Source: a virus
IMG/VR virus record: IMGVR_UViG_3300014497_000279
Location: 1 to 41,204 of that record
Strand: one strand, 5' to 3'
Length of the DNA: 41,204 bases
Shown here piece after piece: positions 1-41,204 of the stretch. The notes under the pieces were generated by a model that searched no databases, was not told the DNA's origin, and saw only the letters and a program-made list of their open reading frames with translations. The translations under genes were made by a program, and so were the position numbers. Each line of letters begins with the position of its first letter. The stretch's first letter is position 1.

Positions 1-145
1 TACTCACCCCGCCTCTTCGGACGCCGCCAGTGTCTGCCGCATCGCGTGAAGAAGTGCGCGTTGTGGAGTGAAGGAGTAGCGGTGGGCACTTAAATCTGCG
101 CGGCCCTCGCCACAGCCTTTACCGCTAGAAGTTCTGCATCAGGGT
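1..145. other. Left edge, probable attL-side flank, no gene seen
   Basis: I see no convincing reading frame here. By analogy with lambda, the attachment site should lie beyond the 3' end of the integrase gene, on this side. The 3' tRNA sequence present near 39677-39721 is not found in these 145 bases, so the attL core is probably just outside the window. The heptamer CTAGAAG occurs twice as a direct repeat (125-131 and 146-152) and could be an integrase arm-type site, but this is weak. Confidence 0.4.
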
Positions 146-1135
146 CTAGAAGCGCAATGTACCTACCGCTGAGTCGTCTCCATCTGGAGTAAGGTGCGCA
201 TAGTACTTTTCCGTCGTGGCATAGTCTGCGTGACCTGCGAGTAGCTGTACGCGGCGTAGCGGCACGCCGGCCATAACCATGTGCGCGCAGAAGGTGTGTC
301 GTAAGCGGTGCAAATGACCGCCGATCCCGGCTGTCGCCGCGTCCTTCGCGAACCAGTCCGACACCGTGTCCTTGTGAACCGTTACTACCGGATCAGGCAA
401 ATGCCGGAGCGCCCACCGCGCATAGCGGTTAAGTGGCACCTCGCGCCATTTGCCAGACTTCGTGCGTCCCGCGCCCGTTTCATCGGGGTCACTCTCGACA
501 AGTAGCCGGCCGCCCGCCACTGACGCTTTCTCCAATCCAATCACCTCTCCGCGACGAAGACCGGTGTGCGCCAAGAACAACCACAAGGGCGCTCGCGCCA
601 TGTTTGCTCTGTAGAGCTTGCGCATTGCCTGCCGGTCGTAGAACTTCACCGCTACACTGCGAACCCCGCGGGGAGCCTTGACCGATTCCAGTGGATTGAC
701 GTCAAGCTCTTTCCATTCCACGCCGCGCTGAAACGCTGTTTTTAGAACGCGGATCTCCTTGCCTACGGTTTCCTTCGCTGCCTTGTCGTCCAGCAGTCGG
801 CCACGCTTGTACTGCTCGACTTCGACCGGGCGAATCGTATCGATCGGACGATGACCAAAGCGCTGGATAAAACGCTTCATCTCACTGCGCGCCTTCGAGA
901 TCGTGGTGGGGTGCTCTGATTCGTACCAGTCCAGATACCATTCCAGATAGTCGCGGACCTTGGGCAGACGCGCCAAGATCCGGACCCCATGCGTCAGCTC
1001 TGCTTCTTTCGCGCCACGAATTCTCTCCGCCTCACGGGCGTCAGGTTCCCCAATGGACCGGCGAAAGCGCTCGCCGCCTTCCGCCCAGTCGAGGTAGGCC
1101 TTTGTGCCGCGCCAGTAGAGTCGAACCTTTGCCAT
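146..1135 (-). CDS. int: Phage integrase, tyrosine recombinase
   Basis: This 329-residue protein should catalyse site-specific integration and excision of the prophage. The N-terminal 60 residues resemble an arm-binding domain, residues about 60-155 a SAM-like core-binding domain, and the rest the catalytic domain. The catalytic set is visible: Arg194 in TGLRRGE, a beta-hairpin Lys near 226, His276 and Arg279 in HRLRH, His302 in GHADY and the nucleophile Tyr312 in YYAH. It is the last gene of a minus-strand unit and its start lies 142 bases inside the upstream HTH gene, suggesting translational coupling. Its 3' end points towards the presumed attL at the left edge, the usual lambda arrangement. 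Confidence 0.95.
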   Translation of the reverse strand: MAKVRLYWRGTKAYLDWAEGGERFRRSIGEPDAREAERIRGAKEAELTHGVRILARLPKVRDYLEWYLDWYESEHPTTISKARSEMKRFIQRFGHRPIDTIRPVEVEQYKRGRLLDDKAAKETVGKEIRVLKTAFQRGVEWKELDVNPLESVKAPRGVRSVAVKFYDRQAMRKLYRANMARAPLWLFLAHTGLRRGEVIGLEKASVAGGRLLVESDPDETGAGRTKSGKWREVPLNRYARWALRHLPDPVVTVHKDTVSDWFAKDAATAGIGGHLHRLRHTFCAHMVMAGVPLRRVQLLAGHADYATTEKYYAHLTPDGDDSAVGTLRF

Positions 1136-1329
1136 TCTTCAGCGCCTTGGATCGCGGTATAGAGAGCCGCTTTTTCGTACAACTGCTTTCCCATGAAGCG
1201 CCGGGGCGTAAGGCCGTAGCTCAAGGCGTTCTTTCGGAACTGGCTGTTGGAGACGCCGCAGTAGTGCGCGGCTTCCTCGGCCGTCAGCCAGTCCTTGCCT
1301 GATAAGTCGAGCTTTTCAGCCGCCCCCAC
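994..1329 (-). CDS. Putative excisionase, helix-turn-helix protein
   Basis: This 111-residue protein has an N-terminal helix-turn-helix of the MerR/AlpA/excisionase type, beginning DWLTAEEAAHYCGVS at about residue 13 and continuing to about residue 60. The C-terminal 40 residues are basic and overlap the integrase start in another frame. Position immediately upstream of the integrase in the same direction suggests a recombination directionality factor. Its start overlaps the end of the preceding gene by 14 bases. The fold is readable; the excisionase role is inferred from context. Confidence 0.75.
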   Translation of the reverse strand: MGAAEKLDLSGKDWLTAEEAAHYCGVSNSQFRKNALSYGLTPRRFMGKQLYEKAALYTAIQGAEEWQRFDSTGAAQRPTSTGRKAASAFAGPLGNLTPVRRREFVARKKQS

Positions 1330-1642
1330 GGTTCACCCCCTTGGCCGACTCGGCCTGGCGCGGTGGTGCAAAGCGCATGGGCAGCTGCAGCACGTTGCCC
1401 GCCGCTGCCGGCGCTGTGATCGCGGGCATGACCTTCCGCGCGCTGCGGACAGGGCGGTTGATGCGCCGCCATTCGGCCAAAGCCTGGTCGGGCTCTGCGT
1501 GCTTGCTGGTGGCCCGGCATTTGCACTCGACCAGGTGGCCGCCTCCGCGGTCGACGCCGCGCAGGTCGAGGATGTGGCGCGCGCTGTGACCGGCGGCGCA
1601 GGGCGGCAGCCCCTCGGGGTGGCTGATGTGTCGCTGAGTCAT
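1316..1642 (-). CDS. Small Cys/His-rich phage protein
   Basis: The 108-residue product begins MTQRHISHPEGLPPC after a strong GGGAGGA ribosome binding site. Between about residues 14 and 45 it carries a Cys-x4-His pair (CAAGH) and a CKC pair, suggesting zinc binding, followed by a short ALAEWRRINR segment. The C-terminal third is low-complexity. It resembles small phage zinc-finger proteins in layout, but I cannot name a family with certainty. It is the first gene of the 1642-to-146 unit with the HTH gene and integrase, so it may be co-regulated with integration and excision. Confidence 0.6.
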   Translation of the reverse strand: MTQRHISHPEGLPPCAAGHSARHILDLRGVDRGGGHLVECKCRATSKHAEPDQALAEWRRINRPVRSARKVMPAITAPAAAGNVLQLPMRFAPPRQAESAKGVNRGGG

Positions 1643-1803
1643 GCACGTCCTCCCAGATGGGCGGGCAGCCAGGGCAGGCTGGGCTTTGTGCTTTCCATAG
1701 CAGTGCCTCGGCTGAAGCATTTAGAGAATGGGCGCCGTTCCCGACGTGACGAACGCCGAGTGACGTGGCAGGATTCAGGGCAGGGGAGAAACTGAGTACG
1801 CGA

Positions 1804-2022
1804 ATGCCGGATCGTATTGAAGTCAACGGATTTGGGCTGGTTGTAAGTGCTGTGGACCATGGGGCGTACTGGCAGGGTGTCGTCCACGTCTTTGGTCCGA
1901 ACAGTGAACACCTGCGAACCATAGAAACGGCGGGACGCCATCCGAGCTTGCTGGAGGCCGAAGCCGTAGCAGCTCGACTCGGCACCAGCTATGCACAAGC
2001 GCTGCACTACGTGCACGGGTAA
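1804..2022 (+). CDS. Hypothetical protein, 72 residues
   Basis: The reading frame MPDRIEVNGFGLVVSAV looks like a compact beta-rich protein ending in a helix (SLLEAEAVAARLG). It lies on the plus strand between two minus-strand units and ends 20 bases before the convergent gene at 2043-2189. A purine-rich AGGGGAG stretch occurs about 14 bases before the ATG, slightly far for a ribosome binding site. An upstream in-frame start at 1765 would add 13 unconvincing residues. Function unknown; the composition looks coding, but the isolated position lowers confidence. Confidence 0.5.
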   Translation: MPDRIEVNGFGLVVSAVDHGAYWQGVVHVFGPNSEHLRTIETAGRHPSLLEAEAVAARLGTSYAQALHYVHG

Positions 2023-2042
2023 AACGGTTGCCGCCGAACGGA

Positions 2043-2189
2043 TCATGCATGCTGCTCCTCGGTAACGGGGCGGACCTTCGTGCGCAGATCCCGTGGCGGC
2101 TTAGCGGTGGCCAGGGAGCCGGCCGGGTTGTGTGGATGGGCGGCGCGGACCCGTTGCAGATCGCGGGCACGCTGTTCGATATCAGCCAT
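2043..2189 (-). CDS. Small hypothetical protein, 48 residues
   Basis: The product starts MADIEQRARDLQRVRAAHP after a GGAGA ribosome binding site and is basic and helical at its N-terminus. Its start overlaps the end of the upstream gene (2182-2370) by 8 bases, in the same end-to-start manner as the rest of this leftward operon. It appears to be the last gene of that operon. No family recognised. An upstream in-frame start at 2228 exists but lacks a good ribosome binding site. Confidence 0.5.
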   Translation of the reverse strand: MADIEQRARDLQRVRAAHPHNPAGSLATAKPPRDLRTKVRPVTEEQHA

Positions 2190-2370
2190 TGGGGATCTCC
2201 TCGCTGCACTTCTTACAGTGCGCCTCATCGTCCCTATTGAAGGTCCAACCTACGGCTGCGGCGTCCTGCTTGAGCTCCGCTCTCGGGACCCGGCCATTCC
2301 GCGTGTGCTGCCCGTTGCTGGTCTTCGCGCATCGAGCGCATACCAATTCGCACCAGACCTCAGTCGCCAT
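2182..2370 (-). CDS. Small zinc-ribbon-like protein, 62 residues
   Basis: The protein carries two cysteine pairs, CARC near residue 12 and CKKC near residue 53, with an extra Cys at position 7. This spacing is typical of a small zinc ribbon. It begins MATEVWCELV behind a GGAGGTGGGAA ribosome binding site and overlaps the end of the preceding gene by 11 bases. It belongs to the leftward early operon. Such small zinc proteins in early phage operons often act on host enzymes, but no target can be read from the sequence. Confidence 0.6.
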   Translation of the reverse strand: MATEVWCELVCARCAKTSNGQHTRNGRVPRAELKQDAAAVGWTFNRDDEAHCKKCSEEIPNG

Positions 2371-3130
2371 TTCCCACCTCCGGTGCTGGATCGCGCTGGT
2401 CGTCGATCAAGGCCAGCACCCGGTCCATCAATGCAATGCCCTCGCGGTACATGCGCACGTCGTTGTTGTAGCTACCTTCGCCATCACCGCTGATCGCGAC
2501 AGTGCCAGGCGCGCCAGGATCGGAAGGAAGATGGGAGCGCCATTGAGCCATGCGCCGACGCAAAAACTCGCGTACCGGGCCCAGGTCGACGCCCTGCGCG
2601 GGATGGGCGGCGAGGGCGGCAAACTCCCGCAGCACTGCAACCAAGTGGCGGGTGCGGTACGGGCTTCCGTCGCAGCCGAAGATGCGGCCGACAGCATCGG
2701 TCAGCGCATCCCCATGCACTTCGCCCGCCTGTAAGGGTTGCTTACAGGTCGCCGCCAGTGCGCGCGAGAGCCAGCGGATGCGGTCCTTTGCGGCCGTCAG
2801 GTAGACGATCCCCGACAGCGCCTTTCCTGCCACCAGGTCGGCCATGGAGGGCTGTTCGTTGCCGTGCAGGTACACGGCGTTGGCCAGCTCGTCGTCAGTC
2901 AGGTTGCCCAGCGTCAGCGCGGCGCGCTCGCAGGCGTAGCGGCCGGCGTGCGGGTCGGGCAGGCCATCAGCTGCCCAGCGGGCGGACGGGGTGGCCGGCA
3001 ACAGGGCTATGCTGAAACAGCTGGGGCCGTGTTCTTCGATGGTGGCTTTCTCGCGCGCTGTGATGGCGCGGTCGCCGCCGTCCCACCACATGGGCGCTGT
3101 CACCGGGCTGTTGTTCTTGTCGCTCGTCAT
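2360..3130 (-). CDS. Phage hypothetical protein, 256 residues
   Basis: The start is the ATG at 3130, which forms an ATGA overlap with the stop of the upstream gene and has a GAAGGGAAG ribosome binding site. Upstream in-frame sequence is antisense-like and was not included. The protein is mixed alpha/beta and ends in a helical acidic segment (EGIALMDRVLALIDDQRD). There is no obvious catalytic motif, signal or membrane segment. It is the longest gene of the leftward early operon. Family not recognised. Confidence 0.65.
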   Translation of the reverse strand: MTSDKNNSPVTAPMWWDGGDRAITAREKATIEEHGPSCFSIALLPATPSARWAADGLPDPHAGRYACERAALTLGNLTDDELANAVYLHGNEQPSMADLVAGKALSGIVYLTAAKDRIRWLSRALAATCKQPLQAGEVHGDALTDAVGRIFGCDGSPYRTRHLVAVLREFAALAAHPAQGVDLGPVREFLRRRMAQWRSHLPSDPGAPGTVAISGDGEGSYNNDVRMYREGIALMDRVLALIDDQRDPAPEVGNGD

Positions 3131-3681
3131 GGCTGGCTTCCCTTCTCGTGGTCTTTGATGCGGTCGATGAGGTAGGTGGTTTCGTTGCGCCACTTGGCGC
3201 GGTCGAGCGGGTTCATGTGCCTGGTCAGGTGCTGGAGCTTTTCGAGCGGTTCGAGCATCCAGGTGATTCGGAAGGGCATCGAAGAGCGGTGGTCGCGGAG
3301 CGGCGCATGGGGGCGGCAGTCCGGACCTGCGAGCCACTCGGTTTCGCCGCAGTCCAGGCAGTGGCCGTCGCCGTTGCTGTCCGGCGGCCATCGGTGTTGC
3401 TGTTTGGCGACTGGCGGGTGCAGGTAGAGCGCGCGCACCTCCAGGCCGCGCTTGCGGGCCTGCAGTACGTCGCCTTCTTGCGCTTCCAGCCACGGTTCCG
3501 TCGTGTGCAGCGGGCGGCACTCGTAGCGGACGGCCTTCTGCATGCCGTACAGCTGGCCCATCAGGGCGTTGGCCCATTCGGCGACGGTCGCTGCCGGCAC
3601 TGGCTCAGCGGCGGCGCCGGCGCGGCGCATGGCACGCACGGTGGTGGCCACGGTCGGGGCTTTGGCTGCGGCCTGGCTCAT
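3127..3681 (-). CDS. Phage hypothetical protein with Cys motif, 184 residues
   Basis: The product begins MSQAAAKAPTVATTVRAMRR. In the middle (about residues 105-125) it has HCLDCGETEW followed by a PDC, a likely small metal site. The C-terminal 40 residues are charged and helical. It overlaps both neighbours by ATGA, so it is translated as part of the leftward operon. The Cys-x2-Cys module resembles ones found in other short early phage proteins, but the function is unknown. Confidence 0.6.
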   Translation of the reverse strand: MSQAAAKAPTVATTVRAMRRAGAAAEPVPAATVAEWANALMGQLYGMQKAVRYECRPLHTTEPWLEAQEGDVLQARKRGLEVRALYLHPPVAKQQHRWPPDSNGDGHCLDCGETEWLAGPDCRPHAPLRDHRSSMPFRITWMLEPLEKLQHLTRHMNPLDRAKWRNETTYLIDRIKDHEKGSQP

Positions 3682-3821
3682 ACACCGCGCCCTTGGCTGC
3701 GGATCTGCTGCATCAGCTGCTCGAAATGCGCCGCGTTGAAGAATTCGAGCCAGATGGTGGTGACGATGGCGGCGACGCCGCCGCCGGCCAGCACGCCCAT
3801 CAGGAAGGAGGCGAAGTTCAT
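3678..3821 (-). CDS. Small single-span membrane protein, 47 residues
   Basis: The sequence MNFASFLMGVLAGGGVAAIV opens with a Gly/Ala-rich hydrophobic stretch of about 22 residues (roughly 4-26), then a short amphipathic tail ending RSQGRGV. It is predicted to be a one-pass inner-membrane peptide. Both ends overlap neighbours by four bases (ATGA), strongly supporting that it is a real gene. Function unknown; early membrane peptides of this kind can affect exclusion or host membrane processes. Confidence 0.6.
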   Translation of the reverse strand: MNFASFLMGVLAGGGVAAIVTTIWLEFFNAAHFEQLMQQIRSQGRGV

Positions 3822-4018
3822 GCTGCGTTGCCTCCCGGCCCGGGCGGGCCGCTGAAGCACTGGCGGCGCGCGCACTCGGCCAGGTCGTTCTGGACGGCCT
3901 TGTCGTAGCCGGCGCGGACCAGCTGGCCGACGCACTCGTGGTGATTCCAGCCGTTGCGAATAGCCTGGCTGCGGACGGACTGGGCGCGAGCGAACTGTTC
4001 GTAGGTGGTGACGCTCAT
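3818..4018 (-). CDS. Small hypothetical protein, 66 residues
   Basis: The product starts MSVTTYEQFARAQSVRSQAI and is mostly helical, with two cysteines in the C-terminal half (ECARRQC) and a Pro/Gly-rich end. It overlaps the downstream gene by ATGA and the upstream gene similarly. It belongs to the leftward early operon. No family recognised. Confidence 0.55.
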   Translation of the reverse strand: MSVTTYEQFARAQSVRSQAIRNGWNHHECVGQLVRAGYDKAVQNDLAECARRQCFSGPPGPGGNAA

Positions 4019-4254
4019 GCTGCACCGCCTTCGAGAGTGGCAAGGGTGTCGCGTAGCTCGGCAATTCGCCGGCGATCCTTCGCGGCATCGCCTTGGTAGC
4101 CAGCAGCGACACGCGCGGACGCGGCCCGGTTCGGGTTCGATGGGTTGTTGGCTCGCTGTTCGAAGTAGCGGGCACGGCGAAGCGCACCGCGTTCCAGGCG
4201 TAGCCGCCACGCGAGGGAATCGCGCAGTTCTTGGATGGCGGGGGAGGCGCTCAT
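4015..4254 (-). CDS. Small helical protein, 79 residues
   Basis: The protein is Arg/Ala-rich and almost entirely helical, with likely coiled-coil segments at both ends (AIQELRDSLAWRLRLERGAL and RRIAELRDTLATLEGG). It is joined to both neighbours by ATGA overlaps in the leftward operon. Function unknown; small helical early proteins may bind nucleic acid or a host partner. Confidence 0.55.
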   Translation of the reverse strand: MSASPAIQELRDSLAWRLRLERGALRRARYFEQRANNPSNPNRAASARVAAGYQGDAAKDRRRIAELRDTLATLEGGAA

Positions 4255-4502
4255 GCCGCCACCCCGACCCGGTCGGCGTTGCCGCGGGCGATCTCGATGC
4301 CACCGGCGGGGACCATGCCGTGGCGCGCGCGAGCGGTGCGACTCAGCGCCATGGCGGCGTGTGCCAGGTCTTTGCAGAGCTGGGTGGCCTCTTCAGGGGA
4401 GAGGCTGACGATGACGCCACCGGCTTTGATGACGATGGTGGCGGTGCTGGTGCGGGCTTCCACGACTGGGTGGGCGCGCGCGCTGACGATGAAGCAGGCC
4501 AT
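4251..4502 (-). CDS. First gene of the leftward early operon, 83 residues
   Basis: MACFIVSARAHPVVEARTST starts after a GGAG ribosome binding site about 45 bases downstream of the predicted transcription start of the pL-like promoter. A beta-rich N-terminal half is followed by a helix (PEEATQLCKDLAHAAMALS). Because it is the first leftward gene it sits where N or other early regulators are found in lambda, but it has no arginine-rich N-type motif. Function unknown. Confidence 0.6.
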   Translation of the reverse strand: MACFIVSARAHPVVEARTSTATIVIKAGGVIVSLSPEEATQLCKDLAHAAMALSRTARARHGMVPAGGIEIARGNADRVGVAA

Positions 4503-4553
4503 GGAAGTCTCCGTTCCCCGGCCCGGATGGGCTGTTACTGGGGCGACGGAAGT

Positions 4554-4582
4554 AGAATCACAAAACGTGATCCTTAAGTCAA
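4554..4582 (-). promoter_or_regulatory. Predicted early leftward promoter (pL-like)
   Basis: On the minus strand TTGACT (4577-4582) is separated by 17 bases from GATTCT (4554-4559). Operator 4557-4571 lies over the spacer and -10 region and operator 4581-4595 touches the -35, so a bound repressor would block polymerase. The arrangement matches the pR-like promoter: 11 bases from the start of the -35 to the start of the inner operator in both. Confidence 0.65.
4557..4571. promoter_or_regulatory. Operator OL-a, 15-bp palindrome
   Basis: ATCAC-AAAAC-GTGAT, a perfect inverted repeat with a 5-base centre. It fits the consensus A(A/T)CAC-N5-GTG(A/T)T shared by five sites in the window and overlaps the spacer and -10 of the leftward promoter. 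Probable binding site for the XRE repressor and/or the YdaS/Cro-like protein. Confidence 0.75.
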
Positions 4583-4595
4583 CACGATACGTGAT
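4581..4595. promoter_or_regulatory. Operator OL-b, 15-bp near-palindrome
   Basis: AACAC-GATAC-GTGAT, one mismatch between arms. It starts exactly 24 bases after OL-a, the same spacing as between the two inner right operators, and overlaps the -35 of the leftward promoter. Confidence 0.7.
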
Positions 4596-4655
4596 GTTGC
4601 TTCGCGCGTTTTATGAACTGGACGAATTCCGTTCAGGAAATTGCCCAGATTCTGC

Positions 4656-5003
4656 TTATCGCTGGTCGAAGGAGTTGCGGAGGATTCCCGCTTCCTCGAA
4701 GGACACGTCGTCCCGGATGCACTCGCGGGCTCGATCCAGATCGCGGTGGAGGGCAATCAATTCGTCATCGGTCAGGTCGTCGATGCCGGCTTTACCCAGC
4801 GTGGCTTGGTCGACAAGCAGCTGCATGCCGAACTGCCTATAGGTTCGCGCCAGCGACCGAATCATCCGGATGTGGCTCTCACGGACCACTGAATCAAAGC
4901 CGGGCGTTGCCAGCTCCGATACAGACTTAAGTGGAAGACGCGCCTTAGGCGCTGCGTTGATTCGCTCTACCAACTTGTGTAGCAGCGCTTCCGTTTTGCT
5001 CAT
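4656..5003 (-). CDS. Immunity-region protein of unknown function, 115 residues
   Basis: The gene is downstream of the repressor on the same strand and overlaps its end by 59 bases, with its own AAAGGAATAG ribosome binding site. The product, MSKTEALLHKLVERIN, is charged and mostly helical, with an acidic segment LTDDELIALHRDLDRARECI near residues 75-95. It occupies the position of lambda rexA but shows no similarity to Rex that I can see. It would be made from the repressor transcript in the lysogen, so exclusion, repressor modulation or induction control are reasonable guesses. Confidence 0.65.
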   Translation of the reverse strand: MSKTEALLHKLVERINAAPKARLPLKSVSELATPGFDSVVRESHIRMIRSLARTYRQFGMQLLVDQATLGKAGIDDLTDDELIALHRDLDRARECIRDDVSFEEAGILRNSFDQR

Positions 5004-5442
5004 CTATTCCTTTGCCCCTTTCCTGATCACGCTTATCGCGCCACTTCGCAAAATCCACCAGGTTCCGTTGATCGGCCGGGCGGTCGTCCGCCGCAATCCA
5101 CTCGTACACGTCTGCGAACAGGTCGGCCTCGGTTTCAAATTCGACGGCCTTGCCCAACGTTGCGAACGCATCGACTAAGAAGCGGTACGTGCTGGCGAGG
5201 ATGGCAGGATCGGGTCGCGCGGATTGAGACACCTGCGCTTCACCGAAGAGCGAGGCGACTGATACGCCCAACGCCTTGGCCAGGAGCGGAACCTCGGACA
5301 CCTTGGGTTCGCGCGCGCTGGGTGCCGACGACTCGTAATTCGCGATGCGGCTTTGGCCCGACCAGCCACAGGCAAGTGCCAGGGCTTCTTGGGTCATCCC
5401 ACTACGGAGACGGGCGGCGCGGAGGTTGTCAGAAAAGGCCAT
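4945..5442 (-). CDS. XRE-family phage repressor (CI-like), no peptidase domain
   Basis: The start is the ATG at 5442, about 10 bases from operator OR-c and a few bases from the predicted pRM start point, implying little or no leader. Residues about 5-70 form an XRE helix-turn-helix (MTQEALALACGWSGQSRIAN) resembling the lambda/434 repressor domain. The C-terminal half (about 75-165) is helical and acidic, then basic at the end. It lacks the Ser-Lys S24/LexA autoprotease motifs. At 165 residues it is shorter than CI (about 237). It is therefore probably the lysogeny repressor, relieved by a route other than RecA-stimulated self-cleavage. Confidence 0.8.
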   Translation of the reverse strand: MAFSDNLRAARLRSGMTQEALALACGWSGQSRIANYESSAPSAREPKVSEVPLLAKALGVSVASLFGEAQVSQSARPDPAILASTYRFLVDAFATLGKAVEFETEADLFADVYEWIAADDRPADQRNLVDFAKWRDKRDQERGKGIDEQNGSAATQVGRANQRSA

Positions 5443-5448
5443 GCCGTA

Positions 5449-5477
5449 ATTCTTCACGGTCTGTGATGTTGCGCCAA
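5449..5477 (-). promoter_or_regulatory. Predicted repressor promoter (pRM-like)
   Basis: On the minus strand TTGGCG (5472-5477) is followed after 17 bases by AAGAAT (5449-5454). A start point 6-7 bases downstream would coincide with the repressor ATG at 5442, so the message may be leaderless as for lambda cI from pRM. Operator 5453-5467 overlaps the -10, consistent with autorepression at high repressor level. Confidence 0.5.
5453..5467. promoter_or_regulatory. Operator OR-c, 15-bp near-palindrome
   Basis: TTCAC-GGTCT-GTGAT, the most diverged of the five operators. It is closest to the repressor gene and starts 23 bases from the middle site. Its position matches lambda OR3. Confidence 0.6.
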
Positions 5478-5490
5478 CACAAAACGTGTT
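5476..5490. promoter_or_regulatory. Operator OR-b, 15-bp palindrome
   Basis: AACAC-AAAAC-GTGTT, perfect arms. It is the middle of three evenly spaced right operators, overlapping the end of the pRM -35 and the first bases of the pR -35. Confidence 0.75.
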
Positions 5491-5517
5491 GCACACAGGA
5501 TCACGATATGTGATGCT
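5489..5517 (+). promoter_or_regulatory. Predicted early rightward promoter (pR-like)
   Basis: TTGCAC (5489-5494), 17 bases, GATGCT (5512-5517). The match to consensus is modest, but the geometry relative to its operators is identical to the leftward promoter. The predicted start falls at about 5524, so the YdaS/Cro-like gene starting at 5525 may be leaderless, in agreement with the lack of a Shine-Dalgarno sequence. Confidence 0.5.
5500..5514. promoter_or_regulatory. Operator OR-a, 15-bp palindrome
   Basis: ATCAC-GATAT-GTGAT, perfect arms. It starts 24 bases after OR-b, lies over the pR spacer and -10, and ends 10 bases before the Cro-like start codon. Confidence 0.75.
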
Positions 5518-5524
5518 ACTGAGC

Positions 5525-5986
5525 ATGGACGCACTCGACAAAGCTGTGAAAGCCGCCGGCGGGGTCACTTCCCTCGCCATTTCCTTGGGCGTAGGACAGA
5601 ACACAGTGAGCAACTGGCGCAAGCGCCGGCGTGTGCCGCCAGGCCACGTGATCAAGATTGAGGCGATCACCGGCGTTTCCCGGCACGAACTGTGTCCGGC
5701 CGTGTTCGGCCCGGCGACCGACGGCACCATCTCGCCGGGCGCATCGATCGCACAGGCGCAGATCACCAAGCGCGCGCTGCGGGAGAAGTTGGGGCTGCGC
5801 AATGACGGACACCTGGCCAAGGTGCTGAAGCTTCCCGTTGGCCAGGTCCAGGCCTGGCCGGAAGAGCAGGGCGTCCCAGCCCTTCCGCAGGTTGTGCAAC
5901 TGCTCGGCATTCAGCCGCAACCAGAAGCCGCTACCGCGCCAGAAGACACGGATATCCATCGAATCGTTTCTGTTGACGCGGCCTGA
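5525..5986 (+). CDS. YdaS/Cro-type transcriptional regulator
   Basis: Residues 1-60 (MDALDKAVKAAGGVTSLAIS ... GVSRHELCPAVFG) match the YdaS-like HTH family of prophage Cro analogues, including the typical helix, the VPPGHVIKIE segment and the GVSRHEL ending. The remaining 90 residues add a second helical region. It is divergent from the repressor across three operators, so it is the likely lytic switch protein. The start at 5525 is preferred over 5486 and 5513 because the upstream bases are operator DNA. No ribosome binding site is visible, consistent with a leaderless message. Confidence 0.8.
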   Translation: MDALDKAVKAAGGVTSLAISLGVGQNTVSNWRKRRRVPPGHVIKIEAITGVSRHELCPAVFGPATDGTISPGASIAQAQITKRALREKLGLRNDGHLAKVLKLPVGQVQAWPEEQGVPALPQVVQLLGIQPQPEAATAPEDTDIHRIVSVDAA

Positions 5987-6044
5987 CGCGCCGCGCGCTG
6001 CATTGCGTTGTTTCACCCATTCCTCCTGAGGCATTCATACGGAC

Positions 6045-6230
6045 ATGTACGCAGACCCTTCGAACATTCGTGATAACCCGATCAAGGTCCGGTTCAACGA
6101 CTCCGAAAAAGCTGTGATTGAGGCATTGGCGAACTTCAACGGCCGCCAGCCGGCTGTCTTTGTGCGCGACCTGGTGCTGGCTGGCCTCGCGTCGTTGGAA
6201 CAGCGTAGCTCTGATGCAGACGCCGCCTGA
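6045..6230 (+). CDS. Ribbon-helix-helix-like small protein
   Basis: This 61-residue protein has a short beta strand (NPIKVRF) followed by two helices (DSEKAVIEALANF and PAVFVRDLVLAGLASLEQR), the layout of CopG/Arc ribbon-helix-helix DNA-binding proteins. It is the second gene of the rightward early unit. Early RHH proteins commonly act as transcription regulators. The fold assignment is by pattern only. Confidence 0.65.
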   Translation: MYADPSNIRDNPIKVRFNDSEKAVIEALANFNGRQPAVFVRDLVLAGLASLEQRSSDADAA

Positions 6231-6259
6231 AGGGCCAGAAGAGTCCCGATGGAGGGCCT

Positions 6260-6451
6260 ATGGAAATACTGCTGTCGCGCGACGAGCGAAAACGCCTTGA
6301 GCAGTACGCGGCCCACGCAGGGATGACCGTCGACCAGGCCGCAACCGATCTGGCACGCGCCGAATTGGGGCGGCGCTACCGGCTCTCCCGAAGCAATGGC
6401 GATGTTGTCCCTTTTCAGGCCCTCAAGCGGCCCGATGAATCAACGAGGTAG
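6260..6451 (+). CDS. Small RHH-like/helical protein, 63 residues
   Basis: MEILLSRDERKRLEQYAAHA begins after a GGAGG ribosome binding site. Like its upstream neighbour it shows a short strand then helices (VDQAATDLARAELGRRYR), so it may be another ribbon-helix-helix regulator, perhaps acting together with it. The C-terminal 15 residues look disordered. Function unknown. Confidence 0.55.
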   Translation: MEILLSRDERKRLEQYAAHAGMTVDQAATDLARAELGRRYRLSRSNGDVVPFQALKRPDESTR

Positions 6452-6456
6452 TACCG

Positions 6457-6771
6457 ATGAGCAGCCGTCTCGCGCGCTCGACCGATATCAGCACCAGCCA
6501 CGAGGCCGCCGCGCACGTGGTATCCACCGGCCTGCAGACCGCCCAGCAGGACCGCGCCGCCGACGCCGTAAAGGCACATCCGGGCATGACAAGCATGGAG
6601 CTGGCAAAGGCAACCGGCCTTGACCGGCACATGCTCGGACGGCGTCTGCCTGAGCTGCTGGAGCGTTGCCGTGTGTGGCGTGGTCCGAAGAAGACATGCG
6701 AGATCAGCCGCGTCAGCGCGTGCACTTGGTGGCCGGTGGCCCCGGGCGAGAACCTGGCACTGGGGCTCTGA
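6457..6771 (+). CDS. Putative winged-helix DNA-binding protein, 104 residues
   Basis: A GAGGT ribosome binding site precedes MSSRLARSTDISTSHEAA. Residues about 35-75 (DAVKAHPGMTSMELAKATGL then DRHMLGRRLPELLERCRV) look like a winged helix-turn-helix. The C-terminal part has a Trp pair and two cysteines. It lies directly before the replication initiator. It may regulate the early genes or assist replication; this is inferred from position. Confidence 0.6.
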   Translation: MSSRLARSTDISTSHEAAAHVVSTGLQTAQQDRAADAVKAHPGMTSMELAKATGLDRHMLGRRLPELLERCRVWRGPKKTCEISRVSACTWWPVAPGENLALGL

Positions 6772-6772
6772 C

Positions 6773-7657
6773 ATGAGTTTCGAAGCATTCGCATGGGCTG
6801 CCCGGCAGCGGGTCACCAGCACGCAGAAGCTTGTGCTGTTGATGCTGGCCGAGCGCCACAACAAGGACACCGGGCAATGCCGCCCCAGCCACGACACGCT
6901 GGCGGACGACTGCGGGCTTACCCGCCGCTCCGTGATTGACCAGATTGGGCGGCTGGCCGATGCCGGTTACATCACCGTCCTGGCGCGGGCAAACGGCAAC
7001 GTCAAATTGCCCAACCAGTATCTGTTGAACTTCCATTTTGGCGTGCAGGCGAAGCCGAAGGCTCCGGACCATGACCCGTATTTGGTGGTGAACGACGTTC
7101 ATCACCCTAGTGAATCAGGTTCACCAGGGGTAGTGAATGACGTTCCAGAGGTGGTGAACGACGTTCACCAGGGTAGTGAACGTCGTGCACATGAACCAGG
7201 AATACAACCAGGAATAGAACCTAAGAGCAGGAAGAAGCGCGCGAGCGCGCCTGCCGCCCAGCCGGCGGAACTGGATTTCTCTTCCTGGCCGAGCCCGCCG
7301 TCTCCGCAGGTCCTTGGCGACTGGCTGCACCTGCGCCGCCAGCGCCGCGCTCCGGTCACGCCGACCGTGCTGGCCAGCTTCGGCACCGAACTACACCGCG
7401 CTGCGCAGATGGGCTTCTCCGTCGATGACTGCCTAACGAAGTGCTGCAACCGCAACTGGCAGGGCTTTGAAGCCGCCTGGCTCGCCCGCGACACCCCGAC
7501 CAACCACCGCAACGCTGGAGCCAACCATGCAATCGTTCACCCAGGTTCTGCCGACCACGTCACCCAGCTCCGCCAGCAGTACGAGCGAGAGCAGGGAGGC
7601 GGTGGCCACGCTGGCGGCGCAGGAATTGTTGACGGCGAATTCACTGTCGTCCGGTGA
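6773..7657 (+). CDS. Replication initiator, lambda O-like
   Basis: The 294-residue protein starts one base after the previous stop. Residues 1-90 form a winged helix-turn-helix (TQKLVLLMLAERHNKDTGQC ... LTRRSVIDQIGRLADAGYI) of the phage replication-protein type. Residues about 102-150 are a low-complexity linker encoded by the iteron array (VVNDV repeated three times). The C-terminal domain (about 160-250) would contact the loader. The order O-like then P-like gene, with an origin inside the initiator, is the lambda arrangement. Confidence 0.8.
   Translation: MSFEAFAWAARQRVTSTQKLVLLMLAERHNKDTGQCRPSHDTLADDCGLTRRSVIDQIGRLADAGYITVLARANGNVKLPNQYLLNFHFGVQAKPKAPDHDPYLVVNDVHHPSESGSPGVVNDVPEVVNDVHQGSERRAHEPGIQPGIEPKSRKKRASAPAAQPAELDFSSWPSPPSPQVLGDWLHLRRQRRAPVTPTVLASFGTELHRAAQMGFSVDDCLTKCCNRNWQGFEAAWLARDTPTNHRNAGANHAIVHPGSADHVTQLRQQYEREQGGGGHAGGAGIVDGEFTVVR
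7087..7188. repeat. Five-iteron array, probable prophage replication origin
   Basis: Five copies of a 14-bp motif, consensus RGTGAAYSACGTTC, start at 7087, 7109, 7132, 7153 and 7175, a spacing of 21-23 bases or two helix turns. The first and fourth copies are identical over 14 bases; the fourth extends to the 17-bp palindrome GGTGAACGACGTTCACC (7153-7169). The array lies within the initiator gene. It is followed by a locally AT-richer stretch (7190-7235) with two copies of AACCAGGAATA-like sequence, a candidate unwinding element. Confidence 0.75.
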
Positions 7658-8234
7658 GTCCGACGCACGGGCAATGTCTGCGCTGTGGACCTTGTGGGAG
7701 CGCATGGCGGCCATGTTCCCGGCGAAGTGGGCCCGAGCGAACGGCGCAGCGCCGGTTGCGCAATCCGGGGCGCTGACGACGGCCGGCGAAGTTTGGCTGC
7801 AGTGCATCAGCGGCCTAAGCCCGAAGAAGCTGGCCGCCGGCCTGTCGGCCTGCATGCGGGACGCCCTGGAATGGCCGCCGAACCCGCCGCGCTTCCGGGC
7901 CATGTGCTTTGACGTGCCGGCGCTCGCCCAAGTCCAGCAGGAAGTGCGGCCGGGCCGTGCCCAGTGCGGCTTTACCGTGCTGGTGCGGTCGTTCCTGGAC
8001 CTGCACCACTACGCCAGCGCCGAAGATGGCTACCAGCAGAGCAGGATGCTGCAGGACGCCTACGAGCGGGCCGTGCGGCATGTGGTGGACGGCAAGCCAG
8101 TCCCCGAGCCCGCCCTCGCGCTGCCGCCGATGCGCCCCGTCGTCAACCCGGTGCGTGACCGCGATGCCGCACGCGCAGCCATGGCGCGCGCTGCGGCGGA
8201 CCTGGGGTTCGATGGGGAAGGGCTGGCCGCCTGA
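7527..8234 (+). CDS. Replication protein P-like helicase loader
   Basis: The start at 7527 follows a GGAG site and overlaps the initiator gene by 131 bases in another frame; a later start at 7676 is possible. The 235-residue product has the P-type core GEVWLQCISGLSPKKLAAGL, then CMRDALEWPPNPPRFRAM, around residues 95-130, which is characteristic of phage replication protein P. It would deliver host DnaB helicase to the origin. The C-terminus is Ala/Arg-rich. Confidence 0.75.
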   Translation: MQSFTQVLPTTSPSSASSTSESREAVATLAAQELLTANSLSSGESDARAMSALWTLWERMAAMFPAKWARANGAAPVAQSGALTTAGEVWLQCISGLSPKKLAAGLSACMRDALEWPPNPPRFRAMCFDVPALAQVQQEVRPGRAQCGFTVLVRSFLDLHHYASAEDGYQQSRMLQDAYERAVRHVVDGKPVPEPALALPPMRPVVNPVRDRDAARAAMARAAADLGFDGEGLAA

Positions 8235-8485
8235 TGCACTCGGACAACAACCAGCTGGACATTTTCGAACACGACCCGCGCCTGCAAGTGCCGGCGCTAA
8301 AGAAGCTGGCCAAGGCGCACCGCGAGTCCGCCGACGAGGCGCTGAAGCAGTTCCAGTTCAGCGCGGCCATCCGGCAGGAGCGCCACGAGCACTACATGGC
8401 CGAAGCAAAGCGCCTGGAGGCCCAGGTTAGCCAGTTGGCCCGCCCGTCTGGCCGCCGCACCCGTTCGACGGGAGGAGCACGCTGA
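8234..8485 (+). CDS. Small helical phage protein, 83 residues
   Basis: MHSDNNQLDIFEHDPRLQVP overlaps the previous stop by TGATG. Residues 22-70 form a long charged helix likely to be a coiled coil, and the last dozen residues are basic. An N-terminal DIFE-type acidic peptide followed by a helix is common in small phage accessory replication genes. Function unknown. Confidence 0.6.
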   Translation: MHSDNNQLDIFEHDPRLQVPALKKLAKAHRESADEALKQFQFSAAIRQERHEHYMAEAKRLEAQVSQLARPSGRRTRSTGGAR

Positions 8486-8850
8486 TGTGGTCCAGCGCCC
8501 CACCGCCGACGAAGGCTGAGGCCGCACGGATCGAACTCGCCAAGACCGGGCCCTGCATGGCCTGTCTGATCCGGTTCTCGGAGGGCCTGATGGCTCAGCG
8601 CCATGTGGTCTACGGCTGCGAATACAACCACGCCAAGTCTGGGGACAGGCGGCGCGGCCACTTCTTCGGGTACGCGCTGTGTCAGTGGCACCACCAGCGC
8701 TACCGGCACGAGCACATGACTCAGCAGCAGATGGTGGACCGATGGGGACCGCCCCTGCACTGGTCCAAGAAATTCCACGAGGCATTCGGTTCGGACGACG
8801 AGCTGATAGCCCAGCAGACCTTCATCAACGAACAGAGGCAGGCAGCATGA
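8485..8850 (+). CDS. Ref-like HNH-type nuclease
   Basis: This 121-residue protein resembles phage P1 Ref family RecA-dependent nucleases. Visible elements are a CMACL cysteine pair near residue 24, RHVVYGCEYNHAKSGDRRRG in the middle and LCQWHHQRYRHEH (Cys and paired His) near residue 75. A WGPPLHWSKKFHEAFGSD segment near the end matches the common C-terminal ending of such proteins. It probably cuts DNA at recombination intermediates. It is joined to its neighbours by TGATG and ATGA overlaps in the replication block. Confidence 0.65.
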   Translation: MWSSAPPPTKAEAARIELAKTGPCMACLIRFSEGLMAQRHVVYGCEYNHAKSGDRRRGHFFGYALCQWHHQRYRHEHMTQQQMVDRWGPPLHWSKKFHEAFGSDDELIAQQTFINEQRQAA

Positions 8851-9338
8851 CCACCAAAAGCAATCCGACCCCGGCCACGGTCCGCGCCTGGCTGACCGAG
8901 AACGCGATCGACGCGCCTTGGACGTCGCTGGCGATTTCCGAGGGCTGCGGCGCCGAGACGACCGACCAACGCTCGGCAGTGCGCGACGCGGTTCGTTACT
9001 GCGTCGCCGCAGGGTTCCTGGCCCGTACAGAGACGAAGATCGGGCCCGTGTACCAGCTGACGGGGCAGGGCATGCCGCGGGTGGTGCTGACCGATGCGGA
9101 GCGGAAGCAGCGTCAGCGCGAGAGGGATGCGCGGCGGGTCAGGCCGCCGCGGCCTCCGCGCCAGCGCGCACCTGCCGTCCCAAAGCGTTCGCGCGCTGCC
9201 CGGGTGGAGATGCAGGCGGCGAACACACCGGTGCCCGCCAAGGTGAAGGCTATGCCTCCAGTGGAGACCTTGGAGCAGTTCGAAGCCAGGGGCGGGAAGG
9301 TGGAGCGTCTACCCACATGTTGGGACCGGGCTGCGTAG
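8847..9338 (+). CDS. Phage protein with winged-helix N-terminus, 163 residues
   Basis: The start forms an ATGA overlap with the Ref-like gene. Residues 10-75 (ATVRAWLTENAIDAPWTSLA ... AVRDAVRYCVAAGFLART) look like a winged helix. Residues about 85-125 are a highly basic Arg/Pro-rich segment likely to bind nucleic acid, and the last 30 residues are a separate short domain. Function unknown; its place suggests recombination, replication or early regulation. Confidence 0.6.
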   Translation: MTTKSNPTPATVRAWLTENAIDAPWTSLAISEGCGAETTDQRSAVRDAVRYCVAAGFLARTETKIGPVYQLTGQGMPRVVLTDAERKQRQRERDARRVRPPRPPRQRAPAVPKRSRAARVEMQAANTPVPAKVKAMPPVETLEQFEARGGKVERLPTCWDRAA

Positions 9339-9384
9339 GGAAACGGTCGCGATCGGTGCGACGAGATGACTGCAAGCTGGACGG

Positions 9385-9567
9385 ATGGACCTGACCCGCT
9401 ACGACGACAAGGCACTGGCGCTGCTGAGCAGCATCCAGCAAGACATAGCCGCGATGCGATGGACGAGGGCGTGGACAGCCCCGGCCAGCCGCCGCGAGGC
9501 AGAGCAGGCACTGCGGCGGGCACGCGCGCTGCGCCGAGAAATCAATCGACGAAAGCATAAGGGGTAG
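9385..9567 (+). CDS. Small basic helical protein, 60 residues
   Basis: MDLTRYDDKALALLSSIQQD is followed by a strongly basic helical tail (RREAEQALRRARALRREINR). It sits between the winged-helix gene and the Q-like gene with no overlap. The ribosome binding site is weak. It may bind DNA or RNA. Function unknown. Confidence 0.5.
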   Translation: MDLTRYDDKALALLSSIQQDIAAMRWTRAWTAPASRREAEQALRRARALRREINRRKHKG

Positions 9568-9571
9568 GGAC

Positions 9572-10279
9572 ATGGGGAACGTACGTGAGCTGCTGTCCAG
9601 CCGGATGGGGCCGACAACCGTTAAATTCGACACAGGCCGGGGCGGCACCCCCGATCTGACCACGCAAGACATTGCCGCAGCACTGGGAATGGTGCCGGCG
9701 GGACTCGGGCGCGAGCTGCTGGAGGCCCTGTGGTGGCCAGAGAGCGCATCGCGCCGCATCGACCACCTTCGAAAGGCCGTGATCGCAATGGTGGCGCCGG
9801 AGTACAAGCGGCATCAGGAGGTGCTGAGCCTGGCCAGGACGGAATACGGGATCGCCAAGACGAGCATGGGCTGGGCGGGGAACGTGGTGACCGATCTTCA
9901 GCGGCGCGAGTTCGCGCGCGCTGAGGCAAAGCTGGAGGCTACCCGCGCGCTGTGCTGGCCCATCAGCACCATGGAGCAGCTGGGTGGTCTGACGCTGGCG
10001 GTGATCAATGAGTTGGCGGGGGCCGGCACTTGCAAGCCCTGCGAGGGCCGCAGGACGCAGCCTGCGCCGGATGGTGTAGGTGCGGTGCAGTGCGAGGCGT
10101 GCAGCGGCAGCGGCCAGGAACAGTTGAGCGGCAGGAAACGTGCAGCCGCCATCGGTGCGGACTGGTCTGCCTATAGCCGGTTCTGGCAACCGGTGTACGA
10201 GTGGATGCTGGTCCAGATGCGCGCCGCAGAAGCCGACGCCGCACAGCAGTTTAAGCAGGCCCTTTCGCGCGCTGCATAG
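9572..10279 (+). CDS. Late antiterminator, Q-like zinc protein
   Basis: The 235-residue protein has two cysteine pairs, CKPC near residue 153 and CEAC near 176, each followed by Gly-rich turns, the DnaJ-type zinc pattern of several phage antitermination Q proteins. N-terminal helices (PDLTTQDIAAALGMVPAGLG, then WWPESASRRIDHLRKAV) fit the same family. It ends immediately before a candidate late promoter and a strong terminator upstream of the lysis genes, the classical pR'-tR' arrangement. It should let polymerase read through into the late operon. Confidence 0.75.
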   Translation: MGNVRELLSSRMGPTTVKFDTGRGGTPDLTTQDIAAALGMVPAGLGRELLEALWWPESASRRIDHLRKAVIAMVAPEYKRHQEVLSLARTEYGIAKTSMGWAGNVVTDLQRREFARAEAKLEATRALCWPISTMEQLGGLTLAVINELAGAGTCKPCEGRRTQPAPDGVGAVQCEACSGSGQEQLSGRKRAAAIGADWSAYSRFWQPVYEWMLVQMRAAEADAAQQFKQALSRAA

Positions 10280-10280
10280 C

Positions 10281-10316
10281 GATGACTTGATAGGTCATCG
10301 GAAACGGCGGCATTCT
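10281..10316 (+). promoter_or_regulatory. Candidate late promoter with palindrome
   Basis: TTGATA (10287-10292) followed after 18 bases by CATTCT (10311-10316) is a candidate late promoter. The -35 is embedded in the inverted repeat GATGAC-TTGATAG-GTCATC (10281-10299). It lies between the Q-like gene and the terminator, where lambda has pR' and the Q binding element. The -10 is poor, so the call rests mainly on position. Confidence 0.4.
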
Positions 10317-10334
10317 AGCCACTATCCAGACGCA

Positions 10335-10364
10335 AGCCCCGGCCACAGCCGGGGCTTTCTCTTT
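10335..10364 (+). terminator. Rho-independent terminator before lysis genes
   Basis: A perfect 9-bp GC stem, AGCCCCGGC (10335-10343) and GCCGGGGCT (10348-10356), with loop CACA is followed by TTCTCTTT. In position it equals tR', which would halt late transcription until the Q-like protein acts. Confidence 0.85.
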
Positions 10365-10445
10365 GCCCGCCATCCAGACCGGATTAACCCTCGCGCCAAG
10401 CCGGCAGCGAGGCGGGCACCTATTGACCAACACCGGGAGGGGCGC

Positions 10446-10679
10446 ATGCCGAACCGGACAATCCACGGGGCAAACATGCGGGACGAAATCATCAGTACCG
10501 CGGTAGGTGCTGCAGCCAAGGTCACGCCGCCGATTGCGGTCGCCGGGGCGGTAGCGGGTGGCGTCAACCTCGACCGCCTGGTCGTCATCCTGACCGTCGT
10601 GTACCTGGTCGGTCAGATCACCTACCTGGCTTGGCGCTGGGTCCGCGAGTGGCGGCAGTCGAAGGCAGCGAAGGCATGA
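10446..10679 (+). CDS. Putative holin, 77 residues
   Basis: The start at 10446 follows a GGGAGG ribosome binding site; an alternative ATG lies at 10477. The product has a small hydrophobic Ala/Gly segment (about 28-41) and a stronger membrane segment (about 45-67, RLVVILTVVYLVGQITYLAW), then a basic tail ending RQSKAAKA. Size, charge distribution and position directly before the endolysin support a holin that permeabilises the inner membrane and times lysis. It overlaps the endolysin start by ATGA. Confidence 0.75.
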   Translation: MPNRTIHGANMRDEIISTAVGAAAKVTPPIAVAGAVAGGVNLDRLVVILTVVYLVGQITYLAWRWVREWRQSKAAKA

Positions 10680-11215
10680 GCCGGCCGTCGGGCTTTCCAA
10701 TCCGAACGGTTGTCGCGGGGATTGTGCTGAGCGCCGCCGGCCTCATCACCATCGTCTCCCGCGAGGGCTACACGGACACGGCAGTCATCCCGACGAGGAA
10801 TGATCGACCGACCGTGGGGTTCGGGTCGACCTTCCACGCGGACGGCACGCCGGTGCGTCTCGGCGACCGCACGACACCGGCCCGGGCGCTTCACACCGCC
10901 CAGGCCCATATCGCCGGCGAAGAGAAGCGCTTTCGGGCTTCCCTGCCTGGTGTGTCCCTGACACAGGGCGAATACGACCTGTATCTGGACTTCACCTACC
11001 AATACGGCACCGCCAACTGGCAGGGGTCGTCCATGCGCCGTCAGCTGCTGGTGGGCAACTACCGCGCAGCGTGCGATGCCCTGCTGCAGTGGAAGCGGGC
11101 AGGCGGCTATGACTGTTCGACGTTGATCCATGGCCAACCGAACAAGGTGTGTTGGGGCGTGTGGGATCGGCAGCTGGAGCGGCACGCTAAGTGCATTGCC
11201 GAGCTGGGCCAATGA
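10676..11215 (+). CDS. Endolysin, GH24 lysozyme with signal-anchor N-terminus
   Basis: This 179-residue protein cuts the glycan strands of peptidoglycan. After a short basic start, residues about 10-27 (VVAGIVLSAAGLITIV) form a weakly hydrophobic Gly/Ala-rich segment typical of SAR endolysins. REGY supplies the catalytic Glu, and NDRPTVGFGST matches the active-site region that follows it. Downstream, TQGEYDLYLDFTYQYG and the C-terminal WGVWDRQLERH are typical of this family. It overlaps holin and Rz by ATGA. Confidence 0.9.
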   Translation: MSRPSGFPIRTVVAGIVLSAAGLITIVSREGYTDTAVIPTRNDRPTVGFGSTFHADGTPVRLGDRTTPARALHTAQAHIAGEEKRFRASLPGVSLTQGEYDLYLDFTYQYGTANWQGSSMRRQLLVGNYRAACDALLQWKRAGGYDCSTLIHGQPNKVCWGVWDRQLERHAKCIAELGQ

Positions 11216-11721
11216 GCCGGGCCTACCTCACTGCGGGCCTGCTGCTCGCGTGGCTCGCGTGCTGCGCCTTGTCGTTTGCGGCGGGCTGGTCGTGGCGGGG
11301 GGATCGGGCTGATCTTGCGGGGTCGGTGGTCGAGAATGCGGCGACCCATGAAGCCCTGAGCGGCGAACAGGTAGCGCGAGCGGTCGACCGTGACCAGGTG
11401 AACGAAGCACAGCGGGCGGCCGACGTCGCCGATGACCGACAGGAACAGATCAATGCCGACTATCAAACGCGTATTGCGGCCGCTGCTGCTGGTCGCGATG
11501 GTGAGCTTGGGCGGCTGCGCGGCCACTGGGCCAGTTGCGAGACCAGCCGCCTGGCCGACGGTGCCGCCGCTGCCGCAGCAGCTGCAGAAGAAAACCGACT
11601 ACGCCGCGTCAGTGCGGCGGGAATTGTACGAGCCTGCGAGCTTGCCCAGTCCGAGCGCGACGAAGCCGTAGACCGATACCTGGCCGTCGAAACGGCCATC
11701 AACGGCGCCAAGCGCCTCTGA
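11212..11721 (+). CDS. Rz-like inner-membrane spanin
   Basis: The product starts MSRAYLTAGLLLAWLACCAL, giving one N-terminal membrane segment (about 5-24). A long helical, Ala/Glu/Arg-rich periplasmic part follows and should form a coiled coil. At 169 residues it is close to lambda Rz (153). The lipoprotein Rz1 is encoded entirely within it in the +1 frame. The pair joins inner and outer membranes to finish lysis. The start overlaps the lysozyme stop. Confidence 0.85.
   Translation: MSRAYLTAGLLLAWLACCALSFAAGWSWRGDRADLAGSVVENAATHEALSGEQVARAVDRDQVNEAQRAADVADDRQEQINADYQTRIAAAAAGRDGELGRLRGHWASCETSRLADGAAAAAAAAEENRLRRVSAAGIVRACELAQSERDEAVDRYLAVETAINGAKRL
11453..11671 (+). CDS. Rz1-like outer-membrane lipoprotein spanin, nested in Rz
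   Basis: The 72-residue protein starts MPTIKRVLRPLLLVAMVSLG after an AGGAAC site and has the lipobox LGGC with lipidated Cys22. The mature part is proline-rich (PAAWPTVPPLPQQLQ), as in lambda Rz1. It lies completely inside Rz in another frame, the classical embedded spanin arrangement. An upstream in-frame start at 11432 would add seven residues. Confidence 0.85.
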   Translation: MPTIKRVLRPLLLVAMVSLGGCAATGPVARPAAWPTVPPLPQQLQKKTDYAASVRRELYEPASLPSPSATKP

Positions 11722-11736
11722 ACCCTGGAGATCAGC

Positions 11737-12027
11737 ATGTCCCGTACCATCAAACTGCTTGGCGTAACCCTGTGGCCCCCGCTGTCCGTCCGCCTGCGCG
11801 ACCTTGAAGCGCGTCTGGTACATGCGGAGAGCAGCATCGCAACCACCACGGGCGCCGTGTTGCCTGCTCTCAATGAGCGTATCGACCAGGTGGACCGCGC
11901 GGCGGGCACCGTTTCCCAGGCGCTGGAGTCCCGGTTGATCGTTGTTGAGCAGCACATGCCGGCACCCAAGCCGGTTCTTGTCGTGGCTAAGCGAAAGAGC
12001 GCCCGCGCACCCGCCCGGCGGCGCTGA
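11737..12027 (+). CDS. Phage hypothetical protein, 96 residues
   Basis: A GGAG site precedes MSRTIKLLGVTLWPPLSVRL. Residues about 20-75 form a long helix likely to be a coiled coil (RDLEARLVHAESSIATTTGA ... ALNERIDQVDRAAGTVSQAL), and the C-terminus is very basic (KRKSARAPARRR). It lies between lysis and packaging genes and overlaps the next start by TGATG. Function unknown. Confidence 0.55.
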   Translation: MSRTIKLLGVTLWPPLSVRLRDLEARLVHAESSIATTTGAVLPALNERIDQVDRAAGTVSQALESRLIVVEQHMPAPKPVLVVAKRKSARAPARRR

Positions 12028-12386
12028 TGGCACTGGGCCGAAACGGGAAGGCCCTGCTGGCGTTAGGTCGGCTCAAGCCCGGCCAGCTCAACAAGACCGA
12101 GCAGGCGTATGCCGATCGGCTGCGCGAATTGCAGGCGGTCGGGAAGATCGTGTGGCACCGGTTCGAGGGCCTGAAGTTGCGGCTGGCAGACAACACGTTC
12201 TATACGCCTGACTTCGCCGTCATGGCTGCCGATGGCGTCATGGAGTGCCATGAGGTCAAAGGCCACTGGCAAGACGATGCACGGGCCAAGATCAAGGTCG
12301 CGGCTGCCATGTACCCGTTCCGTTTCATCGCGGTGAAGGTCAGGGCCAAGCGAGACGGTGGTGGCTGGGCAGTTGAGGAGTTCTGA
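12027..12386 (+). CDS. DUF1064-like protein, putative PD-(D/E)xK nuclease
   Basis: The 119-residue protein has the DUF1064 pattern: a helix (KTEQAYADRLRELQAVGKIV), then YTPDFAVMAADGVMECHEVK near residues 64-83. The D(67), E(81) and the following VKG form a PD-(D/E)xK-like active site, and the end is AAAMYPFRFIAVKV. The family is found in many temperate phages, and a Holliday-junction or other nuclease role is plausible. Overlaps both neighbours by TGATG. Confidence 0.7.
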   Translation: MALGRNGKALLALGRLKPGQLNKTEQAYADRLRELQAVGKIVWHRFEGLKLRLADNTFYTPDFAVMAADGVMECHEVKGHWQDDARAKIKVAAAMYPFRFIAVKVRAKRDGGGWAVEEF

Positions 12387-12601
12387 TGGACGAACGCATT
12401 GATCGCCTGCTAGCCCTGGCTGAAACCCAGCACGCCACCATCGTGGAACTGGGGCGCCAGGTGACACGGCAGGCGGAACAGATCGGCTTGCTGGTTGAGT
12501 CCGTCGCACTGCTGCTGGGCGAGGAGCTTGGCGCGCCGATCCCAGTGGATGGCCAAGAGGGCGACGCACCACGCACGGACATGGATGGGAACCCGTACTG
12601 A
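12386..12601 (+). CDS. Small coiled-coil protein, 71 residues
   Basis: MDERIDRLLALAETQHATIV runs into a long amphipathic helix (about 1-52) predicted to be a coiled coil, followed by an acidic tail with D and P. It is linked to its neighbours by TGATG overlaps. Function unknown; small coiled-coil genes are common before the packaging genes. Confidence 0.55.
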   Translation: MDERIDRLLALAETQHATIVELGRQVTRQAEQIGLLVESVALLLGEELGAPIPVDGQEGDAPRTDMDGNPY

Positions 12602-12939
12602 TGAGCGCGACCCAACCGAAGTTCAAGCCACGCACACGTCAAGCGGGCGGCAGCGCCTTCGCTCACCTGTACGGCACGGCCCGATGGCAGCGCACGCGCA
12701 AGGCGCAGCTGGACCGTGAGCCGCTGTGCAGCAAGTGCAGCACTCGAGGGCACGCGACTGTGGCCACGGTTTGCAACCACACCAACGGTCACCCTGCCGG
12801 CGAGACGGAGGAGATGTTCTGGAACGGACCCTTCGACAGCCAGTGTGCCAACTGCCACAACACCGACCAGGCGCGCGTGGAGCGGGGTGGGGTGCACATA
12901 CGCGGGTGTGACAACGACGGATGGCCCATCGGTTCGTGA
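12601..12939 (+). CDS. HNH endonuclease
   Basis: This 112-residue protein has a typical HNH layout. HLYGTARWQRTRKAQLDREP comes first, then CSKCS (zinc pair near residue 41), VCNHTNGHPAGE and CANCHNTDQARVERGG (second pair and HNH helix near residues 82-97). HNH proteins next to the terminase stimulate cos cleavage with TerL in HK97-type phages, as known for HK97 gp74. That is the likely role here. Confidence 0.85.
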   Translation: MSATQPKFKPRTRQAGGSAFAHLYGTARWQRTRKAQLDREPLCSKCSTRGHATVATVCNHTNGHPAGETEEMFWNGPFDSQCANCHNTDQARVERGGVHIRGCDNDGWPIGS

Positions 12940-13143
12940 GGTCTGGGCGGAAGCGCCGACCGATGCACTTATCCACAGGAACCTGAACGAAAGTCGCCCA
13001 TTCAGGTAGGGGGGGTGAATTTATGGGGATTGCGGCCTCCTAGACCGTGCGTCCCCTGTTCTTTCCGTATCCACAATTCGCGGGACGACCCTGAGAGGGG
13101 TGCCCGACCTGCCGAAAAAGCGCAGATTTTCAGAGGTTTTTTC
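12940..13143. other. Intergenic packaging region, candidate cos site
   Basis: These 204 bases without a gene separate the HNH gene from the small terminase, the usual place of cos in HK97-type phages. They hold a perfect DnaA-box-like TTATCCACA (12969-12977), a related TATCCACA at about 13069 and a run of seven G at about 13009-13015. No terminator was seen. The cleavage point cannot be read from sequence alone. Confidence 0.5.
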
Positions 13144-13548
13144 ATGGCCAGGCCCCGATTGCCCGTCGCAAAAGCCGCGACCGGCGGTGCGGCCGTCAAG
13201 AATCCGGGGCGCCATGCCGGCAGGAAGAAGCCGAAGGGCACGCGGGTGCTGGGTGAGCCGTACAAAACAATGACTGCGGCGCAGAAGCGGGCCTGGGCGG
13301 AGTTCGAGCGGGAGATGCCATGGCTCAACGCCTCGCACCGCGTCCTGCTCAGGCTGGCGTGCTTCTGGACGGCCAAGATGGATGACCCCGAGGCTGACTT
13401 CGGTGTGTCTGCAACCCAAGCGCTCAGCTCGATCCTCTCGAAGCTGGGCGCCACACCGGTGGATGAGTCAAAGGTTTCGCATGGCACAGACGAAGACGAC
13501 CCCGACGACGAGTTCTTCGGGGGCGCCGGCGCCGGTCGATCGCACTAA
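13144..13548 (+). CDS. Terminase small subunit
   Basis: The start is the ATG at 13144. The 134-residue product begins with a basic, Gly/Pro-rich tail (MARPRLPVAKAATGGAAVKN) and GRKKPKG, then a helical domain (MTAAQKRAWAEFEREMPWLN) typical of HK97/P27-family TerS, and an acidic C-terminus (DEDDPDDEFFGG). It recognises the packaging site and recruits TerL. It overlaps the large subunit by 68 bases in another frame. Confidence 0.8.
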   Translation: MARPRLPVAKAATGGAAVKNPGRHAGRKKPKGTRVLGEPYKTMTAAQKRAWAEFEREMPWLNASHRVLLRLACFWTAKMDDPEADFGVSATQALSSILSKLGATPVDESKVSHGTDEDDPDDEFFGGAGAGRSH

Positions 13549-15388
13549 GGCCTACGCCTTGGACGTGCTCGCCGGTCGCATTGTGGCCGGGCCGCACGTC
13601 CGTAACGCCTGCAGGCGCCACCTTCAGGACCTGATGCAGGGACCCGAGAGGGGGCTCCGCTTCGATTTGGAGGCGGCAGAGTTCGCATTCGGCTTCTTCG
13701 AACGGATCCTGCGGCTTTCCGAGGGCCAATTCGAGGGCCGCAAGTTCGAGCTGCATCCCTCTCAGGCTTTCATCGTCGGATCGCTGTTCGGTTGGAAGGG
13801 ACCTGACGGGTTCCGTCGCTTCCGCCGGGCGTACATCGAGCAAGGGAAGGGCAACGGGAAGAGCCCGCTCGCTGGTGGCCTCGGGCTGTTGGGGATGACG
13901 GCCGCCGGCGAGGCTGGCGCGCAGATTTACTCTGCCGCTGCCAAGAAGGACCAGGCAGGGATCCTCTTCGCCGACGCCGTGAAGATGGTCAAGCAATCAC
14001 CGGCTCTGGCCAAGCGCGTGGAGTTCGCCGGCGGCGAGGGGCGTGAATACAACATGGCCCACCAGGCCAGCCAGAGCTTCTTCCGGCCCGTATCGCGCGA
14101 CACCGGCAAGACCGGTTCGGGTCCGCGGCCTTTCTTTGTCCTGGTGGACGAGGTCCACGAGCTGCCCGACCGCAAGATCATCGAAATGCTTGAGCGCGGC
14201 TTCAAATTCCGCCGCGAGCCGCTGCTTTTCATGATCACCAACTCCGGTAGCGATCGCACTTCGGTGTGCTGGGAAGAGCACGAACACGCGGTCAAGGTCG
14301 CGGCGGGCCACACGGCCGCGGTGAATGACCCGACTTTCGTGGGCGACCCGATTGACGACCGGACCTTCAGCTACGTGTGCGCGCTGGACGACGGCGACGA
14401 TCCGCTGGAAGACCCGACGTGCTGGGCAAAGGCAAACCCTCTGCTCGGCGTCACCATCACAGAGCAGTACCTCTCGGACCTGGTCAAACAGGCGAAGGCG
14501 ATTCCGGGTTCCTTGAACGGGATTCTTCGCCTTCATTTCTGCATCTGGACCGACGCGGAGACGGCGTGGATGACCCGATCAACTCTTGAGCCGGCGCTCG
14601 CCGACTTCGACCCTGCGCAGCATCACGGATCAAAGGTCTATTTGGGGCTCGACCTCTCGCAAAGCCGCGATATCACGGCCCTTGGGGCGGTGGTGGAAAC
14701 CGGCAGTGTCGAGGTGTCGGTGGTGGTGGACGGACAGACGCAGATGATCAGCAAGCCCACCTACGACGGGTGGGTGGAAGCGTGGACCCCGGGCGACACC
14801 GTCGCGGCGCGGGAGCTGCGCGACAAGCTGCCGTACCGGACATGGATCAATGGCGGGCATCTGCATGCACCGCAGGGACAGACGATCAGCTTCCGCCATG
14901 TCGCTCAGACCTTGGCCGAGTACGACCGGGATTACCTGGTCGAGCTGATTGCCTACGACCGATATGCGTTCCGCAAGTTCGAAGACGAGGTGCTCGAAGT
15001 TGGGTTGTCGCTGCCATTTGCCGAGCATCCTCAGGGCGGCACGAAGAAGGGCAGGCCGTTGGAAGTGGCCGTGAAGGCAGCGGAGGACCAAGGGCTACCG
15101 CCGCCTGAGGGCATGTGGATGCCGGGCTCGCTGCGGCTCTTCGAGGAAGCGCTGCTTGAGGGTCGGCTTCGGCTCAAGGGAAACCCCGTGCTGGTGTCCG
15201 CAATCATGTCGGCCGTCATCGAGTCGGACAAATGGGAGAACCGCTGGCTATCCAAGGCGCGTTCGGTGAACAAGATCGACGCCGCGGTGGCCCTTTGCAT
15301 GGCCTTCGGTGCTGCGCATGCCATGCCGGCCGAAGCCGGCGGCATTGATGACTACCTCGAAAACGGCTTCTTTGGACTGATCGGATGA
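13481..15388 (+). CDS. Terminase large subunit, HK97 type
   Basis: This 635-residue packaging motor pumps and cuts phage DNA. The ATPase domain has Walker A GKGNGKS at about 122-128 and Walker B FFVLVDEVHE at about 218-227 with the catalytic Glu. The nuclease domain starts at about 385 with YLGLDLSQSRD (Asp391), continues with the IAYDRY segment, and ends with the conserved NKIDAAVALCMA. The start at 13481 follows an AAGG site; an upstream in-frame extension lies inside the TerS gene. It overlaps the portal start by ATGA. Confidence 0.95.
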   Translation: MAQTKTTPTTSSSGAPAPVDRTKAYALDVLAGRIVAGPHVRNACRRHLQDLMQGPERGLRFDLEAAEFAFGFFERILRLSEGQFEGRKFELHPSQAFIVGSLFGWKGPDGFRRFRRAYIEQGKGNGKSPLAGGLGLLGMTAAGEAGAQIYSAAAKKDQAGILFADAVKMVKQSPALAKRVEFAGGEGREYNMAHQASQSFFRPVSRDTGKTGSGPRPFFVLVDEVHELPDRKIIEMLERGFKFRREPLLFMITNSGSDRTSVCWEEHEHAVKVAAGHTAAVNDPTFVGDPIDDRTFSYVCALDDGDDPLEDPTCWAKANPLLGVTITEQYLSDLVKQAKAIPGSLNGILRLHFCIWTDAETAWMTRSTLEPALADFDPAQHHGSKVYLGLDLSQSRDITALGAVVETGSVEVSVVVDGQTQMISKPTYDGWVEAWTPGDTVAARELRDKLPYRTWINGGHLHAPQGQTISFRHVAQTLAEYDRDYLVELIAYDRYAFRKFEDEVLEVGLSLPFAEHPQGGTKKGRPLEVAVKAAEDQGLPPPEGMWMPGSLRLFEEALLEGRLRLKGNPVLVSAIMSAVIESDKWENRWLSKARSVNKIDAAVALCMAFGAAHAMPAEAGGIDDYLENGFFGLIG

Positions 15389-16647
15389 CAAATTTTCGCT
15401 GGTACAACCCGATGAGCTGGCGGTTCTTCGGCTACAACGACCCCGCGACGGGTGACTACGTGGAGGTCGATCTTTCGGTAGGCGGAAAAGGCACCAAGGC
15501 CGGTGTCCGCGTGACCTCCAAGTCAGCGCTGACCGTGAGCATCGTGTGGTCGTGCTTGAAAGTGCTCAGCGAGTCTGCCTCCGGCCTGCCTTGGAAGCTT
15601 TACGAGGATGTGGGCGGCGTCCGTTCCCTGGTAAAGGGCAGTAGCCCGCAACGGCGTCGGCTATTGCGGCTGTTGGCCAAGCCCAACCCCTACGTCAAAT
15701 GGCTGGACTTGATCAAAGCCATCGTCGTGAACATGGGGCTGCGCGGCAACGCCTTCGCCATCATCCAGCGCAGCGACGACGACGAGTGGATCGGGTTGAT
15801 TCCTGTCTCGGCCGACAACATCCGCATCGACACCGATGACGGTTTGCTCTACTGGGCGAACATCGGCGGACAAGAAGCGCCGGTGTCCCCGGTCAACATG
15901 CTGCACTTCAAACTGTTCAGCACGGACGGCATCGTGGGGCTGTCGCCGATCGAGTACCAGGCCGAATCGATCGGCCTCGCGCGCGCGGCGCAGGATTGGT
16001 CTGCACGCTTCATGCGGAAAGGTGGCTTCACCGGTGGCTACATCATCTATCCGGGCTTCCTGACCAAGGAGCAACAGGCTCAGATCAAGGCCAAGCTGCC
16101 AGATATTCGCCAGGGTGACGTAGACGACCTGGGAAAGATGGCGATCTTGCAGGGCGGGCCGACGATCACGCCGGCCGGCATGACGCAGAAAGACAGCCAG
16201 TTCATCGAGTCGCAGCAGTTCCAAGAAGAGGCGCTGGCCGGAATCTGGGGCGTCCCGCTGTACCTCACCAATCGGGCGCGCTCCACGTCCGTGCTTGGGT
16301 CGAACCTTGAGCAGCAGACCAGCGGGTTTGTGACCTTCGGCCTGAAGCCATATCTGGACGCCATCGAGAGCGAGCTCAACGACAAGCTCTTTGGCGAAAG
16401 CAGCATGTTCGTCGAGGCAGTGGTGGAAGGGCTGCTGCGGGCCGACAGCACCGCGCGAGGCAACTACTTCAAGACCGCACTGGGCGGCTCCGGCGGCTCC
16501 GGCTGGATGACCATCAACGAGGTTCGGGTGAAGGAAAACCTGCCCGTGTTGGACGGTGACCAATACAACCAGGTCACCCGATGGACGAGCAACAAGCCCG
16601 ACTCGATCGGGGACGACAACAGCACGGGAGATCCGGCAAATGCTTAA
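15385..16647 (+). CDS. Portal protein, HK97 family
   Basis: The 420-residue protein should form the dodecameric DNA entry ring of the capsid. Family hallmarks include SIVWSCLKVLSESASGLPWK near residues 52-72, NPYVKWLDLIKAIVVNMGLR with GNAFAII near 93-125, LHFKLFSTDGIVGLSPIEY near 175-192 and FGLKPYLDAIESELNDKL. It overlaps the TerL stop (ATGA) and the protease start. Confidence 0.95.
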   Translation: MTNFRWYNPMSWRFFGYNDPATGDYVEVDLSVGGKGTKAGVRVTSKSALTVSIVWSCLKVLSESASGLPWKLYEDVGGVRSLVKGSSPQRRRLLRLLAKPNPYVKWLDLIKAIVVNMGLRGNAFAIIQRSDDDEWIGLIPVSADNIRIDTDDGLLYWANIGGQEAPVSPVNMLHFKLFSTDGIVGLSPIEYQAESIGLARAAQDWSARFMRKGGFTGGYIIYPGFLTKEQQAQIKAKLPDIRQGDVDDLGKMAILQGGPTITPAGMTQKDSQFIESQQFQEEALAGIWGVPLYLTNRARSTSVLGSNLEQQTSGFVTFGLKPYLDAIESELNDKLFGESSMFVEAVVEGLLRADSTARGNYFKTALGGSGGSGWMTINEVRVKENLPVLDGDQYNQVTRWTSNKPDSIGDDNSTGDPANA

Positions 16648-17287
16648 CACCTTCGCCTGCCCCTTCGAGGTCAAGTCCGCTGACGATTCGGGCAACTTCG
16701 AGGGATACGCCTCGGTATTCGACAACATCGACTTGGGCGGCGACGTAATCCTCCCTGGGGCCTTCACCACAGTGAAGACCACACGCACCGGTCGGTTGCG
16801 ACTGGCGCTGTACCACAACCTGACGCGGCTGATCGGCGACGCCGCGTTCAAACAGGACGGTAACGGGCTGCTGCTCAAGGGCAAGGTCAACCTCAACGTC
16901 AGCTACGCCAAGGACGCCTACGAGCTGATGAAGGCCGGCACGCTCGATGAGATGTCGGTTGGCTACAACCCCATCGAGGACGCGATGGAGACCCGCGACG
17001 GGCGCCGCGTCCGCGTCATCAAGCGCGCCGAACTGTGGGAGGCGTCGATCGTCCCCTTCGGCATGAACCCGGAGGCGCAGGTTCTCAGTGTGAAGTCGGA
17101 CCTGCGCGCTTTCGAATGTGCCCTGCGCGAGCGCATGGGCCTGTCTCAAAAGGAGGCGGCTGCCGTCGCCTCGCTCGGCTTTCCTGCGATCCACCGAGAC
17201 GGTGGCATGGCGGACACGGAGACCGTGAAAGAGCTGAAGCACCTCGGCACATCTATCCAATCCATTTTTGAGGGAATGCACGCATGA
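16640..17287 (+). CDS. Prohead maturation protease, HK97/S78 family
   Basis: The start at 16640 overlaps the portal end and follows a GGAG site. This 215-residue serine protease trims the capsid scaffold. It has the family pattern GYASVFDNIDLGGDVILPGA near residues 22-41, the catalytic His59 in LYHN and Ser106 in LDEMSVGY, and ELWEASIVPFGMNPEAQV afterwards. It overlaps the capsid start by ATGA. Confidence 0.92.
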   Translation: MLNTFACPFEVKSADDSGNFEGYASVFDNIDLGGDVILPGAFTTVKTTRTGRLRLALYHNLTRLIGDAAFKQDGNGLLLKGKVNLNVSYAKDAYELMKAGTLDEMSVGYNPIEDAMETRDGRRVRVIKRAELWEASIVPFGMNPEAQVLSVKSDLRAFECALRERMGLSQKEAAAVASLGFPAIHRDGGMADTETVKELKHLGTSIQSIFEGMHA

Positions 17288-18492
17288 GCGACAACATCAC
17301 CGATATCCGCGAAGGCCTGGAAAAGCAGCTGAAGGAAGGCTTCGCCGGCCTGCAGAAGAAGTACGACAGCGCCTCCACCGAGATCGAGAAGGGCAACAAG
17401 GTCACCAACGAACTCAAGGGCCAGATTCAGACCGCCACCGACGAGATCCAGAAGGTGGTGGACAAGGTGCTCAAGCTGGAAGAGAAGGGCGTTGCGCTGG
17501 GCAACCAGCCGGGTCAGAAGAAGGGTTTCATCGACTTCATCAAGGACAACGGCGAGTACAAGTCGCTGCTGAGCCGCGAGAAGGGCTCGGCCGAGATCGA
17601 AGTCAAGAAGGAAGAGCTGGCCGCGATGGAAACCAAGGCCGTCACCAGCGCCGGCATCGTCGTGCCCAACTTCGACCCGACCATTCAGCCGGGCATGCGC
17701 CAGGAACTGCGTATCCGCGACCTGATCCCGTCGATCTCTGTCACCGGCCAGAGCTACACCTACTTCCGCGAGCTGCTGCACACCCGCGGTGCGGGTCCGG
17801 TGTCCGAGGGCGGCACGAAGCCGCAGAGCAACGTCACGTTCGAGCAGAAGACCGACCTGGTCAAGAAGCTGGCCGTCTGGATTCCGGTGACCGACGAAAC
17901 CCTGGACGACGTGCCGCAGATGTACGGCTACCTGCAGCAGCTGCTGCGCTACGACCTTAAGCTGGAAGAGGAAGGGCAGATCCTCAAGGGTGACGGCTTG
18001 GGCAACAACCTGCCGGGCCTGATGACCGACGCCTTCGTGTTCGATGATGACCTGTCCAAGGCCAGCGATACCTCCATCGACACCGTGCGGCGCGCCATCT
18101 ACCAGGTCCGCAAGCAGTCCAAGCTGTCGGCCGACGCGACGGTGATGACCGAGCTGGACTGGATGAACATCGAGCTGGAGAAGGACAGCCAGAACCGCTA
18201 TCTGTTCGCCAACCTGCAGGGCTTCGTTACCCCGATCCTGTGGGGCCGGCCGGTGGTGGCATCGGACAGCATGGATGAGGGCGACGGTGCTACGACCGGC
18301 GGCGAGTTCCTGGTGGCCAACTTCCAGCGCGGCGCGACGATCTATGACCGCATGAACTTCCTGTTCAAGGTCGGCATGATCAACGACGACTTCGTGAAGA
18401 ACCAGCGCGTGTTGCTGGTCGAAGAGCGCCTGGGCCTCGCCAAGCGTCGCCGCGAGGCATTCGTCAAGGGCCGCTTCAAGCCCGCCGCCTGA
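17284..18492 (+). CDS. Major capsid protein, HK97 fold, with delta domain
   Basis: The 402-residue precursor begins with about 70 residues of charged coiled coil (EGLEKQLKEGFAGLQKKYDS) typical of the HK97 scaffolding delta domain. The mature part probably starts between about residue 100 and 118, before AVTSAGIVVPNF. Following features are LRIRDLIPSISVTGQSYTYF, the E-loop region and, near the end, GATIYDRMNFLFKV, all typical of HK97 gp5. A perfect 13-bp hairpin lies just downstream. Confidence 0.95.
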   Translation: MSDNITDIREGLEKQLKEGFAGLQKKYDSASTEIEKGNKVTNELKGQIQTATDEIQKVVDKVLKLEEKGVALGNQPGQKKGFIDFIKDNGEYKSLLSREKGSAEIEVKKEELAAMETKAVTSAGIVVPNFDPTIQPGMRQELRIRDLIPSISVTGQSYTYFRELLHTRGAGPVSEGGTKPQSNVTFEQKTDLVKKLAVWIPVTDETLDDVPQMYGYLQQLLRYDLKLEEEGQILKGDGLGNNLPGLMTDAFVFDDDLSKASDTSIDTVRRAIYQVRKQSKLSADATVMTELDWMNIELEKDSQNRYLFANLQGFVTPILWGRPVVASDSMDEGDGATTGGEFLVANFQRGATIYDRMNFLFKVGMINDDFVKNQRVLLVEERLGLAKRRREAFVKGRFKPAA

Positions 18493-18508
18493 TTCCACCG
18501 CCTTTGCC

Positions 18509-18538
18509 GTGGTGCGGCCGCTGATGCGGCCGCACCAC
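18509..18538 (+). terminator. 13-bp hairpin after capsid gene
   Basis: GTGGTGCGGCCGC (18509-18521), loop TGAT, GCGGCCGCACCAC (18526-18538) is a perfect inverted repeat. No T run follows, so it may be an mRNA 3'-end stabiliser or processing signal rather than a full terminator. Confidence 0.6.
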
Positions 18539-18557
18539 CTTCCGGAGATCTAAACAG

Positions 18558-19079
18558 ATGAAGATCCAAGTCCTTTGGGGTTTCTGCGGCGACGTGGAGA
18601 AGCTTGGCCCCGACACGAACGGTGACTCGCGTTCGCCCACGCGCGCCGGCCAAGTATTCGAGAGCGTCGAAGACGAATACGCATACACCCTGATCGGTAA
18701 GGGCCTGGTGCAGCAGTTCGATGGGGCGGCGCCTGCCGCCACGAAACCCGCCGCTGCACCTTCCCCGAGCCAGCCCGGCCCCGTCGTGACGCTCCAGCCA
18801 GCGCCGGCCGATATCAAGGTGGTTGGGCCGTCCACCGGCGCTGCCGAGGAAGGTGGAGCGGATGCTCCCCCTGTCTCTGGCGAGGCGGCACCCATCAACG
18901 CAGCGCCGACCGCGCCGGCGGCAGCGGCACCCGCCGCAGCGGCCGAGCTGGGTTCCGACGCTGAGAAGACCGCGCTGGTCGCCGAGCTGGAAGCCGCAGG
19001 TGTCGTCTTCGACCGTCGCTGGGGTGTCGCCAAGCTCGCCGAGGCCCTGAAGAGCGCTCAGGGCGCGAAGGTGGATTAA
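18558..19079 (+). CDS. Phage head-region protein with Ala/Pro linker, 173 residues
   Basis: A GGAG site precedes MKIQVLWGFCGDVEKLGPDT. The N-terminal 55 residues form a small domain. Residues about 58-125 are a low-complexity Ala/Pro/Gly linker, and the C-terminal 40 (EKTALVAELEAAGVVFDRRW) look like a small SAP/HeH-type helical domain. It sits between capsid and connector genes. It may be a head decoration or a minor head protein; this is inferred from position. Confidence 0.6.
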   Translation: MKIQVLWGFCGDVEKLGPDTNGDSRSPTRAGQVFESVEDEYAYTLIGKGLVQQFDGAAPAATKPAAAPSPSQPGPVVTLQPAPADIKVVGPSTGAAEEGGADAPPVSGEAAPINAAPTAPAAAAPAAAAELGSDAEKTALVAELEAAGVVFDRRWGVAKLAEALKSAQGAKVD

Positions 19080-19381
19080 TGGACGTCGCCCTCGATCTTG
19101 CCTTGGTGCGGGAGCAGTGCCGCATCGTCGATGAGGTCAGCGACCTTCTGTTGCAGTCCTATGTCGACGCAGCGGTGGTACACGTGCAGATGCATTGCGA
19201 CCGCACATTGGTCGAGGGCGATCCCACCTCGGACGACCAGATGGCCTTCACTGCCGACGTTCGCCAGGCGGTCCTCTTAATGGTTGGCCATTGGGCCGAG
19301 AACCGCGGCGCCGCCGGCGAGCTGAGCACCGAGATCGCCTTGGGTGTGTCGCGGCTGCTCTGGTACAGGAAGAAATTCTGA
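19079..19381 (+). CDS. Head-tail connector, gp6-like
   Basis: The 100-residue protein (MDVALDLALVREQCRIVDEV) is mostly helical, with YVDAAVVHVQMHCDRTL and ADVRQAVLLMVGHWAENR segments. These match the HK97 gp6 adaptor family that docks on the portal. It ends in a WYRKKF-type tail. It overlaps the next gene by one base (TGATG). Confidence 0.85.
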   Translation: MDVALDLALVREQCRIVDEVSDLLLQSYVDAAVVHVQMHCDRTLVEGDPTSDDQMAFTADVRQAVLLMVGHWAENRGAAGELSTEIALGVSRLLWYRKKF

Positions 19382-19716
19382 TGGCTACCCATGCAGGCGA
19401 GCGACGCCACAAAATCCGGTTCGAGCGGCCGGTGATCGAACGGGATCCCCTCGGCGGCGATTCTGCTGTCCGTTGGGAATTGGTCGCTGAGGTGTGGGCC
19501 AAGAAGACCAACCAGCTGAGCGCTACGGCCGAAGCGGTGGCTGCTGGCGCGGTTAGATACCGGGAGCAGGTTCGGTTCGACCTGTTGGCGCGAAAGGTGG
19601 ATCCAACGTGGCGGATCGTGGAAGGGGGCACCATCTACGACATCAAGAGCGCCGGCACCAGCAATGACAGAGGTGAAACTGCCGTCCTGGCCGTATCGGG
19701 TTTGAACGATGGCTGA
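19381..19716 (+). CDS. Head closure/adaptor protein, SPP1 gp16-like
   Basis: The 111-residue protein (MATHAGERRHKIRFERPVIE) is beta-rich and matches the phage head-tail adaptor family: HKIRFERPVIERD, WELVAEVWAKK and a final VAVSGLNDG. It follows the gp6-like connector, and its end overlaps the tail-completion gene. It would seal the head and link it to the tail. Confidence 0.8.
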   Translation: MATHAGERRHKIRFERPVIERDPLGGDSAVRWELVAEVWAKKTNQLSATAEAVAAGAVRYREQVRFDLLARKVDPTWRIVEGGTIYDIKSAGTSNDRGETAVLAVSGLNDG

Positions 19717-20212
19717 GACCCTGCAAATTCGTGGCCTGGATGGGCTGCTTGCCTCGCTACGGGAGCTACCCAAGCAGATGCAAGGGAAGGCCGTGCAAGC
19801 CGGCATGCGGAAGGGCGGCAACATCATCCGGGATGACGCGCGCGCGCGGGTCGCGAGAGATACGGGCTTCCTGGCCAAGCAAATCGTGGTCCGACGCGCC
19901 AGCGCCAAGGATCGCCGGAAAGCCGGTATCGGCCATGGTGGCGAGTATTTCACCGTGGGGGTGCGCACCGGCAAACGGGTGAAATATGCCAACACCAAGC
20001 GAAACAGACGGGCCGGGCGGGCTGGCAAAGCCTACGAACAAAGCGGCTGGGCCCACTACTGGCGCTTCCTTGAGTTCGGCACGAAGAAGATGGCGGCAAA
20101 GCCGTTCCTGACGCCGGCAGGCGAAGCAAAGGGCGGCCAGGCCGCGCAAGTCATCATCGACGAAACCACGGCGGCGATCGACAAATTGATGAAGGCAAGG
20201 GGCTGGAGATGA
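19709..20212 (+). CDS. HK97 gp10-family tail completion protein
   Basis: This 167-residue protein begins MAETLQIRGLDGLLASLREL. Features typical of gp10 family proteins are KAVQAGMRKGGNIIRDDARA near 28-47, the Arg/Lys-rich middle and HYWRFLEFGTKKMAAKPFL near 111-129, which is the family signature. It works at the head-tail junction or tail terminator. Confidence 0.88.
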   Translation: MAETLQIRGLDGLLASLRELPKQMQGKAVQAGMRKGGNIIRDDARARVARDTGFLAKQIVVRRASAKDRRKAGIGHGGEYFTVGVRTGKRVKYANTKRNRRAGRAGKAYEQSGWAHYWRFLEFGTKKMAAKPFLTPAGEAKGGQAAQVIIDETTAAIDKLMKARGWR

Positions 20213-20571
20213 TGGTTCCACTGGTTCAGTCGATCCTCCAGGGCAGCGCCGCGGTGCGCGCGCAACTTGGTGATCCCATGCGTCTGTGGCCGAGCGTGGC
20301 GCCGGCCGGCTCAGGCTTGCCGTACGCAACGTGGACCGTGGTCGGGGGCTCGCCGGTCGCGCTCCTTTCTGAGCCGCCACCTGGAGACGGCTGGCGGGTC
20401 CGGATAACGGTGTGGGGAAAAGGGGCTTCCCAGGCCAATGCTGCCGCCGTGGCAATCCGCGACGAGCTTGAACGTAGGGGCAGCATCGAGTCCTACAACC
20501 CAACGCCGGATGACGACGACACCGGCTCCTTCGGCATTTCCTTCGACGTGCGGCTGCTGGCGATCCGGTAG
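20209..20571 (+). CDS. Tail terminator, DUF3168-like
   Basis: The 120-residue protein starts MMVPLVQSILQGSAAVRAQL, overlapping the previous gene by ATGA. WPSVAPAGSGLPYATWTVVG and RVRITVWGKGASQANAAAVA are typical of the DUF3168 family, which caps the tail tube at the head side. The acidic NPTPDDDDTGSFGIS segment before the last strand is normal for this family. Confidence 0.8.
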   Translation: MMVPLVQSILQGSAAVRAQLGDPMRLWPSVAPAGSGLPYATWTVVGGSPVALLSEPPPGDGWRVRITVWGKGASQANAAAVAIRDELERRGSIESYNPTPDDDDTGSFGISFDVRLLAIR

Positions 20572-20595
20572 CCGACCACCACTGCAACCCCAACC

Positions 20596-20617
20596 GCCGG
20601 CAACAGCCGGCTTTTTT
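20596..20617 (+). terminator. Rho-independent terminator before tail tube gene
   Basis: GCCGGC (20596-20601), loop AACA, GCCGGC (20606-20611), then six T (20612-20617). It is a compact but good terminator inside the late operon. Q-mediated antitermination should allow readthrough. Confidence 0.75.
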
Positions 20618-20657
20618 GTGCCCGGCGACCGGGCTTCACTCCAAGAGGTACAGCGCA

Positions 20658-21131
20658 ATGGGCCAGGTGCTCAAGTCCAAACACACCCAACTTTTCATCG
20701 CCATCGGCGACGCCGAGGTCATCAAGGTGACCCGCGTTCGCTCCGTTGGCTTCCCTGATGGCCAGGCCTCGGAGATCGATATCTCCGACTTCGACGACGA
20801 CTGGGACCAGTTCGTGGCGGGCCGCAAGGCCACCGGCAGCACCACCATCGAAGTGATCTACGACTCGATCGACTCCGAGGCCCTGGAGCGCCTGCACGAA
20901 ACTGGCGAGGTCGTGAACTTCCTGGTGACTGCACCGTTGTCCGAAGTGGCCGGCGTGCCGAAGCCCATCGCCGTTGATGGCGTCATCACCCCGCCGACCA
21001 CCGTGCTGTGCAAGCAGTTCAACGGATTCGTGCAGAACTTCGCGGTCCAGGTCGCCGACAACGACGTCTGGAAGGGAACGATGACCATCCGCGGCTCCGG
21101 TGCGGTCACGACCCACCGCCCGGCGCCCTGA
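20658..21131 (+). CDS. Major tail tube protein
   Basis: The start at 20658 follows AAGAGG. The 157-residue product begins MGQVLKSKHTQLFIAIGDAE, with FPDGQASEIDISDFDDDWDQ near 36-55 and the YDSIDSEALERLH segment near 78-91, matching the tail tube family of siphophages. It is flanked by a terminator upstream and a strong hairpin downstream, which would help high expression of this abundant protein. Confidence 0.85.
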   Translation: MGQVLKSKHTQLFIAIGDAEVIKVTRVRSVGFPDGQASEIDISDFDDDWDQFVAGRKATGSTTIEVIYDSIDSEALERLHETGEVVNFLVTAPLSEVAGVPKPIAVDGVITPPTTVLCKQFNGFVQNFAVQVADNDVWKGTMTIRGSGAVTTHRPAP

Positions 21132-21150
21132 TCGGCACAACGGCGCTTTC

Positions 21151-21170
21151 CGGCCCGCTTCGGCGGGCCG
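21151..21170 (+). terminator. TTCG-loop hairpin after tail tube gene
   Basis: CGGCCCGC (21151-21158), loop TTCG, GCGGGCCG (21163-21170), a very stable tetraloop hairpin without a strong T run. Likely protects the 3' end of the tail tube message or acts as a weak terminator. Confidence 0.6.
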
Positions 21171-21255
21171 TCTACCTTCGGCCAGGCGTGCGGGAAACCC
21201 CGCGTGTTAGCCGTGCGCGGCCCGCACGCCCAGCCACCATTTAAGGAAACGGCCA

Positions 21256-21633
21256 ATGAGCAAGACCAACGAAACCCTCCCGCTCGAAACCCTCGCTCCC
21301 GCGCACACCGTGCTGCAGGCTTTCACCAGCTTGGGCATGTTTGCGACCAAGGACGTGCACGCTGATACCGTCACCCTCCCGAACGGCGACAAGGCGCAGT
21401 TCCACGTGCGGGAACTTCCCGATGTGGAGTTCCGCAAGCTGTACCAGGAGAACGACCGCGCGAAGCTGATCGCGGCCACCATCTGCGACGAAAACGGAAA
21501 GCCCGTGCTGACCGTAGCGCAGGCCGCCCAACTTAAGCCGCTGGTCGCGGCCGAACTGCAGCAGGTGGCGCTGAAGCACTCCGGGTTTGGCGGCGAGGCC
21601 AAGGAAGCTCAGGCCGAGGCGGGAAACGTCTAA
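21256..21633 (+). CDS. Tail assembly chaperone, G-like
   Basis: The 125-residue protein (MSKTNETLPLETLAPAHTVL) follows an AAGGA site. It matches the phage tail chaperone family (QFHVRELPDVEFRKLYQEND near 51-70). Just before its stop the slippery heptamer G-GGA-AAC (21621-21627) lies in the proper frame, so a fraction of ribosomes should slip back one base to make the longer G-T fusion. The chaperone coats the tape measure during tail assembly. Confidence 0.88.
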   Translation: MSKTNETLPLETLAPAHTVLQAFTSLGMFATKDVHADTVTLPNGDKAQFHVRELPDVEFRKLYQENDRAKLIAATICDENGKPVLTVAQAAQLKPLVAAELQQVALKHSGFGGEAKEAQAEAGNV

Positions 21634-21926
21634 GGCAGCGCGGCGAGGTCTGGTTCTGGCACGTCCTGGCCGGTCACCTGCACCGCACGGTGTCCGAGCT
21701 GCGGGCGACCATGTCGCGCCGTGAGTATCTGGAATGGTGGGAGTTCCACAAACGGAACCCCATCGATCCGGTAAGTCTGCACATCAAGCCGGCCGCCTTC
21801 GTTGCCTTCACCGCCGCCGCGCACAGCCAAGCCGGCACCAAGCGCGGCATGCAGCAATTCATGGATGTGTTGGTGCCCCGGTCGGATGAGGACGAGGCCC
21901 AAGACTGGTTCGACAATTTGGGATGA
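21256..21926 (+). CDS. Tail chaperone G-T fusion by programmed -1 frameshift
   Basis: Slippage at 21621-21627 moves the ribosome to the -1 frame, which stays open from there to the stop at 21926 and adds about 99 residues, for 223 in all. The added part runs from RLRQRGEVWFWHVLAG through MSRREYLEWWEFHKRN to DEAQDWFDNLG, matching T-type chaperone extensions. A GTG at 21690 could begin a separate protein, but it has no good ribosome binding site. An AAGGA at 21601-21605 may help the pause. This is the lambda G/GT design. Confidence 0.85.
21621..21627 (+). promoter_or_regulatory. Slippery site GGGAAAC
   Basis: The heptamer is of the X-XXY-YYZ type with zero-frame codons GGA (21622-21624) and AAC (21625-21627), two codons before the stop at 21631. 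A -1 slip is followed by an open frame to 21926. Confidence 0.85.
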
Positions 21927-21929
21927 CCC

Positions 21930-23897
21930 ATGGCTGACACTTTCGGGCGCTTTGCGGCGCAACCCATTGGCCCGTTACTGGCTGCGCGCGATGGCGGGCT
22001 GACGCTGGCCACCACCGCGGCTGCCGACCTGAGCCGCATGGCACTCTCGGACTTCGCGCTCAGCACTGGCACCGCCGGCGTTGAATTCGCTGTCTGGGGT
22101 GACGACGTACTGGCCGCTATGGTCGGCGTCGTCTCGCCGGCCGCGCCGCTGGAGGCACACCCTGGGGCCAGCGCTGCGGGCATCGGCTGGGAGCTGGCCA
22201 CCGGGCGGGTGCTGCAGGGCAACGGCGCGATCGCCAGCGGGCTGCCCTTGGCGAAGCACGGTGACATGGTGGGACTGCGCCTGACCTTCGGCAGCCCCAC
22301 CGTGCTGCAGCTGTACCTCAACGGCACGCAGGTGCACCAGCGCGAGATCAACCTGGCTGGTCCACTGCACTTCGCCGGGACGCTTTCCGCCACCAAGGCA
22401 GGTGGGCTGTGCATGGCGGTGAACGCGGGCCAGTGGGCAGCGCGCAGCGCCGCCGCAGAAGCGGGCTGGCGGCTGCCTGGCGCCGCGTCCGGCATCACCC
22501 GCTTGGCTGACATGGACTGGCTCACCGCGCCCGGGGACAGCCCTGCCAATGCCCGCTACGAAGGGTTGCTCGCCGATGGCTTGAGCCTTATCAGCGAGAT
22601 CAACTTCTGGCCCTGGGGAGGTGACCCCGTGAGCCAAACCAGCGCGGCCGAATGCGTCGTGCTGGATGCCGATGGGTTGCTGGACGACCTGGCGCTCAGC
22701 GGCGGCGCCGGGCTGCCGGTGCAGATCCGCGCTGGCGCGCTGGGCGGGATGCTGGCCGATGCTGCCGACGTGTTCCGGTTCACGGTGGACCGGATCGAGA
22801 TCAACGACGACGGCAGCAAGACCTTCCATTTCCGGGACGCCCACGACGACCTGGATGCCACCATCAACCGCGGAGTGTTCCTTCCCAACATCGCCGCGCT
22901 GGCGTGGAAGCCGCAGCCGGCGGTGATCGGCGCAGTGGCGAGCGTGCCGGCGATGGGCGCCAACTCGGATGCGACGGCCATGTTCGTGGCCGACGGCCCT
23001 ATCTACGCCGATGCCGTCATGGACCGTGCCGACCTGCTGGAGCCCGGCACGTTCACGGTGTCGCCCGACGGCCAGCAGCTGCTGATGAAGTCGCCGCCGG
23101 TCACGCCGGTGGTGGCCGATGTGTCGAGCGTCGGGCCCGGCCAGCAGCCCGCCAAGCTGCGGCAGGCGATGGCGGACCTGATGGGGCGCTTGGGCAAGGC
23201 CGCATGGTCGGCGGCCGATTGCTCGGCCATTGACGCGGCCACAGGCTATGCCGGCATCGGCTACTACGCCGGTAACGCGGTGACCGGGCGCGACGCTATG
23301 AACGCCATGCTGCCCAGCTATGGCGTGGGGTGCTATCAGGACCCGAACGGGGTCCTGCGGTTCGCCCGCGTCGTCGCGCCTGAGACGTTCGACGGCCCGC
23401 CCGCTTTCAACCTGAGCGGGGACGACCTGGCCGAGGATCTTCTGGCTGTGCCCGACGATGCCCCGAACCTGACGCGCCGCATGGCCTACCGGCCCAACGC
23501 GCAGGCGCTGGCCGCATCGGACATGGTCACCGACGTGGTGGACGTGCCGCAGGCGCGCCGCGACGAGCTGTCCGGGTTGTTCCGCGCTCAGGTGTACGGC
23601 GGTGCGCCGCTGCACCCGCACTATCGGCGCGCTGATTCGGCCGACCCGGTGATCTCTCTGTTCTGGGATGCCGGGGATGCCCAGGCGGAAATAGAGCGCG
23701 TTGTGTCGATCTACCGCACGCAGCGGTTCTTCTACCGCGTCAGCGTTCGCGGCGACCAGGACCTGGCGCCCCAGCCGGGTCAGGTGGGCCGGCTGACGTA
23801 CAACCGATATGACCTGCACGACGGCAAGCCGGTGCTGGTCCGGCGCGTAGAGCGCAACCCTGCCACGGGGGACGTGGTGCTGACGGTTTGGGGGTGA
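21930..23897 (+). CDS. Putative tail-hub/baseplate protein with SPRY-like N-terminus
   Basis: This 655-residue protein is placed before the tape measure. Residues about 40-170 (FAVWGDD ... ASAAGIGWELATGRVLQGNG ... DMVGLRLTFGSP ... LQLYLNGTQV) resemble a B30.2/SPRY concanavalin-like domain. The region from about 220 onward resembles tail-hub proteins: VFRFTVDRIEINDDGSKTFH, then a PAQP-type middle and, near the end, FFYRVSVRGDQDLAPQPGQV followed by GRLTYNRYDL. It probably forms part of the distal tail ring. Both domain calls are by pattern only. Confidence 0.6.
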   Translation: MADTFGRFAAQPIGPLLAARDGGLTLATTAAADLSRMALSDFALSTGTAGVEFAVWGDDVLAAMVGVVSPAAPLEAHPGASAAGIGWELATGRVLQGNGAIASGLPLAKHGDMVGLRLTFGSPTVLQLYLNGTQVHQREINLAGPLHFAGTLSATKAGGLCMAVNAGQWAARSAAAEAGWRLPGAASGITRLADMDWLTAPGDSPANARYEGLLADGLSLISEINFWPWGGDPVSQTSAAECVVLDADGLLDDLALSGGAGLPVQIRAGALGGMLADAADVFRFTVDRIEINDDGSKTFHFRDAHDDLDATINRGVFLPNIAALAWKPQPAVIGAVASVPAMGANSDATAMFVADGPIYADAVMDRADLLEPGTFTVSPDGQQLLMKSPPVTPVVADVSSVGPGQQPAKLRQAMADLMGRLGKAAWSAADCSAIDAATGYAGIGYYAGNAVTGRDAMNAMLPSYGVGCYQDPNGVLRFARVVAPETFDGPPAFNLSGDDLAEDLLAVPDDAPNLTRRMAYRPNAQALAASDMVTDVVDVPQARRDELSGLFRAQVYGGAPLHPHYRRADSADPVISLFWDAGDAQAEIERVVSIYRTQRFFYRVSVRGDQDLAPQPGQVGRLTYNRYDLHDGKPVLVRRVERNPATGDVVLTVWG

Positions 23898-23901
23898 TGC
23901 G

Positions 23902-24660
23902 GTGCTGATTGGTTATGGAATTCCACCGGCGTCGGTCGCCCTGGTCGGCGGCACCTGGCTCACCGACGATGGGGGCGCCGCCCTGTTCGATGGCCGGCCG
24001 GCGCGTCGGGCACGCATCGCGCGTACCGGAGCGCTGGCCATCAACATCACCCTGGCCGAGGCCATTGTGCCGGGCATCATCGCGGTCCTGGGCCTGAACG
24101 TGCCACCGGGCGTACTGGTCACGGCCGCCGGCGCCACCGCCACGACCATTCGCCTGCCCGACGGCAGCGTATGCGCCTGGCTGTTCCCCACGGGCAATGC
24201 GCTGGTCAGCGCCGTGGCCGTCTCCATCGCCACCGTCGTGACCAACGTGGAGGTGGGCGAAATCGCAGTGTTCAGTGCGGTTGACGTGGGAATCACCGAT
24301 GGCTGGGCGGTGGCACGCATCGACAGCAGCCTGCACAACCGAACCAAAGGTGGCCAGGTCAACACGGTGCCGGGGCCAACCTACAGAATGCTGACCGCCA
24401 CGCTGAGTGGGCGACCGACCGAGGTGGCTCGGAAAGGTGGTTTGGCCGGGACCGATTGGGAGACGCTGGGCGCGGCGCTGGCGGGCCGCCGGCGCGGGTG
24501 TGTGGTTCCGCAGTATCGGGACATGCTGACCAAGGCGTTTGACCCAGTGCTGGCCGCGCGCACCGCCATGTTCGGCTATGCCACCCAGTTGCCGACGGTC
24601 GAGAACATCAGCAGGCAGTATTTCCGAAGCACCCTGGAGTTTGAGGAGATCCCGGCATAA
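23902..24660 (+). CDS. Putative distal-tail protein, 252 residues
   Basis: A GTG start at 23902 follows the upstream stop by 4 bases. The product (MLIGYGIPPASVALVGGTWL) is beta-rich. Its second half (ARIDSSLHNRTKGGQVNTVP ... PTYRMLTATLSGRPTEVARK) and the final STLEFEEIPA resemble the C-terminal parts of distal-tail proteins. With its neighbour it likely forms the tail hub. Family not firmly recognised. Confidence 0.55.
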   Translation: MLIGYGIPPASVALVGGTWLTDDGGAALFDGRPARRARIARTGALAINITLAEAIVPGIIAVLGLNVPPGVLVTAAGATATTIRLPDGSVCAWLFPTGNALVSAVAVSIATVVTNVEVGEIAVFSAVDVGITDGWAVARIDSSLHNRTKGGQVNTVPGPTYRMLTATLSGRPTEVARKGGLAGTDWETLGAALAGRRRGCVVPQYRDMLTKAFDPVLAARTAMFGYATQLPTVENISRQYFRSTLEFEEIPA

Positions 24661-24693
24661 CTGGCATGATCCCCGAAAATCTCGGGAGTTTCT

Positions 24694-25020
24694 ATGACGC
24701 ACGGAAAGCTGTTCGTATCAACCCTACTACTGGTGGCGGCAGGTTGCTCGGCGCCGAAAGAAGACGGTTCGGAGAAAGCACTCCTGAACTGCATGTCAGC
24801 TATTCAGACCGGGTCGGGCGATCCTGTTGCTACCAAAGTTCCTTATGCGAAGGACTGGGGAACGGCAGGCGAGCACTATTTCTCGTGGCCAGCCGGCTCC
24901 GGTCTCGTGGTGGCCGGAAGCAAGCGTCCCCGCGAGGCTGACTCCGCGTCTTGCGTCACCGATGCAGCGGGAATCGTCACGTCCGTTTCCATCAACGGAG
25001 CGGACGTCCCAATCCAATAG
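24694..25020 (+). CDS. Small lipoprotein, moron candidate
   Basis: The 108-residue protein has a signal peptide and lipobox LVAAGC with lipidated Cys18 and Ser at the next position, predicting outer-membrane sorting. The mature part is about 90 residues with two further cysteines (LNCMSAIQ and ASCVTDAAG) that could pair. It is inserted between tail genes, preceded by a candidate promoter (TTGAGG at 24641, CATGAT at 24665) and followed by a strong terminator. The composition looks less GC-rich than the tail genes. It could block re-infection, like other phage lipoproteins; that role is inferred. Confidence 0.7.
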   Translation: MTHGKLFVSTLLLVAAGCSAPKEDGSEKALLNCMSAIQTGSGDPVATKVPYAKDWGTAGEHYFSWPAGSGLVVAGSKRPREADSASCVTDAAGIVTSVSINGADVPIQ

Positions 25021-25043
25021 CCCCATTTGTGGACGCCCCAAAA

Positions 25044-25066
25044 GCCCGCCCTGAGCGGGCTTTTTT
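25044..25066 (+). terminator. Rho-independent terminator after lipoprotein gene
   Basis: GCCCGC (25044-25049), loop CCTGA, GCGGGC (25055-25060), preceded by AAAA and followed by six T. It is nearly bidirectional. It insulates the lipoprotein gene from the tape measure gene. Confidence 0.9.
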
Positions 25067-25079
25067 ACTGGAAGAAGCC

Positions 25080-28000
25080 ATGAGCCTTTACACCCTGACC
25101 GTCGATCTTCTGATGAGAACAGGCGCCTTCGAGCGCGATTCCGGCAAGGCGGCACGTGTCGTCCAACGTGATATGGCCAGCATCCAGGCATCTATGTCGG
25201 ATGCAGCGCGGCGCGGCGCTGATGAAGTGGCTCAGGGCTTCCGCCGAGTAGCTGTCGAAGCCATCGGACTCACGTCCGCGCTCGCGGCTGCAAAAGCTGT
25301 AATCGGAAAGGCTGATGAGTGGACGAATCTGAACAACCGACTTCGGCTCGTGACTGCGGGGCAAGCGGAGTTCGCGGCTGCACAGGCAGAGGTTGTCCGG
25401 ATCGCGGCTGCGGCCCGGCAGCCGCTCGGAGCGACGGCCGAGCTGTACCAGCGAATCGCCATGAATCAAGAGGTGCTGAAGCTGTCCGGCGCTGATCTCG
25501 CCCGAGTCGTCGAGACCATCAGCAAAACGATGGTGATCAGCGGGACCACTGCGGCCGGAGCCGATGCGGCATTGGTGCAGCTCGGCCAAGCCTTCGCCTC
25601 TGGGACCCTCCGAGGCGAAGAGCTGAACTCCGTGATGGAACAGGCGCCAGCGCTTGCACAGGCCATTGCGAAAGGCCTCAACGTACCGATTGGCAAGCTC
25701 AGGGAACTAGGGGCCGCTGGCAAGCTGACTGCCAAGGACGTCATCGGGGCGCTTCAAAGCCAGGCCGCCGCCGTCGACGAATCCTTCGGGAAGATGAGCG
25801 CAACGGTCGGCCAGGCCACGACCCTGTTCAACAACAACCTGCAAGTCATGATCGGCCGCGCTGATGAAGCCACCGGCGCATCGCAGGCGCTCGCAGCCGG
25901 AATCGCGGTGCTCGGGAGCAACCTGCAGACGGTTGCCGTCGCCGGCGCTGCCGTCGCCGCGGGGCCGTTGACCAAGGCTTTACTGGCAAGGGTCGCCGCA
26001 GCCAATGCCGGAATCACCGCAGACAAGGCTGCTGCTGCGCAGAACCTCGCGGCCGCACAGCAGTTGGAGCTGCGCACCCGCGCAGCGATGCTCGATACGC
26101 AGGCCGAAGTTCGTCGATCCGCGACGATCGGCGGCAGTGTCTCGGTCAGCGCAAAAGCGGCGGCTGCCACGTTGGAACATCGCCAAGCAACGTTGCTCCT
26201 CGCCCAAGCGCAGGCCCAGGCGACCGCGGCGAACGCGAGCTGGATGGCCCGAGCAGGTGCATCAACGCTGGCGATGCTGGGTGGCCCGGCCGGCATCATC
26301 ACCATGTTGGCCACCGCGGCGGCCGGCTGGCTGCTGTTCCGCGACAACACCAATACAGCCGCAAGCGCGCTGATCGACTTCGGTGGCGCAGCGGACGCAG
26401 CCATCTCGAAGTTCCGCGAGCTGAACCGTCAGCAGCAGTCCGGCGAGATCCTGCGCCTGCAGAAGGAAATCGACGCTAACTACAAGACGATCACCGGCTC
26501 GATTGGCGAGATGGTGGCAGCCGCCACCAACTTCTCCAACGTCGGTCAGGCGTCGGCCTTCATCAAGGAAACTGAAAGACTCGATGCCGCATTCAAGGCA
26601 GGGAAAGTCACGGCGGACGAGTTCGCCACCGGCCTTGAGGCTGCCTGGCGGGCCATGATTGAAGGTTCCCCAGCCGCTGCCGCCGTCGCGAAGAGCCTGA
26701 CGGAAGAAACGGCTGCGGCTGCTACCGCTGGCCGGGAGGTCGACCGAAAGAGGTCGATCCTCGAGGCATTTACCGGGAGTAGCACACAGGCGAAGAGCGC
26801 AACCGACGCACTGTCGGGTTCGTTCAATGCGCTGGGCGATTCGGCCGGCGCAGCAGGCAAGCGCATCGCTTCGGCGATGCAATCGCTGCCGGGGCAGCTC
26901 GCGCGCGTCGGCAAGGGTGCGGCGGACGTCGCCAAGCTGGATGTGGCCGATTGGTTCAAGGAGGCGCAGGCCGGTGGCCTCGACTTCTCCAAGCGCGACG
27001 ACCCGAAGGTCAAGCAATACATCGAGCAGGGCGCCCAGTACATCCGGCTGCAGACCGAGCTGGCTGCCGCGCAGAAGAATTTCACTGAATCACGCAAGGC
27101 TGCCTCCGCAGCTGAGCGTGCCGGCGCGAAGGATCGCAAGGCAGATGCTGAGTCGATCAAGCGCTATCAGCAACAGGCAGAGGAAGCTGCTGGCGCGATG
27201 AACGGTCCGCTCGCTGAGGCGATGGCGAAGCATCTCAACAACTTGGCTCAGTACAACGAGCTATTGGAGAAGGGGGCTGTCGCCCAGGCCGACGCCAATG
27301 TACTGATGGCCCAGAGTGCCATGGAGTACGCCAAGCTTGCCACTCAGGTCGAGAAGGCGATGGGCGCTCCCGAGGCGTTGATTGCCGCCATGGACGGTGA
27401 GCTGGTGATGCTCGGCAAGGTCGGGCGCGCACGCGAGCTGTACCGCCGGCAGCTGATGAACGAGCGCGACATGCGCGAAGAGCTGCAGAAGGCAGTCGAG
27501 GCCGCCGGCAGCAAGGAAGCACTGGCGCTGGCCAAGGGGGCGGGCAGCTACGTGCAGTACGAACGGTCGATGCTGGACGCCGCCGATGCGGCGGCGGCCC
27601 TGTCTTTTCAGGTAGAAGAAGCGGCCGCCAACGTCGAAGCCTGGGCAAACGTCGTGTTGCATGGCGTGGATGGCGCCGCTGACGCCATGGCCGACTTCGT
27701 GGCCAGTGGCTTGCGTGACTTCAACGGTCTGTGGGATGACCTGAAGGACACGGCAAGGCAAGGGTTGCGCGACCTTGCCCGGGAGCTGCTGCAGCAGAAA
27801 TTGGTGATCCCGATCCAGACCAGGATCATGGACGGCATCAGCAACTGGGGCAGCCAAGGCGGCGGCTTCAGCATGGATAGCCTGATGGGGCTGTTCGGTG
27901 GCAACGGCTCTGCCGCTGGCGGGCAGAACGTGGGCAACATCGCCGGCCTGCTGGCCAAAGGGCAGGGGCTGTTCGGTGCGGGTGCCGCCAGCAGCGGCGC

Positions 28001-29657
28001 GGGCGCCGGCAGCCTGATGGGGTTCGGCAACAACATCGCCGCCTTTGCCGGCGGGGGCGCTAGCGCGGCCGGCGGCTCTGCCGCTGCCGGCGCAGGGGTA
28101 GCGGGTTCTACCGCCGCGGCCGCCGTCCCCATCATCGGGTGGATCGTCGCCGGCATGATGAAGAACGCCGAGCTGTTCGACCAAGGATGGGATATCGCCA
28201 ACGGCGAAAGCTGGGCCGGCAAGATCGCCACCGCCGGTGCGGTGGGCCTCGCGGACAAGGGGTTCCGTGGGCTGGGCTTCAACGACAAGACCGCATCGAT
28301 CCTGTCCGGGTCCAGCATCCACGCCAAGCTGTTCGGCCGCAGCGCGCCCAAGGTGACGGGGCAGGGGCTCACCGGCAGTTACGGCTTCGGTGGGTTCGAC
28401 GGCCAGTCCTACGCGGATATCAAGGCCAAGGGAGGCATGTTCCGCAGCGACAAGAAGTGGACCCAGTACGGCGCCCTTGACCCGGGCATCGACCGCACCT
28501 TTGACATGGCCGCGCGCCAGGTGCGCGGCGCCACGACGGACCTGGCCAAACAGCTGGGCGTCGACCTGTCGGGGCAGCTGGCTGGGGTGAAGGTGTCGCT
28601 GGGCAAGCTGCAGCTGTCGGCCGATTCGGCCGAGGCGAAATCGCAGCTGGAGGCCTATCTGGGCGACATGACCGACCGGCTGTTCACGGAGGCGGTGAAG
28701 GCGGCCGGGTTTGGTGGCCAGCTGGATGGGTACTTCGAGGCGTCAGACGTCTTCTCCGCGCTCAGTGCGTCCATCGCGCTGGCGGTGGGCAACGCCGACC
28801 AGCTCGGCCGCGCGCTGAATTCGATGGAGATCGAGAAGGTAAACAAGGCGGTGGACTACTTCCAGGACCTGGCCAGCGTGGCCGGCACGGACCTGGCCAC
28901 CCAGATCGAGAAGGTGAGTGGCCTGCTGGGCAACTACGCCAGCCTGATGGCTGACATAAGCACCCAGCTGCTCACCGGCGACCTGACCCAGTACCAGTCG
29001 CAGGCGCTCACGATTGAACGCACGTACCGCCAGCAGGTGAAGGCGGCCAACGACTACGCCAAGGCGCTGGGCCTGTCCGGCGCCCGCGCCGAGGACCTGG
29101 CCAAGATCGAGGCGTTGCGGGCGACGAACATGGGCAAGCTCCAGGCCCAGATCGACGCAGACAAGAAGGCGATGCGGTACGGGTTGGACACCAGCGACCT
29201 GTCGCCGCTGACCGACCAGGAGAAGCTCCAGAAGACGATGCAGGAGCTGGAGCGTGCGGTGGCCGGTGGCGACACCAGCGCCGCGCAGGCGGCCGCACAG
29301 GCGGCTCTGGGCTTTGGTCGGAACCTCTACGCCAGCGGGCAGGACTACAACGGCCTGTATGGCCAGGTGACCGGCCTAATCGACAGCATGAAGGTGGGCA
29401 ACCTCGACACCGAGGACGGCACCAGCATGGGCCAACTGGCCGACGCCATCGAGGCGCTGCCGGACAACTTCAGCCGGGCAGTGTTCGACCTGGTGGTCGA
29501 GGGGAAGGGCCAGGCCGAAACCAACGCAGCGCTGCAGCAGAGCAACGCCCTGCTGGCAGAACAGAACCAGCTGATCCGGGACCTGCTGTCGGTCACCACC
29601 ACGGGCGTACGCACCAGCAGCAGTTCGGCAATGCGCGAAGCACTCAACGCAAGGTAA
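25080..29657 (+). CDS. Tape measure protein
   Basis: The start at 25080 follows a GGAAG site just after the terminator. The 1525-residue product has the tape-measure domain at about residues 75-245 (LNNRLRLVTAGQAEFAAAQA ... AAARQPLGATAELYQRIAMN ... MEQAPALAQAIAKGLNVPIG). Long Ala-rich helices and membrane-like stretches follow (GPAGIITMLATAAAGWLLFR near 400), then more coiled coil, a Gly/Ala-rich region near 930-1020, and a globular C-terminal part. It sets tail length and enters the host membrane. By the usual helix rule of about 1.5 angstrom per residue it predicts a tail of about 230 nm. Confidence 0.92.
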   Translation: MSLYTLTVDLLMRTGAFERDSGKAARVVQRDMASIQASMSDAARRGADEVAQGFRRVAVEAIGLTSALAAAKAVIGKADEWTNLNNRLRLVTAGQAEFAAAQAEVVRIAAAARQPLGATAELYQRIAMNQEVLKLSGADLARVVETISKTMVISGTTAAGADAALVQLGQAFASGTLRGEELNSVMEQAPALAQAIAKGLNVPIGKLRELGAAGKLTAKDVIGALQSQAAAVDESFGKMSATVGQATTLFNNNLQVMIGRADEATGASQALAAGIAVLGSNLQTVAVAGAAVAAGPLTKALLARVAAANAGITADKAAAAQNLAAAQQLELRTRAAMLDTQAEVRRSATIGGSVSVSAKAAAATLEHRQATLLLAQAQAQATAANASWMARAGASTLAMLGGPAGIITMLATAAAGWLLFRDNTNTAASALIDFGGAADAAISKFRELNRQQQSGEILRLQKEIDANYKTITGSIGEMVAAATNFSNVGQASAFIKETERLDAAFKAGKVTADEFATGLEAAWRAMIEGSPAAAAVAKSLTEETAAAATAGREVDRKRSILEAFTGSSTQAKSATDALSGSFNALGDSAGAAGKRIASAMQSLPGQLARVGKGAADVAKLDVADWFKEAQAGGLDFSKRDDPKVKQYIEQGAQYIRLQTELAAAQKNFTESRKAASAAERAGAKDRKADAESIKRYQQQAEEAAGAMNGPLAEAMAKHLNNLAQYNELLEKGAVAQADANVLMAQSAMEYAKLATQVEKAMGAPEALIAAMDGELVMLGKVGRARELYRRQLMNERDMREELQKAVEAAGSKEALALAKGAGSYVQYERSMLDAADAAAALSFQVEEAAANVEAWANVVLHGVDGAADAMADFVASGLRDFNGLWDDLKDTARQGLRDLARELLQQKLVIPIQTRIMDGISNWGSQGGGFSMDSLMGLFGGNGSAAGGQNVGNIAGLLAKGQGLFGAGAASSGAGAGSLMGFGNNIAAFAGGGASAAGGSAAAGAGVAGSTAAAAVPIIGWIVAGMMKNAELFDQGWDIANGESWAGKIATAGAVGLADKGFRGLGFNDKTASILSGSSIHAKLFGRSAPKVTGQGLTGSYGFGGFDGQSYADIKAKGGMFRSDKKWTQYGALDPGIDRTFDMAARQVRGATTDLAKQLGVDLSGQLAGVKVSLGKLQLSADSAEAKSQLEAYLGDMTDRLFTEAVKAAGFGGQLDGYFEASDVFSALSASIALAVGNADQLGRALNSMEIEKVNKAVDYFQDLASVAGTDLATQIEKVSGLLGNYASLMADISTQLLTGDLTQYQSQALTIERTYRQQVKAANDYAKALGLSGARAEDLAKIEALRATNMGKLQAQIDADKKAMRYGLDTSDLSPLTDQEKLQKTMQELERAVAGGDTSAAQAAAQAALGFGRNLYASGQDYNGLYGQVTGLIDSMKVGNLDTEDGTSMGQLADAIEALPDNFSRAVFDLVVEGKGQAETNAALQQSNALLAEQNQLIRDLLSVTTTGVRTSSSSAMREALNAR

Positions 29658-29662
29658 TTCAC

Positions 29663-32600
29663 ATGCAGGCAAGGAAAAACACCCTGATCGATATCGGGGC
29701 GGGCGCGCTTCCGTCGGTGACGCCGCCGGCGCCGCGGCGCGCATCCTGGTTCCCGACGATCTACGTCTCGCCGGACACGCCGCCTGTCGAGGGTGTGACG
29801 CCGGAGCCGGTGGCAGATGGTGTCCTGATCGAATGGGCCGCCGTCGACCAAGCCGGGGTGGTCTACGTCATCGAGCGCGGCCCGACCCAGCAGGGCCCGT
29901 GGACGGAGATCTACCGCACCACCGAAACCCGCTACCTCTACAGCGACGGCAGCGGGCAGACGTGGTTCTTCCGGATCACCGCCTCGGTTCGCGGCAAGCC
30001 GGGGCAGGGTGCGGTGGTGGAAGCCACGCCGGTGCCCACCACCGAGCAGCTGGTCGAGCAGCGCCTGAAGCTGGAAAAGGAGATCGCCGACCGCATCGCG
30101 GCCGATGCCAACGAGGCGGCCGCGCGTGCCCAAGGCATCGCCAAGGTCACCGCCGACCTGGTCACCGAGACGCAGGCCCGTGTGTCGGCCATCGCCCAGG
30201 CCATGGACGCCATCAGCGCCGAGTCTGCGGCGCGCGTTGACGGGCTCTTGAACGAGAAGCTGGCGCGCGAGGCGGCGATCACCGCCGAGCAGCAGACGCG
30301 CCAGAGCGAGGTCGAATCGCTGTCGCGCGCGCTGTCCGAGGTGGCCGCCGGCAGCGGCACCCAGTTCGACAGCAAGCGCATCTGGTACTTCGACCAGACC
30401 GTGGAGGACTGGAGCGGCAACGGCGTACCCACGCTGGTGGACGGCTGGCTGCGGCCGGCCAATGCCGCGGCCAATCCCTACGTGCAGTCGCCGGCGGCGC
30501 TGGCAATCGACGGTGCGGTGTACCGCTACGTGAAGCTGCGCATCCGCAAGGTGGGCACCCCGACGTGGGCCGGCGTGCTGCAGTGGACCACCACCGTCGA
30601 CGGTGCGTGGAACACCGCCAAGCGCCTGGTGATGGACGAGCCGGCGTGGGACAGCGACGGCGTGGCGATCATGGACGCCGCCGACGTTGCGTGGTGGCCG
30701 GCCACCTTGGCGGCGATCCGGTTGCAGCCGGGTACGGCGCAGACCGTATCCAACTACTACCTGATCGACTGGGTGGCCATCGGCCGCCCGACCCCTGGCG
30801 CCAGCGTGGCGCTGGTCCAGGACGAAACTCAGGCCCGGATCACCGCACTGGCGGCCGAGGCCAGCCAGCGCAACACCTTGGCCGTGCAGATGCGCGGCAA
30901 CTACACGGGCAACGACCTGGCCGGGGTAACGCAGGGGTTTGTCGCCGACGAGCGCACTGCCCGCGTGGCGGCCGACAGCGCCCAGGTGTCACGCATCACC
31001 ACCATGGAAGCCCGCATGCCGGCCGGCAGCGGCAAGGTGGCCACCGAGGCCAGTGTCACCAGCGAGGCGCAGGCGCGGGTGAGTGGTGACCAGGCCAACG
31101 CCAGCGATATCACGGCGGTGAAGGCGCAGCTGGACGGAAAAGCCAGCGCGGGAGCGCTGGCGGCGCTGGATACTCGGGTCACCCAGCAGGGCAGTACCTT
31201 GTCCAGCCAAGGTTCGGCGATCACGAGCGTGACCGCTGCACTGCAGAACATAGGTGGTGACAACCTGCTCAACAACAGCAGCTTTGAGCAGCGCACCAGC
31301 GAGACGGCCGCCCCGACTGGGTGGACTACGGCGTTTTCCCAGGCGCTGACCGGCTTGGTGAGCAGCTACGTGGACTCGCCGTTGCCTGGATCGGCCCAGG
31401 CGTGGCGGGTAACCGGCGTCGCCGCCGGCGGTTCGGTGCAGATAATCGGCTTGGCGCCTCGGGTCGGAACCAAGGCCGTGCCCGGGCAGAAGTACACCCT
31501 GAGTGCATTTCTGCGCGGTACTGAGGCCAATGCCACGGCGCTGCTGATCGTGTGGTTCTACAGCAGCGCGGGTGTCGCTCTGTCCACCAACGTCAGCCAA
31601 GCGTTCAACCTGAGCGCTACCGAGTGGCGCCGCTTCACCTATACCCCGACGGTGGTGGCCCCGGCAGGGGCGGCGGAGGTGCGGGTCCAGCTGCGGCTAC
31701 AGACGTCCACCGCCGGCACCTATTCCTTCGAGGCGGACAACGCTCAGCTGCAGCAGGGTGAGGCTGCCACGCAGTGGATGCCCAGCATCAGCGAGACGGC
31801 CGCCACGGTCGCCGCAAACGCCGCAGCCACGAGTTTGCTGGACGGGAAGGTGACCCTCATCGGGGAAACCGTCACCGCGCAAGGCCAGGCGCTCACGTCG
31901 GTCACCGCCCAGCTGCAGAACATCGGCGGCGACAACCTGCTGCCGAACAGTTCGCTGGAAGAGCGAACGTCCGACGGTGCGGTGCCCATGCGGTACGTCA
32001 CCAGCTCCAGCGGAACGTTCACCGTCACCTACGTGGATTCGCCGTTGCCTGGTTCGACCAAGGCGCTGCGCATGTTCCGCGCGGGCGCCGATGGTGGTGC
32101 CTACCTGGGGATCGAGCTGCAGGCGGTGGATCGGCCGAAGGTGATCCCGGGGAAAAAGTACGTCAGCACGGTGTACGCGCGCGGCACCGCCGGCCAGCGT
32201 ATGGATGGGTATATCCAGTTCCTTACGGCCACCGGGGCGAGCAACGGGACGATCCAGGTGCAGTTCGCCGTTACCGCAGACTTCCAGCGCTACGTGCTGG
32301 TCAGCCCGTACGCGGCACCGGCCGGTTCGGTGGCGGCGCGTGCCATCTGGCGGGCTCACAATTCCGGGACGCCGGGTGACCTGGATCTGACGATTGACAA
32401 CCTGCAGTTCCAAGAAGGCGAGGTGCCCACGGCATGGATGCCGAGTGGCAGCGAGCTGGTTGCTGCCGGCGCGGCGAACGCCTCGGCGACCACTGCGCTG
32501 ACCAGCCGGGTAACCGCGGCAGAAGGGTCCCTGATCTCGCTGGGGCAGTCGGTGACGAGCGTAAGCGCCACGTTAAGTGGGCTTCGCACGGTGGGCGACA

Positions 32601-34588
32601 ACATGCTGCCCAACAGCGACTTTGCCGACGGTGCCGTGTGGTGGCAGGTAGGCGGAGCACCGCTTCCGGTGTGGAGCGGGACGAACGGTGATGGCAAGGC
32701 GGGGTTCCTGCTCGACAAGACCAGCACGGCTACTAACCCGTCACTGGCGGCGAACACCGCTCAGTGGTTCCCCAGTCGGGGGATCCGGCGCTATCGGGCG
32801 GTCGTGCGCGCGCGCGGCGTATCGGGCGCCATGAACCTGATGATGCGGCTGGAGCGCAGGAATCGCGAAACGGGGGCGACCAGCAACAACGACAAGACGA
32901 TGACCCTCACGACCAGTTTCGCCAGCTACACGGTGGACTTCGATGCGGTCGACGCCACGGTGGGCTCCGTCCGGCTGTGGGCGTATTGCTGGCCCAACGT
33001 GGCAGCCATCCGCATCGACCGTGTAGAGCTGTACGACGTCACCGACCAGCTCAGCGGGGAAGCCAACGCATCCGGCCTGTCGTCGTTGACGGCGACGGTT
33101 ACCCAGCAAGGTGGGCTCATCACCGCGCAGGGAACCCGGATCGACAGCGTGCAGGCGCAGGTCGATGGGAAGGCCAGCGCTCAGGCGCTGCTGCAGTTGG
33201 ACGCCAAGGTGACGGCTAACGTGCCCGGCGGCGGCAACTTGCTGGTGAACAGCACTTTCGCGTCAGACATTGAGGGGTGGGCATGGGCGTGGAACCCCGG
33301 CGGATGGAATGCGGAGCGGGACATCGCCGGTCAAGGTTGGGCGCCGCGTGGTGGCCACAACGTCGGCATGCTCCGGAACGGCGTGATCGGGCAGGGCAAT
33401 TATGGCGTCTTGTACATCAAGAACCCTCTCCCCTGCACGGCGGGGAAGCGGTACATGTTCTCTGCGCGCCTGGCAGGCCATCGCAGTATTTATGCCGTTG
33501 GCCTGCGGTTTTTCGATGGTGCCGGGGCAAACATCCTCGAAGTGCGATCGGCTTGGACTGATTCGGCTGTGGTGGGCAACAACGGGGGCTGGGCGTTGGG
33601 CAATTGGATTCACGCAGTAACGGCTGCGGTTGCTCCGGGGAACGCCGTCACGATGGACTGCGGCGTGTGGGGCGACGGACGTGGGGAGGCGGACCCATAT
33701 GTGTGGATGACGCAGCCGATGCTGGAGCAGGTGGCGGCTGACAAGACCGTCCCGTCTCCTTGGTCGCCTGGTGGAAGTGAGAGCTTTGCGTCCGCCTCGC
33801 TGTTCACCGACGTCAATGGGGTAATCGGCGGCTTAGAGACGAAGAACAACGGCGTCAGGACCGAGTTCAATATTCGGTCTGATGTCCTTCGGGTGCTGGC
33901 GCCAAATGGCGCTGACGGCATGGAGTGGCAGAACGGTTACCTGCGCGTGTACAGGGGGAACTCGCAGCGCATCATCGGCAATGGGTTCGGCGTGCCCGGC
34001 GAAGGCTTGGTGGACTACTTCGGGCCCAATGTGGGCGCCGCGGCGGCCAGCAAGGCCAACGCGACGATGTGGATGGACGACGGGGGAAATGCCTACTGGG
34101 GTGGTTCACTCGCGGCCGGTGTGTTGCGCAACGCGGTTCAGACCACGACCACGATCACGGTGGGTACGTCGGTCACCACCGGGCTCTTCAGTACCAACGG
34201 CCGCAACAAGGCTGTGACCATCGGCTTCTCGCGCCGGCACAGCCGGATCAAGACTGCCTTGGGGTCACAGGGCTTCGTTGCGGGTGCTGGCGCCAACGGG
34301 GCAACCATCAACGTCTACCGGACCCTCAACGGTCAGGGGGAAGTGTTGTGGCAGCAGTTCGCGGTCGGCGGCAGCGTCGAGATTCTCAACGAGTTCGACG
34401 GCCCCGACCGGGCCACCTCGACCTGGGGCGGGTCGATCTCCATCAACGACCCCGCCGATGGGTCCACCCAGCGATCGTACCGCGCCGAGGTGGTGGGCTT
34501 CACCGAGCAGACCGTGACCCACCAGTCTGGTTCGTTCGACCAGCAGACGATCACGCAGAGCCTTTCGCTTGTGTCGATTGAGCAGTAA
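29663..34588 (+). CDS. Tail-tip/host-specificity protein with repeated carbohydrate-binding-like modules
   Basis: The 1641-residue protein follows the tape measure directly. An FN3-like region (about 35-115), coiled coil (125-235) and a beta-sandwich domain (about 240-380) lead to a second helical region. Then four beta-sandwich modules start at about 530, 752, 973 and 1190, each opening with a N-L-L-x-N-S-S/T-F-type motif and mostly ending in WMPS or WSPG, resembling CBM_4_9 domains. A C-terminal domain of about 250 residues has Gly-rich strands. It lacks the large N-terminal hub of lambda J, whose role may be filled by the two upstream proteins. It is the likely receptor binder. Confidence 0.8.
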   Translation: MQARKNTLIDIGAGALPSVTPPAPRRASWFPTIYVSPDTPPVEGVTPEPVADGVLIEWAAVDQAGVVYVIERGPTQQGPWTEIYRTTETRYLYSDGSGQTWFFRITASVRGKPGQGAVVEATPVPTTEQLVEQRLKLEKEIADRIAADANEAAARAQGIAKVTADLVTETQARVSAIAQAMDAISAESAARVDGLLNEKLAREAAITAEQQTRQSEVESLSRALSEVAAGSGTQFDSKRIWYFDQTVEDWSGNGVPTLVDGWLRPANAAANPYVQSPAALAIDGAVYRYVKLRIRKVGTPTWAGVLQWTTTVDGAWNTAKRLVMDEPAWDSDGVAIMDAADVAWWPATLAAIRLQPGTAQTVSNYYLIDWVAIGRPTPGASVALVQDETQARITALAAEASQRNTLAVQMRGNYTGNDLAGVTQGFVADERTARVAADSAQVSRITTMEARMPAGSGKVATEASVTSEAQARVSGDQANASDITAVKAQLDGKASAGALAALDTRVTQQGSTLSSQGSAITSVTAALQNIGGDNLLNNSSFEQRTSETAAPTGWTTAFSQALTGLVSSYVDSPLPGSAQAWRVTGVAAGGSVQIIGLAPRVGTKAVPGQKYTLSAFLRGTEANATALLIVWFYSSAGVALSTNVSQAFNLSATEWRRFTYTPTVVAPAGAAEVRVQLRLQTSTAGTYSFEADNAQLQQGEAATQWMPSISETAATVAANAAATSLLDGKVTLIGETVTAQGQALTSVTAQLQNIGGDNLLPNSSLEERTSDGAVPMRYVTSSSGTFTVTYVDSPLPGSTKALRMFRAGADGGAYLGIELQAVDRPKVIPGKKYVSTVYARGTAGQRMDGYIQFLTATGASNGTIQVQFAVTADFQRYVLVSPYAAPAGSVAARAIWRAHNSGTPGDLDLTIDNLQFQEGEVPTAWMPSGSELVAAGAANASATTALTSRVTAAEGSLISLGQSVTSVSATLSGLRTVGDNMLPNSDFADGAVWWQVGGAPLPVWSGTNGDGKAGFLLDKTSTATNPSLAANTAQWFPSRGIRRYRAVVRARGVSGAMNLMMRLERRNRETGATSNNDKTMTLTTSFASYTVDFDAVDATVGSVRLWAYCWPNVAAIRIDRVELYDVTDQLSGEANASGLSSLTATVTQQGGLITAQGTRIDSVQAQVDGKASAQALLQLDAKVTANVPGGGNLLVNSTFASDIEGWAWAWNPGGWNAERDIAGQGWAPRGGHNVGMLRNGVIGQGNYGVLYIKNPLPCTAGKRYMFSARLAGHRSIYAVGLRFFDGAGANILEVRSAWTDSAVVGNNGGWALGNWIHAVTAAVAPGNAVTMDCGVWGDGRGEADPYVWMTQPMLEQVAADKTVPSPWSPGGSESFASASLFTDVNGVIGGLETKNNGVRTEFNIRSDVLRVLAPNGADGMEWQNGYLRVYRGNSQRIIGNGFGVPGEGLVDYFGPNVGAAAASKANATMWMDDGGNAYWGGSLAAGVLRNAVQTTTTITVGTSVTTGLFSTNGRNKAVTIGFSRRHSRIKTALGSQGFVAGAGANGATINVYRTLNGQGEVLWQQFAVGGSVEILNEFDGPDRATSTWGGSISINDPADGSTQRSYRAEVVGFTEQTVTHQSGSFDQQTITQSLSLVSIEQ
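31241..32460 (+). repeat. Duplicated module in tail-tip gene
   Basis: Two about 540-base modules (31241-31785 and 31913-32448) share CTGCAGAACAT-GG-GGCGACAACCTGCT-like starts, the block TACGTGGA-TCGCCGTTGCCTGG, and WMPS-coding ends. The DNA-level similarity points to a fairly recent duplication within the gene. Confidence 0.75.
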
Positions 34589-34639
34589 CCGCTGACGCGG
34601 CGGCCAGCGATCTTGCCGCCGCACACCTGGAGATACCAC

Positions 34640-34834
34640 ATGGAATTTCGCGCCAAACTCAACATGGAAATGAAGACTGCCGACCAGCCCGGCGTGGTCA
34701 CGCTCAGCTTTGTGCCGGTCACCACCGGTGTGCCGCAAATCAGCATGACGGTGCCGCCGGCCGATGCAGCAGACCTGGTGGTGGGCAAGGTCTACAAGTT
34801 CACCGCGGTGGAAGATCCTGATCCGCAGGTGTGA
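34640..34834 (+). CDS. Small hypothetical protein after tail-tip gene, 64 residues
   Basis: The start at 34640 follows a GGAGAT site; an upstream TTG is less likely. The product (MEFRAKLNMEMKTADQPGVV) is beta-rich and ends VYKFTAVEDPDPQV. A short beta-protein after the tip gene may be a tail accessory or fibre-associated protein. It is the last gene of the rightward late operon and overlaps the convergent gene by 35 bases. Confidence 0.6.
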   Translation: MEFRAKLNMEMKTADQPGVVTLSFVPVTTGVPQISMTVPPADAADLVVGKVYKFTAVEDPDPQV

Positions 34835-35108
34835 CTAGAGATCGGTCCGCCGCATCGAGTGGAAAGCCATGGGGGAACCGCGTTAAGAACTCAAGGAATC
34901 TGGCACCGGACACTGCCTGCCTATTGCCGCATTTTGGGCAGGCCAAGACCGCGCCGCTCTCGCCAATGTTGTGGAGCTCGGGACGACTTCGAGCGGTGAA
35001 CATCCGCTGGCAGGCGTTGCATTGCGCCCTAACCAGATCCACTTCGACGCCACCTAAGCATGGCTGAAGCTTGACTTCCAGGAGGTAAAACATGCCGGTA
35101 TCAGGCAT
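34800..35108 (-). CDS. Zinc-ribbon protein, 102 residues
   Basis: The start at 35108 follows AGAGGAAG. MPDTGMFYLLEVKLQPCLGG leads to a CNAC pair near residue 30 and a CPKC pair near residue 57, a plain zinc ribbon similar in layout to phage Com-type proteins. It runs against the late operon and overlaps its last gene by 35 bases, so it is probably an independently expressed conversion gene. Target unknown. Confidence 0.6.
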   Translation of the reverse strand: MPDTGMFYLLEVKLQPCLGGVEVDLVRAQCNACQRMFTARSRPELHNIGESGAVLACPKCGNRQAVSGARFLEFLTRFPHGFPLDAADRSLVTPADQDLPPR

Positions 35109-35260
35109 CTGAGCTTCCTCTGCATTTGGCTCAACATGGCCCTATGCTGGGTCGCGTGCGTGTTTGCCATATCCACGGGGGCCTGGCGCGCCTTCAAGGT
35201 GCGCCTCTTGGTGTTCCCGTAGTGTGAGCAACGATTGCAGGATGCGCAATACAGTTTGGA

Positions 35261-35282
35261 GGGGCTGCATGAATGCAGCCCC
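35261..35282. terminator. Perfect hairpin between accessory genes
   Basis: GGGGCTGCA (35261-35269), loop TGAA, TGCAGCCCC (35274-35282), a stable 9-bp stem without a clear T run. It lies just downstream of the DUF892 gene on the minus strand and may end that transcript. Confidence 0.5.
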
Positions 35283-35293
35283 ATTCGCTGCGC

Positions 35294-35791
35294 TTATGCG
35301 GCCTTCGATGCCTTTTCGTTGCCGCCGCCCTCTGCGATCAACGTCAGCTTGTCGTCAGTTGCCTTTTCCTCGGCCAGCGTCTCCAGCAGCAACGGCAGCG
35401 CAGCCTTGTAGCCCAACTGCTTTGCCATGGCAGCAACAGTGCCGTAGGACGCGATCTCGTAATGCTCCACTTTCTGTGCGCCGCCGATCAGCGCAGCATC
35501 AAGCACAGGGCCTTTTTCGATGCTGTCGATGGCTTCCTTGCTCTCTTCCACCAGGCCTTCCATCGCGGCGCATTTAATGCGCTTGAGGCGAATGCCGAGC
35601 AGCTCGACCACCTGGTCGATACGCTCGATTTGCCCTTGAGTTTCTTCAAGGTGCAGCTCGAATGCAGCAGACAGCTTGGGGTTCGTCGCCGCGCGTGCGA
35701 GCCGGGGCAGCGCCTTGGCCATCTGCTTTTCAGCGCTGTAGAGATCAGAGAGTTCGTGGATGAACAGGTCTTCTGCAGTCTTGATCGTCAT
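35294..35791 (-). CDS. DUF892/YciF-like ferritin-fold protein
   Basis: The start at 35791 follows GAGGAAG. The 165-residue product (MTIKTAEDLFIHELSDLYSA) has the YciE/YciF pattern: DLFIHELSDLYSAEKQM near residues 8-24, FELHLEETQGQIERIDQV near 45-62 and QKVEHYEIASYG near 106-117. These carry the Glu/His residues expected for a di-iron four-helix bundle. These proteins are linked to stress tolerance. It is an accessory gene of the prophage, not a structural one. Confidence 0.85.
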   Translation of the reverse strand: MTIKTAEDLFIHELSDLYSAEKQMAKALPRLARAATNPKLSAAFELHLEETQGQIERIDQVVELLGIRLKRIKCAAMEGLVEESKEAIDSIEKGPVLDAALIGGAQKVEHYEIASYGTVAAMAKQLGYKAALPLLLETLAEEKATDDKLTLIAEGGGNEKASKAA

Positions 35792-35903
35792 ATCGGGTCT
35801 TCCTCGGTTGATCTGAAACACCAAGGTAGTCTCGTGGTCGTTAGTTCAACGCGCTTTGTTGTGAACGGTCTCTAGACATTACCCGCCGAGTGGCGTTGCA
35901 GCG

Positions 35904-36569
35904 TTAGGCCACGGGAAGTGGCAATTCCTCGTGGTTGTTCCGCGGGGTGTTCACCGCCCGGCTGACGCGGTAGGCCTCCATCGCCGGCGGCTCGCTGGCC
36001 AGCAGCATCGCCATGGCATCGTCAGGCGATGCCGCAATCCATTCCTCGGCCTGGCCGGGTGCAAGCCACACCGGCATGCGGTCGTGGATATCGGCCGACA
36101 CGCCGCTGCTGTCGCCGGTGATCACGCCGAAGGTGCCCAGGTTGTCCGGGTCGAGTAGGGGGCTGGTGTCTTCCCAGAGGCCGGCCGCCCAGAGCGGCCC
36201 GGCAGCGTGGATGAACCACGGGTCCTTCTTCCCGTCCTCGGGATTGACCGACCATTCGTAGTACCCGGCCATGGGGATCAGGCACCGGTGCTTCTTGAAG
36301 GCCGAGCGGAACGCAGGCTTCGTGGCCACCGTCTCGATACGGGCGTTGATGGTCGAGCCCTGCAGCTTCTTCGCCTTCGCCCAGAAGGGCAGCAGGCCCC
36401 AGGCCAGCCGCTGCACCTGCAAGCCGTCGCCCCGGTCCAGCACCACGGCCGCGTGCTGAGTCGGCGCCAGGTTGTAGCTGGCCGGCATGGACAGAAGGTC
36501 GCCCACCAGCTGGGGGAAGCCCAGGCTGGCGGCGTCTCGGATCGGGGTCTGGACGAATCGACCGCACAT
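35904..36569 (-). CDS. yedK: YedK/HMCES-family abasic-site protein (SRAP)
   Basis: This 221-residue protein has the full SRAP active set: Cys2 in MCGRF, Asn75 in INARIET, Glu105 in YYEW and His162 in IHDRMP. It forms a covalent bond with abasic sites in single-stranded DNA. Family length is about 220, so it is complete. It may protect replicating phage or host DNA. A degraded N-terminal copy of the same kind lies at 38840-38930. It is divergent from the gene at 36666 across two palindromes. Confidence 0.92.
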   Translation of the reverse strand: MCGRFVQTPIRDAASLGFPQLVGDLLSMPASYNLAPTQHAAVVLDRGDGLQVQRLAWGLLPFWAKAKKLQGSTINARIETVATKPAFRSAFKKHRCLIPMAGYYEWSVNPEDGKKDPWFIHAAGPLWAAGLWEDTSPLLDPDNLGTFGVITGDSSGVSADIHDRMPVWLAPGQAEEWIAASPDDAMAMLLASEPPAMEAYRVSRAVNTPRNNHEELPLPVA

Positions 36570-36616
36570 ACTGTGACCTCGAGCGTATTTAGGGTGGGAG
36601 CGTTCGCGCCACTTTT

Positions 36617-36648
36617 ACGCTGTCAGCGTGAGTATCTGGTGCCCAGAT
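36617..36648. promoter_or_regulatory. Two adjacent palindromes in divergent intergenic region
   Basis: ACGCTG-T-CAGCGT (36617-36629) and ATCTGG-TGC-CCAGAT (36634-36648) are both perfect. They lie between the divergent yedK and the gene at 36666 and are candidate operators. They do not match the LexA box I know. Confidence 0.45.
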
Positions 36649-36665
36649 AGTGAAGGAATGCCGCC

Positions 36666-37058
36666 ATGACCCCGGGTGCCGTGCGAATTCTTGATCACTG
36701 GGCAGCAACGCCCGGCTTCCGAGATCTCACCGTTCGGGAGGCAGCGGTGAAGCTGCAGGAGGTGCTGCCCCACTATCCCCATCCTGATGATCAGCCGGTT
36801 GCGATCTGCGTCAACGGCTACCGGTGGTTCACCGAAGAGATGGAGGCCGTCGCAGATGCGATCTACCGAGCGTCCCGACGCCCGCATCTGCTGGACGGAA
36901 CGCTGTCCGGCTCCGACTGGAACTCGGACCGCAACGCGGACGGCCTATGGTCTTTGCCGAACCGCTGCACCCTCCGTCCCCAAGGTGATGCTTCGCGGAA
37001 CGGGGTGCAGCCGAACGAGCGACCGGCGGGGCCGTGCATCAACCTCCTGGCAGGGTAA
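36666..37058 (+). CDS. Hypothetical accessory protein, 130 residues
   Basis: A GAAGGAA site precedes MTPGAVRILDHWAATPGFRD. The N-terminal 75 residues are helical and charged (TVREAAVKLQEVLPHYP ... EEMEAVADAIYRASRR). The C-terminal 55 look disordered, with repeated Asn/Asp and Pro. It is divergent from yedK. Function unknown. Confidence 0.6.
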   Translation: MTPGAVRILDHWAATPGFRDLTVREAAVKLQEVLPHYPHPDDQPVAICVNGYRWFTEEMEAVADAIYRASRRPHLLDGTLSGSDWNSDRNADGLWSLPNRCTLRPQGDASRNGVQPNERPAGPCINLLAG

Positions 37059-37136
37059 TTTCCGCCAGTCGCGGAATCTGAGATGCCCCTCCGTATCCTG
37101 CCCAGCATGCGCCCGCCCTGCGACCAAACCGGATTC

Positions 37137-37526
37137 ATGACCGCCCTCCGCCCACAGGGCTGGGTGCACTTCGGTGAGCATTGGGGACTTTGGTGGGGAA
37201 ACCGCCAGGTTGCCAGCGTGCAGCCAGATGCCAATGGCATCTTGGTGATCCTTTCGTGTCGGAAGCTGTGGCAGGACAAGCGGGTCCGGGCGGCAAGCGT
37301 AAGCCAAGGCAAGCGCTATGCCGAGCGGTGGTGCGCGGCCCGGGTCTTGGAAGGTGTGCCGCTGCGCCAGGCCGTGCAGCAGCTGACGGCTAAGGATGAA
37401 GAGCCCGCGCAGCCCAACCGCTCGGGAATCCAGCTGCAGCAGGAACGACGTTTGAGCGAAGCGCTGAAGCTGGGCTCATGGCCGGCCGCGCCAGAGTTCA
37501 ACGGCTACGGCGGACCGCCTCGGTGA
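37137..37526 (+). CDS. Hypothetical accessory protein, 129 residues
   Basis: MTALRPQGWVHFGEHWGLWW begins a beta-rich N-terminal domain (about 1-55). A helical basic part (RYAERWCAARVLEGVPLRQA) and a low-complexity C-terminus follow. An upstream in-frame ATG at 37083 adds 18 unlikely residues. A TTCCGC-CAGTC-GCGGAA palindrome (37060-37076) lies upstream and may be an operator. No clear ribosome binding site for either start. Function unknown. Confidence 0.55.
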   Translation: MTALRPQGWVHFGEHWGLWWGNRQVASVQPDANGILVILSCRKLWQDKRVRAASVSQGKRYAERWCAARVLEGVPLRQAVQQLTAKDEEPAQPNRSGIQLQQERRLSEALKLGSWPAAPEFNGYGGPPR

Positions 37527-37788
37527 TTTGTTCCCTGATGATCCCTAGACCCTGATGGAGGGCCGCTTGATACATCGGCTCTGGCACGTCCCCCACAAGC
37601 TGGGTGGTGGAGAGCGCCTGGTCGGTGATGCGGTCCAGGGTGTGAAGGATGACGTTAGGTGATGGATGGGTGGCGATCAGCAATCGGAGGCCATATTCCA
37701 GCGCTTTCACGTGCCCCATAAGTGCCTGCATCTGGCTTTCAAGATGGTCGAGCCGATCGTCGGCGAGTGCTGCTGCTTTACGGTCCAT
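37498..37788 (-). CDS. Hypothetical helical protein, 96 residues
   Basis: An AAGGAG site precedes MDRKAAALADDRLDHLESQM. The protein is mostly helical with a coiled-coil-like first half. It overlaps the convergent gene by 29 bases. Function unknown; its position suggests a lysogenic accessory role. Confidence 0.6.
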   Translation of the reverse strand: MDRKAAALADDRLDHLESQMQALMGHVKALEYGLRLLIATHPSPNVILHTLDRITDQALSTTQLVGDVPEPMYQAALHQGLGIIREQITEAVRRSR

Positions 37789-37897
37789 GACAGCTCCTTG
37801 TGGGATGTATCAGGCTACCAGCAGCTGCTGCGTAGGCCGAGTAGGCGTGGCGCATTCGGCCGCTTCCGTCTTCGCAGAGGTAGCCCGGCAAGGACGA

Positions 37898-38062
37898 TCA
37901 CGGCTTTCGCGGACGCTCGTAGTCTTCAGGGTGAGCTGTCTCTTCCTGCTCTGGCATGTCCTTGTCTTTCCATTTAGCGTTATCGTTCCGCAGCTTGTCT
38001 GGCGTATGTGCCTTGTCCTGATCGTCCACGTCGGTCGTTGGATTGAACGGTAGCTTGCTCAT
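37898..38062 (-). CDS. Very small charged protein, 54 residues
   Basis: Translated by eye from the minus strand: MSKLPFNPTTDVDDQDKAHT continues with a highly charged Asp/Lys/Glu-rich stretch to a final RPRKP. An AAGGAGT ribosome binding site lies 8 bases before the ATG. It is probably disordered. It lies in a gap between larger genes and would be missed by a 60-residue cut-off. Function unknown. Confidence 0.6.
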   Translation of the reverse strand: MSKLPFNPTTDVDDQDKAHTPDKLRNDNAKWKDKDMPEQEETAHPEDYERPRKP

Positions 38063-38205
38063 AGTCGTCGACTCCTTACAGGGACTTCAGGGTAGCGCCC
38101 AGGCTGTGAGCGCGGCGAGGATTGAGGCGGCCGGGGGCGGCATGGGATCCCTAGACAGCTGCCAAGATCCTGTTCATAGTGGCGATACACCCATCGGGCG
38201 CAGCG

Positions 38206-38820
38206 ATGAGCATCCTCAACGTCATCCTCAGCCCCGACAAGCTACTAGTGGCTGTTGACACCTTGGCCGTCGACGCCATGACCGCGGAGCATTCCTCGGC
38301 CGCAAAGCTGCTGCTGATCCCTCAGTACAACCTGGTCATGGCCACCCGAGGGTCGGCCCAGTTCTTCCTTCGGCTGTACGAGCTAAGCCTGCAGGCGAGC
38401 TTCCGGGCGGACTTCAGCATGGAGCAGCTCATGGCCGAGCTGGGGCTGGTGATCGAGCAGCTGTGGCCCAACTACGAGGCGGCCGCTGACCGAGCCGGCA
38501 TTCCCCGGGACCAGCTTCACACCGAGATCGTCCTGGGTGGGTGGTCGCCCAAGAACGGCCGGATGATGGCCACTGCCTATGGCAAGAGCGCCAATGGAGA
38601 GCCGGTGACCGTCCAGCCACTCGATGGGGGCTTGGCCTCACCTGGCGACCCATTGCGAAGGAGGCCGACCAGCTTTGAGATGGCGGCTGTGCTGGAGGCG
38701 GGACGTCTCCAAGCCGAATACCTCAACCAAGCTGCGGGCCGCCTAGTCGCTGGCGGCCGGCTTCTCGCCGCACTGATACAGCGCGAACGCACCCAGCTGC
38801 AGGACTTAGGAAACTTGTAG
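38206..38820 (+). CDS. Putative Ntn-hydrolase-fold protein, 204 residues
   Basis: MSILNVILSPDKLLVAVDTL at the start, followed by KLLLIPQYNLVMATRGSAQF, resembles the two-strand opening of proteasome/HslV-like proteins (the pattern of a D-T-L or D-T turn after a short strand, then a G-S turn). The rest (LSLQASFRADFSMEQLMAEL and GWSPKNGRMMATAYGKS) fits the same fold weakly. A catalytic N-terminal Thr/Ser is not obvious. Start 38206 is preferred to an upstream GTG at 38179. It could be a phage-encoded peptidase relative; the assignment is tentative. Confidence 0.5.
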   Translation: MSILNVILSPDKLLVAVDTLAVDAMTAEHSSAAKLLLIPQYNLVMATRGSAQFFLRLYELSLQASFRADFSMEQLMAELGLVIEQLWPNYEAAADRAGIPRDQLHTEIVLGGWSPKNGRMMATAYGKSANGEPVTVQPLDGGLASPGDPLRRRPTSFEMAAVLEAGRLQAEYLNQAAGRLVAGGRLLAALIQRERTQLQDLGNL

Positions 38821-38839
38821 AGGTGGTGTCTCGGCACCG

Positions 38840-38930
38840 CGGTAATACTCTGCAGAGACGGCAGGTCGCTCACCAGCTGCGGGAAGCACAAGCCGTCGTA
38901 AACTCTCAGCCAAACGAGTCTTCCGCACAT
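38840..38930 (-). pseudogene. Degraded N-terminus of a YedK/SRAP gene
   Basis: The minus-strand frame begins MCGRLVWLRVYDGLCFPQLV and continues SDLPSLQSITAVP. It aligns with MCGRFVQTPIRDAASLGFPQ at the start of the intact SRAP gene, including FPQLVxDL. After about 30 codons the similarity ends. It appears to be the relic of a second copy, about 2.4 kb from the intact gene. Confidence 0.65.
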
Positions 38931-38982
38931 CGTCTGGCGCATCAACAGTGGAAAGCTGAAATGCGCGATGGCCTCTTCTAAG

Positions 38983-39468
38983 CTAGTCGCTCGGCTTAGG
39001 GGTGTTTTGCCCATCGGACATCGACGGCCGCTGACTCAGCAAAGCAGAGTCGGTGATGCGCTGCAAACGAAGCCAGTTGGAAAAACCCCAAAATGAAAAG
39101 ACAAGGCCGAAGGATGCAAGGGCGAAACCGAAAATTAGGTAAAACTTCGCCTGCTCAAGAAGTATGTCGATCCTCTTGCCTTTATGGGTCAGGATAGCAG
39201 CCTGCTCCAGTCCGGCATCCCGAGCGCTTTCATATCGCTCAATCTGCACTGCAGTCCGATCTTGGTTATCTGCTAATCGTTTGGCTAGTCTCTCGAACGC
39301 TTCGGCCCGCTGAGTCGCGGCTTGAACATCCGTCCCGACCTCATTTTGATACAGCTGAATCTCAAATACTTTGCTCGATGGATACCCGAGTCCGAATACC
39401 ACCAAGAGCAGGCCTGAGAGTGCGGAGAACTTGTAAAGATTGTCGGTGGGTAGAGAAGGTATGTCCAT
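38983..39468 (-). CDS. Two-helix membrane protein with coiled coil, 161 residues
   Basis: Hydrophobic helices at about residues 13-35 (SGLLLVVFGLGYPSSKVF) and 108-132 (YLIFGFALASFGLVFSFWGF) flank a charged helical segment (RAEAFERLAKRLADNQ ... IERYESARDAGLEQ) likely to lie in the periplasm as a coiled coil. Both ends face the cytoplasm. It is AT-richer than its neighbours, a sign of separate origin. It is the last gene before the tRNA remnant. Superinfection exclusion or another membrane conversion role is possible. Confidence 0.65.
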   Translation of the reverse strand: MDIPSLPTDNLYKFSALSGLLLVVFGLGYPSSKVFEIQLYQNEVGTDVQAATQRAEAFERLAKRLADNQDRTAVQIERYESARDAGLEQAAILTHKGKRIDILLEQAKFYLIFGFALASFGLVFSFWGFSNWLRLQRITDSALLSQRPSMSDGQNTPKPSD

Positions 39469-39676
39469 CTATCATCCATTCGGTGAGCCTGACCTAGTCG
39501 GCATCTTGAGCATACCCTTTCCGACCTTGTCTCTATAGTGCCGTCAAGATTGGGGCTGAAGGGGCGGATGAAGAGCAGGTGCCGCGCTGTGCACTGGCGG
39601 AGGGAGGCCCATCTTTCGGCACACCGTTGGCACAGCCGGCCGTAAAACCCTTGCGCTAGTTGGACTGATCGCCCCC
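39469..39676. other. Right-end flank of the prophage, no gene seen
   Basis: About 208 bases without a convincing gene, between the membrane-protein gene and the tRNA remnant. This is the expected place of the P'-side arm of attR. I did not find a convincing arm-site repeat. Confidence 0.45.
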
Positions 39677-39721
39677 CTCCTAAGGGGAAGGTCGCCCGTT
39701 CGAATCGGGCCGGGGTCACCA
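39677..39721 (+). tRNA. 3' part of tRNA-Arg(CCT), candidate attR core
   Basis: The segment reads as a tRNA from its anticodon loop on: loop CTCCTAA (39677-39683, anticodon CCT 39679-39681), then GGGG pairing with CCCC at 39673-39676, variable region, T-arm GCCCG-TTCGAAT-CGGGC (39694-39710), acceptor CGGGGTC, A and CCA (39719-39721). The matching 5' acceptor GACCCCG is missing upstream, so this is not a working tRNA. Integration into a tRNA 3' end leaves such a remnant at one end. The intact gene should be at the other end. Confidence 0.75.
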
Positions 39722-40166
39722 CAATCAAACGCTTGGGCCAGTGCATAGGGCGTTGTTGCTCTACATCGACAGATTCCCTTGTGATGTTGGCAAGGGCGCG
39801 TCTTTACGGTCGGGCCACGCGCAGGACACGTCAGACGACGTGGTGGAAAGTCAGATCAGGGCGGCACTGCAATGCCGTCATTCGTACGGTTCAGAGTGTG
39901 AGTTGACCCGCGCATCCGTCCGATACTCGCATTAAATATCGCCCCCCCCAAAAAAAAACGATGAGTGGTCACCCGAAGGGAGCAAGGCCCATGTTGCAGG
40001 CGCGATCGACGTACAGCCTTTGAGTCAGCGGAAGCGGGCAAGGGACGATTGGGCGTTGCGAGCGACGTACGACCGAGTGGAAGGGCGGAGTGCAATTTCA
40101 TGAGGCTGTGATTGCGCGTGTAGCAATCGTGCTATAAGACCTGCCTTCAAATGGCGTGGGCAGGCT
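39722..40166. other. Non-coding flank with C8A9 tract, probable host DNA
   Basis: About 445 bases without a convincing gene. A tract of eight C and nine A occupies 39942-39958. Near the end, GATTGC (40110-40115) and GCAATC (40123-40128) form an inverted repeat just before TATAAG (40133-40138), a plausible promoter for the acyltransferase gene. Confidence 0.55.
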
Positions 40167-41204
40167 GTGAGGAATCTCTACTGGGACGTGTGGAAGGGGC
40201 TCGCGATCGTCGCGGTGGTCGCCATACATGCGTGCGGCAGCGCACTGGCTTTCCCAGATGGGAGCGGTAACCATACGTTTGGCATCGTGCTGAGGCAGTT
40301 CATCAATTTTCCGGTGGCGCTGTTTGTCTTCCTATCGGGCATGTTCGCCCTTCAGGGAACCGCTTCCAGGAATTGGGTGGCCGGCATTCAAAGCAGGGTG
40401 AGGCGCCTGCTGGTCCCGTATCTCGTGTGGGCGGCTGTTTACACCAGTGCGAAGGCGTTCACGGGCAAGCTGGCTGTTGCGGATTTACCAGAAATGCTCG
40501 CAACGGGCACTGTGATTTCCGTCGGCTACTACGTGATCGTGATGCTGCAGATAGCCGTCCTCTCCCCGGTTCTCGAACGCTTGTCGTCAAACGCGCTCAA
40601 GCTGGCAATTCCGGTTTCCATCGTGGCGTCCGTCACGTTCACCTACGGTATCCGAACCATTGGATTTGATGGGGTTTGGTCGCAATTTCCCTACAACGCG
40701 CTGCCATTCTTCCTCTGGCTGCCCTTCTATCTGGCTGGGTTGGCATTTGGCCGGAGCGGACCGGCATTGTCCTCCAGCAACTGGCCGCTTTTGCTTGTGA
40801 TGGGGCTTGTGTCGGCGGCGGCTTCCGTTGCTGAGGCATTCGTGTGGATTCCTGGCGCGGCAGACTTGGCGATATCACAGTTGAAGCTCTCGTCGATGAT
40901 CACGTCCTTGTGCGTGTGCGCTATTGCGATTGCGCTGGCTCGCACGTGGACGCGGGTGAGCGGTTGGCGACGCATGCTGAGCTGGCTGGGGGCACGCAGC
41001 TTCTATTTTTACCTTTCGCACATGCTCGTACTTGGCGTCGTTCAAGCAGGACTGCGTCGAATCCCCGGTATGGAAGCCATGCAGCCTGCATTCGTGAGTG
41101 CAACTGTGATCATCACCATCACGTTATGCGCAGCCGGGGCGATTGGCTTCGAGTTTTTGGTCAAAGGCCGCAGAAATGCTCTGCGCTGGGTGGGGATAGC
41201 TTGA
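40167..41204 (+). CDS. Acyltransferase-3 family membrane protein
   Basis: The 345-residue protein starts at a GTG. It matches the acyltransferase-3 family: WDVWKGLAIVAVVAIHACGS with the conserved His near residue 21, the RVRRLLVPYLVWAAVY segment near 75-90 and about ten predicted membrane helices. It would transfer acetyl or related groups to surface polysaccharides or other substrates. It lies beyond the tRNA remnant, so it is likely a host gene, although O-acetylase conversion genes in phages cannot be ruled out. The gene ends with the window. Confidence 0.85.
   Translation: MRNLYWDVWKGLAIVAVVAIHACGSALAFPDGSGNHTFGIVLRQFINFPVALFVFLSGMFALQGTASRNWVAGIQSRVRRLLVPYLVWAAVYTSAKAFTGKLAVADLPEMLATGTVISVGYYVIVMLQIAVLSPVLERLSSNALKLAIPVSIVASVTFTYGIRTIGFDGVWSQFPYNALPFFLWLPFYLAGLAFGRSGPALSSSNWPLLLVMGLVSAAASVAEAFVWIPGAADLAISQLKLSSMITSLCVCAIAIALARTWTRVSGWRRMLSWLGARSFYFYLSHMLVLGVVQAGLRRIPGMEAMQPAFVSATVIITITLCAAGAIGFEFLVKGRRNALRWVGIA

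Follow-up and report, generated by a model that had tools for sequence, protein, structure and literature searches.

A probable lambda-organised immunity region with five candidate repressor operators and a modular repressor body in a phage of the Stenotrophomonas group

The window analysed here is an entire IMG/VR record of 41,204 bases. A tyrosine integrase gene lies at its left end, and an O-like replication gene lies farther right of a pair of divergent regulators. Comparison with INPHARED phages at the DNA and protein levels returned no close described relative; the nearest named host genome with a related module is that of Stenotrophomonas sp. VV52, in which the repressor is 87% identical. 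The genes, candidate operators (OL, OR) and predicted promoters are as follows.

4251 to 4502, minus strand: gene of 83 aa, the first that pL serves leftwards; preceded by a leader and by GGAG as ribosome site
4554 to 4582, minus strand: predicted pL; TTGACT (4582-4577), 17-nt spacer, GATTCT (4559-4554)
4557 to 4571, minus strand: OL1, ATCACGTTTTGTGAT; inside the pL spacer and extending into the pL -10 box
4581 to 4595, minus strand: OL2, ATCACGTATCGTGTT; its TT is the start of the pL -35 box
4656 to 5003, minus strand: gp115 (phrog_27415), 115 aa; overlaps the 3' end of the repressor gene by 59 nt
4945 to 5442, minus strand: repressor, 165 aa; XRE helix-turn-helix (HTH) and a helical C-terminal domain (CTD) without S24 peptidase
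5449 to 5477, minus strand: predicted PRM; TTGGCG (5477-5472), 17-nt spacer, AAGAAT (5454-5449), 6 nt ahead of the repressor ATG
5453 to 5467, plus strand: OR3, TTCACGGTCTGTGAT; its TTCAC arm overlaps the PRM -10 box
5476 to 5490, plus strand: OR2, AACACAAAACGTGTT; the -35 boxes of pR and PRM begin in its two arms
5489 to 5517, plus strand: predicted pR; TTGCAC (5489-5494), 17-nt spacer, GATGCT (5512-5517), with the TG of an extended -10
5500 to 5514, plus strand: OR1, ATCACGATATGTGAT; inside the pR spacer and extending into the pR -10 box
5525 to 5986, plus strand: Cro-like repressor, 153 aa; YdaS-type N-half and a C-half

The Cro-like protein, encoded by the first gene of pR, carries a YdaS domain (PF15943; Pfam 3e-15, residues 4-63) and also matches phrog_25161. 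Its C-half (5747-5983) occurs in part of the family only and is a module of its own, which follows YdaS-like N-halves of different kinds (L157, L161). This half has a faint resemblance to a degenerate second HTH, and the signs of such a duplication (hhalign P 0.017, probability 2.7%; weak NCBIfam match over residues 83-121) are only suggestive. Rightwards of cro, small genes for an Arc-like (phrog_4113, 6045-6230) and a MarR-like protein (phrog_1123, 6457-6771) occupy the position of lambda's cII, and no CII match was found. On the other side, the pL leader (4500-4553) holds a GCCC-ATCC-GGGC inverted repeat ahead of the GGAG ribosome site.

All five sites that an earlier note on this DNA had placed at 4557, 4581, 5453, 5476 and 5500 are present, with start spacings of 24, 23 and 24 bases as it had given them and with the same 11 bases in both promoters between the start of the -35 box and that of the inner operator (pL, TTGACT 4582-4577 to OL1 at 4571; pR, TTGCAC 5489-5494 to OR1 at 5500). 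The A(A/T)CAC arms that it had described hold for nine of the ten arms, the remaining one, in OR3 (5453), being TTCAC; the exact form AWCAC-N5-GTGWT is thus found in four of the five sites (OL1, OL2, OR2 and OR1), and OR3 has one mismatch. These four exact matches compare with a mean of 0.08 in 300 dinucleotide shuffles of the window (maximum 2) and with 0.003 expected in the 2-kb region. The note had named many equally good matches elsewhere in the genome as a sign against its view; the rest of the record holds no further exact match. When two mismatches are allowed there is no enrichment in the window (27 found, 29 expected), and hence the signal sits in the exact form of the motif. The sole one-mismatch match outside the region lies at 37649-37663 (ATGACGTTAGGTGAT) and is probably due to chance. 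LexA-type boxes showed no enrichment in the window.

The operators overlap predicted pR, pL and PRM such that conserved hexamers fall within the sites. A strict sigma-70 scan found no promoter because the -10 boxes (GATNCT) lie under its threshold, and both this outcome and the weakness of these boxes count against the reading proposed here. The pL pattern TTGnnn/GATnnT is kept in relatives, the pR pattern in 33 loci that carry the array, and AAGAAT of PRM in 30 of these 33. The arm pairs are ATCAC/ATCAC in OR1 and OL1, AACAC/AACAC in OR2, ATCAC/TTCAC in OR3 and ATCAC/AACAC in OL2, a pattern of arm by site that is fixed among loci. The fixed differences between sites are explained by arms that double as promoter boxes: the TTG of the -35 boxes comes from AACAC arms, GAT in the -10 boxes of pR and pL from ATCAC arms, and AAGAAT of PRM from the TTCAC arm. 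In all 33 array loci, the PRM -10 box lies 6 nt from the repressor ATG and the pR -10 box 5-7 nt from the cro ATG. With the AAGGAGG core as reference, no ribosome site precedes cro in 32 of the 33, and the match ahead of cI is at most three bases. Given an ATG 5-7 nt past the -10 box and no convincing ribosome site, the mRNAs of cI and cro are probably both leaderless, starting at the AUG.

The arrangement is strongly conserved. In 27 of 27 viral loci picked solely by similarity of the repressor protein (46-99% local identity), three sites stand at -72, -48 and -25 from the repressor ATG, OR1 at -72 and OR3 at -25 in every one. A downstream OL pair, 24-25 bp apart and at 812-2177 bp, accompanies them in 26; the contig of the lone locus without it breaks off in the repressor gene. 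OL1 was found in 29 of 29 array loci having an OL region, at a distance from OL2 of 24 bp (21 loci) or 25 bp (8 loci). When 2.9 million viral contigs were scanned for the pattern of the OR array, 31 stretches emerged, all of the window's family; OR half-site counts in loci selected in this way hold partly by construction, and it is the protein-selected set that constitutes the unbiased evidence. A three-site variant pattern modelled on phage mEp213 had no match in the viral contigs. In all likelihood, the five repeats are where the repressor of this phage's lysis-or-dormancy switch binds.

As in lambda, divergent repressor and Cro genes enclose three operators, and the leftward early promoter has an operator set of its own. 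The OR centre spacings of 23 and 24 and the OL1-OL2 distance of 24 bp equal those of lambda; the OR centres lie 18, 41 and 65 bp from the repressor start (19, 42 and 66 bp from that of lambda cI), both phages use ATCAC and AACAC arms with N5, with identical OR2 arms (AACAC...GTGTT), and the PRM -10 box is six nt ahead of the cI AUG in both. In contrast to the window, lambda has an OL3 and a repressor with an S24 peptidase; this LexA-like self-cleaving domain is present in a relative, L031. Furthermore, the OR1 centre is 35 bp from the cro ATG in lambda and 18 bp here, where cro probably has no leader, Cro is of the YdaS type and gp115 stands in place of rexAB. The proposal in the earlier note of a lambda-like switch with matching pL and pR geometry is therefore upheld by the lambda-equal spacings, the promoters inside the sites and the conservation in the protein-selected loci, yet its picture of five lambda-like operators needs qualification: the three OR sites are as in lambda, whereas lambda's third OL site is absent.

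Other described switches come close as well. The immB regions of N15 and phiKO2 (CB and Cro) have three OR and two OL operators, a prophage repressor without self-cleavage residues and an intergenic region of 80-81 bp (PMC4488713, PMC4997575). The window shares the three-plus-two layout and a repressor of the non-cleavable kind, and its type has an intergenic region of 80-82 bp, whereas the N15/phiKO2 operators are T-A-N10-T-A, a motif that the window lacks, their OL lies ahead of repA and their Cro is another one. In PY54, the cI and cro mRNAs are both leaderless by RACE (PMC4488713); the leaderless starts of the window are predicted ones, and PY54 has one recognisable operator only (OR3). 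The PaaR2/YdaS/YdaT system of CP-933P combines a short non-lambda repressor, YdaS as Cro, a leaderless repressor mRNA and multiple operators, but with GTTTAGTAA half-sites as operator and, in the parts of its description drawn on here, with no gp115 reported (PMC8630535). Finally, mEp213 and its relatives have a CGWASQSRIGNYES helix and CAC-N5-GTG sites, three upstream and three downstream, but their repressor is annotated as LexA-family, their Cro has a QSR helix and their sites are farther from the repressor ATG. The switch would work like lambda's, and by membership it is closest to N15/phiKO2, with an operator motif that is not shared. The five-operator DNA layout is thus of an already known kind, and what differs is the body formed by the CTD and gp115.

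The repressor matches Pfam HTH_3 (1.2e-9) with no second domain and no S24 match. Its CTD, modelled as helices, has no convincing family in Pfam or PHROG; the repressor model matched solved proteins (P22 c2, 434 repressor, ImmR and Stl) over the HTH only, none below E 0.001, and a PDB sequence search gave no match. Nor did Foldseek return a significant match for the gp115 model. The two are, however, close companions: gp115 adjoins the CTD in 78 of 80 gp115-selected viral loci and in 29 of 30 Stenotrophomonas loci, and in 80 loci selected by the repressor HTH it occurs in 23, all of which have the CTD, whereas the 55 that lack the CTD also lack gp115. HTHs from at least nine clusters are linked to the CTD, and the CTD-gp115 repressor body is found in 26 of the 91 Stenotrophomonas genomes searched. 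Could gp115 be a passenger, as the lambda rex genes are, with induction by ordinary RecA-dependent loss of the repressor? We regard this reading as evenly poised. The 59-nt overlap means that linkage alone could hold the two genes together and explain part of their association, and neither structure nor family searches gave a match pointing to a function. Against it, the repressor has no S24 domain, and gp115 is replaced where the C-terminal domain is S24 (L031/L141), yet it is kept with the CTD across all these HTH clusters.

We hypothesize that gp115 acts on the repressor and has a role in induction. A repressor without a self-cutting domain, together with a small partner gene, is a hint that dormancy of this phage may be ended by another route than in lambda. 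More tentatively still, and with some doubt on our part, the CTD and gp115 might constitute an input module of lambda-type switches that works without S24 and is of a kind not described before. Such a module would be in use in many prophages of Stenotrophomonas and its relatives and would accept any of the HTH clusters, part of which bring five-operator sets of their own, so that new immunity specificities arise while induction is unchanged.

Which protein reads the sites can be approached through the recognition helices. Distant phages, E. coli phage mEp213 among them, have CAC-N5-GTG sites along with QSR(I/V)xNYE-type repressor helices. In many distant lambdoid phages (L033-L047, L054-L088), repressor and Cro both have a QSR...NYE helix, with CAC-N5-GTG sites between the genes, an apparent recognition code shared by the two proteins. 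Leaving out L089, the genome hits (24 in all) carry other XRE helices in 23 cases, all without a CAC-N5-GTG site upstream; phages of the L048 type, in which a QSR helix is present and 250 bp hold no such site, count against the link. Natural domain swaps are also informative. In L157-L159, where the CTD, gp115 and the Cro C-half are retained, both regulators carry other HTHs and there are no CAC-N5-GTG sites; L161 retains the Cro C-half only. Conversely, L031 has the window's HTH and operators joined to an S24 CTD. Hence, the operators follow the HTH rather than the CTD. Indeed, a blind dyad search upstream of each HTH class recovered ATCAC-N5-GTGAT for the window's class, and ATAGC-N3-GCTAT and TAGGC-N2-GCCTA, the latter with TAGGY-N2-GCCTA as its operator set, for two other classes on the window's CTD; it gave nothing for two further classes. 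The ATAGC-N3-GCTAT class has three upstream sites in 10 of the 10 loci shown and two downstream in 9, the spacings being 25 and 35 and the two OL sites standing 25 apart, and the TAGGY-N2-GCCTA class has three upstream sites at 24-25 bp in four of five loci and at least two downstream sites in three. HTH classes with their own operator sets were seen in L189-L241 (the FISQF class) and in L186, L194 and L225.

It would be conceivable that the YdaS-like Cro is the main reader of the sites and that those of the XRE repressor are located elsewhere. In CP-933P, the DNA between ydaS and the repressor gene is bound by YdaS (PMC8630535), and because the Cro N-half also changed in L157-L161, where it was lost together with the operators, repressor and Cro cannot be told apart by the swaps alone. 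Yet in the distant phages with CAC-N5-GTG sites it is the repressor that carries the QSR helix, the recognition helix of the window's Cro (GQNTVSNW) is unlike it, and all five sites track the repressor HTH through three CTD situations; we thus consider this alternative very improbable. Sites of a host regulator, or chance, can practically be dismissed: a Stenotrophomonas genome of 4.4 Mb that carries a related prophage has eight exact matches, of which four lie outside the prophage array (the other four are the array; a reversed control pattern gave one), but the window has its four exact matches against 0.08, the geometry is fixed in 27 loci and, among 297 family genomes, the prophage carrier alone has the array. 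We therefore conclude that the HTH of the repressor most likely reads the sites, and the operator-repressor link, which the earlier note had drawn from position alone, gains support from both recognition helix and swaps. Cro, whose helix differs, need not share all five sites.

The sites, their spacing and conservation, their overlap with predicted promoters and their association with the HTH are features of the sequence itself, and from them a mechanism can be proposed. The repressor would bind the five operators as a dimer; at OR1 and OR2 it would shut pR, and with it cro and the replication genes, and at OL1 and OL2 it would shut pL. The centre of OR2 lies 41 bp before the predicted start of PRM, as it does in lambda, a position suited to stimulating PRM, and occupation of OR3, over the PRM -10 box, would turn the repressor gene off. 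Cooperativity, looping and a preference of Cro for OR3 may be expected. As a point against this mechanism, of the two acids in the activation patch of lambda CI only one finds a match in the aligned repressor (E19); L23 stands in the place of the other, D38.

In summary, the stretch 4554-5517 very probably lies in the immunity region of a temperate phage that belongs to the Stenotrophomonas group and is organised like lambda, and whose repressor would bind five operators. The switch itself would not surprise a specialist, although the modular repressor body might. The operators keep the lambda geometry to the base in unrelated hosts, with arms dictated by overlapping promoter boxes, and one repressor body with a linked partner gene apparently takes DNA-reading heads of different kinds, each with operators to match. 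Should the repressor be under the control of gp115, induction in this group would depart from the RecA-cleavage model, and prophages that share operators, such as those of the window's type and the S24 type of L031, would be mutually immune while responding to different signals.
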